Positions 1-64,000 of a stretch of DNA of 64,000 nt are shown in pieces; the stretch's first letter is position 1; every line of letters starts with the position of its first letter. The translations under genes and the position numbers were made by a program. The stretch lies in contig NZ_CP016756.1 in the NCBI RefSeq assembly GCF_001700965.1, positions 3,896,501-3,960,500 on the forward strand, written 5' to 3'. The notes under the pieces were generated by a model. That model searched no databases. It saw only the letters and a program-made list of their open reading frames with translations, and was not told the origin of the DNA. The DNA comes from Stenotrophomonas nitritireducens. Lineage in GTDB: Bacteria > Pseudomonadota > Gammaproteobacteria > Xanthomonadales > Xanthomonadaceae.

Positions 1-80
1 AGCTTTTCTTTGCGGGCATCGTTCTGGCCCAGGCCTTGCGCTATCGTGACAACCTTCGATTTGCTTTCCGGATTGACGAT

Positions 81-1412
81 ATGAATGTGGTTTCTGCCTG
101 GCTGCGGATCCCCTTCTGGCAGCGGGTGGTGGGCGGCTTCGTGCTGGGCGCGCTGGCCGGCTGGGCGATGGGCCCGGCTGCCGAGACCTTTTTTGGCCCG
201 CTGGGCGAGCTCTACGTCACCTTGATCAAGATGATCGCGGTGCCGCTGGTGTTCTTCGCGGTGATCAATGCGATCGGCTCGCTGCATGGGCAGAAATCTG
301 TTGCGGCGCTGAGCGGCCGCACCTTCCTGTGGTTTGTCATCACCGCCGCGTTTGCGGTGGGCATTGGCCTGCTGGTCGGCACGGTGATGCAGCCGGGTAC
401 CGGCGGGCTCAAGCTGGCGGTGGATTCGGCCTATACCCCGCGTGACGTGCCATCCATCGCCAAGGTGCTGATGGATGTGGTGCCGTCCAATGTGTTCTAT
501 GCGCTGGCTGGCATCGGCACCAAGGCCAATGCGGCCGGTGAGCAGGTGCTGGCCGCTGGCCGCGGCTCGATCCTGCCGGTGATCTTCTTCGCCGGCCTGC
601 TGGGCTTTGCGATGGTAAAGCTGGGCGAGAAGGTCAACGAGGCGCGCAAGCTGGTTGGCCAGATGAGCGAGATCATGATCCAGGTGACCCGCTTCGTGCT
701 GGAGATGACGCCGCTGGGTACCTTCGGCCTGATCGCCGGGCTGGTGGGCAGCTATGGTTTCGAGAAGCTGCTGCCGCTGGGCAATTTCGTGCTGGCGCTG
801 TATGTGGCCTGCGCGCTGCATATCGTGGTGGTCTACAGCGGCTTGTTGCTGGTGCATGGGCTCAACCCGTGGAAGTTCTTCCGCGGTGCGGCGCCGGGCA
901 TGCAGGTGGCATTTGTGGCCTCGTCGAGCTTCGCCGCGATGCCGGTGGCGATGCGTTCGATCAGTGACAACCTTGGCGTGAACAAGGACTACGCATCGTT
1001 CGCGGTGCCCTTGGGCGCCAGCATCAAGATGGACGGCTGCGGCGCGATCTATCCGGCGCTGTGTGCGGTGTTCATCGCGCAATACACCGGTGTGCCGTTG
1101 ACGCCCGAGCAGTATGTGATCGTGTTGATCGCCTCGGTGCTGGGCAGCTTTGGTACCGCTGGCGTGCCAGGCACGGCGGTGGTGATGGCCACGGTGGTGT
1201 TGAGCGCGGCCAATCTGCCGTTGGAGGCGATTGGCTACCTGTACGCGATCGACCGCATCCTCGACATGATGCGCACCATGACCAACGTCACCGGGCAGAT
1301 GGTGGTGCCGGTGATCGTGGCCAAGGAAACAGGGCTGCTCGACCAGCAGGTTTACGACGCAGCCGGCACCCCGGCGATGGGCGGTGGAGCCAGTGGCCGC
1401 CATCTGGAGTGA
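81..1412 (+). CDS. Dicarboxylate/amino acid:cation symporter (DAACS family)
   Basis: This 443-residue multi-spanning protein belongs to the glutamate/dicarboxylate:H+ or Na+ symporter family (GltP/DctA type) in the inner membrane. Family landmarks are visible in order: a serine-rich hairpin (ASSSFAAMP, about residue 280), a KMDGC motif (about 317) where family members usually have NMDGT, a GVPGTA loop, and the substrate-binding helix DRILDMMRTMTNVTG (about 394-408). The Arg in that helix normally binds the substrate carboxylate. Length matches the family. I chose the ATG at 81 because the protein there begins with the typical short cytoplasmic helix (residues WLRIPFWQRVVGG). The same frame is open upstream to the window edge with a TTG at 36, but that extension has no family character. 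Substrate cannot be fixed; a C4-dicarboxylate or acidic amino acid is likely. A strong terminator follows at 1490, so it appears to be monocistronic. Confidence 0.9.
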   Translation: MNVVSAWLRIPFWQRVVGGFVLGALAGWAMGPAAETFFGPLGELYVTLIKMIAVPLVFFAVINAIGSLHGQKSVAALSGRTFLWFVITAAFAVGIGLLVGTVMQPGTGGLKLAVDSAYTPRDVPSIAKVLMDVVPSNVFYALAGIGTKANAAGEQVLAAGRGSILPVIFFAGLLGFAMVKLGEKVNEARKLVGQMSEIMIQVTRFVLEMTPLGTFGLIAGLVGSYGFEKLLPLGNFVLALYVACALHIVVVYSGLLLVHGLNPWKFFRGAAPGMQVAFVASSSFAAMPVAMRSISDNLGVNKDYASFAVPLGASIKMDGCGAIYPALCAVFIAQYTGVPLTPEQYVIVLIASVLGSFGTAGVPGTAVVMATVVLSAANLPLEAIGYLYAIDRILDMMRTMTNVTGQMVVPVIVAKETGLLDQQVYDAAGTPAMGGGASGRHLE

Positions 1413-1489
1413 GCCGCAGTTGGCTGCGGCATCCGGGTGAAAGGCCAGTAGTGCGTTGATGTTGATCCCTTGAATACTCGAGCTGTGCG

Positions 1490-1527
1490 AAATCCGGTGC
1501 CAGGACTCTGGCATCGGATTTTTTTGC
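1490..1527 (+). terminator. Intrinsic terminator after the symporter gene
   Basis: A 13-bp stem (AAATCCGGTGCCA at 1490-1502 with TGGCATCGGATTT at 1509-1521, one G-T pair) has a 6-base loop and runs into a T tract at 1519-1526. It is about 80 bases past the symporter stop codon. Confidence 0.85.
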
Positions 1528-1563
1528 CTATCCCTTCGCGCCTCCTTTGCCTGCGGCAGCTGT

Positions 1564-1659
1564 GTAGGAGCGGCGTCAGCCGCGAAGCTGGTGCATCGTC
1601 AGATGACATGCATGCAAGGGTTGCAGCGCTGTCGGCTTCGCGGCTGACGCCGCTCCTAC
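1564..1659. repeat. REP-like paired palindrome (GTAGGAGCGGC family)
   Basis: The left arm GTAGGAGCGGCGTCAGCCGC at 1564 and the right arm ending CGCCGCTCCTAC at 1659 are reverse complements, separated by about 50 variable bases. The same arms recur at 18892-19006, 41694-41790, 41807-41903 and 62044-62193, always between genes, so this is a dispersed intergenic repeat. Overlapping short reading frames (for example 1352-1885 minus and 1470-1760 plus) are products of the repeat and not genes. The rest of the 1413-1898 gap holds only the terminator and the candidate regulatory sites listed separately. Confidence 0.85.
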
Positions 1660-1718
1660 AGGGGCTGCCTCGCGCCACTCCTTGGTTCCCACAGGCGAAT
1701 GCCCGTGCGGCTGTAGCA

Positions 1719-1847
1719 GGTGTAACAACTGTCTGTAACAGCGCTGATACACCGGCGTGAAAGCCGCGTCCGGCTTGGGTCCTGGGAGTTTCAGCAGGCG
1801 GCCATACGTCGTATTTGAAATCCGACCGGCTGTGACAGGGATACACC
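1719..1847 (+). promoter_or_regulatory. Candidate enhancer sites upstream of the amyloid operon
   Basis: Two similar blocks lie upstream of the sigma-54 promoter. The first is CTGTAACAG (1733-1741) followed by GATACACC (1746-1753), sitting within a larger imperfect palindrome GGTGTA...TACACC (1719-1753). The second is CTGTGACAG (1830-1838) followed by GATACACC (1840-1847). CTGTRACAG is itself a near-perfect palindrome. Their distances from the promoter (about 60 and 155 bases) fit enhancer sites for a sigma-54 activator, the likely binder being the regulator at 7701-9032. This is inference from sequence pattern only. Confidence 0.5.
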
Positions 1848-1898
1848 TGTAACCCTTGTTGCAGAACACAACCTACTGTTTCCACAGGAAAATAACGC

Positions 1899-1915
1899 TT
1901 GGCACGGTTGCTGCT
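1899..1915 (+). promoter_or_regulatory. Sigma-54 (-24/-12) promoter of the fap-like operon
   Basis: TTGGCACGGTTGCTGCT carries the invariant GG (1901-1902) and GC (1913-1914) separated by exactly 10 bases, with TGGCAC matching the -24 consensus perfectly and CTGCT close to the -12 TTGCW. Transcription would begin near 1926, some 23 bases before the ATG at 1949. A sigma-54-dependent activator gene lies at the other end of the operon. Confidence 0.75.
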
Positions 1916-1948
1916 CCTTCACTCGCGTTGTTACGAGTGGACGACGCA

Positions 1949-2482
1949 ATGGACAGCTGCAACCTACATCGTTATGCCGCCCTGATCGGCGTGTTGCTGA
2001 TCGGCGCCGCCGCCAGCCAGGGCGCCTTGGCCTCTGGCGCGCGTCAGGGCGTAAAGGCGCAGCCGGGCGAGATCGTATTGCTGCGCGACGTCTCTACCCG
2101 TCCGGCCTATCGTCCGGCACCGCCGGGCATGGCCTTGATTGCGGATCCGTCGCCGCGCAAGGAGCTGGGCACGGCGTTGGGTGCCGGCGGCATGAGTGAA
2201 CTCAGCGACGACGACTACGCGTCGATGGGCTCGGGTATGGCAGACGGCCTGGCAAGCGGTCACGGCCAGACCACGGTGGAGCGGGTGACCAGCGGTGTGG
2301 TCGGCGGCACCCTGGGACGGGTTGTGGGTGACGGCGGCATGCTGTCCGGCAACCAGATGTCACGCGCCATCGGCGGCCCGATGGGCGCCGTGGGCGGGGC
2401 CACACGCGGTATCGGTGATCAGGTGCGTGGCGCATTGGCGCAGTTCCCGCTGGGCCAGCCAGCCGGGCCGGGTGGCAAGTGA
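1949..2482 (+). CDS. Gly-rich secreted protein, first gene of the fap-like operon
   Basis: This 177-residue protein starts with a signal-peptide-like segment (YAALIGVLLIGAAASQGALAS). It continues with a Pro/Arg-rich stretch and a Gly-rich C-terminal half with glycine-zipper-like spacing (SGVVGGTLGRVVGDGG, then AIGGPMGAVGGATRGIG). I do not recognise the family. It holds the position of fapA in Pseudomonas but does not obviously resemble it. The start at 1949 was chosen because the promoter's predicted transcription start is about 1926; a longer frame beginning at 1856 would lie upstream of it. The stop overlaps the next start in GTGA, so translation is probably coupled. A role in secretion or assembly of the amyloid subunits is inferred from position only. 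Confidence 0.75.
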   Translation: MDSCNLHRYAALIGVLLIGAAASQGALASGARQGVKAQPGEIVLLRDVSTRPAYRPAPPGMALIADPSPRKELGTALGAGGMSELSDDDYASMGSGMADGLASGHGQTTVERVTSGVVGGTLGRVVGDGGMLSGNQMSRAIGGPMGAVGGATRGIGDQVRGALAQFPLGQPAGPGGK

Positions 2483-3114
2483 ACACCGCCTTCCTCCGTC
2501 TGTCGGGCGCAGTGCTGGCACTGCTGCTGGTCGGCGCGGCGCAGGCGCAATCGCGCCCCGACAGTTACATCGGCATGTTGTCTTACCTGTCTGCGGACAG
2601 CCGCATCGACGGCAATGCGCTGGCTGGCGCCGATGGCTCGATCAAGGTCAACCAGGCCGCCGGTGAGCTCAATCTGCAGGCCAACCTGCACAGCATGGCC
2701 AATGGCAACCAGGCAGCGTCAAGCGTACGCAGCCTGCAGCAGCGGCAAGCCAATCTCTACAACACACCGATGCAGGCTTCGGCCGTGGTCGGTGGCAATG
2801 CGCTGGCCGGGGCCAGCGGCATCGCTTCAATCAATCAGGCCAGTGGCGGCGGCAATGCGGAGCTGAACTCCGTCAACGCGACGCTGGCTGCACAGGGCAT
2901 ACGCGAGGCAAGTGATGAAGCAATGACTTCATCCGAAGTGCTCGCGTCGGCGGGGGGGCAGTCCATCGTCACCGACCCGCGTGCTACCCGACGGGTAGGC
3001 GTGGAGGAATCCGCGTTGCGCGGATTTGACGGCGTACTGCAACTCAATCAGATCGCGGGATCAGGCAATGCAACGGAGAACAGATTCAGCATCTCCGTGC
3101 AGGGCACCCCGTGA
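2479..3114 (+). CDS. Minor amyloid subunit-like protein (FapB-like)
   Basis: This 211-residue exported protein has a signal peptide ending near AQAQS. Three imperfect repeats share the pattern G-N-A-L-x-G-x-x-G-x-x-x-x-N-Q-x-(A/S)-G-x-x-N-x-x-x-N: one near residues 46-68 (GNALAGADG...NQAAGELN), one near 105-128 (GNALAGASG...NQASGGGN), and a degraded one near 187-205 (LRGFDG...NQIAGSGN). Regularly spaced Asn/Gln/Gly in such repeats is typical of bacterial functional amyloids (curlin, FapB, FapC). Its place directly before the larger repeat protein matches FapB, the proposed nucleator in Pseudomonas. The GTG start at 2479 overlaps the previous stop by four bases. Assignment as FapB is by position and composition; direct homology was not tested. 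Confidence 0.75.
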   Translation: MNTAFLRLSGAVLALLLVGAAQAQSRPDSYIGMLSYLSADSRIDGNALAGADGSIKVNQAAGELNLQANLHSMANGNQAASSVRSLQQRQANLYNTPMQASAVVGGNALAGASGIASINQASGGGNAELNSVNATLAAQGIREASDEAMTSSEVLASAGGQSIVTDPRATRRVGVEESALRGFDGVLQLNQIAGSGNATENRFSISVQGTP

Positions 3115-3161
3115 GCACAGCTCCATCCACCCGATGCATCAGAAAACCTGAAGAGGGCACC

Positions 3162-4652
3162 ATGAAAGCGATCAAATGGAATGTACTCGCCATGGCGGTT
3201 ACCGCATTCACCATGAGTGCGGCGGCCAGTGCGGCGGACGATCAGAACGCGAGCGCGACCATCAATCACCTGCACAATGTGGTTGAGACGCGCACGAACA
3301 CCAACACAAATACGAACACCAATACCAACGTAAATACCGATGTAAACACCGCGATCGATACCGACATCGATCTGAAGTTGGATGCCGCTGCCAGACTGCG
3401 CTACAACGATACGCGCAACAACACTGACACCCGCACCAATACCGAAACCACCAGCAATACCGACACCCGCAGCAACACCGAGACGACCAACACCTGGTCC
3501 AACGATGTCACCGAGAACGTACAGAAGACCTCGAACATCTCCGCCGACGAACGCAAGGAAAAGAACAACCACGGCGTTGATGTGAACATCGAGAAGGACA
3601 TCCGTCTGAGCTCGGACGTGAACTTCTCCGGCGACCCGACCATCACCGGCAACATCGATCTGGATTCGGCCGCGATTGCCATCATTGACAACCGCCAGTC
3701 GATCTCCGGCAACCATGCCCGCAACGGGTTGCTGGAAAACACCGCTTCGATCGGCGATGACGTTGCCTCCGATGCCTCGGGCAACCTGGGCTTCAACGTG
3801 GCTGCCGGTGACAACAACGCACAGGACAATGCCGCTGCGCTGTCCGCTGCCGATGCGTCCTTCAGCTTTGGCATGGCTGACGCCGAAGTGTTCGTGAACC
3901 AGGCTGGCACCAACAACATGACCTGGAACCATGGCGTGACCAACGATGCTGGCATCAGCGGCAACGCGTTCTCCGGTGCAGCCGGCAACATCGGCGTCAA
4001 CGTGACCTCGGGTAACAACAACGAGCAGAAGAACGCTCTAGCTGCCTCGGTTGCCACCAGCGCCTATGCCACCTCGACCATCAGCTCGAACCAGACCTCG
4101 AGCGGCAACCGCGTCGAGAACAACGGCTACTACGACCGCATGGTCAGCACCGTCAACGTGAACCTGAGCGGCAAGGTGACGGGTACCACCAGCGGCTCGG
4201 GCACCGGCGAGTACACCGGCACCGGCAATTCCTATCAGAAGTCCAATTTCTACGTGGACAACTGGTCGGGCGATACGCATCCGGCGGGCGACCAGACCGG
4301 TCACTCGGATTGGGACAACCAGACCCAGGGTGCCGTGGCCAACCCGAACAGGCCGGGTGTGGGTGGCATGGCATGGGATACCGATGAGAAGGGCACCAGC
4401 AAGTTCAGCGAGATGGGAACTGCTGATCTGACGGCCAGCCTGAGTGGCCAGGTGAGCACCGTCAACTGGGTGGCGGTCAATGCGACCAATACCGCCAGTC
4501 TGTCGGGCTCGGCGTTCTCCAATGCCTCCGGCAACATCGGTGTGAACGTGTCCTCCGGTACCGGCAACCTGCAGGCCAACAGCCTTGCGCTGGCGGTTGC
4601 GCAGCCCTCGACCGGCGGTGGCACTCCGCCGGGCAACCCGGGTGGTGAATAA
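3162..4652 (+). CDS. fapC: Major functional amyloid subunit-like protein (FapC-like)
   Basis: This 496-residue protein has a clear signal peptide (cleavage near ASAAD) and is probably secreted and polymerised outside the cell. A low-complexity Asn/Thr/Asp tract near residues 43-68 (NTNTNTN type) is followed by a second one near 85-115 (NTDTRTNTET type). The C-terminal two thirds carry amyloid repeats with the core A-x-G-N-(I/L)-G-(V/F)-N-V-x-(A/S)-G-x-x-N-x-Q-x-N: SGNLGFNVAAGDNNAQDN, then AGNIGVNVTSGNNNEQKN, and near the C terminus SGNIGVNVSSGTGNLQAN. A Gly/Ser/Thr-rich linker of about 100 residues separates repeats two and three. This matches the FapC layout of three repeats with variable linkers. 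The ATG at 3162 has AAGAGG upstream. Three hairpins follow the gene, which may raise its message level over the downstream genes. Confidence 0.82.
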   Translation: MKAIKWNVLAMAVTAFTMSAAASAADDQNASATINHLHNVVETRTNTNTNTNTNTNVNTDVNTAIDTDIDLKLDAAARLRYNDTRNNTDTRTNTETTSNTDTRSNTETTNTWSNDVTENVQKTSNISADERKEKNNHGVDVNIEKDIRLSSDVNFSGDPTITGNIDLDSAAIAIIDNRQSISGNHARNGLLENTASIGDDVASDASGNLGFNVAAGDNNAQDNAAALSAADASFSFGMADAEVFVNQAGTNNMTWNHGVTNDAGISGNAFSGAAGNIGVNVTSGNNNEQKNALAASVATSAYATSTISSNQTSSGNRVENNGYYDRMVSTVNVNLSGKVTGTTSGSGTGEYTGTGNSYQKSNFYVDNWSGDTHPAGDQTGHSDWDNQTQGAVANPNRPGVGGMAWDTDEKGTSKFSEMGTADLTASLSGQVSTVNWVAVNATNTASLSGSAFSNASGNIGVNVSSGTGNLQANSLALAVAQPSTGGGTPPGNPGGE

Positions 4653-4658
4653 CCGGAA

Positions 4659-4765
4659 GCGTCATCCAATCGGATGACGCACCGGCTTCGCGCAACAAGC
4701 CCGGCCATCCGCCAATGGCCGGGTTCCGGGAGCCCCCATTCCTTTCCCCCGGGAGGGGGGCTCCC
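4659..4765 (+). other. Three consecutive hairpins between fapC-like and fapD-like genes
   Basis: Three strong inverted repeats are packed into 107 bases: GCGTCATCC/GGATGACGC (4659-4680), CCCGGCCAT/ATGGCCGGG (4700-4723) and GGGAGCCCCC/GGGGGCTCCC (4728-4765). None is followed by a clear T tract, so they look more like message-stabilising or processing structures, or partial attenuators, than a full terminator. The effect would be to favour the amyloid subunit over the downstream export genes; this is inference. Confidence 0.6.
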
Positions 4766-4795
4766 ACCTTCCTATACGCTGGAGGCGCCGTGTTT

Positions 4796-5494
4796 ATGTT
4801 CCGTTGCTTGCTGCTGACCTGTGCGTTGTCGGTGTCCCCTGGCCTGCTGCATGCGGGCGAGGTGGCATTCAACGGCGTGCTGCCCAATGGGGCCCTGTAC
4901 AGCGGCAAGATCGAGAGCATGAAAGAACGGCGTTTCCGCAACCTGGTGCGGCAGCAGACCGATTACAGCTGCGGCGCCGCGGCCTTGGCCACGATCCTCA
5001 AGCATGCCTACCACTTGAATACCGATGAGGCGACGGTGATCGAGGGAATGATGGGGGTGGCCGATCCGGAGTTGGTGAAACAACGCGGATTCTCATTGCT
5101 GGACATCAAGCGTTACGTGGAATCGCTGGGCATGCGCGGGCGCGGCTACCGGATTGATGAAGACCGCTTGGCGAACCTTCGGGTCCCCGGCCTGGTGTTG
5201 ATGGATGTGCGTGGGTTCCGCCACTTCGTCGTGCTCAAGCAGGTGCGTGATGGCGTGGCCGAGATTGCCGACCCCATCCTCGGCAACCGCGTGGTGCCGA
5301 TGGCCGAGTTCCTGCAGTCCTGGCCCTCGCGCGCGGTGTTCGTGGTGATAGGCAGCGATTTCGACCGCAATACCGTGCTGCTGCAACCTGCTGAAAGACC
5401 GAGTGCGCGCGCGCTGTATGCACGTCAAGGGCGCGGCCCCATTACCGATGCGGAGCTGGTCGATTTCGGTTTTACCCATGCCGACCTGTTCTGA
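4796..5494 (+). CDS. fapD: C39-family cysteine peptidase (FapD-like)
   Basis: This 232-residue exported protein has a signal peptide (FRCLLLTCALSVSPGLLHAG) and a papain-like C39 domain over most of the rest. The catalytic set is visible: an oxyanion Gln and active Cys in QQTDYSCGAAAL, the His in GFRHFVVL, and the Asp in EIADPILGN. In the Fap system FapD is a periplasmic C39 protease thought to cleave or guide subunits for secretion. GGAGG at 4781 precedes two candidate in-frame starts, GTG at 4790 and ATG at 4796; ATG was preferred. The longer frame starting at 4715 would run through the hairpin region and lacks signal character. It lies between the major subunit and the third amyloid-like gene, as in fapC-D-E. 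Confidence 0.82.
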   Translation: MFRCLLLTCALSVSPGLLHAGEVAFNGVLPNGALYSGKIESMKERRFRNLVRQQTDYSCGAAALATILKHAYHLNTDEATVIEGMMGVADPELVKQRGFSLLDIKRYVESLGMRGRGYRIDEDRLANLRVPGLVLMDVRGFRHFVVLKQVRDGVAEIADPILGNRVVPMAEFLQSWPSRAVFVVIGSDFDRNTVLLQPAERPSARALYARQGRGPITDAELVDFGFTHADLF

Positions 5495-5506
5495 AGGAGT
5501 GTTGTG

Positions 5507-6271
5507 ATGAACATGATCAAGTTCGCCCTGCTGGCTTTGGCGCTGAGTGCCGCGCTGCCAGTGCACGGTGCGGAAAATCCAAGCAAGCCTGGCAAGGGCC
5601 TGCATGAAATACCCGATCCGGAATTGAACCTTATGCGCGGCCGTTACACCGTAGGGGGTAACGCAGTGGCATGGTTCGGAGTAACCATGGTGTCGACCTG
5701 GCAGACCGGCACCGGCCAGAACCTGCAGGGCACCATGACCCTGGGCATGGATTTCACCAAGGGCAACACGCCCAAGGTCAGCTTCACCCCCAGCGTCAAC
5801 ATCACCGCCGCCAATGCGCCGCTACCGGATGTGACAGGGCGCAGTATTGATGGCAGCGGCTTGAACAATGTGAGTGGTGTCAGCCAGAGCGTGCAGGTCG
5901 CCGGCGACAGCAACCGCGCCAGCAACGTGATGCATTTGAACGTACGCAACGACGGCGTGGTGCCGACCGGCACCGGTACGGTTGCCGGCGATGCCAGCGC
6001 GCAGTCCGGCAATGCCAGTGCGGTGGCCAGCTTCGACGGCAATGCCGCGCGGCTGCAGTTGAACATCGAAGGTCAGGGCGCGGTGCAGCAATGGCTGCGC
6101 AGCGGCAGCGTTGGCCAGAGCATCCAGCTGACCAGCGATGGGCAGGTGGTGAACAACCGGTTGCAGATTGATCTGGTGCGGCAGTCGCTGGGGGGCAATC
6201 TGCCGCTTGCACAGAACGTGGCACAGGCCATCACGCTCAATCGGGGGATTGGCGGGGTCGGCGGGCAGTGA
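5507..6271 (+). CDS. Amyloid-related secreted protein (FapE-like)
   Basis: This 254-residue exported protein has a signal peptide ending near VHGAE, followed by a conserved-looking segment (HEIPDPELNLMRGRYTVGG) and a long Asn/Gly/Ser/Gln-rich region predicted to be mainly beta strand. Short stretches recall the subunit repeats (for example SQSVQVAGDSNRASN). In Pseudomonas the gene in this position, fapE, encodes a minor fibre-associated component. The ATG at 5507 has AAGGAG seven bases upstream. A GTG directly before it at 5504 would add one residue. A small hairpin with an ATTTT tail separates it from the next gene, so partial termination is possible there. Function is inferred from position and composition. 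Confidence 0.72.
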   Translation: MNMIKFALLALALSAALPVHGAENPSKPGKGLHEIPDPELNLMRGRYTVGGNAVAWFGVTMVSTWQTGTGQNLQGTMTLGMDFTKGNTPKVSFTPSVNITAANAPLPDVTGRSIDGSGLNNVSGVSQSVQVAGDSNRASNVMHLNVRNDGVVPTGTGTVAGDASAQSGNASAVASFDGNAARLQLNIEGQGAVQQWLRSGSVGQSIQLTSDGQVVNNRLQIDLVRQSLGGNLPLAQNVAQAITLNRGIGGVGGQ

Positions 6272-6273
6272 GC

Positions 6274-6295
6274 CCCGTGCCTGGCACGGGATTTT
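6274..6295 (+). terminator. Small hairpin, possible attenuator before fapF-like gene
   Basis: CCCGTG (6274-6279) pairs with CACGGG (6285-6290) and is followed by ATTTT. The stem is short, so it is more likely partial termination or a spacer structure than full termination. Confidence 0.45.
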
Positions 6296-6322
6296 GCAGG
6301 TACAACGTAGAGGACGGCAGCA

Positions 6323-7654
6323 ATGAAACGACTGGCGATGGCGGCGCTGGTGAGTCTGACTGTGGCTTCACCCAAGGTGTTGGCACAGGAGGCGACAACC
6401 GGCAGTAGCGATGAGGCGGATGTACGGGCATTGGTTTCGCAGCTGGAGGCGTTGAAGGCCAGCTATGCACAGGAGGTGCGGCGTTTGCGCGAACTGGACA
6501 TGCAGGTGCAGGCGATCCAGGCGCGGGTAAGCGGCAAGACTGCGCAGATGCCTGCCGCGCAGCCGCCCACGGCAATGGCTGCAGGACCTCAAGCGCCCGC
6601 AGTACCGGCCGCAGCTACGGCTGCCGCCGCGACGCCGCCGGCCGAAGGTTATGCCAGCAGCGCGACCGAGGCGCAGCAGGCCAAGGAAGCGGCGCGACGT
6701 AGTGTGGATGACGTCAAGCAACAGCAGTCGGCCTTGTTCAACCAGCGCCTGACGCTGGAAAACAGCGTCACCTACGCACGCTACGACCGCAAACAACTCA
6801 CCCTCAATGGTTTCCTGGCGCTGGATGCGATCTTCCTGGGCAACATCGCCATCGAGAACGTCGAGTCCGATTCGCTCACCTACAACTTTGCCGCGCGCTG
6901 GGGCCTCAATCCGCGTTTGACCTTGAACCTGGACGTGCCTTACATCGCCCGCAAGACCATCTATCAGAAAGGCGGTGCTGGCGGCTCGGCGGCGGCGATC
7001 GCGCAGGAGGAGACCCATGGCACCGGCATCGGCGATGTGACCGTCAGCGCCAACTACAAGCTGTTCGGCGAACGCGGCTGGCGCCCGGAAACAGTGCTGA
7101 CCGGTGCGGTGACCGCACCGACCGGGCGTGAACCCTATGGCCTGGACTGGAAGGTGATCGAACGCGATGACGATGACTTCATCCGCTTCGCGGTGCCGGC
7201 CAAGCAGCCCACCGGCAATGGTTTGTGGCAGGCCAATATCGGTCTGTCGGCGGTCAAGAGCGCCGATCCCGCGATCCTGTTCGGCAACATCGGCTACGTG
7301 CGTTCGTTCAAGCGCAGCTTCAACGACATCGATGCCAACCCTGACACGGTCAATCCGGGCGAAGTGGTGCTGGGCGATTCGTATTACTTCGGCGCCGGCA
7401 TTGCGTTTGCTTTCAACGAACGCACCAGCCTGAGCATTTCCTTCAGTGACCGCATGAGCGCACGTGCTTCCACCCGCTACAAGAACGGCAAATGGATGAA
7501 GGTCATCGGCAGCGATGGCAACGCCGGCACGCTCAATCTGGGTGTGACCTATGCACTGACCTCCAAGGCCACCTTCGTCAGCATGCTGGGAATCGGGCTG
7601 ACACCGGATGCGCCGGATTTCAGCCTGGCGTTCAAGGTGCCTTACATGCTCTGA
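6323..7654 (+). CDS. fapF: Outer-membrane barrel with N-terminal coiled coil (FapF-like)
   Basis: This 443-residue protein has a signal peptide (cleaved near LAQEA), then a heptad-rich helix (about residues 30-75, ALVSQLEALKASYAQEVRRL), an Ala/Pro-rich linker, and from about residue 140 a C-terminal region of alternating aromatic/polar strands typical of an outer-membrane barrel (ENSVTYARYDRKQLTLNGFL onward). FapF of Pseudomonas is a trimeric porin whose N-terminal coiled coil gates secretion of the amyloid subunits, and this layout matches it well. It does not end in the usual aromatic residue but in YML. AGAGGA precedes the ATG. It is the last gene of the operon; the regulator gene converges on it 46 bases downstream. 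Confidence 0.8.
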   Translation: MKRLAMAALVSLTVASPKVLAQEATTGSSDEADVRALVSQLEALKASYAQEVRRLRELDMQVQAIQARVSGKTAQMPAAQPPTAMAAGPQAPAVPAAATAAAATPPAEGYASSATEAQQAKEAARRSVDDVKQQQSALFNQRLTLENSVTYARYDRKQLTLNGFLALDAIFLGNIAIENVESDSLTYNFAARWGLNPRLTLNLDVPYIARKTIYQKGGAGGSAAAIAQEETHGTGIGDVTVSANYKLFGERGWRPETVLTGAVTAPTGREPYGLDWKVIERDDDDFIRFAVPAKQPTGNGLWQANIGLSAVKSADPAILFGNIGYVRSFKRSFNDIDANPDTVNPGEVVLGDSYYFGAGIAFAFNERTSLSISFSDRMSARASTRYKNGKWMKVIGSDGNAGTLNLGVTYALTSKATFVSMLGIGLTPDAPDFSLAFKVPYML

Positions 7655-7700
7655 GCGTGCCGGCCAAGGCGGAACAACGCCGAAGCGCTGCGTCGAGCAA

Positions 7701-9032
7701 TCAACGCAGCGCCTCCAGTTCCAGCTGGTGTTTGCGGCACATGCGGTAGATGGTGACCCGCGACACCTTCATCAGGCGCGCGCAGGCGCTGATGTTGTAC
7801 TGGCTTTGCTGCAGGCAGGACAGCAGGGTTTCGCGTTCGGCATGACTGCGTGCCTTGCTCAACTGCGCGCCATCGCTGGGCAGGTTGAGTTCCAGATCGG
7901 TGCTGCTGATCAACTCGCCTTCGGCGGTGATGGCGGCGCGCTGCACCCGGTTGAGCAGTTCGCGCACATTGCCCGGCCACGGAAAGCGTTCCATCGCCTG
8001 GCGCGCCTCGAGCGTGTAACCGCGTGCGCGGGTGGGGTGGCGCATGCGGAAGTTGCGCAGGAATTGCCGCGAAAGCAGTTCGATATCGCCATCACGCTTG
8101 CGCAGCGGTGGCATTGCCAGGCGCAGGACGTTCAACCGGTAATAAAGGTCGCGGCGGAACCGGCCTTCTTCCACCGCCCGCTCCAGGTCGACGTGGGTGG
8201 CGGCAAGGATGCGCACGTCCACCGCAACCGGCTGGTTGCTGCCGACCCGCTCGATGGTGCCTTCCTGCAGCACCCGCAGCAGGCTGGTCTGCGCGTCCAG
8301 CGGCAGGTCGCCAATCTCATCAAGGAACACGCTGCCGGTGTGTGCGGTTTCAAACAGGCCCAGCCGGCGGCTGGTGGCGCCGGTGAACGCGCCGCGCTCA
8401 TGGCCGAACAGTTCGGACTGGATCAGGGTCGAAGGAATGGCGCCGCAGTTGATGGCCTGGAAAGGTTTGCCGCTGCGCGCCGACAGCCGGTGCAGGGCAT
8501 GCGCCGCGACCTCCTTGCCGGTACCGGTTTCGCCGGTGATCAGGACCGGTAGATCGACCGGTGCGTACTTGCGCAGTGTTGCCCGCATCACCAGCATCAC
8601 CTCGCTCTCGCCGAGCAGGGTGTCCAGTACGTCTTCGCTGGCCGCGCGTGGTACCTCGTTGCTGAGCCCGTGCAGGCCGCGCAGCAGTTCCTTCAGGTCC
8701 AGCGGGTGGGCAAAGTGTTGGCTGCAGGCGGCCAGCAACGGATGCCGTGACGTCGTTTCGCTGCTGCTGGCGGCCGGGGTGATCGCAAACAACGGCATGT
8801 GCTGGTGCGCGGCGGTCAGCTCGCCGATGCGCTCCAGTTCGCTGTCCGAGCTGGTGCGGAAATCGATCAGGCCAACCACCATGTCGCCGCCGCGCATGCC
8901 GATGTCGGCCGGTTGTTGGGGCAGCACCGTACGTACCTGCCAGCCGTCCGCGGCCAGCATCACCTTCTCTCTTGCCCCGGGATTTCCAAACCAGATCACA
9001 CAATGCGTACTTGACATTTGTGCCGCCGCCAT
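7701..9032 (-). CDS. Sigma-54-dependent enhancer-binding transcriptional regulator
   Basis: This 443-residue regulator has three parts. An N-terminal receiver-like domain of about 120 residues lacks an obvious phospho-acceptor cluster and recalls the VpsR type. The central AAA+ domain has Walker A GETGTGKE (about 165-172), the sigma-54-contacting GAFTGA loop (about 212-217) and Walker B VFLDEIGDLP. A C-terminal Fis-type helix-turn-helix follows (about 414-437, SACARLMKVSRVTIYRMCRK). It would bind upstream sites and drive open-complex formation at -24/-12 promoters. It converges on the fap-like operon, whose promoter is of this class, so it is the likely activator. The ATG at 9032 has AGAAGG upstream; a TTG-initiated frame to 9089 is less likely. 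Confidence 0.92.
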   Translation of the reverse strand: MAAAQMSSTHCVIWFGNPGAREKVMLAADGWQVRTVLPQQPADIGMRGGDMVVGLIDFRTSSDSELERIGELTAAHQHMPLFAITPAASSSETTSRHPLLAACSQHFAHPLDLKELLRGLHGLSNEVPRAASEDVLDTLLGESEVMLVMRATLRKYAPVDLPVLITGETGTGKEVAAHALHRLSARSGKPFQAINCGAIPSTLIQSELFGHERGAFTGATSRRLGLFETAHTGSVFLDEIGDLPLDAQTSLLRVLQEGTIERVGSNQPVAVDVRILAATHVDLERAVEEGRFRRDLYYRLNVLRLAMPPLRKRDGDIELLSRQFLRNFRMRHPTRARGYTLEARQAMERFPWPGNVRELLNRVQRAAITAEGELISSTDLELNLPSDGAQLSKARSHAERETLLSCLQQSQYNISACARLMKVSRVTIYRMCRKHQLELEALR

Positions 9033-9193
9033 GGCTGGTTGCCTTCTGATCCGCGGCCAACGATATACCTGTGATTCACGCGTGCGCAATCGTATTCGGC
9101 ACTTTAATTGGGCGCGGTCACCGGGGTTCGCATTAATGTTTGTGCAGGAAAAGTTACGCCCGGGCTTGGCTGTGGCAGTAAGCGGCGGGCAAT

Positions 9194-9221
9194 AAAAAAG
9201 CCGCGACCCGAAGGTCGCGGC
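9194..9221 (-). terminator. Terminator of the downstream NlpC/P60 gene (minus strand)
   Basis: GCCGCGACC (9200-9208) pairs with GGTCGCGGC (9213-9221) around a CGAA tetraloop. Read on the minus strand it runs into six T residues. It closes transcription from 9248-9991. The 9033-9190 stretch between this and the regulator start must hold the regulator promoter; no clear box was seen. Confidence 0.85.
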
Positions 9222-9247
9222 TCAGCAGGTAGGTGCCAGCAGGGCGC

Positions 9248-9991
9248 TTACAGCGCCATGCGACGGGCCTGCATGAACTTGTCACCCCAATAGCCGGTCA
9301 TCAGGGAGTCGGTGCGGACATCCTTGCCGGTGCTGGGTGCGTGCAGGAAGCGGCCTTCGCCGACATAGATGCCGACGTGGTCGACGCGGCCCTTGCGGCC
9401 GAAGAACACCAGATCGCCGGCGGCCAGCGCCGAGCGGTCGTTGATCAGTTCGGCATTGGCCTGGCTGGCCATTTCGCGCGAAACGCGCGGCAGCTCGACG
9501 CCCAGGGCAGTACGGAACACGTAACCAACCAGGCCGCTGCAGTCAAAGCCGGCATCCGGCGAGGTGCCGCCCCAGCGGTACGGGGTGCCCAGCAGGGTCA
9601 TGGCGCGGCGCAGGATGGACTGCACCTTGCCGTCGGAATCGTTGGCCAATGCCGCTTCGGTGGCGGCCGAGATGCCCTTGGAGGCGTCGTAGGCGGAAAT
9701 CAGCCGGCTCAGGTCGCCAGCAAACATCGCCGAACGGTCCATCAGCGGAATGGTGTCGCTGGCTGCAAGGTGCGGCAGCAATGCAGCGAGTGTGGCGGTG
9801 GCAGCGCTGTCGGCCTTGCTGCGGGGAGCTTCAGTCTTGGCCGCAGCGGGCTTGGCAGCTGCGGTGGTGTCGGCGCTCTGAGCGAAGGCGGGCAGGCTGG
9901 CCAGAGCCAGTGCCGCGGCGCAGATCAGGCGGCGGAGGGTGAGCGGGGAAATCTTCGGCTGGCTCGGATGGGACGTGTTGTCAGTCGTCAC
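9248..9991 (-). CDS. Secreted NlpC/P60-family peptidoglycan endopeptidase
   Basis: This 247-residue protein has an N-terminal hydrophobic signal segment (LICAAALALASLPAFAQ), an Ala/Lys-rich linker, and a C-terminal NlpC/P60 domain from about residue 120. The catalytic Cys sits in GFDCSGLVGYVF (about 148) and the His in VDHVGIYVGEG (about 203). Such enzymes cleave stem peptides of peptidoglycan, usually the D-Glu-diaminopimelate bond. Arg/Trp in YRWGGTSPD before the Cys is also family typical. The GTG at 9991 was chosen; there is no suitable ATG, and a TTG at 10054 would place 21 non-signal residues in front. The paralogue immediately upstream is a lipoprotein, so the pair may act at different envelope sites. 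Confidence 0.87.
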   Translation of the reverse strand: MTTDNTSHPSQPKISPLTLRRLICAAALALASLPAFAQSADTTAAAKPAAAKTEAPRSKADSAATATLAALLPHLAASDTIPLMDRSAMFAGDLSRLISAYDASKGISAATEAALANDSDGKVQSILRRAMTLLGTPYRWGGTSPDAGFDCSGLVGYVFRTALGVELPRVSREMASQANAELINDRSALAAGDLVFFGRKGRVDHVGIYVGEGRFLHAPSTGKDVRTDSLMTGYWGDKFMQARRMAL

Positions 9992-10097
9992 GCGGCAGTC
10001 ACTAGAAAAAGTCGATGGGGGATGATGCCCTGCGAAACGTGTTGATAAGTACAATTTTCGTTAAGAAATTGTTATTTTTCGTGACCAATGGCTCGTT

Positions 10098-10631
10098 TTA
10101 GCGCAGTACGCGCTTCGCTCCGGTGTAATGATCGCGCCAATAGGCGGCATCCAGATGGTCCAGACGGACCGTGCCGCCGGTGCTGGGTGCATGCACAAAG
10201 CGGCCTTCGCCGACGTAGATGCCAACGTGCCAGACGTTGCCTTTGTCGCCGAAGAACACCAGGTCACCGGCGGTCAGGCGGTCCGGGGCGATCTTCGGGC
10301 CCTGGATTGCGGCCAGCTCGCGCGAGGTGCGGGGCAGGTTCAGCGCCAGCATGTCGCGGTAGACGTAAGTCACCAACCCGCTGCAGTCGAATCCCGATTC
10401 CGGCGTATTGCCCCCATAGCGGTAAGGCGTGCCGACCAGCCCCAGCGCCCGCATCAACACCGACGCTGCCGCAGCGGGGTCGGCCGGTGCCACCGGCGAG
10501 TAATTACGGGCCGGCGCGGGTGCGGCCGCCCGCTTGGGCGGGGTGTGGCCGCAGGCGGCAAGCAGGGCGGCGGACAGCAGCGTGACCGGCAGGCGCCACG
10601 AGCGGAAGCGGAAAACTGGCGTGATGTGCAT
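10098..10631 (-). CDS. NlpC/P60-family lipoprotein
   Basis: This 177-residue protein has a signal peptide ending in the lipobox LLAAC (Cys27), so it is probably anchored to a membrane. A short Pro/Ala-rich linker leads to an NlpC/P60 domain with catalytic Cys83 in GFDCSGLVTYVY and the His in WHVGIYVGEG. The core of the domain is closely similar to that of the next gene downstream (shared IYVGEGRF-(V/L)-HAPSTG), which indicates a tandem duplication. The ATG at 10631 was preferred over a GTG at 10652. An AT-rich stretch (10055-10085) separates the two genes and could carry a promoter for the downstream copy. Spr/MepS-like lipoproteins of similar size are space-maker endopeptidases. Confidence 0.87.
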   Translation of the reverse strand: MHITPVFRFRSWRLPVTLLSAALLAACGHTPPKRAAAPAPARNYSPVAPADPAAAASVLMRALGLVGTPYRYGGNTPESGFDCSGLVTYVYRDMLALNLPRTSRELAAIQGPKIAPDRLTAGDLVFFGDKGNVWHVGIYVGEGRFVHAPSTGGTVRLDHLDAAYWRDHYTGAKRVLR

Positions 10632-10741
10632 GGAGCCCGGATAATGCGCCACCTAAGAAGGCCGTCATCATGGCGGCGTCCCCGGCGGCCGACAAGCCGT
10701 CCCAACGTCTGCCAGCGGGCAGCCATTTATCAGAGTTGCGC

Positions 10742-11221
10742 ATGAAGATCGAAAAAGACCGCGTCGTCCGTTTCCATTACACCGTCTCCGAAGCTGGCCA
10801 GGAGCCGATCGAAAGCTCCAAGGACCGTGATCCGTTGGCCATCCTGATCGGCCACGGCAACATCATCCCGGGCCTGGAAGCGGCGATGATGGACAAGGAA
10901 GCCGGCGAGAGCTTCGGCGTGGACGTGAAGTCGACCGACGCCTACGGTGAGCGTCGCGAGGGCATGACCCAGCGCGTGCCGAAGAAGCACTTCGGCAAGA
11001 CCCCGCTGATCCCGGGCACCCAGGTGATCCTGCAGACCAACTTCGGCCCGCGTGCGGTTACCGTGGAGAAGGTCGGCATGACCGTGGTCGACGTCGACCT
11101 GAACCACCCGATGGCCGGCAAGGATCTGCATTTCGACGTGGAAATCATCGAAGTGCGCGAAGCCAGCGAAGAAGAAGTGCAGCACGGCCACGTGCACGGC
11201 GACGGCGGTCACCAGCACTAA
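10742..11221 (+). CDS. slyD: FKBP-type peptidyl-prolyl isomerase SlyD
   Basis: This 159-residue cytoplasmic protein has the SlyD layout: a split FKBP domain (VRFHYTVSEAGQEPIESS at the N terminus, returning near MAGKDLHFDVEIIEV) with an insert-in-flap chaperone domain between (about 70-125, including RVPKKHFGKTP). The His-rich tail (HGHVHGDGGHQH) binds nickel or other metals in the family. It catalyses proline isomerisation and assists folding or metal delivery. The ATG at 10742 starts the canonical MKIEKD sequence; a frame open from 10670 adds nothing typical. It is divergent from the NlpC lipoprotein and ends in a terminator. Confidence 0.95.
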   Translation: MKIEKDRVVRFHYTVSEAGQEPIESSKDRDPLAILIGHGNIIPGLEAAMMDKEAGESFGVDVKSTDAYGERREGMTQRVPKKHFGKTPLIPGTQVILQTNFGPRAVTVEKVGMTVVDVDLNHPMAGKDLHFDVEIIEVREASEEEVQHGHVHGDGGHQH

Positions 11222-11246
11222 GCGCGTGCCGCAAGGCAGTGCCCAA

Positions 11247-11272
11247 GAACGGCCCGCCAACGCGGGCCGTTC
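11247..11272 (+). terminator. Terminator hairpin after slyD
   Basis: An 11-bp perfect stem GAACGGCCCGC/GCGGGCCGTTC has a CAAC loop and begins 26 bases past the slyD stop. The following T content is weak (TCTGCGTT). Confidence 0.6.
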
Positions 11273-11308
11273 TGCGTTGCAGGGCAAGGCGAAGCGGCGC
11301 AGCCTCCT

Positions 11309-11499
11309 GTAGTGCCGAGCCATGCTCGGCACTACCGCTTCGCTCCCTCCCTCCCTTTCGCGCAGCGAAGGGGAGGGTTGGGGAGGGGTGAGCGCTTGGA
11401 AGCGTTGAGGCAGTCAGAGCGTCGCGTCTTGGGGACAGCTGTGCAGCGTTGCCGGTGGCGGCATGAGGAAAGCCTCTGCCGAGCATGGCTCGGCACTAC
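11309..11499. repeat. Composite of two SMAG-like palindromes around a G/C-tract hairpin
   Basis: The perfect palindromic unit GTAGTGCCGAGC-CATG-CTCGGCACTAC lies at 11309-11335, and a second partial copy (TGCCGAGC...GGCACTAC) at 11477-11499. Between them CTCCCTCCCT is mirrored by GGGGAGGGTTGGGGAGGGGT. The GTAG-starting unit resembles the SMAG REP elements of Stenotrophomonas. Most of the 11222-11548 gap is accounted for by this element and the slyD terminator. Confidence 0.8.
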
Positions 11500-11548
11500 A
11501 CAGGTCCGCATGCTCTAATCGCGCACCTGTCGTTGAAGGAAGTCGCCG

Positions 11549-12742
11549 TTGTCCTCTACCGCTTTCCAGCCCGTGGCAGCCAATGAGCGCATTGTCACCT
11601 TGGATGTGCTGCGCGGCTTTGCCCTGTTCGGCATCCTGCTGATGAACATGGAGGCCTTCAGCGGGCCCTTGGACACGTCCTTCACCGGCATCGATCCGCA
11701 TTGGCAGGGCGTTGATTACTGGGCCGATGCCTTCGTCTACGTGTTCGTGCAGGGCAAGTTCTTCACGTTGTTCTCGCTGCTGTTCGGTGCCGGTTTTGCG
11801 GTGATGGCGCAGCGCGCCAGCAGTGCCGGGCGCGACTTCACCCGCTTCTATCTGCGCCGTAGTCTGGGCCTGTTGATCATCGGTGTGCTGCATGCGGTGC
11901 TGTTGTGGTCCGGCGATATCCTGGTGGCGTATGCCTTGCTGTCGTTTGCCTTGCTGGCCTTCCGCGAGGCGCCACGCAGCTGGTTGCCGGTATTGGGTAC
12001 GGCGGCCTATGTCGGCGCGGCTGTTCTGATGCTGCTGCTCGGTGCATTGATGCAGTTCGCACCGGCCGATGCCGGCACTACCCAGCAGGCTGCCGCAGTT
12101 GCTGCAATCGAAGCGCAGCGCCAGGCTTACGGGCATGGCAGTTATCTGCAGGCGCTCGCGCAGCGTCTGCGCGACCTGGGCGCGTCGTTGGGCGCCTTGC
12201 TGGTGGTCGGGCCGCAGATACTGGGCATGTTCCTGATCGGGGCTTGGTTCGCGCGCAGCGGCGCCATCGCCGCGCCCGACCGCCATCAACGGTTATGGGC
12301 AGCACTGCGCTGGCTGTTGCCGGTTGGGTTGGCGGTGATGTGTTCCAGTGTCTATCTGCAGTCGTACAACCCGCCGGGTCGTTTCGATATGCGCGGTGCA
12401 AGCGCCTATGCGCTCACTGCCGTGGCCGGACTGTTGATGTGCCTGGGCTATCTGGCCTGGGGCGTGCGCTGGAGCCGCTATCTGCGGTTCCTGGCGCCCG
12501 CCGGGCGCATGGCGTTGAGCAACTACCTCGGCCAATCGCTGGTCTGCACATGGGTGTTCTATGCCTATGGCCTGGGCTGGTTCGAGCAGATGGGGCGAGC
12601 GCCGCAGCTGCTGTTTGCGGCAGGCCTGTTCGCCGCGCAGGTGGCGCTGAGCCATCTCTGGCTGCAGCGGTTCCGGTTCGGCCCGGTGGAGTGGGCATGG
12701 CGCGCGTTCACTTATATGCAATTGCCACCCCTGCGGCGTTGA
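11549..12742 (+). CDS. DUF418/YeiB-type integral membrane protein
   Basis: This 397-residue protein has about nine to ten hydrophobic spans. The N terminus ERIVTLDVLRGFALFGILLMN is the hallmark of the DUF418 (YeiB) family. An Arg-rich loop (FYLRRSLGLL) and the C-terminal block GRMALSNYLGQSLVCTWVF are also typical. The biochemical role of the family is not established; acyl transfer or transport at the inner membrane has been suggested for related membrane proteins. The TTG start at 11549 is supported by GAAGGA eight bases upstream and by lack of a closer ATG. It has no obvious operon partner. Confidence 0.85.
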   Translation: MSSTAFQPVAANERIVTLDVLRGFALFGILLMNMEAFSGPLDTSFTGIDPHWQGVDYWADAFVYVFVQGKFFTLFSLLFGAGFAVMAQRASSAGRDFTRFYLRRSLGLLIIGVLHAVLLWSGDILVAYALLSFALLAFREAPRSWLPVLGTAAYVGAAVLMLLLGALMQFAPADAGTTQQAAAVAAIEAQRQAYGHGSYLQALAQRLRDLGASLGALLVVGPQILGMFLIGAWFARSGAIAAPDRHQRLWAALRWLLPVGLAVMCSSVYLQSYNPPGRFDMRGASAYALTAVAGLLMCLGYLAWGVRWSRYLRFLAPAGRMALSNYLGQSLVCTWVFYAYGLGWFEQMGRAPQLLFAAGLFAAQVALSHLWLQRFRFGPVEWAWRAFTYMQLPPLRR

Positions 12743-13072
12743 TCCGCGCACGCCATTGAAACGTACGGATGGAACCGCGCCGATCTGACGACGGTGCGGG
12801 CGCTGTCCGGAGCTGGGCGCCAGCGGTGGTTGATTGCGCTATCCGCGGCAGCGCTTGAGCGGCGCCGTTCATCAGCGCGGGTACGGTTGGCGCCGCTGAC
12901 CAGGCATGGCATGGCAGCCGGGGCCTCGCGTTGCGAGCTCACAGATGGCTGGCGGCCGGTCATGGCATGCTGGGTGTAGGCATGAGCAGTGGAGCGGACA
13001 ATTGATGGCTGATTTGATGAGCGGGCAGGCCTCTGCAATGGACCCTGCGCCGTACTGCGCGGAGCGCTTCCG
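12743..13072. other. 330-base gap without recognised features
   Basis: Short open frames on both strands (for example 12712-13086 minus) lack start signals and protein-like composition. No strong hairpin or repeat was seen. The promoter of the glutathione reductase gene must lie in its distal part. Confidence 0.5.
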
Positions 13073-14425
13073 ATGAGTGCGCGCAATTACGACGTGGTGG
13101 TACTGGGCGGCGGTTCCGGTGGGCTGGCGGCGGCGTTCCGCGCAGCGTCCTATGGTGCCAAGGTGGCAATGCTCGAGCCTGCGCCATTGGGTGGCACCTG
13201 CGTCAATGTGGGCTGCGTGCCGAAGAAGGCGATGTGGCTGGCGGCGGACCTGGCCGAACGCATCGGTCTAGCAAGGCAGATGGGCTTCGATGTGCCTGCC
13301 GAACCGGCGCTGTCCTGGACAACCCTGCTGGAACGACGCCAGCATTACATCAGCAATATCCATGGCAGTTACCAGAGGCGGCTGGATGAAACCGGTGTGG
13401 TGCGCATCAGCAGCCGTGGGCATCTGATAGACGCGCATACCGTGCAGTGCGATGACGGCACCCAGTTCCGTGCCGAGCACCTGGTCATCGCCACCGGTGC
13501 CCATCCGCTCAAACCGGAATTGCCAGGTGCCGAGCTGGGGGGTGTCTCGGACGACTTTTTCGCGTTGCAGTCGCGGCCCGAGCGGGTTGCCCTGATTGGT
13601 GGCGGCTATATCGCGGTGGAGTTGTCCGGGGTGCTGCGGGCACTCGGCAGTGAGGTGGCCTTGCTCGTGCGTGGGCAGCGGTTGCTGGATCATTTCGATG
13701 CGGAGCTGTCCGACCAGTTGGCCGAAAACCTGCGCCTGCAGGGTGTTGAACTGCACTTTGGCTGCAAGGTGGAAGCCCTGCAGCAACAGCAGGGCCGGAT
13801 CAGCGCGCAACTGCACAATGGCCCGGAGCAGGCGTTGTTCGACACTGTGTTGTTCGCCACCGGGCGCGGACCCAATACACGTGGGCTTGGCCTGGAGCAG
13901 GCGGGCGTGAAGCTGGGCGAGAAAGGCCAGATCGAGGTGGATGATTACCAGAACACTTCGGTGCCGGGTATTTATGCCGTCGGCGACGTGACCGGCCGTG
14001 TGACCTTGACCCCGGTGGCGATTGCCGCCGCGCGCAAGCTGATGGATCGCGTGCTGGGCGGTCAGCCGCAGGCACGGCTTGATTACGAGAACATTCCCAG
14101 TGTTGTGTTTGCGCATCCGCCGTTGGGCAGCGTGGGCTTGAGCGAAGAAGAGGCGAACAAACGGTTCGCCACCGTAAGCACGTACTACAGCCGGTTCCGG
14201 CCGATGCTGCAGGCCCTGGGACAAGGGGAGGTGCGCAGCCTGTTCAAGATGGTGTGCGCTGGCGAGGAGGAAAAGGTGGTTGGAATTCACCTGCTGGGTG
14301 ACGCTGCGGACGAGATCCTGCAGGGGTTTGCGGTGGCCGTTAAGGCCGGCGTGACGCGCAGGCAGCTGGAGGAGACGGTGGCGATCCATCCGACTTCGGC
14401 CGAGGAAGTTGTGCTGACGCGTTGA
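13073..14425 (+). CDS. gor: Glutathione-disulfide reductase
   Basis: This 450-residue flavoprotein reduces glutathione disulfide with NADPH in the cytoplasm. It shows the FAD-binding GGGSGG motif (12-17), the redox-active disulfide in GGTCVNVGCVPKK (Cys43, Cys48), the NAD(P)-binding GGGYIAVE motif (about 177-184) with Arg residues in LLVRGQRLL expected for NADPH preference, the second FAD motif GIYAVGDVTG, and the C-terminal HPTSAEE with the catalytic His. Length and motif order match glutathione reductase better than dihydrolipoamide or mercuric reductases. The ATG at 13073 is the natural start. It stands alone, flanked by repeat-rich gaps. Confidence 0.94.
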   Translation: MSARNYDVVVLGGGSGGLAAAFRAASYGAKVAMLEPAPLGGTCVNVGCVPKKAMWLAADLAERIGLARQMGFDVPAEPALSWTTLLERRQHYISNIHGSYQRRLDETGVVRISSRGHLIDAHTVQCDDGTQFRAEHLVIATGAHPLKPELPGAELGGVSDDFFALQSRPERVALIGGGYIAVELSGVLRALGSEVALLVRGQRLLDHFDAELSDQLAENLRLQGVELHFGCKVEALQQQQGRISAQLHNGPEQALFDTVLFATGRGPNTRGLGLEQAGVKLGEKGQIEVDDYQNTSVPGIYAVGDVTGRVTLTPVAIAAARKLMDRVLGGQPQARLDYENIPSVVFAHPPLGSVGLSEEEANKRFATVSTYYSRFRPMLQALGQGEVRSLFKMVCAGEEEKVVGIHLLGDAADEILQGFAVAVKAGVTRRQLEETVAIHPTSAEEVVLTR

Positions 14426-14435
14426 GGGTTGCTGG

Positions 14436-14625
14436 TAGCAGCAACAGCAATAACAGAAGCAGAAGCACCCCTCCTCAATCCTCCCCTGCGCTGCGCGCAA
14501 GGGAGGAGGCTGATCCTGCAGTTGCGGACAATGCTTCTGCTGCCTCCCTTTGCCGAAGGCATGGGGGAGCGGAGTACTTTTGTTTTTGTTTTTTGCTTCT
14601 GCTTCTGCTTCTGCTTCTGCTTGGT
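14436..14625. repeat. Inverted composite repeat with GCTTCT hexamer array
   Basis: On the left, AACAGAAGCAGAAGCA (14452) is mirrored on the right by TTTTTTGCTTCTGCTTCT and further GCTTCT units up to about 14620, giving about five tandem hexamers. Inside lie CCTCCTC...GGGAGGAGG arms and CTCCCTTTGCCGAAGGC, members of the same G/C-tract family found at 11342-11395 and 62099-62143. It fills the gap between gor and the EamA transporter. The hexamer tract could vary in length by slippage. Confidence 0.7.
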
Positions 14626-14698
14626 CCTACCCGTCAGCCACGCCTCAACCCCGCAGCGCCCATAATGGAAGGCCATCTCTCCCGGATGCCGTAGCACC

Positions 14699-15652
14699 GT
14701 GACTGCTCCAACCCCGCGCGAGGCTACCGTGGCCGCGCCAACGTTACCCACCAGCTCCCGTCGCTTGTTGATCAGCGGGCTGTTGCTGGCGGGCACCGGC
14801 GCCATTGCCGCCTCCGGCAAGGCGGTGATCGTAAAGCTGGCCTACCGGCATGGCGCCGATGCCACGGCCTTGCTGGCGTTGCGGATGATGATCGCGTTTC
14901 CGTTCTTCATTGCCATGGGCATGTGGGCGGCACGCCGCGCACAGCCTTTGTCGGCGGGCGACCGCTGGCGGGTGGTGCTGCTGGGTTTCAGCGGCTACTA
15001 CCTGTCCAGCTATCTTGATTTCCTCGGCCTGCAGTACATCAGCGCCACGCTGGAACGACTGATTCTCTATCTCAGCCCGACGCTGGTGGTGCTGATCGCG
15101 CTGGTAGTGCTCAAGCAGCGGCCGACCCGCACCCAAGTGGCAGCCTTGCTGGTCAGCTACCTGGGTGTTTTGCTCGCGTTCGGCCATGACATCCAGCTCG
15201 ACGGCCAGCGTACGCTGATTGGTTCTGCGCTGGTGTTCGCCAGTGCGCTCAGCTACGCGGTGTATCTGTTCGGCAGTGGCCAGGCGGTGGCACGGATCGG
15301 CGCGGTACGCCTGACCGCTTATGCCAGCATGGTCGCCTGTGTGCTGTGCATCGGTCAGTACCTGCTGTTTCAGCCCTGGGACGCGCTGTGGAACTACGCG
15401 TCGCCGGTGTACTGGCTGTCGCTGCTCAATGGCACGGTATGCACGGTGCTGCCGGTGCTGGCGATCATGATCGGGGTCAAGCGCATCGGCTCCTCGTTGG
15501 CCGCGCAGGTGAGTATGCTGGGGCCGGTTTCCACGATTGTGCTCAGCGTATGGTTGCTCGACGAACCCATGGGGATTTGGCAAAGCGCCGGGACGGTGCT
15601 GGTGCTGCTCGGCGTGCTGCTGGTGGGCCGGGGCGTGGCGAAGCAGCGTTGA
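14699..15652 (+). CDS. EamA-family (DMT superfamily) transporter
   Basis: This 317-residue inner-membrane protein has ten hydrophobic spans arranged as two EamA repeats. The first holds GTGAIAASGKAVIVKLAY and LQYISATLERLILYLSPTLVVL; the second holds GSALVFASALSYAVYLFGS and SSLAAQVSMLGPVSTIVLSVWLLDEP. Members export metabolites such as amino acids or their derivatives; the substrate here is unknown. The GTG at 14699 is used because no ATG precedes the first span. The stop overlaps the next gene's TTG start (TTGA), indicating translational coupling with the alkyltransferase-like protein, although the two functions are not known to be related. Confidence 0.88.
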   Translation: MTAPTPREATVAAPTLPTSSRRLLISGLLLAGTGAIAASGKAVIVKLAYRHGADATALLALRMMIAFPFFIAMGMWAARRAQPLSAGDRWRVVLLGFSGYYLSSYLDFLGLQYISATLERLILYLSPTLVVLIALVVLKQRPTRTQVAALLVSYLGVLLAFGHDIQLDGQRTLIGSALVFASALSYAVYLFGSGQAVARIGAVRLTAYASMVACVLCIGQYLLFQPWDALWNYASPVYWLSLLNGTVCTVLPVLAIMIGVKRIGSSLAAQVSMLGPVSTIVLSVWLLDEPMGIWQSAGTVLVLLGVLLVGRGVAKQR

Positions 15653-15993
15653 CGCCAGAGGCCACGGCCGCTGCGGGACACACCCGCATTCTCGAGACGA
15701 TCCGCGCCATCCCGCGCGGGCAGGTGCTGGGTTATGGCGAAGTGGCAGCCAAGGCCGGCCTGCCGGGCCGGGCGCGGTTGGTGGCACGCCTGCTGGGCAA
15801 CAATGACGATCCCGCGCTGCCCTGGCACCGGGTGCTGCGCTCGGATGGCCGCATCGCCATGCCCGAAGGTTCGCGCGGCTGGCGCGAACAGAGCCAGCGG
15901 CTGCGGGCGGAGGGCGTGGTGGTGGAGAATGGCCGGGTGAAGCGGCCCAAACCGCCGCGCAGCCTGGACGAGGCGATCTGGGGCCCAGCCTAG
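15649..15993 (+). CDS. Alkyltransferase-like (ATL) DNA-repair protein, MGMT fold without catalytic Cys
   Basis: This 114-residue protein matches the DNA-binding half of O6-alkylguanine-DNA alkyltransferase: IPRGQVLGYGEVAAKAGLPGRAR (recognition helix with the Arg finger) and the active-site loop LPWHRVLRSDGRIA. In true alkyltransferases the loop reads PCHRV; here Trp59 replaces the acceptor Cys, the defining change of ATL proteins (Atl1, YbaZ). ATLs bind alkylated guanine, flip it and hand it to nucleotide excision repair. The start at 15649 (TTG) overlaps the preceding stop by four bases; the open frame upstream lies inside the transporter gene and is a shadow. Length is typical. Confidence 0.88.
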   Translation: MTPEATAAAGHTRILETIRAIPRGQVLGYGEVAAKAGLPGRARLVARLLGNNDDPALPWHRVLRSDGRIAMPEGSRGWREQSQRLRAEGVVVENGRVKRPKPPRSLDEAIWGPA

Positions 15994-16034
15994 CTGCTGC
16001 GGCTATCATGTAGCCAGTTCCCCCGGATGCCACC

Positions 16035-16679
16035 ATGTTCCCGCGCCTTCCCAAAATCACCCAGACGCTGCTGATCGCCAACGTCGTGTTGTTCCTGCTG
16101 CAGCAGCTGCCGCAGACGGCGGGCATCTTCACCCAGTTGATGTTGTGGCCGCTGGGGTCGCAGCAGGTCTTCAGCGATTCACCGGGTTTCGGGCCGTGGC
16201 AGCTGTTGAGCTACGGCTTCCTGCATGGTGGCTTCGGCCATCTGTTCTTCAACATGCTTGCGCTCTTCATGTTCGGCGCGCCGCTGGAAATGACCTGGGG
16301 TGAAAAGCGCTTCCTCACCTATTACATGGTCTGCGTGGTCGGTGCCGGCCTGTGCCAGCTGCTGGTCGCGGCCCTGGCCGGTGAGTACAACCCGGTATTG
16401 GGTGCCTCGGGTGGCGTGTTCGGCCTGCTGTTGGCTTACGGCATGTTGTTCCCGAACCAGCGGGTGATGTTGTTGTTCCCGCCGATTCCGATGAAGGCAC
16501 GCACGTTCGTGATTGTGTTCGGTGCGATTGAGCTGCTGCTTGGTTTCACCGGCTGGCAGCCGGGCGTGGCCCATTTCGCCCATCTGGGCGGCATGTTGTT
16601 CGGCTGGTTGCTGATCCGCTACTGGCGCGGCCAACCGCCGTTCAACAAGCGCGGCCCGCATCTGCGCCGCGTCAAATAA
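16035..16679 (+). CDS. Rhomboid-family intramembrane serine protease
   Basis: This 214-residue protein with six transmembrane helices has the rhomboid catalytic dyad: Ser in LGASGGVFGLLLAYG (about 124) and His in VAHFAHLGGMLFG (about 183). The upstream LLSYGFLHGGFGHLFFNMLALF carries the conserved His and Asn that form the oxyanion region. Rhomboids cleave membrane-embedded helices of substrate proteins; the substrate is unknown. The ATG at 16035 is the natural start. Downstream there is a SMAG-like repeat and a bidirectional terminator shared with the convergent M13 peptidase gene. Confidence 0.92.
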   Translation: MFPRLPKITQTLLIANVVLFLLQQLPQTAGIFTQLMLWPLGSQQVFSDSPGFGPWQLLSYGFLHGGFGHLFFNMLALFMFGAPLEMTWGEKRFLTYYMVCVVGAGLCQLLVAALAGEYNPVLGASGGVFGLLLAYGMLFPNQRVMLLFPPIPMKARTFVIVFGAIELLLGFTGWQPGVAHFAHLGGMLFGWLLIRYWRGQPPFNKRGPHLRRVK

Positions 16680-16688
16680 CAAACAACG

Positions 16689-16715
16689 GTAGGGCCGAGC
16701 CGTGCTCGGCACTAC
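16689..16715. repeat. SMAG-like palindrome
   Basis: GTAGGGCCGAGC-CGTG-CTCGGCACTAC is the same unit type as at 11309-11335, one copy, placed between convergent genes. Confidence 0.8.
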
Positions 16716-16729
16716 AACAAAAAAACAAA

Positions 16730-16753
16730 AAGGCGCGGAATCCGCGCCTTTTT
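16730..16753. terminator. Bidirectional terminator between convergent genes
   Basis: AAGGCGCGGA pairs with TCCGCGCCTT, with an A-rich flank on the left and TTTTTG on the right, so it can end transcription of both the rhomboid gene and the M13 gene. Confidence 0.85.
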
Positions 16754-16774
16754 GCTTCCTTCAATACCGCCGCA

Positions 16775-18784
16775 TCAACGCCAGATCTTGATCTGCTCGG
16801 CGTCGGTGCGCTGCATCGGCTGGCCCGGCTTGCAGCTGAAGCTGGCGCCGAATTCCGGCAGGTTGGACAGCGGTGCATTGCTGCGCCAGCGGCCCGGCGC
16901 ACGCACGTCAGTGCGCAGCCGCTGCACGGCTTCGTTCGGCGACAACTGCTGTGCCCACAGGCCGGCCCAACCCTTGAAGAAGTCCTGCTTGTCGGCGGGC
17001 TTGGCATCGGCCTGGGCGGTGCTGAAGGCCTCGAAGGCGATCTCCATGCCCGACAGGTCGGCCATGTTTTCATCGCGGGTCAGCTCGCCGTTGACCTTGG
17101 CGTCCTTGACCCCGGGGAACGGATAGCTGCTGTACTGCGCGGCAATGCGGTTGCCCAGCAGGGTCCAGGCACTCTTGTCGGCCGGCGTCCACCAGCTGCG
17201 CAGTTCGCCCTTGGCATCGATCATGGCCCCCTTGACGTCGATGGCACGGCTGACTTCGTGCGCAACCAAGCCACCGAAGGCACCGAACTTCTCGGCGCTG
17301 CTGGCGTTGGCGGCAAAGATCGGGCCCTGCAGTGCAGCGGCAGTCACGATCAGGCGGTTCTGGGCGATGTCATAGGCGATGGACGGCTGCTGCGGCAGCA
17401 CGTCCCAGCGGCGGTCGGCGTTGCCCTTGCCAATGCGCTTCATTTCCTGGGCGTGGCGCCAGGTGGAGGCGATCAGCATGTTGCCGCCAAAGCTGCCACG
17501 GCCCATCGGCTGCACGGTGTAGTCGAGGTCGCGCAGTGGCGTGCCGATCTCGATCTTCATGGCTGCCAGCTTGGCTTCGGCCTCGGTCTTGGCCTCGGCG
17601 CTGAGCCAGCTGCTGCGCTTGACCAAGGCGATCTGCGCTTCGCGGATCTGGTCGACCATGATGCCGGCCTGGCGGCGGGTGTCACGGTTGAGATAGGTGG
17701 CAGCGTACTCATGGCCCAGCATCGGGCCTGCGGCCACGTTGATGGCGTCGAGCACGGCTTCCGGGCGCGACGGTGCGATGGTCTGGCCACGCAGCAGGCG
17801 GCCGCGGAATTCAAATTCGGCGTCGCGGTAGGCCTTGGACAGGTACGGCGCCATCGAGTCGCCCACGCGCCAGCGCAGGTAGGCCTTCCACTGGTTGGCC
17901 GGCAGGCGGGTGACCATGCCGTTGAGTTGCTGGAACAGGGCCGGGTCGGCCAGCGACACCAGGTCGTCGTTCACGCCCTGGGCCTTGAGGAAGGCGTCCA
18001 GCTGCAGGTTGCGGTAACGGCTGTTCAGGTCCTTGGTGGAGACCGGCGCGTAGTTGTTGAACGGGTTGTTGATGTCGGCAACCGAGTGGGCGCTGCGCGC
18101 CAGTTCGGTTTCCAGCTGGATCACCAGGGCCGATTCGGCATCAAGCTGGGCGGCCGGGGTGCCGGTCAGCGCCAGGATCTGCTTCACGTAGGCGCGGTAG
18201 CGGCCCATCAGCGCGACGGTATCGGCATCGGTGCGGGTGTAGAAGGCCGGGTCGGTCAGGCCGGTGCCGCCCTGCATGAAGTAGCCGATGTGGCGGTCCA
18301 GTGCCTTCAGGTCCACGTCCGGGGCGAAGTTGAACGCCACCGGGATGCCGACCTGGTGCAGGGCCGCGATCGAGGCCGGGATGTCCTTGGCCTTCTTGAT
18401 GGCGTTGATACGGGTCAGCAGCGGCGCGATCGGCTTGGAGCCATCGGCTTCAACCGCGGCTTCGTCCAGGCCGCTGGCCCAGAAATCGCCCAGCAGCTTC
18501 TGCACATTGCCCTGCGGCGCGGTCATCGCGCGATCAAGCAGCTGGCGCTGCTGGGTGCGGGCATTGTCGGCCAGGGTGCCCAGGGCACTGACAGCGCCGG
18601 TCTGCGGCACCGGGTTGGCCTTGAGCCAGTTGCCGTTGGTGGTTTCGTAGAAATCCGTACAGGCCGCGCTCACTGCCGGTGCCCGGGCCGCAGGTTTTTT
18701 GCGGGCGGCCTGTGCATCGTTGGTGGACAGTACCGTCACCAGAGAGAAGGCCAGGGCCAGGGTAAGTGGGCGAACGTTTGGCAT
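16775..18784 (-). CDS. M13-family metallopeptidase homologue with a degenerate zinc site
   Basis: This roughly 669-residue exported protein (signal peptide LTLALAFSLVTVLSTNDAQA) covers the full M13 (neprilysin-like) fold, including the N-terminal lobe (ACTDFYETTNGNW) and the catalytic lobe. The zinc motif HExxH reads HEVSR (about 509-513): the second zinc-binding His is replaced by Arg. The third ligand region is kept but altered (RDENMADLSG; usually GENIADLGG). The usual VNAYY-type substrate-binding motif is also not evident. It is therefore likely to be catalytically weak or inactive, perhaps a binding or regulatory paralogue of the intact M13 enzyme just upstream. Start ATG at 18784; a second ATG nine bases upstream is possible, and the frame reaching 19312 is a non-coding extension through a repeat. 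Confidence 0.87.
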   Translation of the reverse strand: MPNVRPLTLALAFSLVTVLSTNDAQAARKKPAARAPAVSAACTDFYETTNGNWLKANPVPQTGAVSALGTLADNARTQQRQLLDRAMTAPQGNVQKLLGDFWASGLDEAAVEADGSKPIAPLLTRINAIKKAKDIPASIAALHQVGIPVAFNFAPDVDLKALDRHIGYFMQGGTGLTDPAFYTRTDADTVALMGRYRAYVKQILALTGTPAAQLDAESALVIQLETELARSAHSVADINNPFNNYAPVSTKDLNSRYRNLQLDAFLKAQGVNDDLVSLADPALFQQLNGMVTRLPANQWKAYLRWRVGDSMAPYLSKAYRDAEFEFRGRLLRGQTIAPSRPEAVLDAINVAAGPMLGHEYAATYLNRDTRRQAGIMVDQIREAQIALVKRSSWLSAEAKTEAEAKLAAMKIEIGTPLRDLDYTVQPMGRGSFGGNMLIASTWRHAQEMKRIGKGNADRRWDVLPQQPSIAYDIAQNRLIVTAAALQGPIFAANASSAEKFGAFGGLVAHEVSRAIDVKGAMIDAKGELRSWWTPADKSAWTLLGNRIAAQYSSYPFPGVKDAKVNGELTRDENMADLSGMEIAFEAFSTAQADAKPADKQDFFKGWAGLWAQQLSPNEAVQRLRTDVRAPGRWRSNAPLSNLPEFGASFSCKPGQPMQRTDAEQIKIWR

Positions 18785-18891
18785 GTGGTGCATATCCGCA
18801 GAAGGACAAAGTGGGCGGAGTTTAACAAGCTGGCAGCGGATTGGTGCCGGGGCAGGGCACGGATTTGGGTATTGCATCAAAACCTGCGGTT

Positions 18892-19006
18892 GTAGGAGCG
18901 GCGTAAGCCGCGAAGCCACTTCAAATGAAGCGGTCGGCGCCGTTGGGATTGCGTTGATTTCCGGCGCTTTGGGTCTGGTCAGCTTCGCGGCGTACGCCGC
19001 TCCTAC
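18892..19006. repeat. REP-like paired palindrome (GTAGGAGCGGC family)
   Basis: The arms GTAGGAGCGGCGTAAGCCGC and GCGGCGTACGCCGCTCCTAC enclose about 75 variable bases. It lies between the two M13 genes. Confidence 0.85.
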
Positions 19007-19021
19007 AAAAACGCGGACAAA

Positions 19022-19050
19022 AACAAGGCCCGGCAATGCCGGGCCTTGTT
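19022..19050 (-). terminator. Terminator after the intact M13 gene
   Basis: A 13-bp perfect stem AACAAGGCCCGGC/GCCGGGCCTTGTT with a 3-base loop; on the minus strand it continues into TTTTTG. It separates transcription of the two M13 genes. Confidence 0.88.
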
Positions 19051-19073
19051 CGGGTCTCACTGCGGGGCAGTGA

Positions 19074-21182
19074 TTACCAGATGACCACCTGCTTGTCGCC
19101 AGCACGGACCATCGGCGCACCAGCCTTGCACTGGAACGCAGCGGCGAAAGTCGGCAGGTTCGACGGCGCACCCATCGCGCGGAACTGCGCTGGGGCGTGC
19201 GGATCGGTTGCCAGGCGGACCTTGGCGTTTTCAGCGGTGTACTTGGTGCGCCACACGGTGGCCCAGTTGAAGAAGAAGCGCTGGTCGCGGGTGAAACCGT
19301 CAACCTTTGCATCTTCCTTGCCGGCCGACGCCTTCTGCAGCGCGTCGTACGCCGTTGCCAGGCCGCCCAGGTCGGCGATGTTCTCGCCCAGGGTCAGCGA
19401 GCCGTTGACCTTCTGGTCGCCCACCTTGTACTCGTTGAACTGGTTGACCAGCTTACCGGTCAGGCCAGCAAAGCCCTTGGAATCGGCCGGGGTCCACCAG
19501 TTCTCGAAGTTGCCGGTCGGGCCGAAGCGACTGCCCTGGTCGTCGTAACCGTGGGTCATTTCGTGGCCGATGACGGCACCGATGCCGCCGTAGTTCAGCG
19601 CGTCGTCGGCGTTCGGATCGAAGAACGGCGGCTGCAGGATGGCGGCCGGGAACACGATCTCGTTCTGCAGCGGGTTGTAATAGGCATTGACCGTCTGCGG
19701 GGTCATGCCCCACTCGGTCTTGTCTACCGGCTGGCCGATCTTGGACAGGGCCCACTTGTAGTTGAAGGCATTGGCGGCGCGCACATTGCCCAGGTAGTCG
19801 TCATGGCTGGTGCTCAGGCCCGACCAGTCACGCCACTTGTCCGGGTAGCCGATCTTCGGGGTGAAGGTTTCCCACTTGGCGATGGCCTTGGCCTTGGTCT
19901 CATCGCTCATCCAGGCCAGGTTCTGGATGCGGTCCTTGAGGGCGGCAGCCAGGTTCTTGACCAGCTCTTCCATCTTGGCCTTGGACTCCGGCGAGAACGC
20001 GACCTTGACGTACATCTGGCCGAAGGCATCGCCGGCATCGCTTTCAATCGTGCCCAGCACCTGCTTCCAGCGAGGCTTGATTTCCTTCTGGCCGTTCAGT
20101 TCCTTGCCGTAGAACGCGTAGTTCTCCTGCACGAACTCATTGCTCAGGTACGGTGCGGCGCCGTCCACGGTGTGGAAGCGCAGGTAGGCGCGCCATGCAG
20201 CCGGGTCGGTATCGGCCAGCATCTTGCTCACTTCCTGGTGGAAGGCGGGCATGGCCAGCGAGAACTTCTCCGGCGCGGCAACACCCTGCGCCTGGAAGAA
20301 CGCCGCCCAGCTGAAGTTCGGGGTCAGCTTGTCGGCATCGGCCACGGTGACCGGGTTGTAGTACAGCGAGACGTCACGCGACAGCTCGACGCTGGACTTG
20401 GAAGCCTTGGCCAGGCGGGTTTCGAACTTGATCACGTCCTCGGCCTGCTTGGCGGCGTCGGCTGCGGGCACGCCGCTCAGTTCCAGCACCTTGGCCACGT
20501 GGGCCTTGTAGGCGTTGAGCTTGTCGGCCTTGCTGGCGTCGGTGTAATACGTGGTGTCCGGCAGGCCCAAGCCGCCCTGGCTGGCGTAGGCCATGTTCAT
20601 GGCCGAATTCTTGAAGTCCGCTTCCGGCCCGAAACCGAACAGGAAGTTCTCGCCCTTGGCAGCGGTGGTGCGCAGGTAATCGGCCAGCGCGGCCGTGTTC
20701 TGCAGGCCGTCGATGGCAGCCAGATCCGCCTTCAACGGGGTGATGCCCAGCGAGTTGATCTTGGCTTCGTCCATGCCGGCAGCCCAGAAGTCGCCGACGA
20801 TCTTCTCGATGCCGGTGGCGTTCTTCATCGCCGCGGCCTGCTCGGCCAGCTGGTGCTGCACGGCAACCGAGCGCTCGTCGAGGATGGTGAAGGCGCCCCA
20901 GCTGGTACGGTCGGCCGGAATTTCGTTGGCATTGAGCCACTTTTCATTCACGTAACCGTTGAAATCGGTGCACGCGTCCTTGCTGGTGTCCAGGTCGGCA
21001 GCGGTGAAGGCGTTGTAGGCCGGCAGCTTGGACTCGTCCAGCTTCAGCTCATTGGCAGCGGGCGCGGCCGGGGCAGCAGCGGTGGCGGCCGGCGGGGACT
21101 GCTCTTCCTGCTTGGGGCAGCCGGTCAGCACGGCGGCGACGGCCAGCGACAGCAGGAGAATCTGGGGTTTGCGAACGATCAC
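19074..21182 (-). CDS. M13-family zinc metallopeptidase, lipoprotein
   Basis: This 702-residue protein has a lipoprotein signal (LAVAAVLTGC, modified Cys near 22) and an Ala/Pro linker, followed by a complete M13 domain. Catalytic features are intact: the VNAYYNPLQNEIVFPA substrate-binding strand, the zinc motif HEMTH (540-544), the third ligand Glu in GENIADLGG, and the C-terminal CKAGAPM...VVIW. It resembles PepO-type endopeptidases that degrade peptides outside the cytoplasm. The GTG start at 21182 has GGAGG eight bases upstream, which decides the start. The paralogue directly downstream lacks a zinc ligand. Confidence 0.93.
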   Translation of the reverse strand: MIVRKPQILLLSLAVAAVLTGCPKQEEQSPPAATAAAPAAPAANELKLDESKLPAYNAFTAADLDTSKDACTDFNGYVNEKWLNANEIPADRTSWGAFTILDERSVAVQHQLAEQAAAMKNATGIEKIVGDFWAAGMDEAKINSLGITPLKADLAAIDGLQNTAALADYLRTTAAKGENFLFGFGPEADFKNSAMNMAYASQGGLGLPDTTYYTDASKADKLNAYKAHVAKVLELSGVPAADAAKQAEDVIKFETRLAKASKSSVELSRDVSLYYNPVTVADADKLTPNFSWAAFFQAQGVAAPEKFSLAMPAFHQEVSKMLADTDPAAWRAYLRFHTVDGAAPYLSNEFVQENYAFYGKELNGQKEIKPRWKQVLGTIESDAGDAFGQMYVKVAFSPESKAKMEELVKNLAAALKDRIQNLAWMSDETKAKAIAKWETFTPKIGYPDKWRDWSGLSTSHDDYLGNVRAANAFNYKWALSKIGQPVDKTEWGMTPQTVNAYYNPLQNEIVFPAAILQPPFFDPNADDALNYGGIGAVIGHEMTHGYDDQGSRFGPTGNFENWWTPADSKGFAGLTGKLVNQFNEYKVGDQKVNGSLTLGENIADLGGLATAYDALQKASAGKEDAKVDGFTRDQRFFFNWATVWRTKYTAENAKVRLATDPHAPAQFRAMGAPSNLPTFAAAFQCKAGAPMVRAGDKQVVIW

Positions 21183-21348
21183 GGGAAAGGCCTCCGGGCC
21201 GGTTTCGAAGCATGAGTGAGGCCTCGGGAACCGGGGCCGAAGCAGGAAGATACGCCTGAAACCGATGCGACAGGGGTGTAGAAGGTAATGGGTGGCTGCC
21301 GGTGTAATCCTATGGGCGGCGATGGCTGGCCGATGCTATACAGCGGAA

Positions 21349-22956
21349 ATGACCAAGACATCGACCAAGCAGTGGGACGCGATCCTGATCGGCGGCGGCC
21401 ATAACGGGCTGGTATGTGCGGCCTATCTGGCCAAGGCCGGCAAACGGGTACTGGTGCTGGAGCGCCGTGCGGTAGTGGGCGGCGCGGCGGTGACCGAGGA
21501 ATTCCACCCCGGTTTCCGGAATTCGGTGGCCTCTTATACGGTGTCACTGCTGCAGCCCAAGGTGATCGCCGAGCTCGAATTGGAGCGGCACGGCCTGCGG
21601 GTGGTGTCGCGCAAACTCAACAACTTCCTGCCATTGGGCAATGGCGAGTACCTGCTGGCAGGCGCCGGCCGCACGGCCGAGCAGGTCGCGCGTTTTTCGG
21701 CGCGCGACGCCGCCCGCCTGCCGGAGTACGAGCAGCGGCTGGAGATATTTGCCGATGTCCTGCGTGCGCAGGCTTTGCAAGCGCCCCCCAACATCAGCGG
21801 CACGAGCTGGTTGCGCGCATTGCCCGAGCTGTGGAAAGCAGGGCAGTTGGGACGGCAGCTGCAACGCCTGGATGCGGCGCTTCAACAGGAGTTGATGGAC
21901 CTGTTCACCATCTCCGCCGCCGAGTACCTGGACCGCTGGTTTGAAAGCGCGCCGATCAAGGCCTTGTTCGGCTTCGATGGCATTGTTGGCAACTACGCCA
22001 GCCCGTATGCGCCCGGCACCGCCTATGTGTTGCTGCACCACGTGTTTGGCGAAAGCAACGGTGTCAAAGGCGCCTGGGGCCACGCCATCGGCGGCATGGG
22101 CGCCATCACCCAGGCGATGGCACGTGCGGCGGTTGAAGCCGGTGTTGAAATTCGCACCGATGCAGCAGTAAGCAAGGTGTTGGTGGAGCAGGGTCGGGCT
22201 GTAGGCGTCGCATTGGCGGATGGCGAGGTAGTGCGAGGCGCCGCCATCGTCGCCAACGTCAATCCGAAGCTGCTCTACGAACGACTGTTCGACCCGGCCG
22301 ATGTACCGGCAGCCACGCTGGATCGCATGGCCAACTGGCGTTGTGGCTCGGGGACGTTTCGCATGAACGTGGCCTTGTCGAAGTTGCCGGAATTCACCGT
22401 GTTGCCGGGGCAGGGCGACCACCTGACAGCCGGCATCATCATCGCGCCCAGCCTGGACTACATGGACCGCGCCTATCTGGATGCCCGCCAATACGGGTGG
22501 TCACGCGAACCGGTGGTCGAGATGCTGATACCCAGCACGCTGGATGATTCACTTGCACCGCCGGGACAACACGTCGCCAGCCTGTTCTGCCAGCATGTCG
22601 CCCCGCAACTGCCGGACGGCCGCAGTTGGGACGATCACCGCGAAGAAGTGGCAGATCTGATGATCGCCACGGTCGACAAGCAAGCGCCGGGCTTTGCCGC
22701 ATCGGTACTGGGCCGGCAGATCATGAGCCCGCTCGACCTTGAGCGTACCTTTGGCCTGATAGGCGGCGATATCTTCCACGGCGCGTTGAGCTTGAATCAG
22801 TTGTTCAGTGCTCGGCCGATGCTGGGACAGGCCGGCTACAAGGGAGCATTGCCCGGGCTCTATCTATGCGGCTCGGGCACGCACCCGGGCGGTGGGGTTA
22901 CCGGGGCGCCTGGCCATAACGCCGCGCGGGCAATTATTGAGGGCCTTGGCAGCTAA
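21349..22956 (+). CDS. Phytoene dehydrogenase-like FAD-dependent oxidoreductase (PYROXD2-like)
   Basis: This 535-residue flavoprotein has the N-terminal dinucleotide-binding fold IGGGHNGLVCAAYLAKAG (about 14-31) with ERR acceptor region, a mid-domain of variable sequence, and the C-terminal FAD motif GLYLCGSGTHPGGGVTGAPGHNAAR. The family includes carotenoid desaturases and the PYROXD2 group; the arrangement YTVSLLQPKVIAELEL and the absence of neighbouring carotenoid genes favour the latter, so a desaturase role on carotenoids is not assumed. The ATG at 21349 is preceded by GCGGA. It is divergent from the M13 lipoprotein gene across a 166-base gap. Confidence 0.88.
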   Translation: MTKTSTKQWDAILIGGGHNGLVCAAYLAKAGKRVLVLERRAVVGGAAVTEEFHPGFRNSVASYTVSLLQPKVIAELELERHGLRVVSRKLNNFLPLGNGEYLLAGAGRTAEQVARFSARDAARLPEYEQRLEIFADVLRAQALQAPPNISGTSWLRALPELWKAGQLGRQLQRLDAALQQELMDLFTISAAEYLDRWFESAPIKALFGFDGIVGNYASPYAPGTAYVLLHHVFGESNGVKGAWGHAIGGMGAITQAMARAAVEAGVEIRTDAAVSKVLVEQGRAVGVALADGEVVRGAAIVANVNPKLLYERLFDPADVPAATLDRMANWRCGSGTFRMNVALSKLPEFTVLPGQGDHLTAGIIIAPSLDYMDRAYLDARQYGWSREPVVEMLIPSTLDDSLAPPGQHVASLFCQHVAPQLPDGRSWDDHREEVADLMIATVDKQAPGFAASVLGRQIMSPLDLERTFGLIGGDIFHGALSLNQLFSARPMLGQAGYKGALPGLYLCGSGTHPGGGVTGAPGHNAARAIIEGLGS

Positions 22957-22982
22957 AGCGGTCAAGGCCCCGTTATCTCAGA

Positions 22983-23807
22983 TCAAGGATTGTTGCCGCT
23001 GTCCCCAACTTGGGGCATCTCATCACCGGCGTCGGGTTCAGGTACATCCCAAAGGGGTGTGACGGCCGGTATGCGCGTAGATTGCGGGTTTCCCGAAGCC
23101 TGCTCGACGGCGCCAACGTTTACTGTCGCAATGCGGGGATTCATCCACACCGAATCCTGCCATGCTTGGTATTTGGCCGGGTCCCAGTAGCGTTCGTCAT
23201 AGAACTTCGATCCATCGATCTCGGTGCTGCCGGTGGCGGTGGGGATGATGATGCGCACGTTGCCTGTAAAGCCGGCTCTACTGCCGGTCAAACTCCTACG
23301 CTCCCTTCTGAGCTTGCTGGCAATACGCGGCAGAGCTGCGGCATCGCCGTATCTAGCATAGACCTCCTGGCCTATGGTGAGCGCGCGCGCTCGGTCCTCC
23401 TCCGAAAGCTCTGCCCAGTACTGCTCTCGCAGGCCGGCGAAACCCTCGTAGCCGCGTTCAGCTGCGAGGTCCATCCATGCATATGCCAGTGCGCGGTCGG
23501 GAGGAGTGCCCGTGCCCGTCCACAGCATTTCGGCGACCATACCTTGTGATGGCTTGTCACCATAAAAGGCAGCGTTCTGGAAGAAGCGGAATGCTTTCTC
23601 CAGGTCTCCTGCCTTGTGCTTCTCAAGTCCGAGCAGGCGGAAACGAAGATCGGGATGTCCGTTGAGAAACCCCGCTGTGATCATCAGTTGATCCTTTGTT
23701 GGATCGTCTGGCTGCGTGCCCACTGCTTGGCTGGCTGCAATCACGGGACAGCTGCTGGAGAGCGCAAGCAAAAGCAAGGTCTGGGCGAAAGTATGTTGGC
23801 GCATCAT
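22983..23807 (-). CDS. Exported Sel1-repeat-like protein, function unknown
   Basis: This 274-residue protein has a signal peptide (TLLLLALSSSCPVIAAS) and a central part with Sel1/TPR-like helical repeats (AFRFFQNAAFYGDKPSQGMVAE, then ALAYAWMDLAAERGYEGFA). The C-terminal half is unrecognised, with a segment reading GNVRIIIPTATGSTEIDG and a WDPAKYQAWQ stretch. Such repeats usually mediate protein-protein contacts in the periplasm. The start at 23807 is supported by AAGGA upstream; the next codon is also ATG. The gene lies in a stretch of lower GC with the S9 peptidase and TonB receptor and may share their origin. Confidence 0.75.
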   Translation of the reverse strand: MMRQHTFAQTLLLLALSSSCPVIAASQAVGTQPDDPTKDQLMITAGFLNGHPDLRFRLLGLEKHKAGDLEKAFRFFQNAAFYGDKPSQGMVAEMLWTGTGTPPDRALAYAWMDLAAERGYEGFAGLREQYWAELSEEDRARALTIGQEVYARYGDAAALPRIASKLRRERRSLTGSRAGFTGNVRIIIPTATGSTEIDGSKFYDERYWDPAKYQAWQDSVWMNPRIATVNVGAVEQASGNPQSTRIPAVTPLWDVPEPDAGDEMPQVGDSGNNP

Positions 23808-23957
23808 GTGTGTCCTTGTGCCATCCATGCCATGGCAACATGATCAACGGAGGAGGGTTTGCCTTGGAATGGTCGAAAGTCATTGGCATAGCAACGGGGG
23901 AAATCCCCCGTTGCTCCCTTTCACAGACGAACCTCGGATGAGGAAGTGACTTCGAGG

Positions 23958-25961
23958 TTACTTTGCGCTGGTAGGCTCGCCGACGTTGACCTTCCCGTCG
24001 CCGATATGGCGTTGGAAGAAGCCAAGCATCTCCGTATAGAGATTCACGCGGGCATCCTCGCCGTAGAAACCATGCATTTCACCCGACTGGATGATCATGC
24101 CTTCGGGCTTGTTGCCCGCCGCGATCAGTGCCCTGTTCATCAACTCTGTCTGTTCCGGAGGAGTACGCACATCGCGTGCACCGGCAGCGAGATAGACGGG
24201 GATTTTGACCTCGTCTGCCCGACGAGCAGGCGAGCTTTCGGCCCAAACCTTCGAGTCAGTACCATGCGTGCGGCGCAGGAAGCGCTGACCGGATTCACGC
24301 TCCGGTATGTCGCCCTTCTTGAACATCATATCGATGTCGTAGACGCCCACGTAGCCGAACGTGCACTTGAAGAGGCCCGGTTCCCTTATCGGCGCCATCA
24401 GTGATGAATAGCCGCCGAAACTACCGCCATAGATGCAGATGCGGTCCTTGTTGGCGTATCCGTTGTTGATGACCCAGTGGGTCGCGTCGAGGATGTCGTT
24501 TTGGATTCCCTGGCTCCATTGCTGGTGGCCTGCGTCCTGAAATGCCTTGCCGTAACCACCAGAGCCGCGGTAGTTGATCTGCAAGGTGGCGTACCCGCGG
24601 CTGGCAAACAGCTGCGCTTCCGGATTGAACCCCCAATTGTCGCGTGGCCCGATGGGGCCACCATGCGGATTGACGATCAGCGGCAGGTTTTTCCCGTCGC
24701 TGCCATGCGGGAGCGTCAGGTACGCATGGATGAGCTTTCCGTCGCGTGAGGTGAACGAGAATGGCTTGACCGAGGCAAGCTGGGCAGACGCCAGCTGTGG
24801 TCGTTGTTTCATGAGAAAGCGAGCTTTACCCGAATCGCGATCGAATAGGTAGAGCTCTGAGGGATTCGTGTCGCTGTAGACGTTGACGATGATCTTCTTG
24901 CCATCGGCGGTGGCATTGGAAAAATCCACCATCTGCCCTTCGAAAGCATTCGCGAGAGATGCGTAAAGTTCGGCATCCGGGTGATCCTCATTTAGGAGGG
25001 AGACCTTTGGTACACCAGCCTCGGTCACCACGCCGATGAGTGTCGTGTCGTCCGTAGACCAGATCATGTCGGAGACTTCCGCAATCGGATCCTGATGAAG
25101 GACTGTGAAGTCTCCCGTTGTAGGGTTCAGCGTTCCCACAGCAGCGGGTAAACTCCCATCATCCCGGCTCGCATAGATTGTGCCGTCCGGGGTGGAACGC
25201 AGGATGTCCAGGTGATTGCCATCCGACTTGGATGCATTGATCAGGGTCCAGTTGCCTGCATCGCGGCGGTAGAGCTCCGTGCGCTCGTCGTACTCGCCGT
25301 CTTCGCCCTTACTGGTGGAACAGATTGCGAACTGCGGCTCTTTGACAGCATCCAGCGTGATGTTGCAGTTCTCTTTCGGTGCGCGCGCCAGGCTGGTGCG
25401 GCGCCCGCTCAGTGTGTCCATTCGCACGACTTCGGTGCCTACGCCTTCTGAGGAACGCGGGCTTGTCACCTGCATGATAACGTTCTGGTCATCATTCTTC
25501 AGCGTGTCAAGCAGGCTGAAACGCTCCGAACCAACCGTCTTTCCGCGCTGCGTGGCATCACGGGTGCCGTAGAAGATAAGTGGCCTGGGCTGCGAGCCGT
25601 CTGCATTCACGGCGAACCATTCTCCGGTTGAGAAGGGTGCAGCGTAACCGCCCATTTTCTTGACGGCGTTGAACATCAGGCGTTCGGGACTGGTCCAATA
25701 GAAACTGCCAACGCTTTTCTGGTCGGGGAGCTGATTGACCTTCACGATCTTGAGGTCGGAAGTTCTTAGTACGGTGAGCACGTCCTGCTCACCACGATCC
25801 ACGGTTATGGCGATGTAGCGGCCATCTGGCGATATCTTGGCCGCACCGTACGCGGAGTGCGAGACGAAGTCGCGGATGGACGGGACGACGGCCGTTGGTG
25901 CCGCGGATGCTGCCGGAATGGAAAGCGCAAGCAGAATGGCTGCTGCCAGGCATGATTTCAT
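23958..25961 (-). CDS. S9-family prolyl oligopeptidase-like serine peptidase, exported
   Basis: This 667-residue protein has a signal peptide (MKSCLAAAILLALSIPAASA), an N-terminal beta-propeller region, and a C-terminal alpha/beta-hydrolase domain from about residue 410. The catalytic triad is visible: Ser514 in YGGSFGGYSS, Asp597 in AGARDVRTPPEQ and His630 in GEMHGFYG. The GYGKAFQDAGHQQW segment is typical of the acylaminoacyl-peptidase/dipeptidyl-peptidase branch. It would act in the periplasm on short peptides. It sits about 90 bases downstream of a TonB-dependent receptor on the same strand, a common pairing in this family of bacteria, suggesting joint peptide uptake and cleavage. GC is visibly lower than in the flanking genes. 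Confidence 0.92.
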   Translation of the reverse strand: MKSCLAAAILLALSIPAASAAPTAVVPSIRDFVSHSAYGAAKISPDGRYIAITVDRGEQDVLTVLRTSDLKIVKVNQLPDQKSVGSFYWTSPERLMFNAVKKMGGYAAPFSTGEWFAVNADGSQPRPLIFYGTRDATQRGKTVGSERFSLLDTLKNDDQNVIMQVTSPRSSEGVGTEVVRMDTLSGRRTSLARAPKENCNITLDAVKEPQFAICSTSKGEDGEYDERTELYRRDAGNWTLINASKSDGNHLDILRSTPDGTIYASRDDGSLPAAVGTLNPTTGDFTVLHQDPIAEVSDMIWSTDDTTLIGVVTEAGVPKVSLLNEDHPDAELYASLANAFEGQMVDFSNATADGKKIIVNVYSDTNPSELYLFDRDSGKARFLMKQRPQLASAQLASVKPFSFTSRDGKLIHAYLTLPHGSDGKNLPLIVNPHGGPIGPRDNWGFNPEAQLFASRGYATLQINYRGSGGYGKAFQDAGHQQWSQGIQNDILDATHWVINNGYANKDRICIYGGSFGGYSSLMAPIREPGLFKCTFGYVGVYDIDMMFKKGDIPERESGQRFLRRTHGTDSKVWAESSPARRADEVKIPVYLAAGARDVRTPPEQTELMNRALIAAGNKPEGMIIQSGEMHGFYGEDARVNLYTEMLGFFQRHIGDGKVNVGEPTSAK

Positions 25962-26002
25962 TGGGGATTTCCTTGTCAGATATCGGACGCTGGGTCATCA
26001 AC

Positions 26003-26032
26003 AGAATGGCCCGGGCGTGCCCGGGCCATTCT
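26003..26032 (-). terminator. Strong hairpin between TonB receptor and S9 peptidase genes
   Basis: A 14-bp perfect stem AGAATGGCCCGGGC/GCCCGGGCCATTCT with a 2-base spacer lies 20 bases past the receptor stop. It lacks a long T tract, so it may reduce rather than abolish read-through into the peptidase gene. Confidence 0.65.
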
Positions 26033-26051
26033 GTTTGGATCACATGCTCAA

Positions 26052-28874
26052 TCAACGGAACCGGTACTGGAACTCAACTGCGATCTCGCGTCCCACTGCG
26101 TCATAGGCGCGCCAGAAGTACGGATAGGTGTTGAAGCCGTCGTCCTTCGGGTGGTGGTTGTCAAAGATGTTGTTGACGTAAAGGTTGACCTGCGCCTTCT
26201 CGGTGATCTTCTTGCCAATGCTGCCGTTCCAGATGAAGTAGGGAGCGACGCGGCCGGTTTCCTGCCAGTTCGGCAGGCTGCCGTAGCGGACCATGAACAG
26301 CGCGGCCTGCCAGTCGTCCCGCTGCCACGTACCGGTTGCGCGGATGCGGCTGCGGAAGTCGAAGTTGCCCAGGTCGTCGCGGTAGTCTAGTACCGGATCG
26401 TTCTTGAACTGAGCGGATGTCTGGCCGAGGGTATGCGACCACCCAAGCTGAACTCGGAAGTCGCCCATTCGGTCGGTATCCAGTCGGTAGTCCAAGGTAG
26501 CGTCGATGCCCTTTGTGCCGAGGACCGCGCGGTTGATCGGGCCACGACGGATCTCTGTGATCTGGCCGTCATTCGGGGTGCCCGGGGCGCTGAGGCGCGA
26601 TACGCGCGATAGCATGTCGTTGCAGAACGCCGAGCCCGGCGCGCCCAGCGTGAACGGCTGGCCGTTGCGGGTCTTGCCGGTGATGCACCCGGCTTCGCCT
26701 TCCAGGATGTACGCAGACGTAATGTCTGAGACCACGTCTTCTAGTTCGATGTGGTAGTAGTCAGCGCTGACAGAAAGGCCGTCGATGATGTCCCACACAA
26801 AACCAGCCGTCCAGGATTTGCCCGTTTCTTCCTTCAGGTCCTTGGTACCTTGGCGTACGCCGAAGGCGGTGTAGTTGGTTGCCGTGTCCGTGCTCGTGCA
26901 CTGCGCTGCGACTCGCCCGCTTTCAAGGCAGCGGCGCACGTCAAGAACGGGGCTGTACGAGCCGCTGCGCTCGGCGAACACATAGTGCATGTCAGGGGCG
27001 CGGAAGCTGGTGGCGTAGGAGCCGCGCAAGAGCAGATTCGAGAACGGACGCCATTCCAGGCCGGCGTTCCAAGTACGGGCGTCATCCACTGCGGTGACGT
27101 CGTCGTACTTGTCGAGACGGCCTGCGAGGCTGGCCTTGAGACTGTCGAAGATCGGGATGGACAGTTCGACACCCGTCGCATAACGGTCGCGCTTGCCACC
27201 GCCACCGGTGCCGGTGCGGTTGTAGGGGCGGTCGACGCCAGTGTAGTCCGGCAAAATGCGAGGATCTTCGTTAAGCTTGTACTCCTGCTGGGATGCTTCC
27301 ACGATGGCCGCGAAGCCAAGGGGTCCGGCCGGTAGCTCAAACAGGTCGCCCGATACCACGAAGTTACCTTGGTTTACATATGACTTGGCGTCGGTTTTCA
27401 GGGTCGTGCTCATTGACGCGAACTGCTCTGGCGTCAACGCGCTGTAATAATGCGCTTCATTCAGATCGTAGACCGCGTAGCCGCTGCGCGTGCCAAGGCG
27501 TGGGCCGAGGAACCAGTCGTTGATCTTCGACGCGACCAATCGCGGGGATTCTACCTTGATGCGGTACTCGGCGCGGGATACGGTTGCATCCCAATCGAAG
27601 CGTTCGCCAAAGTTGCCCTTGAAGCCAACTGCAAGATCGTAAGACTTTTCGTCATTCTTGCTCATCAGGTTGTTCAGGCCGCCGGCTTCCATCGGCGTGA
27701 AAATGCGCTGCGCGTCGACGATCGTGCCAAGACCCTGGTCGTACCAGAGACCGCCGACGGTTGGGCCGCCCCAGAACTGGGTGCCGCCGGTGTACTTGGC
27801 GCGCGACCAATAGGTCTGGAGGCTTGCCCAGGCCTGCACGCCGCTGTCGAAGTCGAACGTGCCGTACAGGTACGCCGAGATGTCGTTGTTGCCGTTGCTG
27901 ATCGTCTGGTACCCAACATCCTTGTAGGTGCCGCAAGCTTGGCCAAGGTTGGTGATCGTGCCGGCTGCATTGGCAGAGCGATAGTTATGGCGCACCCACT
28001 CATCGCCCATCTGCTCGCAGGCGCCAGGCGGCGGTGCGATGTAGCTGTTCGCGCTCTTTGTGCGGTCACGGACGCGCATGGTCCCACTGGGCTGGATGCC
28101 GACGAAGTCCGGCGGCAAAGGGTTGTCCAGCAGCGAGTCCATGAAGTCACGCTGGTACGCGTGCAGCGGCTCGGAATTGAAATATTCAACTGCGTAGGTG
28201 AGGCTCCACTTGTCGCCGGTTTTGCCGCCGATCCATTGCAAGTCGGCACGATCACGGCCGCCGTCGGTGGTTGTGGAACCCTTAATCTTGATCAGATCGC
28301 CTTCGAAATTGGTCTTCAGGACGATATTGACCACGCCTGCGACAGCGTCGGAACCATAGATGGCAGACGCGCCACCGGCCAGTAGTTCGATGCGCTCGAC
28401 AGCTGCAGCGGGGATGTTGCCGAAATTGGCGAAATTGCTCTGGCCGTTGTACGGCAGCGGGTAGTCAGCAGCACGACGACCATTGATCAGCAGCAAGGTG
28501 CGGCCCGGGCCGAGGCCACGGAGATTGATGACGCTGGCGTTCGGGGTGAAGCCACCCTGGAAGATTTCGTTCTGTGTGGAGCCGCTAGCCTGGGTCAAGG
28601 TGTTCAAGGCGTCGAAAACGGTGGTGAAGCCTTCGCGCTCGATCTGAGCGGAGGTAATGACCGTTACCGGTGCCGGGCCCTCGACTTCAGCGCGCTTGAT
28701 GCGCGAACCCGTGACGGTGACCTTGTCCAGGTTGGTCGCGCTCTTGTTGGTCACCTCGTGACCAGGCTGAGGCTCGGCTTCCTGAGCATGAGCCTGCGCG
28801 TTAATGGTCAGTGCCATCGCGGACACCAGTGCGAAGCTCAACGGATGACGGATGAGCGGACTACGAATCGCCAT
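26052..28874 (-). CDS. TonB-dependent outer-membrane receptor
   Basis: This 940-residue receptor has a signal peptide (FALVSAMALTINAQAHAQ), a TonB-box-like segment near residues 49-58 (LDKVTVTGSRI), and a plug domain (APVTVITSAQIEREG, INLRGLGPGRTLLLINGRR, GGASAIYGSDAVAGVVNI). A 22-strand barrel follows, ending in the outer-membrane signature FQYRFR. It belongs to the large group of Xanthomonadaceae receptors with a GSRIKRAE plug start, many for peptides or carbohydrates. The neighbouring S9 peptidase makes peptides the likely substrate (inference). GGGGAAATGC precedes the ATG. A palindromic operator-like site is found in the promoter region. Confidence 0.95.
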   Translation of the reverse strand: MAIRSPLIRHPLSFALVSAMALTINAQAHAQEAEPQPGHEVTNKSATNLDKVTVTGSRIKRAEVEGPAPVTVITSAQIEREGFTTVFDALNTLTQASGSTQNEIFQGGFTPNASVINLRGLGPGRTLLLINGRRAADYPLPYNGQSNFANFGNIPAAAVERIELLAGGASAIYGSDAVAGVVNIVLKTNFEGDLIKIKGSTTTDGGRDRADLQWIGGKTGDKWSLTYAVEYFNSEPLHAYQRDFMDSLLDNPLPPDFVGIQPSGTMRVRDRTKSANSYIAPPPGACEQMGDEWVRHNYRSANAAGTITNLGQACGTYKDVGYQTISNGNNDISAYLYGTFDFDSGVQAWASLQTYWSRAKYTGGTQFWGGPTVGGLWYDQGLGTIVDAQRIFTPMEAGGLNNLMSKNDEKSYDLAVGFKGNFGERFDWDATVSRAEYRIKVESPRLVASKINDWFLGPRLGTRSGYAVYDLNEAHYYSALTPEQFASMSTTLKTDAKSYVNQGNFVVSGDLFELPAGPLGFAAIVEASQQEYKLNEDPRILPDYTGVDRPYNRTGTGGGGKRDRYATGVELSIPIFDSLKASLAGRLDKYDDVTAVDDARTWNAGLEWRPFSNLLLRGSYATSFRAPDMHYVFAERSGSYSPVLDVRRCLESGRVAAQCTSTDTATNYTAFGVRQGTKDLKEETGKSWTAGFVWDIIDGLSVSADYYHIELEDVVSDITSAYILEGEAGCITGKTRNGQPFTLGAPGSAFCNDMLSRVSRLSAPGTPNDGQITEIRRGPINRAVLGTKGIDATLDYRLDTDRMGDFRVQLGWSHTLGQTSAQFKNDPVLDYRDDLGNFDFRSRIRATGTWQRDDWQAALFMVRYGSLPNWQETGRVAPYFIWNGSIGKKITEKAQVNLYVNNIFDNHHPKDDGFNTYPYFWRAYDAVGREIAVEFQYRFR

Positions 28875-28973
28875 GCATTTCCCCTAAAACGAATGAGGTA
28901 TCCCTTTCACAACCATGCTGACGAAAGGGCTATTTGTTCCGGTACTGAAAGGTTTCATTTGCCGGTAACTTAA

Positions 28974-29003
28974 AGTTAACACAAGGTTAACCTTAAAGGT
29001 CAA
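28974..29003 (-). promoter_or_regulatory. Candidate promoter/operator of the TonB receptor
   Basis: On the minus strand TTGACC (29003-28998) and TTAACT (28979-28974) are 18 bases apart. The perfect 12-base palindrome AAGGTTAACCTT (28983-28994) lies exactly between them, as a repressor site would. The surrounding 60 bases are unusually AT-rich. A second inverted repeat, CCCTTTC...GAAAGGG (28902-28929), lies in the leader. No cognate regulator is adjacent. Confidence 0.45.
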
Positions 29004-29131
29004 GTGTTCAGCCTGTGCTCATGAGTGCATAAGTCGGCAAAGCTGGTTGTTGCAGTCGGCAAACGTAGGGTAGATGGTGGCTCTGCGCATCGCGCTATAG
29101 TTCGCGCCGAACCATTGAAGTAGAGGCTGTA

Positions 29132-29986
29132 GTGATCCGGTCGATTCCGTTGGGCGGTGCCCACAAAGTGCAGAAGGGGCTATCCCCCCATTCACGTATC
29201 CGCAATGTCATTGCGGTGGGCTCGGGCAAGGGCGGGGTGGGCAAGTCCACCACGGCCGTAAACCTGGCCCTGGCGCTGAAGGCGTTGGGTGCCCGGGTGG
29301 GCGTGCTGGATGCCGATATCTACGGGCCCAGCGTGCCGGCCATGCTTGGTTTGAGCGGGCGGCCGGAGAGCCCGGACAACAAGTCCATCGAGCCGCTGCG
29401 GGCATTCGGGGTCGAGGCGATGTCGATCGGTTTCCTGATCGAGCCGGACTCACCGATGATCTGGCGTGGGCCGATGGCCACCTCGGCGCTGACCCAGCTG
29501 TTCAACGACACGCTGTGGGATGACCTGGATTTCCTGTTGATCGATCTGCCGCCGGGTACCGGCGACATCCAGCTGACGCTGTCGCAGAAGATCCCGGTCG
29601 CCGGTGCGGTGATCGTCACCACGCCGCAGGACATCGCCACGCTGGATGCGCGCAAGGCTTTGAATATGTTCGAGAAGGTTGAGGTGCCGGTGTTGGGCAT
29701 CATCGAGAACATGGCCGTGCATACCTGCAGCAACTGTGGCCATGTCGAGCATCTGTTCGGCGAAGGCGGCGGTCAGCGGATGGCCGAGCAGTACGGTGTG
29801 CCCTTGTTGGGCTCGTTGCCGCTGGATATAGCCATCCGCGAGCAGGGGGATGTCGGTGCGCCGATCGTCGTCGCGCAGCCGGAGTCGGCAGCGGCAAAAG
29901 CCTATCTGGCGGCGGCGCAGCGGATGACAGAGGAATTGGCCAAGCGCCCACGTGCCAGCATTCCGATTCTGTCCACGTTGACTTGA
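29132..29986 (+). CDS. mrp: Mrp/ApbC-family iron-sulfur cluster carrier ATPase
   Basis: This 284-residue cytoplasmic P-loop NTPase of the MinD/Mrp family has a deviant Walker A GSGKGGVGKST (30-39), switch region DADIYGPSVPAMLG, LLIDLPPGTGD and the CxxC pair in HTCSNCGH (about 198 and 201) that binds a bridging Fe-S cluster in the dimer. It transfers Fe-S clusters to apoproteins. The N-terminal MIP18-like domain of longer Mrp proteins is absent; only a short leader precedes the P-loop. The GTG at 29132 has GAGG upstream. It is followed by a terminator and then dcd. Confidence 0.93.
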   Translation: MIRSIPLGGAHKVQKGLSPHSRIRNVIAVGSGKGGVGKSTTAVNLALALKALGARVGVLDADIYGPSVPAMLGLSGRPESPDNKSIEPLRAFGVEAMSIGFLIEPDSPMIWRGPMATSALTQLFNDTLWDDLDFLLIDLPPGTGDIQLTLSQKIPVAGAVIVTTPQDIATLDARKALNMFEKVEVPVLGIIENMAVHTCSNCGHVEHLFGEGGGQRMAEQYGVPLLGSLPLDIAIREQGDVGAPIVVAQPESAAAKAYLAAAQRMTEELAKRPRASIPILSTLT

Positions 29987-30013
29987 GTCTGCCCGCCGGT
30001 AAAAGCCGTGATG

Positions 30014-30038
30014 GGGCCCGCGTCTGCGGGCCCTTCTC
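30014..30038 (+). terminator. Terminator after mrp
   Basis: GGGCCCGC/GCGGGCCC with loop GTCT is followed by TTCTC. Confidence 0.7.
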
Positions 30039-30150
30039 ATAAAAAGGTGTGGGCGGCGATGATTGGCTACGGCCGGGCGCTGGCTCTAGGCTAGAATCGA
30101 CCACCCCCGGCCGCAGGCATGCTGCGGCACAACGTGAACAGGATCACTGA

Positions 30151-30723
30151 ATGAGCATCAAGAGCGACCGTTGGATCCGCCAAATGTCCGAACAGCAGGG
30201 CATGATCTCGCCCTACGAAGCCGGCCAGGTCAAGCAGGTGGACGGCCAGCGTATCGTCAGTTACGGCACTTCCAGCTATGGCTACGACGTGCGTTGCTCG
30301 CGTGAATTCAAGGTGTTCACCAACATCAACTCGACCATTGTCGACCCCAAGCACTTCGACCCGAAGAGCTTTGTCGATATCGAGGCCGATGAGTGCATCA
30401 TCCCGCCGAACTCGTTCGCGCTGGCACGCACGGTGGAGTTCTTCCGCATCCCGCGCGACACCCTGGTGGTGTGCCTGGGCAAGAGCACCTACGCGCGCTG
30501 CGGCATCATCGTCAACGTCACCCCGCTGGAGCCGGAGTGGGAAGGCCATGTGACGCTGGAGTTCTCCAACACGACGCCGCTGCCGGCCCGCATCTACGCC
30601 AACGAAGGTGTGGCGCAGATGCTGTTTTTCCAGGCCGACAAGGATGATGTCTGCGAAACCTCGTACAAGGATCGCGGCGGCAAGTACCAGGGCCAGACCG
30701 GCGTTACCTTGCCGCGTACCTGA
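30151..30723 (+). CDS. dcd: dCTP deaminase
   Basis: This 190-residue enzyme deaminates dCTP to dUTP, feeding thymidylate synthesis. Family motifs are visible: [13 protein letters not shown] near the N terminus, the catalytic core [31 protein letters not shown] with the nucleophile-activating Glu, and the trimer-closing tail [15 protein letters not shown]. Length matches the proteobacterial Dcd. The ATG at 30151 is natural. It follows mrp in the same direction, a frequent arrangement in this group. Confidence 0.97.
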
Positions 30724-30959
30724 AGCCAGCGGGAAGCCGGGAACATAGAGGCCAGGAACGAGTAACGCGGTGAAGGCGGAAGTTGCTTCCGCCCTGGCGA
30801 CGCTACGGGTTCCTGCGCGCCAGGCTCCTGCTCAAAACCTTGCTGTGAACTTGCAAGCCAGAAACGTAGAGCTTAGGGACGTGCGATGCAGTAAAAGCCG
30901 AGCGGCATCCCGCACGCTCTCTGCTTTAGCGGTTCCTACGCCCTACGTTCCTGTTTCAC
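30724..30959. other. Gap with small hairpins after dcd
   Basis: GGCGGAAG-TTG-CTTCCGCC forms a perfect short hairpin at 30775-30793. CAGGAACG near 30753 has a distant inverse copy CGTTCCTG near 30946, hinting at a degenerate inverted element. No gene is supported. Confidence 0.45.
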
Positions 30960-31127
30960 TCACTTGCCGCGCCCGAACAACATGCCGATACCGACGGCGA
31001 CCAGGATGGCCGGCCACCAGGTGGCGAGCATGGTGCCGATGTTGCCGTTGATCCAGCCAAGGTTCTTGGCCAGGAAGAACAGGCCAACGATGATCAGGAT
31101 CAGGGCGGCGATCAGATTGGAGCGCAT
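30960..31127 (-). CDS. Small two-helix membrane protein (DUF5668/LiaI-like)
   Basis: This 55-residue protein is MRSNLIAALILIIVG followed by FFLAKNLGW, a short polar turn, and a second helix (TWWPAILVAVGIGMLFGRGK). The pattern helix, N-x-G-W, helix with a WWPAIL start is typical of the LiaF/LiaI transmembrane region seen in small envelope proteins. The start is the ATG at 31127; a longer frame to 31265 lies over the HIT gene. It is co-directional with and 31 bases downstream of the HIT gene. No specific function can be assigned. Confidence 0.75.
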   Translation of the reverse strand: MRSNLIAALILIIVGLFFLAKNLGWINGNIGTMLATWWPAILVAVGIGMLFGRGK

Positions 31128-31158
31128 CGGCTTGCGGGGTCCGTAAGGGGGAAGGTGC

Positions 31159-31581
31159 TTATCGTAGCCGCTGGCGCCAGATTTCGACACGCTCGGCCAG
31201 CACCTCCGGATCAAAGCGTTGTGCCTTGCCGTTGCCCCACACCGGCCCCGGCCAGGCCGCATCATTCTCGTTGCGGCCGATCAGGTGCACATGCAGCTGG
31301 CGCACGATGTTGCCCAGCGCACCGATATTGATCTTGCTGACATTGGGTTTGTGCTTCAGGTGCTGCGAGATCTGGTTGATCTCGGCCAGCAGCAGCCGCT
31401 GTTGGGCGCCGTCCAGATCGATCCACTCGCTGGCATCAGGCACGCGTGGCACCAGTACGACCCACGGGAAGCGGTCGTCATTCATCAGGCGGATCTGGGA
31501 GAGCGGGCCATCGGCAATCAACACACTGTCGGCGGCAAGGCGGGTATCAAGTACGAAATCGGACGTCACAGCTTCGGTCAT
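31159..31581 (-). CDS. HIT-domain protein
   Basis: This 140-residue protein of the histidine triad superfamily has the motif QLHVHLIGRNEND (about 94-106), in which the last His of the usual HxHxH is replaced, as in the diadenosine-polyphosphate hydrolase-like branch from proteobacteria. The N-terminal DDRFPWVVLVPRVPDASEWIDL is also typical. It probably hydrolyses nucleotide phosphoramidates or dinucleoside polyphosphates. The ATG overlaps the stop of the dienelactone hydrolase gene by four bases, so the two are co-translated. Confidence 0.88.
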   Translation of the reverse strand: MTEAVTSDFVLDTRLAADSVLIADGPLSQIRLMNDDRFPWVVLVPRVPDASEWIDLDGAQQRLLLAEINQISQHLKHKPNVSKINIGALGNIVRQLHVHLIGRNENDAAWPGPVWGNGKAQRFDPEVLAERVEIWRQRLR

Positions 31582-32237
31582 CGCAGGTTCTCGCTGAAGA
31601 AGGCCAAGGTGCGTTCGCGCGCCAGGTCGGCGCTGGGTGCGTGGTAGTGCATGCCGACCTCGCGGTTGAAGGCGTGGTCGGCCGGATACACATATACAGG
31701 CAAGTCGGGTTGCTTTTCACGGTGCGCTGCAACGGCGGAGGCCGGGATCGAGGCGTCCTTGTCACCGAAATGGAAGATTGCCGGTGCCTTGAACGGTGTA
31801 TCCAGGAACGGCACATTGCGTGCGCCGTAGTAGCTGGCCGAGGGCAGGCCCAGGCGCTGCGCGGCCAGCATGGCAATGGTGCCGCCCCAGCAGTAGCCGA
31901 CGGTGCCGACCTTGCCGTATTGCGCCAGAACCCCAGCGGCGGCTTCGACGACGGTTACCGCGCGGTCCACGCCCAGTTCGTTCACCAGCGCTTTGCCGCG
32001 GGTAGCACCTGCGGTGTCGTAGTCCAGCTGCAGGTCCGGCTCGATCAGGTCGAAGAATGAAGGCGCAAGCACCGCATAGCCCTCGGCGGCGTACTGTTCG
32101 GCGACATGGCGGATATGTGCGTTGGCGCCGAAGATTTCCTGTATCACCACCAGGCCGGCGCGAGGGGTACCAGCAGGCAGGGCCTGCCAGGCGCGGACGG
32201 GACCGAGTGGGGTGGGGAGGGTGATCCAAGTGGGCAT
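31578..32237 (-). CDS. Dienelactone hydrolase family protein
   Basis: This 219-residue alpha/beta hydrolase has Cys116 in the nucleophile elbow VGYCWGGTIAM, an Asp in HFGDKDASIP and a His in YPADHAFNR, the Cys-Asp-His triad of dienelactone hydrolases. The N-terminal GLVVIQEIFGANAHIRHVAE is a family signature. There are no other aromatic-degradation genes here, so a general carboxylesterase or lactonase role is more likely than chlorocatechol breakdown. ATG at 32237. It is first in a minus-strand operon with the HIT gene and probably the small membrane protein. Confidence 0.9.
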   Translation of the reverse strand: MPTWITLPTPLGPVRAWQALPAGTPRAGLVVIQEIFGANAHIRHVAEQYAAEGYAVLAPSFFDLIEPDLQLDYDTAGATRGKALVNELGVDRAVTVVEAAAGVLAQYGKVGTVGYCWGGTIAMLAAQRLGLPSASYYGARNVPFLDTPFKAPAIFHFGDKDASIPASAVAAHREKQPDLPVYVYPADHAFNREVGMHYHAPSADLARERTLAFFSENLR

Positions 32238-32278
32238 GGCGGGGGACTCCGGATTGAGGGGGCAGGGGAGGCGATGTG

Positions 32279-32476
32279 CCTTCTCCCGCTTGCGGGAGAA
32301 GGTGCCCGAAAGGGCGGATGAGGGGAGCTTTTAACGCCGTGGGTCTGCTTGCAAGGGGCTTCCCCTCACCCCAACCCCCGCTTCGCGCCCCGGCCCTTGC
32401 ACTGGCGCAAGGGCGTTCAACAGGGGCACGAACCGGTGGTTCGTAAACGCCCCAGTTTCACCCCGCAAGCGGGAGA
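32279..32476. repeat. Composite intergenic repeat of several nested hairpins
   Basis: In order: CCTTCTCCC/GGGAGAAGG (32279-32302), GATGAGGGGAGC mirrored by TTCCCCTCACC (about 32318 and 32360), GCCCTTGC/GCAAGGGC (32393-32414), ACGAACC/GGTTCGT (32428-32444) and CCCGCAAGCGGG (32462-32473). It lies in the 391-base gap between the dienelactone hydrolase and rimO. A TATACT near 32569 could be the rimO -10 box; no matching -35 was seen. Confidence 0.7.
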
Positions 32477-32628
32477 GGGGCTAAAGCAGGGCATTGCTGC
32501 GGTCTGATCGATTAATCAACCCCAGCGCCTATTAAGCCAGCCTGCAGGGCGTCGCCGCGCAGGCCCGGTATACTGACCGGCTTTCCGGCCCTGCTGCCAT
32601 TCCGGCCCGGCCCCAGGATTTCCAGATC

Positions 32629-33993
32629 ATGTCCCAGCTGAACCCCAAAGTCGGCTTCGTCAGCCTTGGCTGCCCGAAAGCCCTTGTCGATTCCGAGCGC
32701 ATCCTCACCCAGCTGCGGGTGGAGGGCTACGACATCGTGCCGTCCTACGACTCGGCCGACGTGGTGGTGGTCAATACCTGCGGCTTCATCGACTCGGCCG
32801 TGGCCGAATCGCTGGATGCCATCGGCGAGGCGATGAACGAGAACGGCAAGGTCATCGTCACCGGCTGCCTGGGCAAGAAGGGCGACATGATCCGCGAGCA
32901 CTACCCGGACGTGCTCTCGGTGTCCGGGCCGCAGGACTACACCACGGTGATGGAAGCGGTGCATGCGGCGCTGCCGCCCAAGCACAATCCGTTCGTGGAC
33001 CTGGTGCCGGACTACGGCATCAAGCTGACCCCGCGCCACTACGCCTATCTGAAGATTTCCGAAGGCTGCAACCACCGTTGCAGCTTCTGCATCATTCCCT
33101 CGATGCGTGGCGACCTGGTGTCGCGCCCGGTTGATGAAGTGCTGCGCGAGGCCGAGCGTCTGGTGAAGGGCGGTGTGCGCGAGTTGCTGGTGGTGTCGCA
33201 GGACACCTCGGCCTATGGCGTGGACCGCAAGTACGCGCCGGGCACCTGGCGCGGCAAGGAATACGCAACGCGCATGAAGGCGCTATGCGAGGGGCTGTCC
33301 GAGCTCGATGCCTGGACCCGCCTGCATTACGTTTATCCGTACCCGCATGTCGACGACGTGGTGCCGTTGATGGCCGAGGGCAAGATCCTGCCGTACCTGG
33401 ACATCCCGTTCCAGCACGCCAGCCCGCGCATCCTCAAGCTGATGAAGCGCCCGGGCGCGGTCGACAAGACCCTGGAGCGGGTGCTGCGCTGGCGCGAGAT
33501 CGCGCCGGACATCACCGTGCGCTCCACCTTCATCGTCGGCTTCCCGGGCGAGACCGATGCCGAGTTCGAGCAGCTGCTCGACTTCCTGGATACGGCACAG
33601 CTCGACCGCGTGGGCGCCTTCGCTTATTCGCCGGTGGACGGTGCCACCGCCAACCAGCTGCCGGACCCGGTGCCGGAAGAAGTGAAGCAGGAACGTCTGG
33701 CCCGTTTCATGGAAAAGCAGGCGGCCATTTCCGCGGCCAAGCTCGAAGCCAAGATCGGCAGCGTGCAGCAGTGCCTGATCGACGGCATCGAAGACGGTAT
33801 CGCGGTGGCGCGCTCCAAGGCCGATGCACCGGAAATCGATGGGCTGGTGCATATCCAGAACGCCGACGAGGCCAAGCTGCGGGTTGGCCAGTTCGTCGAC
33901 GTCGAAATCACCGACAGCGATGAGCACGATCTGTTTGGCGATGCCATCGTCAATGCCAAGGCGGCCGCGCCGTTTGATATCAAGGTGCTGTGA
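32629..33993 (+). CDS. rimO: Ribosomal protein S12 methylthiotransferase RimO
   Basis: This 454-residue radical SAM enzyme adds a methylthio group to the conserved Asp of ribosomal protein S12. The N-terminal UPF0004 domain has cluster cysteines in [12 protein letters not shown] (Cys15), NTCGFID and TGCLGKKG. The radical SAM motif CNHRCSFC has Cys147, Cys151 and Cys154. A C-terminal TRAM domain (about 390-450) ends in [16 protein letters not shown] and [12 protein letters not shown] distinguish RimO from MiaB. The natural ATG is at 32629. A strong intrinsic terminator lies just past the stop, inside the start region of the overlapping DUF3025 gene. Confidence 0.97.
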
Positions 33994-34826
33994 CCTGCGC
34001 ACCTGCCGCTGATGACGCCGGCGCAGGCCGGCGTCGTTTTTTGGCGCCACCGCGCGAGCGGGTGACGCATCAGTGTTTTGAGCAGCCCATATTTGGCGGC
34101 TTTGCCGTCTACGCCGAGCTGTTGCAAGGCGTCGATTGGCCGGATATTGCTGCGCTCAACGCGCAGCTGGCCGTGCAGGGCAAGCAATTCGTCATCCAGG
34201 ATGAGGCCTTGCTTGGCGACGGTCTGCACTACGAACAACGCATCGCCCAAGGGCGCATCGCCACCCGTGCGCAGAACTGGCATGACCTGTTCAATGCGCT
34301 GGTCTGGGCGCGCCATCCGGCGATCAAGCGCGCGCTCAACGCGCAGCAATGCCTGCATATCGCGGCGATGGGAACAACGCAGCGCAATCATGCGCAGGCC
34401 GCGCTGACCCAGTTCGACGAAACCGGAGTCATCGTGCGTGTCCGCAATGCGGCCTTGTTGTCGGCGTGGGATCGGCACGACTGGGCGACGCTGTTCGATC
34501 CGCGCGCATGGCAGCAAGGCGATATCGCCCTCTGCGCGCTCATCGGCCATGCCTTGCTGGAGCAGGCCTTGTTACCCGGGCGCCTGCTGGTGGGCAAAAG
34601 CATCGTGGTGCTTGGCGAGGATGATGCGGCCTGCGTTGCCCGCATTGCTGCGGCAATCGCTGAAGGAGAGGTGCTGGCTGCGCCATCCGAGCTGCGGCCT
34701 TTGCCGCTGGCTGGCATTCCTGGCTGGCACGCGTCACAGGACGCGGCATTCTATCAGTCGCGCGATTACTTCCGGCCGCTGCGCGAGGGCAGGGTGTATC
34801 CGTCGGCGCTCAGCCTTCGTAGTTGA
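33990..34826 (+). CDS. DUF3025 domain protein
   Basis: This protein of up to 278 residues has no recognised catalytic motif beyond the DUF3025 pattern: [33 protein letters not shown] and a C-terminal [14 protein letters not shown]. Function of the family is unknown. The GTG at 33990 overlaps the rimO stop (GTGA), but a perfect terminator hairpin with six T residues lies at 34014-34042 inside this region, so a start at TTG 34041 or GTG 34062 is possible. The residues RRRFLAP just before 34050 look protein-like, which keeps the longer version in play. The 3' end overlaps the convergent greB by 17 bases. Confidence 0.75.
34014..34042 (+). terminator. Intrinsic terminator after rimO
   Basis: Perfect 9-bp stem GACGCCGGC/GCCGGCGTC with a 4-base loop, then G and six T residues (34037-34042). 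It begins 21 bases past the rimO stop and overlaps the proposed N terminus of the next gene. Confidence 0.85.
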
Positions 34827-35313
34827 CGTCGAGGATGGCGAAGCGGGTCAGGCCGCTGGGCAGCTCCACCGCGAACTCATCGTCGATGCGCTTCTTCAAC
34901 AGCGCCCGCGCCAACGGCGAATCAATGCTGATCCAGCCGGCCGGTGCGTCGGTTTCATCGGGGCCAACAATCCGGTAGACAACGGTTTGCCCTGAATCAA
35001 CGTTTTCCAGTTCCACCGTCGCGCCAAAGAACACGGCCTCCGGGTCGCTGGGCGTGGTGTCGACCACGCGCAAGGCTTCCAGGCGTTTGCTCAGGTAACG
35101 CACGCGGCGGTCGATCTCGCCCAGCTGCTTCTTGCGGTAGGTGTACTCGGCGTTCTCCGAGCGGTCGCCCTCGGCGGCTGCTGCGGCCAGTGCCTTGACC
35201 ACTTCCGGCCGCCACTGCCGCCACAGCTCGTCCAGCTCGGCCTTGAGCCGGGCGTGGCCCTGCGCGGTGATCAGGGCGGTGCTTTTTTCTGCAGGGGGAC
35301 GCCAGCGGCTCAT
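34810..35313 (-). CDS. greB: Transcription elongation factor GreB
   Basis: This 167-residue protein rescues backtracked RNA polymerase by stimulating transcript cleavage. The N-terminal coiled coil carries the acidic tip ([22 protein letters not shown]), with the conserved D and E residues that position Mg2+, and the C-terminal FKBP-like domain runs from about residue 85 ([26 protein letters not shown]). The EYTYRKKQL spelling is that of GreB rather than GreA. ATG at 35313; a second ATG is three codons upstream. A far longer open frame on this strand (to 36771) covers the rhomboid gene and is not coding. Confidence 0.93.
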
Positions 35314-35415
35314 TGCGGTCATGCATTGCGTGGATGCGGCATGGTAGCCGGGCTTGCTTGCGCAAGGCCAATCAATGGCTGAAGCTTCGCGCTCACCGAC
35401 AAGGATGTTTGGCCG

Positions 35416-36864
35416 ATGTTGATACTGCCGCTGCACAAGCCGCTCAACCTGAGCACCTTGCCGCTGGTGACGATGCTGCTGGTGCTGGCCAATGTCTACG
35501 TGTTCTTCGGCTGGCAGGCCGGCGACGAGCAGAAGGTGCAGGCGACGCAGGTCTGGTATCAGCACTCGGGCCTGGCCGGCTACGAGCTGCCAGCCTACGA
35601 AAAACACCTGCGATTGACCGCGCAGCGCGATGCGCTGGCCGAGCTGGAAGCGGTGCCGGCGCAGGAGCGCGGCAGCTATGTGGGCATGGCGACCTTGAGC
35701 GATGTCAGCTTCCACAAGGCACTGCAGCAGGGCGGCTTGTTCGAGTCGGAACAACAACAGGCAGCGTGGGTGCCATTGCGGCGTGACTACCAGGCGCAGC
35801 TTGACCAGGTATTCACCCTGCGGCACATCCTGCGCAGCTCGGAATGGTCGCCGTGGCGGCTGCTGTCGGCGGCCTTCCTGCACGGCAGCGTGATGCACCT
35901 GCTGGGCAATATGGTGTTTCTGGTGGTGCTGGGTCTGCTGTTGGAAGGCGCGCTGGGCGGTTGGCGCTTCCTGGGGCTGTACCTGTTGGGGGCGGTGGGT
36001 TCCAGCGCTGCCAGCGTGTTGTGGCGCTGGGGCGAGGCCGGCGGTGGTCTGGGCGCCTCCGGCGCGATCGCAGCGGTGATGGGCGCGTTCTGCGTGGTGT
36101 GGGGAATGCGCCCGGTGCGGTTTTTCTACTGGTTCGGGGTGATCTTCGACTATGTACGCGCGCCGGCGATCTGCCTGCTGCCGCTGTGGCTGGGCTGGGA
36201 GGTATTCAACCTGCTGAGCAATGATGAAGCCGGCATCGGGTTTGATGCACATGCCGGTGGCCTCATCTGCGGCGCCGTGCTGGGTGGGCTGCTGGTGCTT
36301 ACCCGGCAGACCCGCGACGACTATATGGTCGATGAGACAGAGATCGCAGCCGGCGACCAGCGTTGGGAGCAGGCGCGGCAATACATGGGCCGGCTGGACA
36401 ACGCGGCCGCCGAGCGCGTGCTGGCGGAGCTGGCGGTCGAGCAACCGCAGCGTCTGGATGTGGCGCTGGCGCGTTATCGGGTTGCAGCCAATGCCGGCCG
36501 CACCGCCAACATGCGGGCGCGGGCTGCCGATGTGCTGCGATTGGAGGCGGGCGATGCTGCCGGGCTCGCCGCGCAGCAGGCCATCATCAAACAGCTGCTG
36601 GCGGAGGGCGGAATCGCCGAGCTGGCGCCTGCTGCGTTTGAGCGCTGCCTCAAAGCCGGCTGGCTGCAGGAAGCCGAGGCGGTCTGGGAACAGGCCATTC
36701 AATTGCCGGGTGAGATGCAGGCACAGGGCTGGCTTCGTCTGGCCTTGCGGCATGGCGAGGCGCATGCCCATGCGCAGCGTCGGCGTCTGCTCGAATTGCT
36801 GCAGCAGCGGTTTGCGGCGACCCCGCAGGCCGGCAAGGCGCGGTTCCTGTTGGAGAACGACTGA
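35416..36864 (+). CDS. Rhomboid-family protease with C-terminal helical-repeat domain
   Basis: This 482-residue protein has an N-terminal membrane helix, a soluble insert of about 100 residues, then the rhomboid core: [20 protein letters not shown] (oxyanion His/Asn), catalytic Ser215 in [13 protein letters not shown] and His279 in [12 protein letters not shown]. After the last helix, from about residue 300, a TPR-like helical domain ([23 protein letters not shown] onward) extends to the C terminus. The long insert and TPR tail mark it as a different subtype from the short rhomboid at 16035. The tail probably recruits substrates or partners. It is divergent from greB. A TGA at 36862 is followed by a repeat. 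Confidence 0.9.
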
Positions 36865-36945
36865 GGGTTTTGCCTTGATGGAGCTCCGTTTGTGACTGCG
36901 GCATCGCCTGCCTGCAGCCCTGAATTTGTGTCTCCGCGCTTCAAC

Positions 36946-37046
36946 CGTAGCCCGGGTAAGCGCAGCGCACCCGGGAAGCAGGGATCTACGGGAAACCTCA
37001 GGTGTCCGCCAACAGCCCCAGGTGCGCTGCGTTTACCCGGGCTACG
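36946..37046. repeat. Paired palindrome of the GTAGCCCGGGTAAGCGCAGCGC type
   Basis: The left arm CGTAGCCCGGGTAAGCGCAG (36946) and right arm CTGCGTTTACCCGGGCTACG (ending 37046) are inverse copies with about 40 bases between. It lies between convergent genes. It is distinct from the other repeat families in this window. Confidence 0.8.
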
Positions 37047-37082
37047 TTGGCGATATGGCTCCGCTCAGCCGAGCCGGATTTC

Positions 37083-38348
37083 TCAGGCAGGGCTGACCTG
37101 CAGCGCGCTCCTGGCGGCTTCGAGCTTGCGGCGCTGCTCTTCGTCCTCGCAACGCTGCAGCGCCGTGTCGATCAGTTGCAGTGCCTCGGCGTCGCGGTTG
37201 TAGCGTTCGCCCAGCAGCAGGGCGGCCTGCAGTGCCCACTGCGGTGCCTGTGGGTCGCGCGGCCAGGCCTTGAACATCGCCCGCAGCGTGTCCATCTGCA
37301 ACTGCAGTTGGCCGCTCAGACGTGCGCGCTCGGCAAGCTGCGCAGCCTGCTGCGGTTCGGAGGGAGTGAAGTCCGCATCCACCTCCAGCATGTCGCGCAG
37401 CACGTTCATCGCTTCGCGTTCCTGCTTTTCGATCAGCAGGCGGTTGATGTACTGACGGGCATGCTCACGCAGCGCATCCGATGCACCCTTGCGGCGAAGC
37501 AGGCGCTGGTACAGCTCATGCACCGGCAGGCTCACCGCGCGCGAACGTACCGAGCCGCGCAGGGCATCGAGCGCTGCATCGAGCTGGCCTTCGCGGACGA
37601 AATGCTCGGCCTCATCGAGCAGCTTCTGGTCCGGGTCATGGCGTGACAGCGCGTCGTAGGCGCCCTCCGGCTCGAAGCCCAATGCCTCGTGGTACTGGTA
37701 GACCAGATAGCCCAGCAGATGGAAGGCGCTGAACAGGCCCCAGATGCTGAAGAAATTGAGCACCAGCTCGCCCACCACCGGCGGCATGAAGGTGTGCAAC
37801 CACTGGCCCGCGGTCAAGGCGCTGGCCTGGATCACGAACAGCAGCAGGAAGGCGGCCAGGTAGGGCCAGCCAATTCGCAGCGCGATGGTGATCGAGGTGG
37901 CCGGGTTGGCGGCGTGGCGCAGGCTGCCATCCATCGCCAGCGAGATCACGCAGCCGGGCTGCAGCAGGACCACCGCGCCGAGCGTGAGCAGGCCAATTAT
38001 CGGGCCGAGGAAGATCGCCACCGTCACCACGAAGATGCCCAGCAGGATCATCAGGCCGAGCAGGCGGATAACGGTGCCGTCGCTGCTGCTGAGAGTGTTC
38101 TCGGGCGAGGCCATGCGGCCGTTGGCGGTTTCGCGCAGGATCTCGAACGAATAGCGGTAGATCGCTCCCCAGGTGACGATCCCGAGCAGCCAGCCGATGG
38201 CCGGCAACCAGGTCAGCAGCGTGCACAGGGTGAGCGCGATCAGCGAATACAGCGCCGAGCCACGCACCGGATAGAGCGTGATGGCAGGCAGTCGTTGCCA
38301 GAACGGTTGTGGGCGTTGCGCGTTCGCGCCGCGCTTGCGGTCTTCCAT
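37083..38348 (-). CDS. DUF4013-like integral membrane protein with TPR-type C terminus
   Basis: This 421-residue protein has about six hydrophobic spans between residues 30 and 230 (for example SLIALTLCTLLTWLPAIGWLLGI and GLMILLGIFVVTVAIFLGPIIGLL), then a soluble C-terminal half of helical repeats (EAEHFVREGQLDAALDALRG, EREAMNVLRDMLEVDADF, ERYNRDAEALQLIDTALQRCEDEEQ). The central YVYQYHEALGF-like region is reminiscent of DUF4013. No enzyme motif was seen. A scaffold role at the inner membrane is possible. The same combination of membrane part plus repeat tail occurs in the adjacent rhomboid gene. ATG at 38348. Confidence 0.78.
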   Translation of the reverse strand: MEDRKRGANAQRPQPFWQRLPAITLYPVRGSALYSLIALTLCTLLTWLPAIGWLLGIVTWGAIYRYSFEILRETANGRMASPENTLSSSDGTVIRLLGLMILLGIFVVTVAIFLGPIIGLLTLGAVVLLQPGCVISLAMDGSLRHAANPATSITIALRIGWPYLAAFLLLFVIQASALTAGQWLHTFMPPVVGELVLNFFSIWGLFSAFHLLGYLVYQYHEALGFEPEGAYDALSRHDPDQKLLDEAEHFVREGQLDAALDALRGSVRSRAVSLPVHELYQRLLRRKGASDALREHARQYINRLLIEKQEREAMNVLRDMLEVDADFTPSEPQQAAQLAERARLSGQLQLQMDTLRAMFKAWPRDPQAPQWALQAALLLGERYNRDAEALQLIDTALQRCEDEEQRRKLEAARSALQVSPA

Positions 38349-38426
38349 GACATTCCCCCGAGAGTCAGGGGCCGATTGTGACGCCTGCGATAGAGGGCCG
38401 GCAATGGGCCGGCCCTGGCTTGGCAG

Positions 38427-39944
38427 TCAGCGCTTGCCGCCGAAAATGCTGCCCAGGATGCCGCGCACGATCTGGTTGCCCAGCTTGGTGCCCATGGTGC
38501 GGGTGGTCTGCTTGGCCATGGTTTCGATCATGCCCTGGCGGCGCTTGGTGCCGAAGATCGCGTCCTTGATGCTCTGGCTGAAGCCGCCTTCCTGTGCCTC
38601 GTCCTGCTGGCGGGTGCGGGCCGCCGGCGCCTGCGCCTGCTCGGCGGCCTTCTCCGCCCGCTGGGCCAGCAGTTCGGCAGCCGATTCGCGGTTGACTGCG
38701 GTGTCATAGCGGGTGCCGACCGGGCTGCCGGCGCGCACCTGGGCGCGTTCGGCATCGGTGATCGAGCCCATCCGGCAGCGCGGCGGGGCGATCAGGGTCT
38801 TCTGCACCGGTGAGGGAATGCCCTTGTCCTGCAGCGTGGACACCAGCGCCTCGCCGGTACCCAGCTGCGACAAGGTGGCGACCACGTCGAGCTTGGGGTT
38901 CTGCACGAAGGTCTCTGCCGCGGTCTTGACCGCTTTCTGGTCGCGCGGGGTGAAGGCACGCAGGGCGTGCTGCACGCGGTTGCCGAGCTGGCCAAGGATG
39001 TTGCCGGGCACGTCATCCGGGAACTGCGAACAGAAGTACACGCCCACGCCCTTGGAGCGGATCAGCCGCACCACCTGCTCGATGCGCTGCACAAGCGCCG
39101 GCGGCGCATCGTCGAACAATAAATGAGCTTCATCGAAAATGAAGACCAGCTTGGGTTTTTCCAGGTCGCCTACTTCCGGCAGCTGCTCGAACAGCTCGGA
39201 CAGCAGCCACAGCAGGAAGGTGGAATACAGGCGCGGCTTGAGGATCAGCTGGGCGGCAGCAAGAATGCCGATCACGCCGCGGCCGTCGTGGTTGACCCGC
39301 ATGATGTCGGCAAGTTCCAGCGCCGGCTCGCCGAAGAAGGCTTCGCCGCCGTCCTGTGACAGGCGCAGCAGCGAACGCTGGATCGCCGCCACCGACTGCG
39401 CGCTGACCAGACCATATTCGGTGGAGATGTCCTTGCGTTCTTCGGCCACCAGGCCGAGCAGGGCGCGCAGATCGTCCAGGTCGAGCAGCAGCAGGCCACG
39501 GTCGTCGGCCAGCTTGAACACGATGTCGAGCACGCCGGACTGGGTGCCATTGAGCTCCAGGATGCGCGCGAGCAGGGTGGGGCCCATCTCACTGACGGTA
39601 GTGCGCACCGGGTGGCCGAGCTTGCCATACAGGTCCCAGAACACCACCGGGCTGGCCGCCGGCGCAAAACCGTCGACGCCGATCTCGGCCGCGCGCTGGG
39701 CCAGCTTCTCGCCGCCCTCACCAGCAACCGCCAGGCCGGCCACGTCGCCCTTCACATCGGCCATGAATACCGGCACGCCCAGCCGCGAGAAGCCCTCGGC
39801 CAGCGTCATCAGGGTCACCGTCTTGCCGGTACCGGTAGCGCCGGCCACCAGGCCATGGCGGTTGCCGAAACGCGGGAGCAGGGTGACGGCGATGTCGTCG
39901 GTGACGCCTTTGCCGAGCAGGATCGGGTCCATGGAGGCACTCAT
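38427..39944 (-). CDS. HerA-like helicase/ATPase (DUF853)
   Basis: This 505-residue protein has Walker A GATGTGKT (35-42), Walker B LVFIFDEAHLLF (about 265-275) and the family signatures FMADVKGDVAGLA, RRSLLRLSQDGGEAFFGEPALELAD-like segment and YFCSQFPDDVPGNILGQLGNRVQHALRAFTPRD. It belongs to the DUF853 branch of the HerA/FtsK superfamily, soluble hexameric translocases with unknown substrate in proteobacteria. The C terminus is basic with a Gly-rich end (ILGSIFGGKR). The ATG at 39944 was chosen (MSASMDPILLG); a second in-frame ATG is 12 bases downstream. It is co-directional with the DUF4013-like gene. Confidence 0.88.
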   Translation of the reverse strand: MSASMDPILLGKGVTDDIAVTLLPRFGNRHGLVAGATGTGKTVTLMTLAEGFSRLGVPVFMADVKGDVAGLAVAGEGGEKLAQRAAEIGVDGFAPAASPVVFWDLYGKLGHPVRTTVSEMGPTLLARILELNGTQSGVLDIVFKLADDRGLLLLDLDDLRALLGLVAEERKDISTEYGLVSAQSVAAIQRSLLRLSQDGGEAFFGEPALELADIMRVNHDGRGVIGILAAAQLILKPRLYSTFLLWLLSELFEQLPEVGDLEKPKLVFIFDEAHLLFDDAPPALVQRIEQVVRLIRSKGVGVYFCSQFPDDVPGNILGQLGNRVQHALRAFTPRDQKAVKTAAETFVQNPKLDVVATLSQLGTGEALVSTLQDKGIPSPVQKTLIAPPRCRMGSITDAERAQVRAGSPVGTRYDTAVNRESAAELLAQRAEKAAEQAQAPAARTRQQDEAQEGGFSQSIKDAIFGTKRRQGMIETMAKQTTRTMGTKLGNQIVRGILGSIFGGKR

Positions 39945-40055
39945 TGATGAATGAAGGAAGGATTCTAACGGCCGACTGTATCGCTGCGGGGGCCATGTTG
40001 CCCCCGGGTCTGTCTGCCAGCTACCCTGCCTCACCTTTGTCATGCAGTGCTGCTG

Positions 40056-41642
40056 ATGCCCGTATCCCTGTTATCCGCTCCTCGTTGGTCATTGTTGCTG
40101 GCGACCTCGTTGTTGACCGTGGTCCCGGCCGCTCATGCAATCTCGGCCCGCGACAAGGTCAAGGTGGATGCCATCGAGGCGCGCATGACCGCAGCGGAAA
40201 AGCGTTACAGCGATGCGCTGGTGCTGGTTGCCAATGCCGACCCCAAGGGCGCCAGTGAGGGCGATGCCGCGTTGGAGGACATGGAAGACGTCATCAGCGC
40301 CTGTATCGCCCAGAAGGGCTGCCAGGTCAGCAACCTGCTGGCCACCTACAAGCGCCTGCTCAAGCAGCGCGCTGATGCCAATGGCAGCGCCGAGGGCGAT
40401 GATGGTGGTCCGCTGGAAGCCGATCCCGACCATATCGCGCCACTGGTCGCCGATGTGCCTGAAGCCGCGCGCGCGGCTGCCCTACTCAATGATCACCGCC
40501 ACGCCTTCGATGAGATGGTCGAGTACAACCCGGCCATCCAGGCCGGCATCCGCCGTTGGCTTACCGACATGCGCCCGTCGCTGCTGACCAGCTACGAGAA
40601 CTACATGAACCTGCGCGCGGTGATGTGGCCGGAGTGGGAAAAGGACGCGCTGCCTGAGGCTTTGTTGTTCGGCATCATGGCCAAGGAATCCAATGGCCGC
40701 GTGCATGCCTCCTCGCGGGTGGGTGCGGCGGGCCTGATGCAGTTCATGCCGGCCACCGGCCGTCGCTTCGGGCTGGGTCCCGACGGTACCGGCTTCGACA
40801 CGCGCTTTGATCCGCGCAGTGCCGCCAGCGCCAGCGCCGATTACATGAACGAGCGCATGCGCGGGCTCAACAGGAATATCGAGTACGCCCTGGCTGCCTA
40901 CAACGGTGGCGAAGGCCGCGCCGCGCGCATCTACCGCGAGACCGGCGGGCAGAGCTTCTGGACCGATACCTCGTACAACCAGTTCCCGGGCGAGACCAAG
41001 GACTACGTGCCGATGGTGATCGCCGCGGCGTGGATCTTCCTGCACCCGCAGCAGTACGGCGTGGAGTTCCCGAAGATCAACGCGCAGCCGGCGACCATTC
41101 GTCTGGCCAAATCCACCACCATCTATGAGCTGACCATCTGCCTGGGCAGCACCGGTACCCGTGACGGTTATATGCGCGCACTGCGCAACCTCAATCCGCG
41201 TTATGAAGCAGACGGCTGGATCCCGGCCGGCACCACCATCAATGCCACTACCCGCATTGCCGGCCTTTACAACCGTTATTGCGTGAGCGGCCCGCGTGCG
41301 GATCTGGCGCGTGCGTTGATCACCGCCGATCTGAATGCCGCGATCAAGCGGCCCTCGGCGGCAACCTTCACCGGCAGCGTGGCGGTGGGTGACGTGCAGG
41401 CGATGCAGGCTGCGCAGGCCATCGCGCCAGTTGCAGCCCCGGTAGCTGCGCCGCGACCAGCCGCACCCGCGCGGCGCCCGGCGGCGCGCAGTTACAAGGT
41501 TGCCCGGGGCGACACCCTCGGCGGCATCGCCAGCCGCTTCCAATGCGAAGTACCGGCGTTGGCGCGTGCCAATGGCCTGCGTGCACCGGCTTATGCGCTA
41601 AAGCCCGGGCAAAGCCTGAAGCTGGAAGGCTGCGGTCGTTGA
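40056..41642 (+). CDS. Lytic murein transglycosylase with C-terminal LysM (MltD-like)
   Basis: This 528-residue exported protein has a signal peptide (SLLLATSLLTVVPAAHA), a helical region with little identity, and an SLT domain with catalytic Glu211 in FGIMAKESNGRVHASSRVGAAGLMQF, then ALAAYNGGEGR. A single LysM module (about 476-522, SYKVARGDTLGGIASRFQCEVPALARANGL) ends the protein. It would cleave glycan strands to anhydromuropeptides in the periplasm; LysM anchors it to the wall. The ATG at 40056 was preferred to a GTG at 40047. It is divergent from the HerA-like gene and ends in a terminator. Confidence 0.92.
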   Translation: MPVSLLSAPRWSLLLATSLLTVVPAAHAISARDKVKVDAIEARMTAAEKRYSDALVLVANADPKGASEGDAALEDMEDVISACIAQKGCQVSNLLATYKRLLKQRADANGSAEGDDGGPLEADPDHIAPLVADVPEAARAAALLNDHRHAFDEMVEYNPAIQAGIRRWLTDMRPSLLTSYENYMNLRAVMWPEWEKDALPEALLFGIMAKESNGRVHASSRVGAAGLMQFMPATGRRFGLGPDGTGFDTRFDPRSAASASADYMNERMRGLNRNIEYALAAYNGGEGRAARIYRETGGQSFWTDTSYNQFPGETKDYVPMVIAAAWIFLHPQQYGVEFPKINAQPATIRLAKSTTIYELTICLGSTGTRDGYMRALRNLNPRYEADGWIPAGTTINATTRIAGLYNRYCVSGPRADLARALITADLNAAIKRPSAATFTGSVAVGDVQAMQAAQAIAPVAAPVAAPRPAAPARRPAARSYKVARGDTLGGIASRFQCEVPALARANGLRAPAYALKPGQSLKLEGCGR

Positions 41643-41648
41643 AACAGA

Positions 41649-41675
41649 AAGGGCGCCGCAAGGCGCCCTTCTTGT
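41649..41675 (+). terminator. Terminator after the transglycosylase gene
   Basis: AAGGGCGCC/GGCGCCCTT stem with a GCAA loop, followed by CTTGTTTG. Confidence 0.75.
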
Positions 41676-41693
41676 TTGTGCTGGATGCTTTTT

Positions 41694-41903
41694 GTAGGAG
41701 CGGCGTAAGCCGCGAGGCAGATGGATCATCAGATCTCAGCGCAGTCGCTAGCGGAAGAAACGCCAGCTTCGCGACTGACGTCGCTCCCACAAAAATCGGG
41801 TTGCCTCTAGGAGCGGCGTGAGCCGCGAAGCAGGTGAATCATCAGATTGCAGAAGCACGGGATGCTGGTGCTATCAGGGCTTCGCGGCTTACGCCGCTCC
41901 TAC
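41694..41903. repeat. Two tandem REP-like paired palindromes
   Basis: Two copies of the GTAGGAGCGGC family lie side by side: 41694-41790 (right arm altered to GACGTCGCTCCCAC) and 41807-41903 (left arm starting CTAGGAGCGGCGTG). A further arm fragment GACGCCGCTCC is at 41911. They share an internal stretch resembling GATCATCAGAT. They fill the gap to psd. Confidence 0.85.
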
Positions 41904-41941
41904 AAGATGACGCCGCTCCCGCAATTGCTGGGCCGTAGCTG

Positions 41942-42784
41942 TCAGCGCAGCTTTGCCAGCGGCTGGCCCAGCTGCACCGGGCTTTCGGCCTTCAATGACG
42001 GATCCAAATCGGCAACGCCCGGCGGCAGCAGCACGATCACCGTCGAGCCATAGTTGAATCGCGCCATCTCGGCAAAGCGTTCAAGGGTAATGCCCTTGCC
42101 GCGCCAGTCCTTGCGGGTGATGCGGTCGCCATACGCCGGGATTTCCTCGCCACTCCATACCGTCTCCACGCCGCTGACCAGCAGCGCGCCGACCATCACC
42201 TGCACCATCGGCCCGAAATCCGTGTCGAAATGGCAGACCAGACGTTCATTGCGGGCGAACAGGCGCGGCACGTTGGCGACCGCGTCGGTGCCTACACTGA
42301 ACAGACGGCCGGGCACATGCACTGTTTCGCGCAGGGTGCCGGTCCAGGCCATGTGCACGCGGTGATAGTCGCGCGGCGACAGGTATACGGTTGCGAACAG
42401 GCCATTGTTGAACGGCAGCGCGTCGGCGGCATCGCCGAGCAGCTCGGCGGCGGTGAAGGACTGGCCCTTGGCCTGGAAGATGCGGCCATCTTCGATCGGC
42501 CCCAACTGGCTGATACGGCCGTCGGCCGGCATGGTCAGGGTGCGCGGATCGGCGGCCGGCACGCGCGCGCCCGGCTTCAAGGCGCGGGTGAAGAAGGCAT
42601 TGAAGCTGGGGTAGCTGCGCGGGTCCGGGTTGGCTGCTTCGCCAAGGTTGACGTTGAACTTGCGCGACACGGTGTCGATCAGCCAACGCGAGATGCGCGG
42701 GTTCTGCGAATAGGCCAGCGAGCGGGCCATTGACGACAGCAGGCGGTGCGGCAATACGTAGGTGAGGCGTGTAACCAGACTCAT
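41942..42784 (-). CDS. psd: Phosphatidylserine decarboxylase
   Basis: This 280-residue pro-enzyme converts phosphatidylserine to phosphatidylethanolamine at the inner membrane. Self-cleavage occurs at Gly246-Ser247 in [14 protein letters not shown], giving the pyruvoyl cofactor; LGST/GST motif variants are normal. Other signatures are [28 protein letters not shown] and [16 protein letters not shown]. Length is as expected. The start overlaps the stop of the SCO gene by four bases (ATGA), so the two are co-translated. Confidence 0.96.
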
Positions 42785-43428
42785 GGTGCGGATTTCTCGG
42801 TGAGCTTGATCAGGTCGCTGGCAATTGCCTGCGGGTTGAACGGGGGACGCATCAGGCCGGCCAGGCGTCCCTGCGGGTCGAGCACGGCGATGCTGGCGGA
42901 GTGGTCCATGCTGTAGTCGTCGGGGTTCTGCTCGAAGTGCTTGCCCGGGGCTTTCTGGAACACCATGCCCAGCGAGGTGGCAAAACGCTCCAGCGACGGC
43001 ACATCGGCGGTGGCGGCGATGGTGTCCTTGTGGAAGGCATGGGCGTACTCGCCCAGCCGCGCCGGGGTGTCACGCTCGGGGTCCACCGACACCAGCACCA
43101 CGCGCGGGCGCAGGCTGTCGGGGATGGCCTCCCACTGCTTCTGGGCCTGGGCCAGCTCGGTCAGGGTGGTGGGGCAGACGTCCGGGCAGGAGGTGAAACC
43201 CAGGAATACCAGGGTCCAATGGCCGCGCAGCTCGCCGGGGATCAGGCGGGTGCCGTCGGATTGGGCCAGGTCGAACTCCGGCAGGGTGCGCGGGGTGCCG
43301 TAGAACAGGATGCTGCTGGTCCCCTGGCTGCCCTTGTTGGACGGGCCGAAGACCTTCTGCGCCAACAGCAGGCCCAGGCCGGCGGCCAGGGCGATGGCCA
43401 GGATGATGCCGGTATTTCGATTGAACAT
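42781..43428 (-). CDS. SCO1/SenC-family copper chaperone
   Basis: This 215-residue protein is anchored by an N-terminal helix ([21 protein letters not shown]) with a thioredoxin-like domain in the periplasm. The copper-binding set is present: Cys81 and Cys85 in [12 protein letters not shown] and His176 in [17 protein letters not shown] proteins deliver copper to the CuA site of cytochrome c oxidase or act as thiol reductants for it. The ATG at 43428 was chosen as the residue before the membrane helix; the open frame to 43587 adds an unlikely Pro/Arg-rich leader. It is first in an operon with psd; the reason for this pairing is not evident. Confidence 0.93.
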
Positions 43429-43644
43429 GCGCGCGGGCTTCCGTTCGGGTACTGCGGCTGGACGGCGGGGCGCCAGCCGTGGGCGGATACGGGAGTGTAG
43501 GGGATTGCAGGCGTACACCCCGGCAACTGGCCGGTATTTGGCTGCCGTTTGCGGGCCATTGCCGAAGTTTCGGCTGCAACTGGACAATCAATATACCGGT
43601 CAGGTGCCTATAATCGCAGACCTTTCAAGTATTTCCGTATTGCC

Positions 43645-44574
43645 ATGACTGCCGAAGCGGCCGCTGAACTCCATACGATCGTCGATTTGATCCGCTACGG
43701 CGCAAGCCGTTTCAATGCTGCAGGCCTGACCTTTGGCCACAGCTATGACAACGCCCTGGACGAGGCGACCCAGCTGACCCTGCACAGCCTGCACCTGCCA
43801 CCGGACCTCGGCCCGGCCTATGGCACGGCGCGCGTGCTGCTGGAAGAACGGCAGCAGGTGCTGGCGCTGTTCCAGCGCCGCATCGATGAGCGTCAGCCGG
43901 CGGCCTACCTGACCGGCGAGGCCTGGTTCGCAGGTTTGAGCTTCAAGAGCGACGCGCGTGCGCTGGTGCCGCGTTCGCCGATCGCCGAGCTGATCCTCAA
44001 TGGCTTCGAGCCCTGGCTGGCAGGTCGCGAGGTCAACCGCGCGCTGGACCTGTGCACCGGCTCGGGCTGCATCGCCATCGCCATGGGCCACTATTACCCG
44101 AACTGGCAGGTGGATGGCAGCGACGTCAATGACGCCGCGCTGTCGCTGGCGGTGGAGAACAAGGAGCGTCTGCTCGCCCACAATGTCGAGCTGGTCAAGA
44201 GCGACCTGTTCGCCGGGCTGCAGGGCCGGGTCTACGACTTGATCGTCACCAACCCGCCCTACGTCACCAACGACGAGACCGACGCGCTGCCGAAGGAATA
44301 CCAGCACGAGCCAGACCTGGCTCTGCGTGCCGGCGACGACGGCCTGGACCTGGTGTTGAAGATCCTGCGTGACGCGCCGGACCACCTGAGCGAAGACGGC
44401 CTGCTGATCTGCGAAGTAGGCGATTCCGAACAGCACCTGATCAAGCTGCTGCCGGAGGTCTACATGTCCTGGGTCGAGTTCAAGGTCGGGCAGATGGGTA
44501 TTTTCGCCGTCGAAGCGGCCGAGCTGCGTGCCCACCATGCGCGCATCGCCGAGCTGGCAGCAGCACGCCCCTGA
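43645..44574 (+). CDS. prmB: Ribosomal protein uL3 N5-glutamine methyltransferase PrmB
   Basis: This 309-residue class I SAM-dependent methyltransferase modifies a Gln of ribosomal protein L3. The helical N-terminal domain ([20 protein letters not shown]...[12 protein letters not shown]) is characteristic of PrmB. Motif I reads [15 protein letters not shown] and the catalytic motif TNPPYVTN (about 202-209) positions the Gln amide. [19 protein letters not shown] is a further PrmB/PrmC marker. The ATG at 43645 starts MTAEAAAEL; a TATAAT at 43609-43614 may be the -10 box but a good -35 was not seen. It precedes aroC, as in related genomes. Confidence 0.96.
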
Positions 44575-44585
44575 GTCATCCTTGT

Positions 44586-44615
44586 GCCGTCACTCCGCCC
44601 TGGTGGAATGACGGC
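44586..44615. terminator. Hairpin between prmB and aroC
   Basis: GCCGTCACTCC pairs with GGAATGACGGC with one mismatch around an 8-base loop. There is no T tract, so termination is uncertain. Confidence 0.45.
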
Positions 44616-44648
44616 AACGGCCAGCGCAACCGCAAGAGCACAACGGCA

Positions 44649-45746
44649 TTGAATACATTCGGACAACTCCTTCGCGTCACCACCTTCGGTGAATCCCACG
44701 GGCCGGCGATCGGCTGCGTGATCGATGGGTGTCCGCCTGGCCTGGAAATCGCGCCCGAAGAATTCGCGCACGACCTGCAGCGCCGCGCCACCGGCAAGAG
44801 CCGCCATACCTCGGCCCGCCGCGAGGCCGACGAGGTCGAGATCCTGTCCGGGGTGTACGAAGGCCGTACCACCGGCACGCCGATCGCGCTGCTGATCCGC
44901 AACACCGATCAGCGCAGCAAGGATTACAGCAACATCGCCCAGCAGTTCCGCCCGGGCCATGCCGACTACAGCTACTGGCAGAAGTACGGCATCCGCGATC
45001 CGCGCGGCGGTGGCCGTTCCTCGGCGCGCGAAACCACGATGCGTGTGGCTGCTGGCGTCGTCGCCAAGAAGTGGCTGCAGCAGCGTTACGGCGTGACCGT
45101 TCGCGGTTACCTGTCGCAGCTGGGCGAAATCACCCCGGCCGGTTTTGACTGGGGCGCGGTCGAAGAGAATCCGTTCTTCTGGCCCGATGCCAGCCAGGTG
45201 CCGGCGTTGGAAACGTATATGGATGCGCTGCGCAAGTCCGGTGATTCGGTCGGTGCGCGCGTGACCGTGGTGGCCGATGGCGTGCCGCCGGGTTGGGGCG
45301 AGCCGATCTACGGCAAGCTCGATGGCGATATCGCCGTTGCGCTGATGAGCATCAATGCGGTCAAGGGCGTGGAAATCGGCGACGGGTTTGCCAGCGCCGC
45401 GCAGAAGGGCACCGAGCACCGTGACCTGATCACCCCGCAGGGTTTCCAGTCCAACCACGCAGGCGGCATCCTCGGTGGTATCTCCACCGGTCAGCAGATC
45501 GTTGCAGCCATGGTGCTCAAGCCCACCTCCAGCCTGCGCCTGCCCGGTGCCACGGTGGATACCGCCGGCAACGCGGTGGATGTGATCACCACCGGTCGTC
45601 ACGATCCCTGTGTCGGCATCCGCGCCACCCCCATCGCCGAGGCGATGCTGGCCCTGGTGCTGATGGACCAGGCCATGCGCCATCGCGGCCAGTGCGGCGA
45701 TGTTGGCGAAATGAGCCCGCGTATTCCCGGTCAGCTCGATGGCTGA
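44649..45746 (+). CDS. aroC: Chorismate synthase
   Basis: This 365-residue FMN-dependent lyase makes chorismate from EPSP, the last step of the shikimate pathway. All three family signatures are visible: [22 protein letters not shown] at the N terminus, [14 protein letters not shown] in the middle and [15 protein letters not shown] near residue 270. The TTG start at 44649 gives the family-typical (M)NTFG; no ATG is nearby. It overlaps the following dehydrogenase by eight bases. Chorismate links functionally to trpF and trpB further down the window. Confidence 0.97.
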
Positions 45747-46791
45747 TCGGCGGCCCCGCGTCTGGGTATCGCAGCCCCTGTTCGACGATACCGTCGCGCA
45801 GTTGGCGGCGTACTGCGACGTGGTTGCCACCGAAAAGGTCAGCGCCCACAGCGCGGCCGAGCTTGCCGCGCAGCTGGCCGATGTCGATGGCGCGCTGGTC
45901 ACCCTCAACGACCGTATCGGCGCGGCGGAAATCGCCAACGCGCCGGCCTTGAAGATGATCGCCAATGTCGGCGTCGGCTATAACAACCTGGATATCGGCG
46001 CGCTCAGTGCGGCCGGCATTCTTGCCAGCAACACTCCGGACGTACTCACCGAAACCACCGCTGACCTCGGCTTCTCGTTGTTGATGGCGGCCGCACGCCG
46101 CATTGTTGAATCCGATCGTTGGCTGCGCGATGGCAACTGGGGGCAGTGGTCATTCACCACCATGCTCGGTGCCGATCTGCATGGCAGCACCCTGGGCATC
46201 CTGGGCATGGGCCGCATCGGCCAAGCCATCGCCCGCCGTGGTCACCATGGCTTCGGCATGAGGGTGCTGTACCACAACCGTTCACAGCTGCCCGCCGAGC
46301 AGGAGCAGGCGGTCGGTGCCCGTTATGTCGGCTTCGACGAACTGCTGGCCAACGTCGATCACCTGGTGCTGGTATTGCCGTATACCGCGCAGAACCACCA
46401 CATCATCAACGCCGCCGCACTGGCGCAGATGAAGCCGAGCGCGACGCTGGTGAACATCGCCCGTGGCGGCATCGTCGATGAGCTGGCGCTGGCCGACGCG
46501 CTGGCCAATGGCCGGCTGGCATCGGCGGCACTGGACGTGTACGAGAACGAGCCGAACGTGCGCCCGGAGCTGCTGGCCCTGCGCAACATCGTGCTGACCC
46601 CGCATATCGGCAGCGCCTCGCTGGCCACGCGCCGGGCGATGGTGCAGGTGGCGGTGGACAACCTGCTGGCCGGCCTGGGCATCGGCCCGGATGCTGGCAA
46701 GCCGGCCAATGCCATCAATGCCGAGCTGCTCGGCAATGGCACCGCGCGCATTGCCGCGGATGGCAAGAAAATCGGCGACAAAAAACGATAG
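45739..46791 (+). CDS. D-isomer-specific 2-hydroxyacid dehydrogenase (GhrB-like)
   Basis: This 350-residue NAD(P)H-dependent dehydrogenase has the Rossmann motif [17 protein letters not shown] (about 150-166), the substrate Arg in [10 protein letters not shown], and the Glu/His pair in [11 protein letters not shown] and [23 protein letters not shown] and [16 protein letters not shown] are typical of the glyoxylate/hydroxypyruvate reductase branch. It could also be a phosphoglycerate- or 4-phosphoerythronate-like enzyme; substrate is not settled. The ATG at 45739 overlaps the aroC 3' end, so it is translated from the aroC message. Confidence 0.88.
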
Positions 46792-46823
46792 GGAGCCTCC
46801 CAGGCCGTGTGCTGGAGGTTCCC
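46791..46823 (+). other. Hairpin in the asd leader
   Basis: GGGAGCCTCC and GGAGGTTCCC pair over 10 bp (one G-T) around a 13-base loop, starting at the last base of the preceding stop codon. It could be a terminator remnant or a leader structure controlling asd. It does not resemble a lysine riboswitch, which is far longer. Confidence 0.45.
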
Positions 46824-46874
46824 CGAACCTGGCTCGATGTGTGTCTCCTCCCTCTTATTCTTTCGAGTATCCCC

Positions 46875-47900
<1,026 letters not shown>

Positions 47901-47908
47901 GGCACACA

Positions 47909-47935
47909 ACGACGCCGGCTTGATGCCGGCGTCGT
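47909..47935. terminator. Terminator-like hairpin between asd and fimV
   Basis: Perfect 11-bp stem ACGACGCCGGC/GCCGGCGTCGT with a 5-base loop, nine bases past the asd stop. It has no T tract. Confidence 0.6.
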
Positions 47936-47992
47936 CGCAACTGGGCGGTACAGCGGTATTCGAAAGCCGGGCCAGCCGTTATATTGGCCGCC

Positions 47993-49885
47993 ATGAAACT
48001 ATGGGGCAGGGGCGCGATGCGCTCATTACAAGGCGTGCTGGTCCTCGGCCTGGCGTTGTTCAGTAGCGCTGCGATGGCATTGGGATTGGGTAATATCCGC
48101 GTCCTGTCCAAGCCGGGGCAGCCGTTGGTGGCCGAAATCCCGGTCATCACCAGTGATCCGGGCGAGTTGGACAACGCCAAGGCCGGCCTGGCCTCGGCGG
48201 CTACTTTCGAGCGCGTGGGGCTGGCGGCGCCAACCGGCCTGGTTGGCGAGCTGCAGTTCCAGTTCGTGCAGGACCGCGATGGCCGGGCAGTGATCCGCGT
48301 CACCAGCGCCCAGCCGGTGCAGGTGGCATCGGTAGGCTTCCTGATCGAAGTGGATTGGGGCCAGGGCCGCCTGGTCCGCGAATATTCGGCCCTGGTGGCC
48401 GCGCCGGAAGCCGCAACCGTGGTCGCCGAGCCGATGATCGAAGCGCCGGCAGCGGCACAATCCAATCTGATCGTGCGCGAGCCGCAACAGCAGCCCGAAC
48501 AACTTCCTGAAGCGCCGCCGGCGGCTGCGATCCGTGCAGCGCCCGCAGCGGCACAACCGGCAGCGGTGGCTTCGGCGCCGCGGTCCGCGCCGGTGATGCA
48601 GGCTGACGGCCAGCTGGCGCCGGTACAGCGTGGGCAGAGCCTTTCGCAGATTGCCCGTGAGCTGTCGCATGACAGCGGTGCTTCGTTGAACCAGACCATG
48701 GTCGCGCTGATGCGCGCCAACCCCGAGGCTTTCATCCGCGGCAACATCAACCTGCTCAAGCAGGGCGCGGTGCTGCGGACGCCGGCGCAGGAAGAACTGG
48801 CACGGGTGGATGCCGCCGAGGCGCGCGCCATCGTGCGTGACCAGACCGCACAGTGGCGGCAGGCACGCGCGCCGATTCCACAGCCGGCGGTGGCGGATGC
48901 GGCAGCAGCTGCGCCTGCCGCGGCCGCACGCCCGGCCGCAACTGCAGCCGGCGCAGGTGGCGCACGCTTGGAAATCGCCCCGGCCGTAGCCGGCGCACAA
49001 CAGACCGCAGGAATGACGACCGGCCTCGATGCCGGTGGCGAGGGTGAAATGTTGGCCAACGAACAGCTGCAGCAAGCCAAGGAAGAACTGGCGACGCGTG
49101 ACGCGGAACTGCAGGAGCTGCGCGATCGCGTTGGCGAACTGGAAAAGCTGCAGAAGCAGCAGCAGACGCTGATTGCAATGAAGGATTCGGATCTGGCCGC
49201 TGCCCAGCAGCGTCTGGGCGAGGCGGCCAAGCGCGATGGCGCAGGCTCGTTCGGCTGGGTGTGGTTGGGCTTGGCGCTGGTGCTGTTGGGCGCGTTTGGC
49301 TGGTGGCTGAGCCGCCGCCGCAAGCCGTTGCCGCCGGCACCGCGCAGCGATTCGGTGGCGGAAAATCTGGCCGCGACGATGCCGGTGATGGGCGCCGCAG
49401 CCGTGCAGACGCCGTGGGAGACCGAGGCCGCTGAGGACGCTGCCGAGCTGGTCGAACCACATGCCCTGGCTGAAGACACCGCGCCAGCGCCGCAGCCGCA
49501 AGCCTATGAAGAACCGATGCCGGCCTGGCTCAAGGCCAGCCCGCCGGCACGTGCCGAACCGGTGGTCCCGGTTGTCGCCCCCAAGGTCGAGCACAAGCCG
49601 GTGCTGTTGTTCGAAGCTTCGCGTCTGAACACTGTTGTGCCCGAGCCAGCTGCGGTACGGCCTGAGCCGGCGGCAGCGGACGAGGCCAGCTGGTTGGCCG
49701 GTGACATGGCCGCGATCACGCCTTTGAATCCGACGCCCGCCGGTCGCGAGCGGCTGGAACTGGCCATTGCCTATCTGGATCTGGGTGATGCCGAAACCGC
49801 ACGCACCCTGCTCAATGAAGTTGCCGCCAGCACCGATCCGCAGGCGCGCGGCGAAGCGTTGGAACTGCTTGGTCGCATGCCCTGA
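47993..49885 (+). CDS. fimV: FimV-family inner-membrane hub protein
   Basis: This 630-residue protein has the FimV layout: signal peptide, a conserved N-terminal domain beginning LGLGNIRVLSKPGQPLVAEIPV, a LysM-like module (about 210-260, APVQRGQSLSQIARELS), an Ala/Pro-rich stretch, and a coiled coil (about 350-410, EELATRDAELQELRDRVGELEKL). A membrane helix follows (about 423-440, GWVWLGLALVLLGAFGWW), then an acidic cytoplasmic part, and the C-terminal FimV motif LELAIAYLDLGDAETARTLLNEV. FimV organises polar type IV pili and related signalling. The ATG at 47993 is nine bases inside the longest frame. Its stop overlaps the next start, TGATG. Confidence 0.93.
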   Translation: MKLWGRGAMRSLQGVLVLGLALFSSAAMALGLGNIRVLSKPGQPLVAEIPVITSDPGELDNAKAGLASAATFERVGLAAPTGLVGELQFQFVQDRDGRAVIRVTSAQPVQVASVGFLIEVDWGQGRLVREYSALVAAPEAATVVAEPMIEAPAAAQSNLIVREPQQQPEQLPEAPPAAAIRAAPAAAQPAAVASAPRSAPVMQADGQLAPVQRGQSLSQIARELSHDSGASLNQTMVALMRANPEAFIRGNINLLKQGAVLRTPAQEELARVDAAEARAIVRDQTAQWRQARAPIPQPAVADAAAAAPAAAARPAATAAGAGGARLEIAPAVAGAQQTAGMTTGLDAGGEGEMLANEQLQQAKEELATRDAELQELRDRVGELEKLQKQQQTLIAMKDSDLAAAQQRLGEAAKRDGAGSFGWVWLGLALVLLGAFGWWLSRRRKPLPPAPRSDSVAENLAATMPVMGAAAVQTPWETEAAEDAAELVEPHALAEDTAPAPQPQAYEEPMPAWLKASPPARAEPVVPVVAPKVEHKPVLLFEASRLNTVVPEPAAVRPEPAAADEASWLAGDMAAITPLNPTPAGRERLELAIAYLDLGDAETARTLLNEVAASTDPQARGEALELLGRMP

Positions 49886-50259
49886 TGGAGAAGCCTGAGA
49901 TGAAACGCGAGCGTCGGATCGATTACGTGGAGTTCGCCTCGCGCGATCCGGCGGCCAGCCGCGGGTTTTTCGAGCAGGTGTTTGGATGGCAGTTTGAAGA
50001 CTACGGTCCCGACTACACCGCATTTGATGATGGTCAGCTGCAGGGCGGGTTTTTCCGCGGCACGCCGCTGACCGCCAGCGCCGGCGCCCCGTTGGTCGTG
50101 CTGTATGCCGAGCAGCTGGCACCGTTGCTTGCGGTGGTTGCCGCGCACGGCGGCGAGCTGGTCAAGCCGATCTTCAGCTTCCCGGGTGGTCGCCGCTTCC
50201 AGTTCATCGAGCCCGGTGGCAACGAACTGGCCGTGTGGTCCGAGCGCGACCACGACTGA
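49885..50259 (+). CDS. VOC-family (glyoxalase-like) protein
   Basis: This 124-residue protein consists of the two beta-alpha-beta-beta-beta units of the vicinal-oxygen-chelate fold: IDYVEFASRDPAASRGFFEQVFGWQFEDYG then LVVLYAEQLAPLLAVVAAHGGELVKPIF and FQFIEPGGNELAVWSE. Single-domain members bind small molecules or metals; specific chemistry is not predictable. The ATG at 49885 overlaps the fimV stop; a second ATG at 49900 is also possible. Conserved position between fimV and truA suggests operon membership without functional link. Confidence 0.85.
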   Translation: MEKPEMKRERRIDYVEFASRDPAASRGFFEQVFGWQFEDYGPDYTAFDDGQLQGGFFRGTPLTASAGAPLVVLYAEQLAPLLAVVAAHGGELVKPIFSFPGGRRFQFIEPGGNELAVWSERDHD

Positions 50260-50304
50260 GTGGTCGACGGACTCAGCGGCACCCACAAACCAAGAGGTTC
50301 AACC

Positions 50305-51078
50305 ATGCGTTACGCGCTGGGCGTGGAATACGACGGCAGCGAATTCAAGGGCTGGCAGCAGCTCGGCGAGAGCGGCTGCGCCAGCGTGCAGGCCACCTTG
50401 CAGGACGCGCTGTCCTCGGTAGCCGACGCCCCGATCAGCGTGGTCTGTGCCGGGCGTACCGATGCCGGCGTGCATGGCGAATGCCAGGTGGTGCACTTTG
50501 ACAGCGATGTTGAGCGCAGCCCGCGCGGCTGGGTGCTGGGCACCACCACGCGGCTGCCGCCTTCGGTGTGCGTGCGCTGGTGCGTGCCGGCGGTTGACGA
50601 TTTCCATGCTCGGTTCTCGGCCAAGGCACGGCGCTATCGTTATCGCATTCTCAACCGCCAGGTGCGGCCGGCCCTGTACCGGCAGATCCTGAGCTGGGAG
50701 CGTCGCCCGCTGGACGCCGATGCCATGCACCGGGCCGCGCAGGCGCTGCTGGGCGAAAACGACTTCGGCGCCTTCCGCAGTGCGCAGTGCCAGGCCCTGC
50801 ATGCCCGCCGCGAGCTGCAGTCGATTGCTGTCCGTCGCCAGGGCGAAGTGGTGGAGGTGGAGGTCCAGGCCAACGCCTTCCTGCATCACATGGTGCGCAA
50901 TATCGTGGGCTCGTTGCTGATGGTGGGAGCCGGAGAGAAGCCTGAAGGCTGGGTCGGGGAATTGCTGGCAGGGCGAGATCGCAATCTGGCCGGTCCAACT
51001 GCGCCACCGCAGGGCCTGGTGTTCGTCGGGCCGCTGTATGCTGAAAGCTGGAAGCTGCCGGACGAGGTGACACTGTGA
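50305..51078 (+). CDS. truA: tRNA pseudouridine(38-40) synthase TruA
   Basis: This 257-residue enzyme isomerises uridines 38-40 in the anticodon arm. The catalytic Asp53 lies in [19 protein letters not shown]. Family segments [34 protein letters not shown] and [19 protein letters not shown] are present. The ATG at 50305 has AAGAGG upstream. The 3' end overlaps trpF in GTGA. The fimV-truA-trpF order is usual in gammaproteobacteria. Confidence 0.97.
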
Positions 51079-51737
51079 GCCGTACGCTGTTTCGCACCCG
51101 CATCAAGTTCTGCGGCATGACCCGTGCCGGTGACATCCGTCTTGCCAGTGAACTGGGCGTGGATGCCATCGGTTTCATCTTTGCCAAGGGCAGTGCGCGC
51201 CGCGTGGCGCCCTCCGAGGCACGCGCGATGCGCCAGGCAATTCCGCCGATGGTCGAAGTTGTGGCCCTGTTCCAGCAGAACAATCGCGAGGAAGTGCGCG
51301 AGGTGTTGCGTGCGGTACGGCCAACCCTGCTGCAGTTCCATGGCGATGAGGACGATGCGTTCTGCCGCAGTTTCAACATGCCATACCTCAAGGCGATCGC
51401 GATGGGGGGGCGCAGCGAGGTCACCGCGCGTGGCCTGCAGCAGATGTATCCGCATGCGGCCGGTTTTCTGTTCGACAGCCACGTGGTTGGCGGCAGCGGC
51501 GGTACCGGCGTTGCGTTCGACTGGTCGCAGATTCCGCCCGGCGTACACCGCCCGTACCTGTTGGCAGGCGGTATCAGGCCGGAAAACGTGCATGACGCCA
51601 TTGTCGCCACCCAGCCTTGGGGCGTGGATGTGTCCAGTGGCATCGAGGCCGCGCCGGGGCTAAAGGACGGCTACAAGATGCGCCAGTTCGTGGAAGAAGT
51701 GCGTCGCGCCGATACCCGGCCCGAGGAGCAGGACTGA
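51075..51737 (+). CDS. trpF: Phosphoribosylanthranilate isomerase
   Basis: This 220-residue TIM-barrel enzyme carries out the third step of tryptophan synthesis. Catalytic Cys13 is in [12 protein letters not shown] and the acid Asp in [37 protein letters not shown] and [16 protein letters not shown] are further signatures. The GTG start overlaps truA by four bases. In related Xanthomonadaceae trpF is usually close to trpB and trpA; here 11.4 kb separate it from trpB, occupied by the flotillin/ATPase module and the lysR gene. Confidence 0.97.
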
Positions 51738-51953
51738 ATACGCCGGTGGCCCATCTGCGCAACGGCGGCCGTTGTCAGTGGGAGGTGTCGCACGATTTGG
51801 GACATTGCCGGCAGGCCATGCCCGGGCTGATTCCCTTATGATGGTTGCCTCGGCGACAAGCACGGATGCCTGCGGGTCGGGGATGAAACCGCACTGGCGT
51901 GAAGGCCGGAACGGATCCCGCAAAGGCAGCTGGGCGCCACAAGGAAGGTGTGC
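51738..51953. other. Gap before the flotillin module
   Basis: No strong hairpin, repeat or protein-like frame is seen. The module's promoter must lie here, since trpF transcription is not closed by a visible terminator. Confidence 0.4.
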
Positions 51954-52643
51954 ATGGCGGAATTTCTGCAAGTAGCGCTGTCGTTTCCGACGTTGCCTTA
52001 CAGCGTCGTGCTTTGCTTTGCGGTCATCTATTGGATGCTTGCCGCCACCGGCATTGTCGATGACGGCGGGATCGGCAGCGGCGACGGGGCCGATTTTCAT
52101 TCCCATGGCGGCGAGCACGGTGCCAGCGGTATCTCCGCGATGTTTGCCCGGCTCGGCCTGGGCGGTGCGCCGACCATGCTGGTGGTGCTGCTGCTGGCCT
52201 TTTTCGGCTGGACCATCACCTATCTGGTACAGCTCTTTTTCCTGCAATCGCTGCCGACCGTGCTGCGTTGGGGCATCGGCAGTGCGGTGGCTGTGGCGGC
52301 GCTGATTCCCGGCGCGGTCGTTTCGGCCTGGGTACTGCGGCCGATCCGCCGCCTGTTGCTCAAGCTGCGGCCGGTGGCACAGGAATCCATTCTCGGCCGG
52401 GTGGCGCAGATCACCTCGCCGGAAGTCACCGCCGAGCAGGGCTATGCAAGCTTTGATGACGGCGGTGCCGGCCTGATCCTGCATGTGCGCATGCGTGACG
52501 GCAGCCGGCTTGCGCGCGGTCAACGGGTAAGGCTGGTGGAATACCTGCACGACAAGAATCACTACCTGGTGGTCGCCGACAGCGACCTGCCGGGTCTGGA
52601 CGTTTTTCCCTCTGATGTATCAGGCGACAAGGAGATCCACTGA
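51954..52643 (+). CDS. YqiJ/NfeD-like OB-fold membrane protein
   Basis: This 229-residue protein has three membrane helices (about 12-30 VVLCFAVIYWMLAATGIV, 72-95 TMLVVLLLAFFGWTITYLV and 103-125 WGIGSAVAVAALIPGAVVSAW) and a C-terminal soluble domain of about 90 residues (LGRVAQITSPEVTAEQGYASFDD...HVRMRDGSRLARGQRVRLVEYL) typical of an NfeD-like OB fold. A His/Asp/Gly-rich loop (GDGADFHSHGGEHG) follows helix one. Such proteins are encoded beside flotillins (yqiJ-yqiK, nfeD pairs) and are thought to work with them in membrane microdomains. AAGGAAGG lies six bases before the ATG. The stop overlaps the flotillin ATG by one base. Confidence 0.88.
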   Translation: MAEFLQVALSFPTLPYSVVLCFAVIYWMLAATGIVDDGGIGSGDGADFHSHGGEHGASGISAMFARLGLGGAPTMLVVLLLAFFGWTITYLVQLFFLQSLPTVLRWGIGSAVAVAALIPGAVVSAWVLRPIRRLLLKLRPVAQESILGRVAQITSPEVTAEQGYASFDDGGAGLILHVRMRDGSRLARGQRVRLVEYLHDKNHYLVVADSDLPGLDVFPSDVSGDKEIH

Positions 52644-54643
52644 TGAGTACTGCTGCGCTGGCCCCTTTCATTATCGGGGTAGCTGCCCTGCTGGTTTTTT
52701 TCCTTGGCCTGGCCGGTTTGTTCAAGGCGTTCTATAAAAAGGTCGATCAGGGCACCGCACTGATCGTCAACGACATGAGTGCACAGCCCAAGGTTCACTT
52801 CACCGGTGCGCTGATCATCCCGGTGCTGTACCGCGCCGAGCATATGAAAATCAGCCTGATCACCCTGCAGGTGGATCGCCGTGGCAAGGAAGGCCTGATC
52901 TGCCGCGACAACATGCGTGCGGACATCACCGTGGCGTTCTATCTGCGTGTCAATGAAACCCAGGCCGACGTGCTGCGCGTGGCCAAGGCCATCGGCGCCG
53001 ACCGTGCCTCCGACAAGAATGCGGTGGACGACCTGTTCAATGCCAAGTTCTCCGAAGCGCTGAAGACCGTTGGCAAGAAGTTCGACTTCACCCAGTTGTT
53101 CGAAAAGCGCCAGGAATTCCGCGACGAGATCATCGCGGTGATCGGCAATGACCTCAATGGTTATGCGCTGGAAGACGTGGCCATCGATTACCTGGAGCAG
53201 ACCCCCAAATCGCTGCTGGACCCGAGCAACATCCTCGACGCCGAAGGCATACGCAAGATCACCGAGCTGACCGCCGCGCAGAACGTGATCACCAACGAAC
53301 TGGCGCAGAACGAGCGCCTGGCCATCACCAAGAAGAACGTTGAAGCCAAGGAAGCCACGCTGGCGCTGGAGCGCCAGCAGGCCGAAGCCGAGGCACGCCA
53401 GCGCCGCGAGGTGGATACCATCCGCGCCCGCGAACAGGCTGAAACCCTGAAGGTACAGGAAGAACAGCGCCAGCTGTCCGAGAACGCCCGCATCGAAGCG
53501 CAGCAGCTGATCGACATCCGCGACCAGAACCGCCTGCGTGAAGTGGAGGTGGCCGAACAGAACCGCCAGCGCGCCGTCGCCATCGAGGTCGAGCGGGTCA
53601 CACGTGCGCGCCAGCTGGAGCAGGTCACCACCGATCGCGAAGTGCAGCTGCAGGGCGTGGAGCGTGACAAGGTGGTCGAGCAGGGCCGGATGGATGTGGC
53701 CAACATCACCCGCGAGCGCATTTCCATCGACAAGACCGTGGCGCAGGAAGAAGAGCGGATCAAGGAAGTACGGCAGGTGTCCGAGGCCGACCGCTTGAAG
53801 CAGGTTGCCATTCTGGAAGCCGAGGCCGAAGCGCAGGAAGCCATGCTCAAGCAGGTCAAGGAAGCCGAGGCCAGTGAAGCGGCGGCCAAGCACAAGGCGG
53901 TGGAGATCACCACGCTGGCTCAAGCCGAGTTCGATGCGGCGGGCAAGCAGGCCGAAGCCAAGAAGGCCCTGGCCGAAGGTCTGCGTGCCGAGCGCGCCGC
54001 GCCCGGCCTGGCCGATGCACAGGTCAAGGAAGCTGGCGCACTGGCCATCGAAAAGGTCGGTATTGCCGAAGCCCGCGTGGTCGATGCAATGGCCGATGCC
54101 AACCTGAAGCAGGGCACCGCCGAAGCCAAGGTGCTGGCCGAGCAGCTGGCTGCGCGTGCGCAGGGCGAGGAGCAGATGGGCCGCGCCAAGGCCGCTGCGA
54201 CCGAAACGCTGGGCGTGGCCGAAGCCACCGTCATCGAGAAGAAGCTGTTTGCCGAAGCCGACGGTTTGACCCGCAAGTTCCAGGCCATTGATTCGCTGGG
54301 TGACACCGCCCGTGGCCACGAGGAGTTCCGCATGACCCTGGAAACCGGCCTGCGCCAGGCCTTGGCCACCATTGATGCCGGCAAGGAAGTGACCAAGGAA
54401 AACGCCGAGGTCATCGCCAGCGCGCTGCGCAACGCCAAGATCGACATGGTTGGCGGCGACGGCGGCATGTTCGAGAACCTGATCAAGGCGGTGTCGCTGG
54501 GCAAGTCGATTGAAGGCCTGACCGACAAGAGCCCGATCGTGCAGGACCTGATGCAGCGCTATCTGGGCGTGGACATGTCCGCGCGTGGCCTGCCGTCGCG
54601 TCGCGGCGCCGATGCGCCGGCGGTGCAGTCGGACGCAGGCTGA
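52643..54643 (+). CDS. Flotillin (SPFH/Band 7) membrane scaffold protein
   Basis: This 666-residue protein has an N-terminal membrane helix (LAPFIIGVAALLVFFLGLAGLF), an SPFH domain (about 32-200, KKVDQGTALIVNDMSAQPKVHFTG onward) and a very long coiled coil (about 215-590) rich in Ala/Glu/Gln/Lys with the flotillin-typical A-E repeats (QAEAEARQRREVDTIRAREQ). It ends in a short tail. It resembles YqiK/FloA-type proteins that oligomerise at the membrane and stabilise microdomains. It is longer than Escherichia YqiK (about 550). Neighbours make it the membrane platform for the giant ATPase that follows 141 bases downstream. Confidence 0.93.
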   Translation: MSTAALAPFIIGVAALLVFFLGLAGLFKAFYKKVDQGTALIVNDMSAQPKVHFTGALIIPVLYRAEHMKISLITLQVDRRGKEGLICRDNMRADITVAFYLRVNETQADVLRVAKAIGADRASDKNAVDDLFNAKFSEALKTVGKKFDFTQLFEKRQEFRDEIIAVIGNDLNGYALEDVAIDYLEQTPKSLLDPSNILDAEGIRKITELTAAQNVITNELAQNERLAITKKNVEAKEATLALERQQAEAEARQRREVDTIRAREQAETLKVQEEQRQLSENARIEAQQLIDIRDQNRLREVEVAEQNRQRAVAIEVERVTRARQLEQVTTDREVQLQGVERDKVVEQGRMDVANITRERISIDKTVAQEEERIKEVRQVSEADRLKQVAILEAEAEAQEAMLKQVKEAEASEAAAKHKAVEITTLAQAEFDAAGKQAEAKKALAEGLRAERAAPGLADAQVKEAGALAIEKVGIAEARVVDAMADANLKQGTAEAKVLAEQLAARAQGEEQMGRAKAAATETLGVAEATVIEKKLFAEADGLTRKFQAIDSLGDTARGHEEFRMTLETGLRQALATIDAGKEVTKENAEVIASALRNAKIDMVGGDGGMFENLIKAVSLGKSIEGLTDKSPIVQDLMQRYLGVDMSARGLPSRRGADAPAVQSDAG

Positions 54644-54784
54644 GCGATGGCGCGCCCTGTGCGGTAGCACTGCGCAGGGTGTTGGCGCGCCGCTCGGCCC
54701 GGGGCCGGCGGTACACGTGGATGAAGGCGTCGGCGGCATCGTCCTGAGGGCGATGCCTGCCGGTGCCGGAGCAGGGAACAAGCA

Positions 54785-57700
54785 ATGGCCGATACAAACC
54801 AGGACGCAGCTGCGAGCGCGCAGGCCGGCACTCTTGCCGACCAGGCAGTAGCACAGGGCGGCGCCTACGAGGTGCTGCGCAAGCGGCTGAGCGATCAGGG
54901 CATACGCCTGCGGCAGGTGGTGGACGCACTGAACCAGCGGCGTCTGCAGGAGTTCGGCGACAGCCGGATGGAAGTGATCGGGCGTTTCCGCATCCGCAGT
55001 GAGAACAACTGCGTCGGCCGCGATGTGGTGCAGGTGGGTGATGACCTACTGCTGTTCGGTTACAACGTCTTCATCGGCCTGAAAACGCAGACCCGGGTGG
55101 AGGATGTGTTCGGGCTGTACCGGCTGGTGGAAGGTGCCGAGGGCTATGACGTCAACCCGGTCGACCTGAAGACCAGCTTCCTCGCCCAGCCCGGCTTCGT
55201 CCATGATTTCGGCGAGCTGTACGCCTATTACAAGAATGCGCGCCTGCTGCAGCTGATCGTGCGCGACGGCAAGTTGCTGGCCGCGTTCCAGATCGGTGAG
55301 CGCAGCAGCGACGTACGCGTGTTCCGCTGGGCGATGGCGCCAAGTGGCGAGCTGACCTATATCGATGCGCGCGGTGAACGCGATATCGCGCTGCCGCCGC
55401 CGTTCGACTTCGAATGGACCCGTGCCAGTCGCGACATGATGATCAGCGGGCGTTTCCCGCACTTGAACATTCTCGACACGATCTTCGTCGAGACCACCGG
55501 TGGCGACCTGACCATCAAGGTGGAGAACAACACCGAGACCGGCCAGGGCGTGTACAGCGAGCCGGTCGAGGACAGTACCCAGTCGGTGGACGATGCCACC
55601 ATCGATTTCGCCAAGGTGGGCTCGCTGATCCTGCTGAAGATTCTCCCGTATCAGGAGAGCACCTGGCGTGGCCTGATCTACAACACGCTGACCGGCAAGG
55701 TGGTGCGCAACGACGCCATCGTCCAGGCCTGCGTGCAGCTGCCCGATGACCACGGCGTCATCTTCCCCGGCGGCTATTACCTGCAGAATGGCGAGCACAA
55801 GGCCTTCGACGCCTCGATGCAGGGCATGCGCTACAAACGCTCGATCCGCTCGCCCAACGGCGAAGACATGCTGTACATCTTCTACGAGCGCGAGGCCGGT
55901 AAGTCGGCACTTTTTGTCTACAACAGCATCCAGCGCGTGCTGCAGAATCCGGTGTTCGGCCTGGGCTATGCCTTCATGCGCGATGGCCGCATGGTGCTGT
56001 TCAATGCCGAGAACGAAGAGCCGACCCGCGTCCATCCGATGCAGGTCTGGCAGACGCCGTTCAGCAGCGACGAATTCGCCGCACACACGCCCACCGGCAC
56101 CAGTTTCATGGCCCGTATCGGCAATGCCGAGCTGGTGCGTGGAATCTCCAACCTGCTTGATCTTGGTCGCGAAATCGACAGCCGTGAGGTCTCGCTGCTG
56201 CGCTACGAGTTGCTGACCCACAACGCGCGCCGGCTGTTCGATACACACCACTGGTTGGACGATGCCAACTGTGATGGTGCCGCCACGCTGCTGCGCGAGA
56301 TCAGCGCGACGGGCGAGTCGATGCTCGACGAATATGAGAAAGTGGAGGGCATCCGCAAGCAGTCGGCGCAGGCGATGGCTGATGTCACCAGCGCGCACAA
56401 GCTGCTGTTGGGGCGCCTGCAACCGCAGAACTGGTCAAAGATTGGTGAGTTCGTCGAATCACTCGGTGATATCGGCAAGCTGCGTGGCCGCCTGCTGACC
56501 GTGCGCGACTTCCGCTACGTGGACGTTGCCGCCATTGATGCAATGAACGTATCGCTGCAGGAGGCGCACGACCGCGTCGGTGCGGCGGCGGGCGAGTTCC
56601 TTGGCAGCGATAAATCGCTGCAACCCTTTGCCGAACGTCTGCAGGAGCTGGACGCCGCCGCCCAGGTTGCGCAGACCGCCAAGCAGCTGTCCGAGCAGAT
56701 CGCGCAGATGCAGGTGATGTCAGGTGACCTGGACATGCTGTCCGAGCTGATGGCCAGCCTCAAGGTCGACGATGCCGCGCAGCGCACGCGCGTGGTGGAA
56801 GCCATTTCCGCCATCTACGCCAAGCTCAACCAGGCACGCGCACGCGCCGACCAGCGTCGCCGTTCGCTGGGCTCGGCTGAGGCCGTGGCGCAGTTTGGTG
56901 CGCAGTTTTCCTTGTTCAGCCAGGCCATCACCAGCGCCCTGGGCCTGGCTACCGATCCGGAGCGGGCCGACGAGCAGCTGTCGCGGCTGATGGTGCAGCT
57001 GGAGGAGCTGGAGAGCCAGTTCGGCGAACACGAACAGTTTCTCGGCGACATCCTCAACAAGCGCGAGGAGCTGCTCGATACCTTCGAGTCGCACAAGCAG
57101 ACCCTGCTCGATGCCCGTCAGCGCAAGGCGCAGTCGGTGCTGGATGCGGCCAACCGCATTCTTGATGGTCTGGCCAAACGTACCGAGCGCTTCACCACTG
57201 TCGACGAACTCAATGCGTTCTTCGCCGGGGACCCGCTGATCCTGAAACTGCGTGAGCTGGCCGATCGTCTGCGTGACTACAAGGACAGCGTCAAGGCCGA
57301 TGACGTGGAAGCGCGGCTCAAGGGCGTGCGTGATCAGGCGGTGCGGGCGCTGCGCGACCGCAATGACTTGTTCGAGGGCGGTGGCAACATCATCCGCCTG
57401 GGCCGCCACCGTTTCAGCGTCAACACCCAGCCGCTGGACCTGACCATCCTGCCGCGCGGCGATGGCCTGGCGGTGCATCTGACCGGCACCGACTACTACG
57501 AGTCCATCGTCGACCCGGAGCTGGAGGAACTGCGCGACTACTGGCCGATGACGCTGGATTCGGAAGCGCCGGCACTGTATCGCGGCGAATACCTGGCAGG
57601 CCTGATCCTGGACGCGGCGATCAACGGGCGCGACGGGCTGAGCGTGGAGCTGCTGCTGCGCGATGCCGCACAGGCCGAGGTACTGGGCAAGCGGGTAAGC

Positions 57701-60151
57701 GACTTTGCTGCCCCGCGTTATCGCGAAGGCTATGAAAAGGGCATCCACGATCACGACGCCAGCCTGATCCTGCAGGCGCTGTTGCCGCTGTACCAGGCCG
57801 GCGGCTCGCTGGTGCATGGCGCAGGCGCGCGCGCGTTGGCGCTGCTGTTCTGGGCACGTGAGGGCAAGCGCGAGGAAGTGAGCCAGTGGATCGAGCGCGC
57901 TGCCGGCGCGTTTGCCATCGCCCGGCTGTTCAATGTGCGCGATGGTCTTGAAGCCTTGCGCGCTGAAATCGCGCTCACCTTGGCGGAATTCCAACAGGAG
58001 CAGAAGCTGCCGTTCGACACCGGCTTGCCGGCGTTGGCGGCTGAATACCTGTTGGCCGAGCTTGCCAACGGCGAACCGACCTTCGCCTTCAGTGGTTACG
58101 CGCGGCAGTTGCTGACAGGCCTGCGCGAACAACTGCAGGCGGCCGGCCAGACCGATGCCTTCGACCGCAGCATGCAGCGCTTGAACACGCGCCTGGCCCT
58201 GCAATGGGCGCAGGCCGTGCAATGGCTGCAGGCCATGTGTGGGCAGCCGAAGTTCGCTGCCATGTGCGGCTACGTGCCCGAAGCGGCGGCAATGTTGCTG
58301 GGCGAACGTGCGCTGCGCAGCCAGGTGCGCGAGGTGACTTTGATTGCCGACATTGGCGGCCTGCTCGGTGAACATCCGCGCATCTCCCAGGGCCACCTGC
58401 AGCTGGCGGTGGATGATTTCCTGCAGCGCTGGCAGTCGCATCGTCGCCAGTTCCAGCCCGGATTCGAGCGCTACCAAGCCTTGCGCCACCGCATCAGTGC
58501 ACGCGAACGCGATGCCCTGCGCTTGAGTGAATTCCAGGCGCGTCCGCTCAGTTCGTTCGTTCGCAACAAGCTGATCAACGATGTCTACCTGCCCATCATC
58601 GGCGACAACCTCGCCAAGCAGATGGGTACGGTAGGCGAGAACAAGCGCAGCGACCTCATGGGCCTGCTGATGATGATCAGCCCGCCCGGTTACGGCAAGA
58701 CCACTTTGATGGAATACGTGGCCAACCGCCTGGGCCTGGTCTTCATGAAGATCAACGGTCCGGCGCTGGGGCACGAAGTTCGCTCGCTGGACCCGGAGCA
58801 GGCGCCGGACGCCACCTCGCGGCAGGAGCTGCACAAGCTCAACCTGGCGCTGGAGATGGGCAACAACACCATGCTGTATGTCGATGACATCCAGCACACC
58901 CATCCGGAGTTCCTGCAGAAGTTCATCTCGCTGTGCGATGGCACCCGTCGCATCGAAGGTGTCTGGAAGGGGCGCACCAAGACCTACGACCTGCGCGGCA
59001 AGAAGTTCTGCGTGGTGATGGCGGGCAACCCGTACACCGAGTCCGGGGAAGTGTTCAAGGTGCCGGACATGCTGGCCAACCGTGCCGACATCTACAACCT
59101 GGGCGACGTGCTGGGTGGCATGGATGAGGCCTTCAAGCTCAGCTACATCGAGAACAGCCTGACTTCCAGCCAGGTGCTGGCGCCGATGGCGACCCGCGAC
59201 CTGGCCGATCTCTACCTGCTGGTCGACAAGGCCGCGGGCAAGGAGGTGTCCACCAATGCACTCAGCCATGCTTACAGTGGCGCGGAGATCAACGAGATCG
59301 TCGCCACCCTGCAGCGCTTGATGCAGGTCCGCGACGTGGTCTACCGGGTCAACCAGCAGTACATCGCCAGTGCCGCGCAGGCCGACAAATACCGCGTCGA
59401 ACCGCCGTTCCGGTTGCAGGGCAGCTACCGCAACATGAACAAGCTGTCGGAGAAGATTTCGCCGGTGATGAATGCCGCCGAGTTGCAGCAGCTGGTGTCC
59501 GATCACTACCTGGGCGAGTCGCAGCTGCTGACCAGCGGTTCGGAGGAAAACCTGCTCAAGCTCGGTGAGCTGCGTGAGGTGCTGGATGCAGCGCAGTTGG
59601 CGCGCTGGGAGCAGATCAAACGCGATTTCATGCGCGACAAGGCCATGGGCGGCGACGACGCCGACACCGGCGCGCGGGTGGTGGCGCAGCTGGCCGATAT
59701 TGCCAGCGGGCTGCAGGGGCTGCGCGTTGATGAGCCGGTCGCGGTCGCGCCGGTGGTCGAACAGGCTGAGGCGCCTTGGGAGCAGATTATTGCCTTGCTG
59801 CAGGCGCTGGCCGACCGCCCTGCCGCGGTGATGACGCCGCCTGCGGCGCCGGTCGCCGCGCCCGCAGCGGCAGCGCCGGCACAGGACCTGACGCCGTTGT
59901 TGCAGGCCTTGGCCGCAGGGCATCAGCGCGAAGGGCAGATTGGTGACGCACTGGCCGGTTTGGCTGCGCAGTTGCAGGAGTGGCTGTCCAAGGACGGTGG
60001 CAGCAGCAAGCCGGCGCCACGCGTACGGCGCGCCCGCACGCCCGAAGAGAAGGCGCTGGATGAAGCCTTGATGCGCCATTTCTACGGCGGCAATGTGGTG
60101 GTGCCTGGGCAGCAGGGTAGTCGTGGCAATGAAGCGACCGACGATGCCTGA
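54785..60151 (+). CDS. Giant AAA ATPase of the DUF3686 / DNA-repair-ATPase-related family
   Basis: This 1788-residue protein has an N-terminal region of about 500 residues with beta-rich repeats (FGLYRLVEGAEGYDVNPVDL, MMISGRFPHLNILDTIFVETTGGDLTIK), a long coiled-coil section (about 530-880, EHEQFLGDILNKREELLDTF), and a central domain (about 890-1290). The AAA module has Walker A SPPGYGKTT (1299-1307), Walker B MLYVDDIQ (1363-1370), sensor KKFCVVMAGNPYTESG and an Arg in LANRADIYNLG. The C-terminal part includes an Ala/Pro linker (about 1670-1720). I recall related proteins in operons with TelA and flotillin-type genes; their biochemical role is unproven, despite the DNA repair label. It would be cytoplasmic. 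The 3' end overlaps the next gene. Confidence 0.9.
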   Translation: MADTNQDAAASAQAGTLADQAVAQGGAYEVLRKRLSDQGIRLRQVVDALNQRRLQEFGDSRMEVIGRFRIRSENNCVGRDVVQVGDDLLLFGYNVFIGLKTQTRVEDVFGLYRLVEGAEGYDVNPVDLKTSFLAQPGFVHDFGELYAYYKNARLLQLIVRDGKLLAAFQIGERSSDVRVFRWAMAPSGELTYIDARGERDIALPPPFDFEWTRASRDMMISGRFPHLNILDTIFVETTGGDLTIKVENNTETGQGVYSEPVEDSTQSVDDATIDFAKVGSLILLKILPYQESTWRGLIYNTLTGKVVRNDAIVQACVQLPDDHGVIFPGGYYLQNGEHKAFDASMQGMRYKRSIRSPNGEDMLYIFYEREAGKSALFVYNSIQRVLQNPVFGLGYAFMRDGRMVLFNAENEEPTRVHPMQVWQTPFSSDEFAAHTPTGTSFMARIGNAELVRGISNLLDLGREIDSREVSLLRYELLTHNARRLFDTHHWLDDANCDGAATLLREISATGESMLDEYEKVEGIRKQSAQAMADVTSAHKLLLGRLQPQNWSKIGEFVESLGDIGKLRGRLLTVRDFRYVDVAAIDAMNVSLQEAHDRVGAAAGEFLGSDKSLQPFAERLQELDAAAQVAQTAKQLSEQIAQMQVMSGDLDMLSELMASLKVDDAAQRTRVVEAISAIYAKLNQARARADQRRRSLGSAEAVAQFGAQFSLFSQAITSALGLATDPERADEQLSRLMVQLEELESQFGEHEQFLGDILNKREELLDTFESHKQTLLDARQRKAQSVLDAANRILDGLAKRTERFTTVDELNAFFAGDPLILKLRELADRLRDYKDSVKADDVEARLKGVRDQAVRALRDRNDLFEGGGNIIRLGRHRFSVNTQPLDLTILPRGDGLAVHLTGTDYYESIVDPELEELRDYWPMTLDSEAPALYRGEYLAGLILDAAINGRDGLSVELLLRDAAQAEVLGKRVSDFAAPRYREGYEKGIHDHDASLILQALLPLYQAGGSLVHGAGARALALLFWAREGKREEVSQWIERAAGAFAIARLFNVRDGLEALRAEIALTLAEFQQEQKLPFDTGLPALAAEYLLAELANGEPTFAFSGYARQLLTGLREQLQAAGQTDAFDRSMQRLNTRLALQWAQAVQWLQAMCGQPKFAAMCGYVPEAAAMLLGERALRSQVREVTLIADIGGLLGEHPRISQGHLQLAVDDFLQRWQSHRRQFQPGFERYQALRHRISARERDALRLSEFQARPLSSFVRNKLINDVYLPIIGDNLAKQMGTVGENKRSDLMGLLMMISPPGYGKTTLMEYVANRLGLVFMKINGPALGHEVRSLDPEQAPDATSRQELHKLNLALEMGNNTMLYVDDIQHTHPEFLQKFISLCDGTRRIEGVWKGRTKTYDLRGKKFCVVMAGNPYTESGEVFKVPDMLANRADIYNLGDVLGGMDEAFKLSYIENSLTSSQVLAPMATRDLADLYLLVDKAAGKEVSTNALSHAYSGAEINEIVATLQRLMQVRDVVYRVNQQYIASAAQADKYRVEPPFRLQGSYRNMNKLSEKISPVMNAAELQQLVSDHYLGESQLLTSGSEENLLKLGELREVLDAAQLARWEQIKRDFMRDKAMGGDDADTGARVVAQLADIASGLQGLRVDEPVAVAPVVEQAEAPWEQIIALLQALADRPAAVMTPPAAPVAAPAAAAPAQDLTPLLQALAAGHQREGQIGDALAGLAAQLQEWLSKDGGSSKPAPRVRRARTPEEKALDEALMRHFYGGNVVVPGQQGSRGNEATDDA

Positions 60152-60863
60152 TTTTTTGCCGCTTTTGCCAGTGCCACCGCAGCCAGCGCTGCAGACCGAT
60201 GATGCGCTGGCCGTGGCCAGCTATGGCACGGAACTGCTGGCTGCGATCGAGCAACTGTTGGGTGCGCCGCAGGCCGGTATCGCCGCAGCGCGGCTGGTTG
60301 CGGAAATGGACAATATCCGTCAGGCGATGACGGCAGCTGATGGTCGCCAGATCCGGCGTTCGGTTGGCTTTCTTGGCCGGCTGTTGGGGCGCGATGTCGA
60401 GGCGCAGGCGCAGGCTGAGCAATTCGCGGGGCAGTTGGATGTCTGCCTGCTGCGTGCCGATGCCTGCGTACAGGCGTTGCTGCAGGAGTTGGAGCAAAAT
60501 CTGCAGCAGATGGCCCGGATGCAGGCGGCGGTGGCAGCTATCGAGGATTGGGTGGCTGCCGGCGAGGCGATTCCGGCGCCGGCTGACGCCCTGGCACAGG
60601 CTGCGCTGCAGCGTCGTCTGCAGCACCTGCGCGGGCTCGCCTGGCTGCGCTATACCGAAGCCGGACAATTGCGCTTGCTGCACGCTCAGGATGTGGAGCT
60701 GATCAAACGCTATCAGCGCATTCGCGATGTGTTGTTGCCACTGTGGCGTCAGCAAAGCTTGGCTGCGCGTGCCGCTGACAAGCATACCCAGCTGGCACAG
60801 GCTGCCGACGCCCAGGCGCGGATCCTCGACGAGGTGACGGCCATGCAGGCTAGACTGCGCTGA
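60129..60863 (+). CDS. Unrecognised helical protein between the ATPase and TelA
   Basis: This 244-residue protein is almost wholly alpha-helical and Ala/Gln/Leu-rich, with segments AAIEQLLGAPQAGIAAARLVAEM, a basic RQIRRSVGFLGRLLGRDVEAQ stretch and ALLQELEQNLQQMARMQAAV. The middle part recalls the TelA N-terminal region (VPVIGGLIDRM-like, LLRDVGAQQAQ), so it may be a distant relative or partner of TelA. No signal peptide or membrane helix is present. The start at 60129 (ATG) lies inside the ATPase gene (overlap 23 bases); ATG 60144 is an alternative. The function is unknown; placement between ATPase and TelA implies a shared complex. Confidence 0.78.
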   Translation: MKRPTMPDFLPLLPVPPQPALQTDDALAVASYGTELLAAIEQLLGAPQAGIAAARLVAEMDNIRQAMTAADGRQIRRSVGFLGRLLGRDVEAQAQAEQFAGQLDVCLLRADACVQALLQELEQNLQQMARMQAAVAAIEDWVAAGEAIPAPADALAQAALQRRLQHLRGLAWLRYTEAGQLRLLHAQDVELIKRYQRIRDVLLPLWRQQSLAARAADKHTQLAQAADAQARILDEVTAMQARLR

Positions 60864-60926
60864 GAACCACCCCGCATATGATTGCTCGCGCGCCCAGTCG
60901 CGCCTCTTGCTCAAGGAGAACTGCTG

Positions 60927-62030
60927 ATGACCCAGGACACGTTGCCGCTGCCGGCCGGCCCTTCTGCCGATGTTGATGGCACCACCCTGGTCGCGCTGGG
61001 GTTGAGTGAAGCGGACCGCCCGCAGATCGCGCAGATCGTGCGCACGCTGGACGACATCAGCCCGGGCAATCTGCATGTGTTTGGCCGTGAGGCCGCGGGC
61101 AAGAGCGCTGCGTTCTCCAGCCAGCTGCTGGACCATGTGCGCAACCGCGACCTGGACGCCTCCGGCGAAAAACTCGGCGAAGTGGTGCGCATCGCCCGTT
61201 CACTGAAGCTCGATGGTTTGAACGAACGCTCCAAGGTACCGGTGATCGGTGGGCTCATCGATCGCATGCGTGCCTCCAAGGGCGAGCTGGTGCAGAAGTT
61301 CAGCGACACCAACCAGCAGATCGAACAGTTGCTGCGCGATGTCGGTGCCCAGCAGGCACAGATGGGTCAGCGAGTGGGCGAGTTCGATCGCATGCATGCC
61401 ATCGTCCGCGACGAGCGCCAGAGCCTGGGCCTGCACATCGCCGCCGGCAAGCAACGCCTGGCTGAGCTCAACAACGAACTTCATGCGCTGGTCGGCCTGG
61501 AAGATCCACAATCGCGTATTCGCCGTGGCGAGATCGACAATGCGATACGTCTACTCGACAAGCGCGTGGGTGACCTGACGGTAATGCAGCACGCAGCCGA
61601 CCAGTCGCTGCCGATGATCCGCCTGATCCAGGCCAATGCGATCCAGTTGATCGAGAAATTCAATGCGGTGCGCGACATCACCATCCCGTCGTGGAAGCGC
61701 CAGTTCGCCATCCAGCTGTCGCTGGGTGAGCAGAAGAATGCGGTGGATCTGTCCAATGCCATCGACGACGCCACCAATGAACTGATGCGCCGCAACGCCG
61801 ACCTGATGCGCCAGACCTCGGTGGAAACCGCCAAGGCCAACCAGCGTGCGGTGATCGACGTGGCCACGCTGCGGCATGTGCACGAGCAGTTGATCGCCAC
61901 CGTAGAAGAAGTGCGCAGCATCCATCGCGAGGGCATGCAGCAGCGCCAGCAGGCCGAGGTCGAGTTGGCCCGCCTTCGCGAAGACGTGCAGCAGCGCCTG
62001 GCGCAGCCGACGCAGGGCAGTGCAGCATAA
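60927..62030 (+). CDS. TelA-family toxic-anion-resistance protein
   Basis: This 367-residue cytoplasmic protein has the TelA/KlaA fold: an N-terminal helix, the conserved SKVPVIGGLIDRMRASKGELVQKFSDTN block (about 92-118), long amphipathic helices, and a C-terminal part (SWKRQFAIQLSLGEQKNAVDLSNAIDDATNELMRRNADLM). Homologues are linked to tellurite and antibiotic resistance and to membrane-damage responses; the mechanism is not known. AAGGAG precedes the ATG at 60927. It is the last gene of the five-gene module, followed by a repeat. Confidence 0.92.
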   Translation: MTQDTLPLPAGPSADVDGTTLVALGLSEADRPQIAQIVRTLDDISPGNLHVFGREAAGKSAAFSSQLLDHVRNRDLDASGEKLGEVVRIARSLKLDGLNERSKVPVIGGLIDRMRASKGELVQKFSDTNQQIEQLLRDVGAQQAQMGQRVGEFDRMHAIVRDERQSLGLHIAAGKQRLAELNNELHALVGLEDPQSRIRRGEIDNAIRLLDKRVGDLTVMQHAADQSLPMIRLIQANAIQLIEKFNAVRDITIPSWKRQFAIQLSLGEQKNAVDLSNAIDDATNELMRRNADLMRQTSVETAKANQRAVIDVATLRHVHEQLIATVEEVRSIHREGMQQRQQAEVELARLREDVQQRLAQPTQGSAA

Positions 62031-62043
62031 GACCGGCGCAGTT

Positions 62044-62193
62044 GTAGGGGCGGCGTGAGCCGCGAAGCTGCAGATGCAGCAGGGTCCAGCGCTGTAGCTC
62101 CCTCCCTTTGCCGAAGGCAAGGGGAGGGTTGGGGAGGGGTAGGTTCTTGGGCCTTTCAAGCTTTATGAGCTTCGCGGCTTACGCCGCTCCTAC
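62044..62193. repeat. REP-like paired palindrome with an internal G/C-tract insert
   Basis: The left arm GTAGGGGCGGCGTGAGCCGC and right arm GCGGCTTACGCCGCTCCTAC flank a CTCCCTCCCTTTGCC...GGGGAGGGTTGGGGAG insert (62099-62143). It is the largest of the GTAGGAGCGGC family here, a composite of two repeat families. Confidence 0.85.
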
Positions 62194-62214
62194 AAAAAAG
62201 CCGACAAAAAGCCC

Positions 62215-63105
62215 CTACAAAAGCTGCTTGCGCAGCCAGTCCGCCAATGCCGCCACACGCGGATCCTGCTGATCACCCGCGGTGCACAGCGCCCAGCAGC
62301 CGTCGGTTTCGACAAAACCCCACGGTGCGATCAGTCGGCCGTTGACCAGGTCATCGGCGACCAGCGGTTCCGGCGCAATCGCAATGCCCAAGCCGGCAAC
62401 TGCGGCTTCCAGCATGTAATACAGGTGTTCCAGGCCGGTGCCGTAAGTCAGCGCACCGGCATCGATGCCATTGCGCGCGGCCCAGGCTGGCCACGCCTGT
62501 GGGCGTGAGCGGGTATGCAGCAGTGCATGTCCAAGCATGGCATCGATCGGTTGATGGGCCAATACGTGCGCGCCATGCATCGAAGGGCTGAACACCGGGC
62601 CGATCCGCTCTGCAGCCAGCGTGTGTACCTGCCAACCGGCCGGCCAAGGTGCCTGGCCCAGCATCAGTGCCGCATCCATGCCATCCAAGCGTGGGGCGAA
62701 ATCGCCATCCTGTGCGGCCAGGTGCAGGGTCAGGCCGGGCAGATCGCGCTGCAGATCCTGCAGGCGCGGGATCATCCAGCGGGCCAGCAGGCTGCCCGGG
62801 CAGCCCAGCACGAAGGCGTCATCGCGCTGCGGGCGGCGCAGGGAAGCGATGCAATCGCGCAGCTGCGAGAACGCGCCGGACGTGGCTTCAAGCAGGCGAT
62901 GGCCGGCGGCGTTAGGGCGGATGCCGCGTCCTTCGCGTTCGAACAAGGCCAGCCCCAGCTCCTCCTCCAGTGCACGCAGCTGCCGGCTCACCGCGCCATG
63001 GGTGACGTGCAGCTCCGCCGCGGCCTGGCTGACGCTGCGCAGGCGCGCGGCAGCTTCAAACGCCCGCAAGGCGTTGAGCGAGGGCAGAGGCGGGCTGGTT
63101 TTCAT
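62215..63105 (-). CDS. LysR-family transcriptional regulator (TrpI-like)
   Basis: This 296-residue regulator has the N-terminal LysR helix-turn-helix ([49 protein letters not shown] split around residues 12-60) and a periplasmic-binding-fold effector domain from about 90. The AVSRQ-LR arrangement and [15 protein letters not shown] start match the GcvA/TrpI/AmpR branch. In other gammaproteobacteria TrpI activates trpBA in response to indoleglycerol phosphate and is divergent from trpB, as here. ATG at 63105; the gap to trpB is 95 bases and holds a candidate operator that overlaps the start codon. Confidence 0.92.
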
Positions 63106-63123
63106 GTGAGTTTTTCTAACATG
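63103..63123. promoter_or_regulatory. Candidate LysR-type operator (T-N11-A)
   Basis: CATGT and ACATG form an inverted repeat separated by 11 bases, the classic T-N11-A pattern. It overlaps the lysR start codon, suggesting autorepression, and lies about 80 bases before trpB, suitable for activation of that gene. Confidence 0.5.
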
Positions 63124-63200
63124 TTGCCGCTGAATTATCCATTTTTAAGTCGTCAGCCCTGCGTTAGAGTGTTGGCCTGTTTCTTGTGGCTGTTACCCCC

Positions 63201-64000
63201 ATGACTGACCCGTCGATTTCCGATTTCCATGCCTATCCCGATGCACGCGGCCACTTTGGACGTTTTGGTGGCAGCTTTGTCGCTGAAACCCTGGTCGGGC
63301 CCTTGCAGGAACTGGCAGCTGCCTACGATCAGGCGCGCATCGATCCGTCCTTCATCGCCGCCTATGACAAGGACCTGAAACACTACGTCGGCCGCCCCAG
63401 CCCGATCTACCACGCCGAGCGCCTGAGCAAGGACGTGGGCGGTGCGCAGATCCTGCTCAAGCGCGAAGACCTGAACCACACCGGCGCGCACAAGGTGAAC
63501 AACACCATTGGCCAGGCCTTGCTGGCCGCGCGGATGGGCAAGACCCGCATCATCGCCGAGACCGGTGCCGGCCAGCACGGCGTGGCCTCGGCCACGGTGG
63601 CGGCGCGCTTGGGCCTGGAGTGCGTGGTGTACATGGGCGCCACCGACATCGAGCGGCAGAAAATCAACGTCTACCGGATGAAGTTGCTTGGCGCCACCGT
63701 GGTGCCGGTGACCAGCGGTTCGGCCACGCTCAAGGACGCGCTCAACGAGGCGATGCGCGACTGGGTCACCAATGTGCGCGACACCTTCTACATTATCGGC
63801 ACGGTCGCCGGCCCGGACCCGTATCCGCGCATGGTGCGTGACTTCAACGCCATCGTCGGCCGCGAGGCGCGTGCACAGATGCTGGAGGACTACGGCCGGC
63901 TGCCGGATGCGATCACCGCCTGCGTTGGCGGCGGCTCCAATGCGATCGGCTTGTTCCATGCCTTCCTCAACGACCGCCAGGTCAAGATCTATGGTGCCGA
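63201..64000 (+). CDS. trpB: Tryptophan synthase beta subunit (3' end beyond window)
   Basis: The first 266 residues of a PLP-dependent enzyme joining indole and serine. It begins [20 protein letters not shown]; the [17 protein letters not shown] and [16 protein letters not shown] blocks are typical. The Lys that holds PLP is in [18 protein letters not shown], followed by [19 protein letters not shown] and [13 protein letters not shown] for the phosphate cup. The reading frame is intact to the window edge, about two thirds of the usual length of 400. It is divergent from lysR. trpA probably follows outside the window. Confidence 0.97.

Follow-up and report, generated by a model that had tools for sequence, protein, structure and literature searches.

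Operons for functional amyloids of the Fap type have already been published for Stenotrophomonas and Rhodanobacter (Dueholm 2013, PMC3792158), and that description concerns the same genus and the same operon as the present analysis; the terms sigma and RpoN do not occur in its main text. The control of fap is best described in Pseudomonas fluorescens, for which excerpts of PMC9207406 report an RpoN promoter, an adjacent brfA gene in reverse orientation and reduced fap expression on deletion of brfA. For strain PF07, RpoN and BrfA are reported as required for normal fap expression, and the -24/-12 promoter was located by 5'-RACE (excerpts of PMC9207406 and PMC13101488). Our literature search found no paper testing fap regulation in Stenotrophomonas, and the terms fap and amyloid are absent from a paper on c-di-GMP in S. 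maltophilia (PMC11404848). A sequence-only reading of the locus studied here had considered an amyloid system with an adjacent sigma-54 activator to be undescribed; this is contradicted by the published Fap operons of Stenotrophomonas (PMC3792158) and by the RpoN/brfA arrangement in the excerpts from P. fluorescens (PMC9207406). The locus lies in a window of 64,000 nucleotides of the Stenotrophomonas nitritireducens genome, and all coordinates below refer to this window.

Gene content of the fap locus

Six co-directional ORFs occupy positions 1949-7654 of the + strand, and an activator ORF lies on the - strand opposite the fapF end. The predicted genes, with E-values for NCBIfam models unless a Pfam accession is given, are as follows.

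1949..2482, + strand: fapA (chaperone type), 177 aa; NF058617, 8.4e-8, under the cut-off
2479..3114, + strand: fapB (minor subunit), 211 aa, GTG start, 4-base overlap with fapA; NF058557, 5.4e-22
3162..4652, + strand: fapC (major amyloid subunit), 496 aa; NF058558, 1.6e-52
4796..5494, + strand: fapD (C39 peptidase), 232 aa, GTG start at 4790 possible; NF058616, 2.3e-75; PF03412, 7.4e-19
5507..6271 (start at 5504 possible), + strand: fapE (third secreted, fibre-associated protein), 254 aa; NF058559, 9.6e-31
6323..7654, + strand: fapF (N-terminal extension and outer-membrane barrel, subunit exporter), 443 aa; NF058560, 2.8e-110

For each of the six proteins the top NCBIfam model was its own Fap model, in fapA-F order, with E-values from 8e-8 to 3e-110. 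The earlier proposal that five of the six co-directional genes resemble fapB-F was borne out when the proteins of 2479-7654 were compared with the FapB-FapF models, since all matched their own model (FapC at 1.6e-52, FapF at 2.8e-110), in every case under the cut-off. None of the six Fap proteins, in fact, reached the curated equivalog cut-off of NCBIfam. Among 369 genomes sampled from the class, 35 matched the FapF model but none passed its cut-off, and we therefore regard this cut-off as narrow and do not use it to define Fap. The first gene, which had been thought unlike known FapA, matched the FapA model and gave a probability of 94.8% (E 5e-8) in a profile-profile comparison with Pseudomonas FapA by hhalign; these two results contradict that view and rule out a novel protein.

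In FapC, a long N-terminal stretch is rich in Thr and Asn, and three Fap repeats are present. One repeat of FapB was found by pattern search and two more solely by reading the translation. The FapF barrel (residues 125-442) matched the solved FapF structure, PDB 5o65, at 9e-78. A C-terminal CXXC in FapC was considered as a family marker and rejected: it is absent from all 34 genus loci, whereas 63 of the 69 Pseudomonas FapC-query matches carry it (found at 69 of 80 loci, these being the best 80 of at least 585 relatives), and its absence is also known from P. putida and P. entomophila FapC (excerpts of PMC3684753).

We also considered a different export system, either a putative pilus system like FilB/FilC or another C39-linked fibre. 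FapD does match the NCBIfam FilB model (1.6e-33) and FapF the FilC model (4.8e-22), but both proteins score far better with their Fap models, the other four genes correspond, in order, to the FapA, FapB, FapC and FapE models, and FapC-type repeats are present. On the NCBIfam scores the FilB/FilC-like system was ruled out, and we give this reading almost no weight. Judged by profile comparison, the locus carries fapA to fapF in the canonical order, a predicted complete Fap functional amyloid operon. The same gene order is retained at 34/34 genus loci and at the loci of G056 and G072.

Conserved elements in the noncoding regions

Four putative control elements were located in the noncoding parts of the locus.

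1734..1751, no strand assigned: predicted enhancer (upstream activator) box TGTAACAGCGCTGATACA, with the dyad TGTNNCA-N4-TGNNACA; the box begins 166 bases upstream of the -24 element
1900..1915, + strand: sigma-54 (-24/-12) promoter TGGCACGGTTGCTGCT of the fap operon, 11/12 consensus positions
4700..4723, + strand: RNA hairpin CCCGGCCAU-CCGCCA-AUGGCCGGG in the fapC-fapD gap, with a covarying stem and a loop that is invariant in 21 aligned gaps
4728..4765, + strand: a further conserved RNA hairpin in the same gap

Taken alone, the promoter match is barely above chance, with 11/12 positions against 10/12 for the best of 30 shuffles of the region. Exactly one -24/-12 element, with GG at -24, GC at -12 and the correct spacing, was found at the syntenic place in all 34 genus loci, and the consensus match together with this synteny upholds the earlier proposal that such a promoter starts the unit. 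The genus promoter pattern detected no element at the G056 locus (L174), the G072 locus (L175) or L179. The genome has two rpoN genes.

The dyad pattern was picked after inspection of the same sequences in which it was then counted, and the following counts should be read with this in mind. An exact box was found near the same place in 30/34 genus loci and in none of 680 shuffles, its start lying 152-166 bases ahead of the -24 element. In Pseudomonas, the exact box was present upstream of fap in 71/76 loci and in none of 1540 shuffles. These 76 derive from the best 80 of at least 585 relatives, of which 79 had fapB, 78 of those had the promoter region on the contig, and 76 had a CGGCAC-type -24 element. 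Such an element was missing at L088 and L113 among the 78, and L097, at which the -24-type element is spurious and lies about 8 kb away, is outside the 76. The box at 1734-1751 is the only exact copy of the dyad in the 4.54-Mb genome, and the reversed control pattern likewise occurs once. Genome-wide, the box was no more frequent than the reversed control pattern, and on this ground a second regulator target was rejected. The box recurs as TGTAACAGGAATGCAACA in several genus genomes, in L202 where a lipoprotein-like ORF begins. We regard the dyad as a candidate enhancer common to both genera, to which a protein would bind.

The hairpin at 4700..4723 occurs once in the whole genome. Its alignment comprised 21 of the 34 genus gaps, chosen to include most of the gaps at forward-strand loci. 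By regular expression, the middle hairpin was found in 32/34 genus gaps, L172 and L173 being those without it. Structure z-scores were calculated for 36 Xanthomonad gaps and for 17 of 20 Pseudomonas loci tried; z was below -2 in 14 of the 17 Pseudomonas gaps scored. The gap borders used for the alignment, the regular-expression search, the z-scores and the terminator comparison below were set from an approximate fapD start. A search of the window against Rfam gave no family at the gathering score. The genus hairpins mostly lack a T run (TTTT in 8/34 gaps), whereas a terminator-like hairpin follows fapC in 58/69 Pseudomonas gaps (from the best 80 relatives of at least 585). The conserved and covarying double hairpin at 4700-4765 is a candidate attenuator or mRNA stabiliser. 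Neither the dyad box nor the double hairpin after fapC was found described in the literature searched.

The adjacent regulator and its signal

One further gene completes the locus.

7701..9032 (or from TTG at 9089), - strand: brfA-type sigma-54 enhancer-binding regulator, 443 aa, in convergent orientation to fapF across a 46-base gap

The predicted protein has a VpsR-like N domain, an AAA+ domain with GAFTGA and a Fis-type HTH. PF00158 matched at 7.4e-69, and HTH_8 (2e-4) and PF20161 (1.3e-4) both fell just under the cut-off. The orientation, the spacing to fapF, the PF00158 match and the GAFTGA motif agree with the earlier statement that a sigma-54 enhancer-binding gene converges on the operon. 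Searches in both directions linked this gene to its Pseudomonas equivalents: the P. viridiflava fap-linked regulator (L085) has it as best match in this genome (330 vs 263 bits), and the window regulator in turn has the fap-linked gene as its top match in P. protegens FD6 (321 vs 249 bits). In a tree of 31 chosen rows with few outgroups, the fap-linked regulators formed one clade (97/98), to which this genome's five remaining activators did not belong. When compared with 12 fap-linked Pseudomonas regulators, the protein was identical at 138-143 of 246 positions in the AAA+ domain and at 16-18 of 44 in the HTH, with N-domain identity near 12% (12-16 of 122-124 positions). On the reciprocal best matches and the tree, the regulator is the counterpart of Pseudomonas BrfA, as judged from fap-linked regulators of Pseudomonas other than PF07.

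It could be argued that the operon is Fap but that its neighbour controls something else and is placed there by accident. The activator is convergent on the operon rather than divergent, its N domain differs strongly from that of the Pseudomonas proteins, and it changes place within the genus, being divergent and upstream of fapA at 11/34 loci. However, a regulator is linked to fap at all 34 genus loci, at those of G056 and G072, and at four of the five other loci examined (L176, L177, L179 and L180, but not L178), drawn from the 31 genomes beyond the family that match the FapF model. Among 80 named Pseudomonas loci, the best 80 of at least 585 relatives, 77 also have it beside fapF in convergent orientation; the three exceptions are L072 and L073, which are cut off by a contig end, and L126, where a transposase-like gene lies at that place. 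The single clade of fap-linked regulators, the lack of a box excess elsewhere in the genome and the effect of the brfA deletion reported in the excerpts from P. fluorescens also speak against an accidental neighbour, which we consider highly improbable. We instead hold with considerable confidence that the predicted Stenotrophomonas Fap operon is transcribed from one sigma-54 promoter and activated by the convergent BrfA-type enhancer-binding protein; this reading of the regulator and of sigma-54 control is supported by the profile, promoter, synteny and tree evidence together.

Because the N domain of the regulator is just ~12% identical to those of Pseudomonas, its signal may differ, and the regulator might drive fap in response to something other than c-di-GMP. 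The FleQ c-di-GMP motifs LFRS and RN, as tabulated in excerpts of PMC10333796, are not kept, the aligned residues being VLDT and HA. When the N domain was compared with solved structures, no match was credible (best E 0.56). On the other hand, the Pfam VpsR domain matches 15/17 fap-linked regulators (A4) at E <= 0.01, and c-di-GMP sensing is reported for P. fluorescens BrfA in excerpts of PMC13101488. Moreover, by eye the Pseudomonas fap-linked regulators also seem to be without the LFRS arginine, so its loss here decides nothing about c-di-GMP. We consider a signal other than c-di-GMP possible, but somewhat less likely than not.

Proposed working and comparison with known systems

The protein roles in the following scheme are carried over from work on Pseudomonas, where some were merely proposed. 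A biofilm signal, which is c-di-GMP in Pseudomonas and may be so here, would activate the regulator; the activated protein would bind the dyad box, with looping of the DNA, and its AAA+ domain would remodel sigma-54 RNA polymerase at 1900-1915 so that fapABCDEF is transcribed, by analogy with the RpoN/BrfA dependence in Pseudomonas. FapA would act as a periplasmic chaperone for the subunits, FapD would process one or more partners, and FapF would export FapB, FapC and FapE, with FapB nucleating FapC fibres outside the cell. The hairpins that follow fapC probably increase the amount of subunit mRNA compared with that of the machinery genes. More tentatively, and with slightly less than even confidence, we suggest that two cis elements control fap: a dyad box kept from Pseudomonas to Stenotrophomonas despite the diverged sensor domain, making the regulon effectively a single operon, and a double hairpin with an invariant CCGCCA loop, which would fix how much amyloid subunit is made relative to the export machinery.

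Fap is considered a component of the biofilm matrix, and for this reason its switch is of practical interest. The RpoN/BrfA/fap wiring of P. fluorescens is indicated as common to Stenotrophomonas, and the locus offers a testable enhancer sequence together with a testable RNA element for an amyloid that needs the right ratio to its exporter. The picture of which bacterial amyloid systems exist is unchanged.

The locus shares with the Pseudomonas Fap system the same six genes, their order and orientation, and the protein families, including a FapF like PDB 5o65, but the Thr/Asn-rich N-terminal stretch is a feature of this FapC. As here, brfA of P. fluorescens PF07 is a reverse gene adjoining fapF downstream, with a -24/-12 promoter at fapA, and its ORF is 1326 bp compared with 1332 in the window. 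The AAA+ domain, the Fis-type HTH and the upstream dyad box are common to this locus and those of the BrfA-like fap-linked regulators of other Pseudomonas. VpsR and FleQ, which are c-di-GMP-responsive enhancer-binding proteins, have the same domain order, and the N domain weakly resembles Pfam VpsR (1.3e-4); unlike FleQ, the window regulator is without the LFRS and RN residues. The gene set and its adjacent switch gene are a good new example of a type known from Pseudomonas and not a new system; what this analysis adds is the dyad box upstream of fap in both genera, a candidate enhancer, and the conserved, covarying double hairpin after fapC.

Operon, gene identities and spread

The window occupies G000:C1:3896501-3960500 of a single-contig Stenotrophomonas genome of 4.54 Mb. 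The reading made from the sequence alone, of six co-directional ORFs facing a convergent activator gene, was confirmed with slightly different ORF starts. The features of the region are as follows.

1734-1751, dyad TGTNNCA-N4-TGNNACA, candidate enhancer box
1900-1915, putative -24/-12 element, TGGCACGGTTGCTGCT
1949-2482, + strand, fapA
2479-3114, + strand, fapB
3162-4652, + strand, fapC
4653-4795, fapC-fapD gap with two hairpins
about 4796-5494, + strand, fapD
about 5507-6271, + strand, fapE
6323-7654, + strand, fapF
7701-9032, - strand, sigma-54 activator gene
9248-10652, - strand, two adjacent genes, presumably for NlpC/P60 peptidases (motif DCSGLV)

As the first reading had proposed for most of these genes, NCBIfam models gave FapA, FapB, FapC, FapD, FapE and FapF in that order, each below the curated cut-off; in a sample of 369 genomes from the class, 35 matched the FapF model and none of these exceeded that cut-off. 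Pfam searches of the window proteins found C39, a weak barrel family and sigma-54 activator domains, and residues 125-442 of FapF align with the known FapF structure 5o65. Among named proteins, those closest to FapD and to the regulator N domain come from Stenotrophomonas, S. terrae and S. humi included. The first gene had been thought unlike fapA, a view that was overturned by a FapA model match of 8.4e-8 and by profile-profile comparison of nine genus sequences with eight Pseudomonas FapA (94.8% probability, E 5e-8, 78 columns). Its divergence is normal, since FapA outside the Pseudomonadales has a mean identity to PAO1 of 17% (Dueholm 2013, PMC3792158). Judged from its sequence, the locus is a genuine Fap operon, complete in its genes, beside which stands a predicted activator of the type of BrfA, the enhancer-binding regulator beside fap in P. 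fluorescens PF07.

The N-terminal Thr/Asn-rich tract of FapC (TNTNTN..., 3290-3510) is highly variable across the genus.

FapF was present in 34 of the 37 Stenotrophomonas genomes examined, among them that of the window, and in 35 of the 61 genomes overall. Besides the window, every one of the 33 remaining genus loci was examined, together with seven from elsewhere. All 34 genus loci, and also G056 and G072, keep the fapA-F order and have a regulator relative nearby. In the genus the regulator gene is convergent from downstream in 23 loci and divergent upstream of fapA in 11 (L156, L158-L160, L162, L163, L166-L170). Five distant loci were sampled from 31 such genomes matching the FapF model: the relative lies upstream in the same direction, 1.1-1.2 kb from fapB, in L176 and L177, upstream at 431 bases in L179, and downstream in the same direction in L180; neither it nor fapA-C was found in L178 and its searched flanks. 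Among 80 named Pseudomonas fap loci, the best 80 of at least 585 relatives, a regulator, mostly of about 441 aa, is convergent on fapF in 77 (start minus end, 44-671), and two of the other three loci end at a contig border. In the third, that of Pseudomonas sp. ok272 (L126, 11100-12322), transposase-like ORFs, recognized by eye, occupy the site downstream of fapF at which the regulator is expected.

Promoter and candidate enhancer box

The -24/-12 promoter proposed at the operon start was upheld, largely by its conservation. The element matches 11 of 12 consensus positions, which alone is little above chance because the best of 30 region shuffles already reached 10, but TGGCA[CT]G-N6-GC[TG] occurs exactly once at the syntenic position in each of the 34 genus loci. 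The genome has two rpoN genes (G000:C1:3553481-3554872 and 4446184-4447527); the second lies near a sigma-54 activator gene (L183).

Side-by-side reading of the upstream regions revealed the dyad, a pattern thus picked after viewing the same sequences. In the 300 bases preceding the -24 element, 30 of 34 genus loci carry it exactly and 33 with at most one mismatch (L143 has none); for Pseudomonas, with loci from the same best 80 of at least 585, the figures are 71 and 76 of 76. Shuffled regions gave no exact match in 680 (genus) or 1540 (Pseudomonas) trials, and 8 and 12 at up to one mismatch. In the genus, the distance from the start of an exact copy to the element is 152-154 (16) or 162-166 (14) bases, and in these best-matching Pseudomonas loci it is 80-82 (68), 128 (3), 138-139 (13), 150-151 (15), 162-163 (4) and 234-236 (7); the steps of about 11 bases look like helix turns. 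Specified positions carry 1.8-1.9 bits, a figure inflated by picking rows on a pattern match, and flanks 0.2-0.7. The more distant L175 also has an exact copy, and the whole window genome has a single one, that at 1734-1751. Since the pattern was chosen post hoc and genome-wide counts do not exceed those of a reversed control pattern, the evidence is one of position, not number; these counts gave no sign of targets other than fap. We infer that the regulator may bind this box as an enhancer.

Repeats of the form GTAGGAGCGGC...AGCCGC, which resemble the GTAG-type REP elements of Stenotrophomonas, have 9 matches in the window (0.07 expected), mostly as inverted pairs, at 1564-1659, 18892-19006, 41694-41903 and 62044-62193; one pair is a short way upstream of the predicted box.

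Hairpins between fapC and fapD

Taken with a few neighbouring bases (4645-4790), the fapC-fapD gap has a computed folding energy of -83.9 kcal/mol (z -6.9; none of 200 shuffles as low), and z was below -2 in all 36 xanthomonad gaps. Two hairpins are kept across 21 aligned genus gaps, with 98.4% of cells paired and an invariant loop CCGCCA; the middle hairpin has one genomic copy. Changes on both sides affect 5 of 24 pairs (reached in 5 of 500 shuffles) and 14 cells (0 of 500), and covariation is 0.180 vs 0.137 (0 of 500 as high). The number of pair types shows no excess (205 of 500 shuffles attain it), and sliding partners by +1 still left four both-side-changed pairs. Covariation is thus support rather than proof, because kinship among sequences can itself beat such shuffles. 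An Rfam scan at the gathering score found no family for these hairpins. In Pseudomonas the same gap holds a hairpin that looks like a terminator and has a T run (58 of 69 examined, from the best 80 of at least 585 relatives), whereas TTTT occurs anywhere in just 8 of 34 genus gaps. Both kinds of hairpin may act as partial terminators or 3' stabilisers favouring the subunit genes.

The regulator and known systems

Reciprocal best hits hold between the window regulator and fap-linked Pseudomonas regulators: the top hit of the P. viridiflava protein (L085) is the window gene (330.5 vs 263.3 bits), and that of the window protein is the fap-linked gene of P. protegens FD6 (320.8 vs 249.4 bits). In an AAA+ tree with few outgroups, all 26 fap-linked regulators used cluster apart from the five other activators of our genome (support 97/98). 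Against 12 fap-linked Pseudomonas regulators, the window protein is identical at 138-143 of 246 AAA+ positions and at 16-18 of 44 HTH positions, whereas N-domain identities number just 12-16 of 122-124. The N domain gives a weak match to Pfam VpsR (1.3e-4), a model that 15 of 17 aligned fap-linked regulators match at E <=0.01. PF07 BrfA was equated with the compared Pseudomonas regulators by its published position.

BrfA is described in PMC13101488 as an enhancer-binding protein sensing c-di-GMP. At the aligned positions of the FleQ motifs LFRS and RN, as tabulated in PMC10333796, the window regulator has VLDT and HA. The LFRS arginine is, by eye, likewise missing from the Pseudomonas fap-linked regulators, yet BrfA is reported to sense c-di-GMP, so that these residues argue neither for nor against such sensing by the window protein.

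The literature searched yielded no study of fap regulation in Stenotrophomonas. The suggestion that an amyloid with an adjacent sigma-54 activator was undescribed did not survive: Fap was already reported in the genus (PMC3792158) and the BrfA arrangement in P. fluorescens PF07, where fap has an RpoN-dependent -24/-12 promoter mapped by 5'-RACE and requires the adjacent, reversely oriented brfA for normal expression (PMC9207406, PMC13101488), so neither operon nor regulatory arrangement is new. The parts that merit experiment are the conserved dyad box and the post-fapC hairpins.
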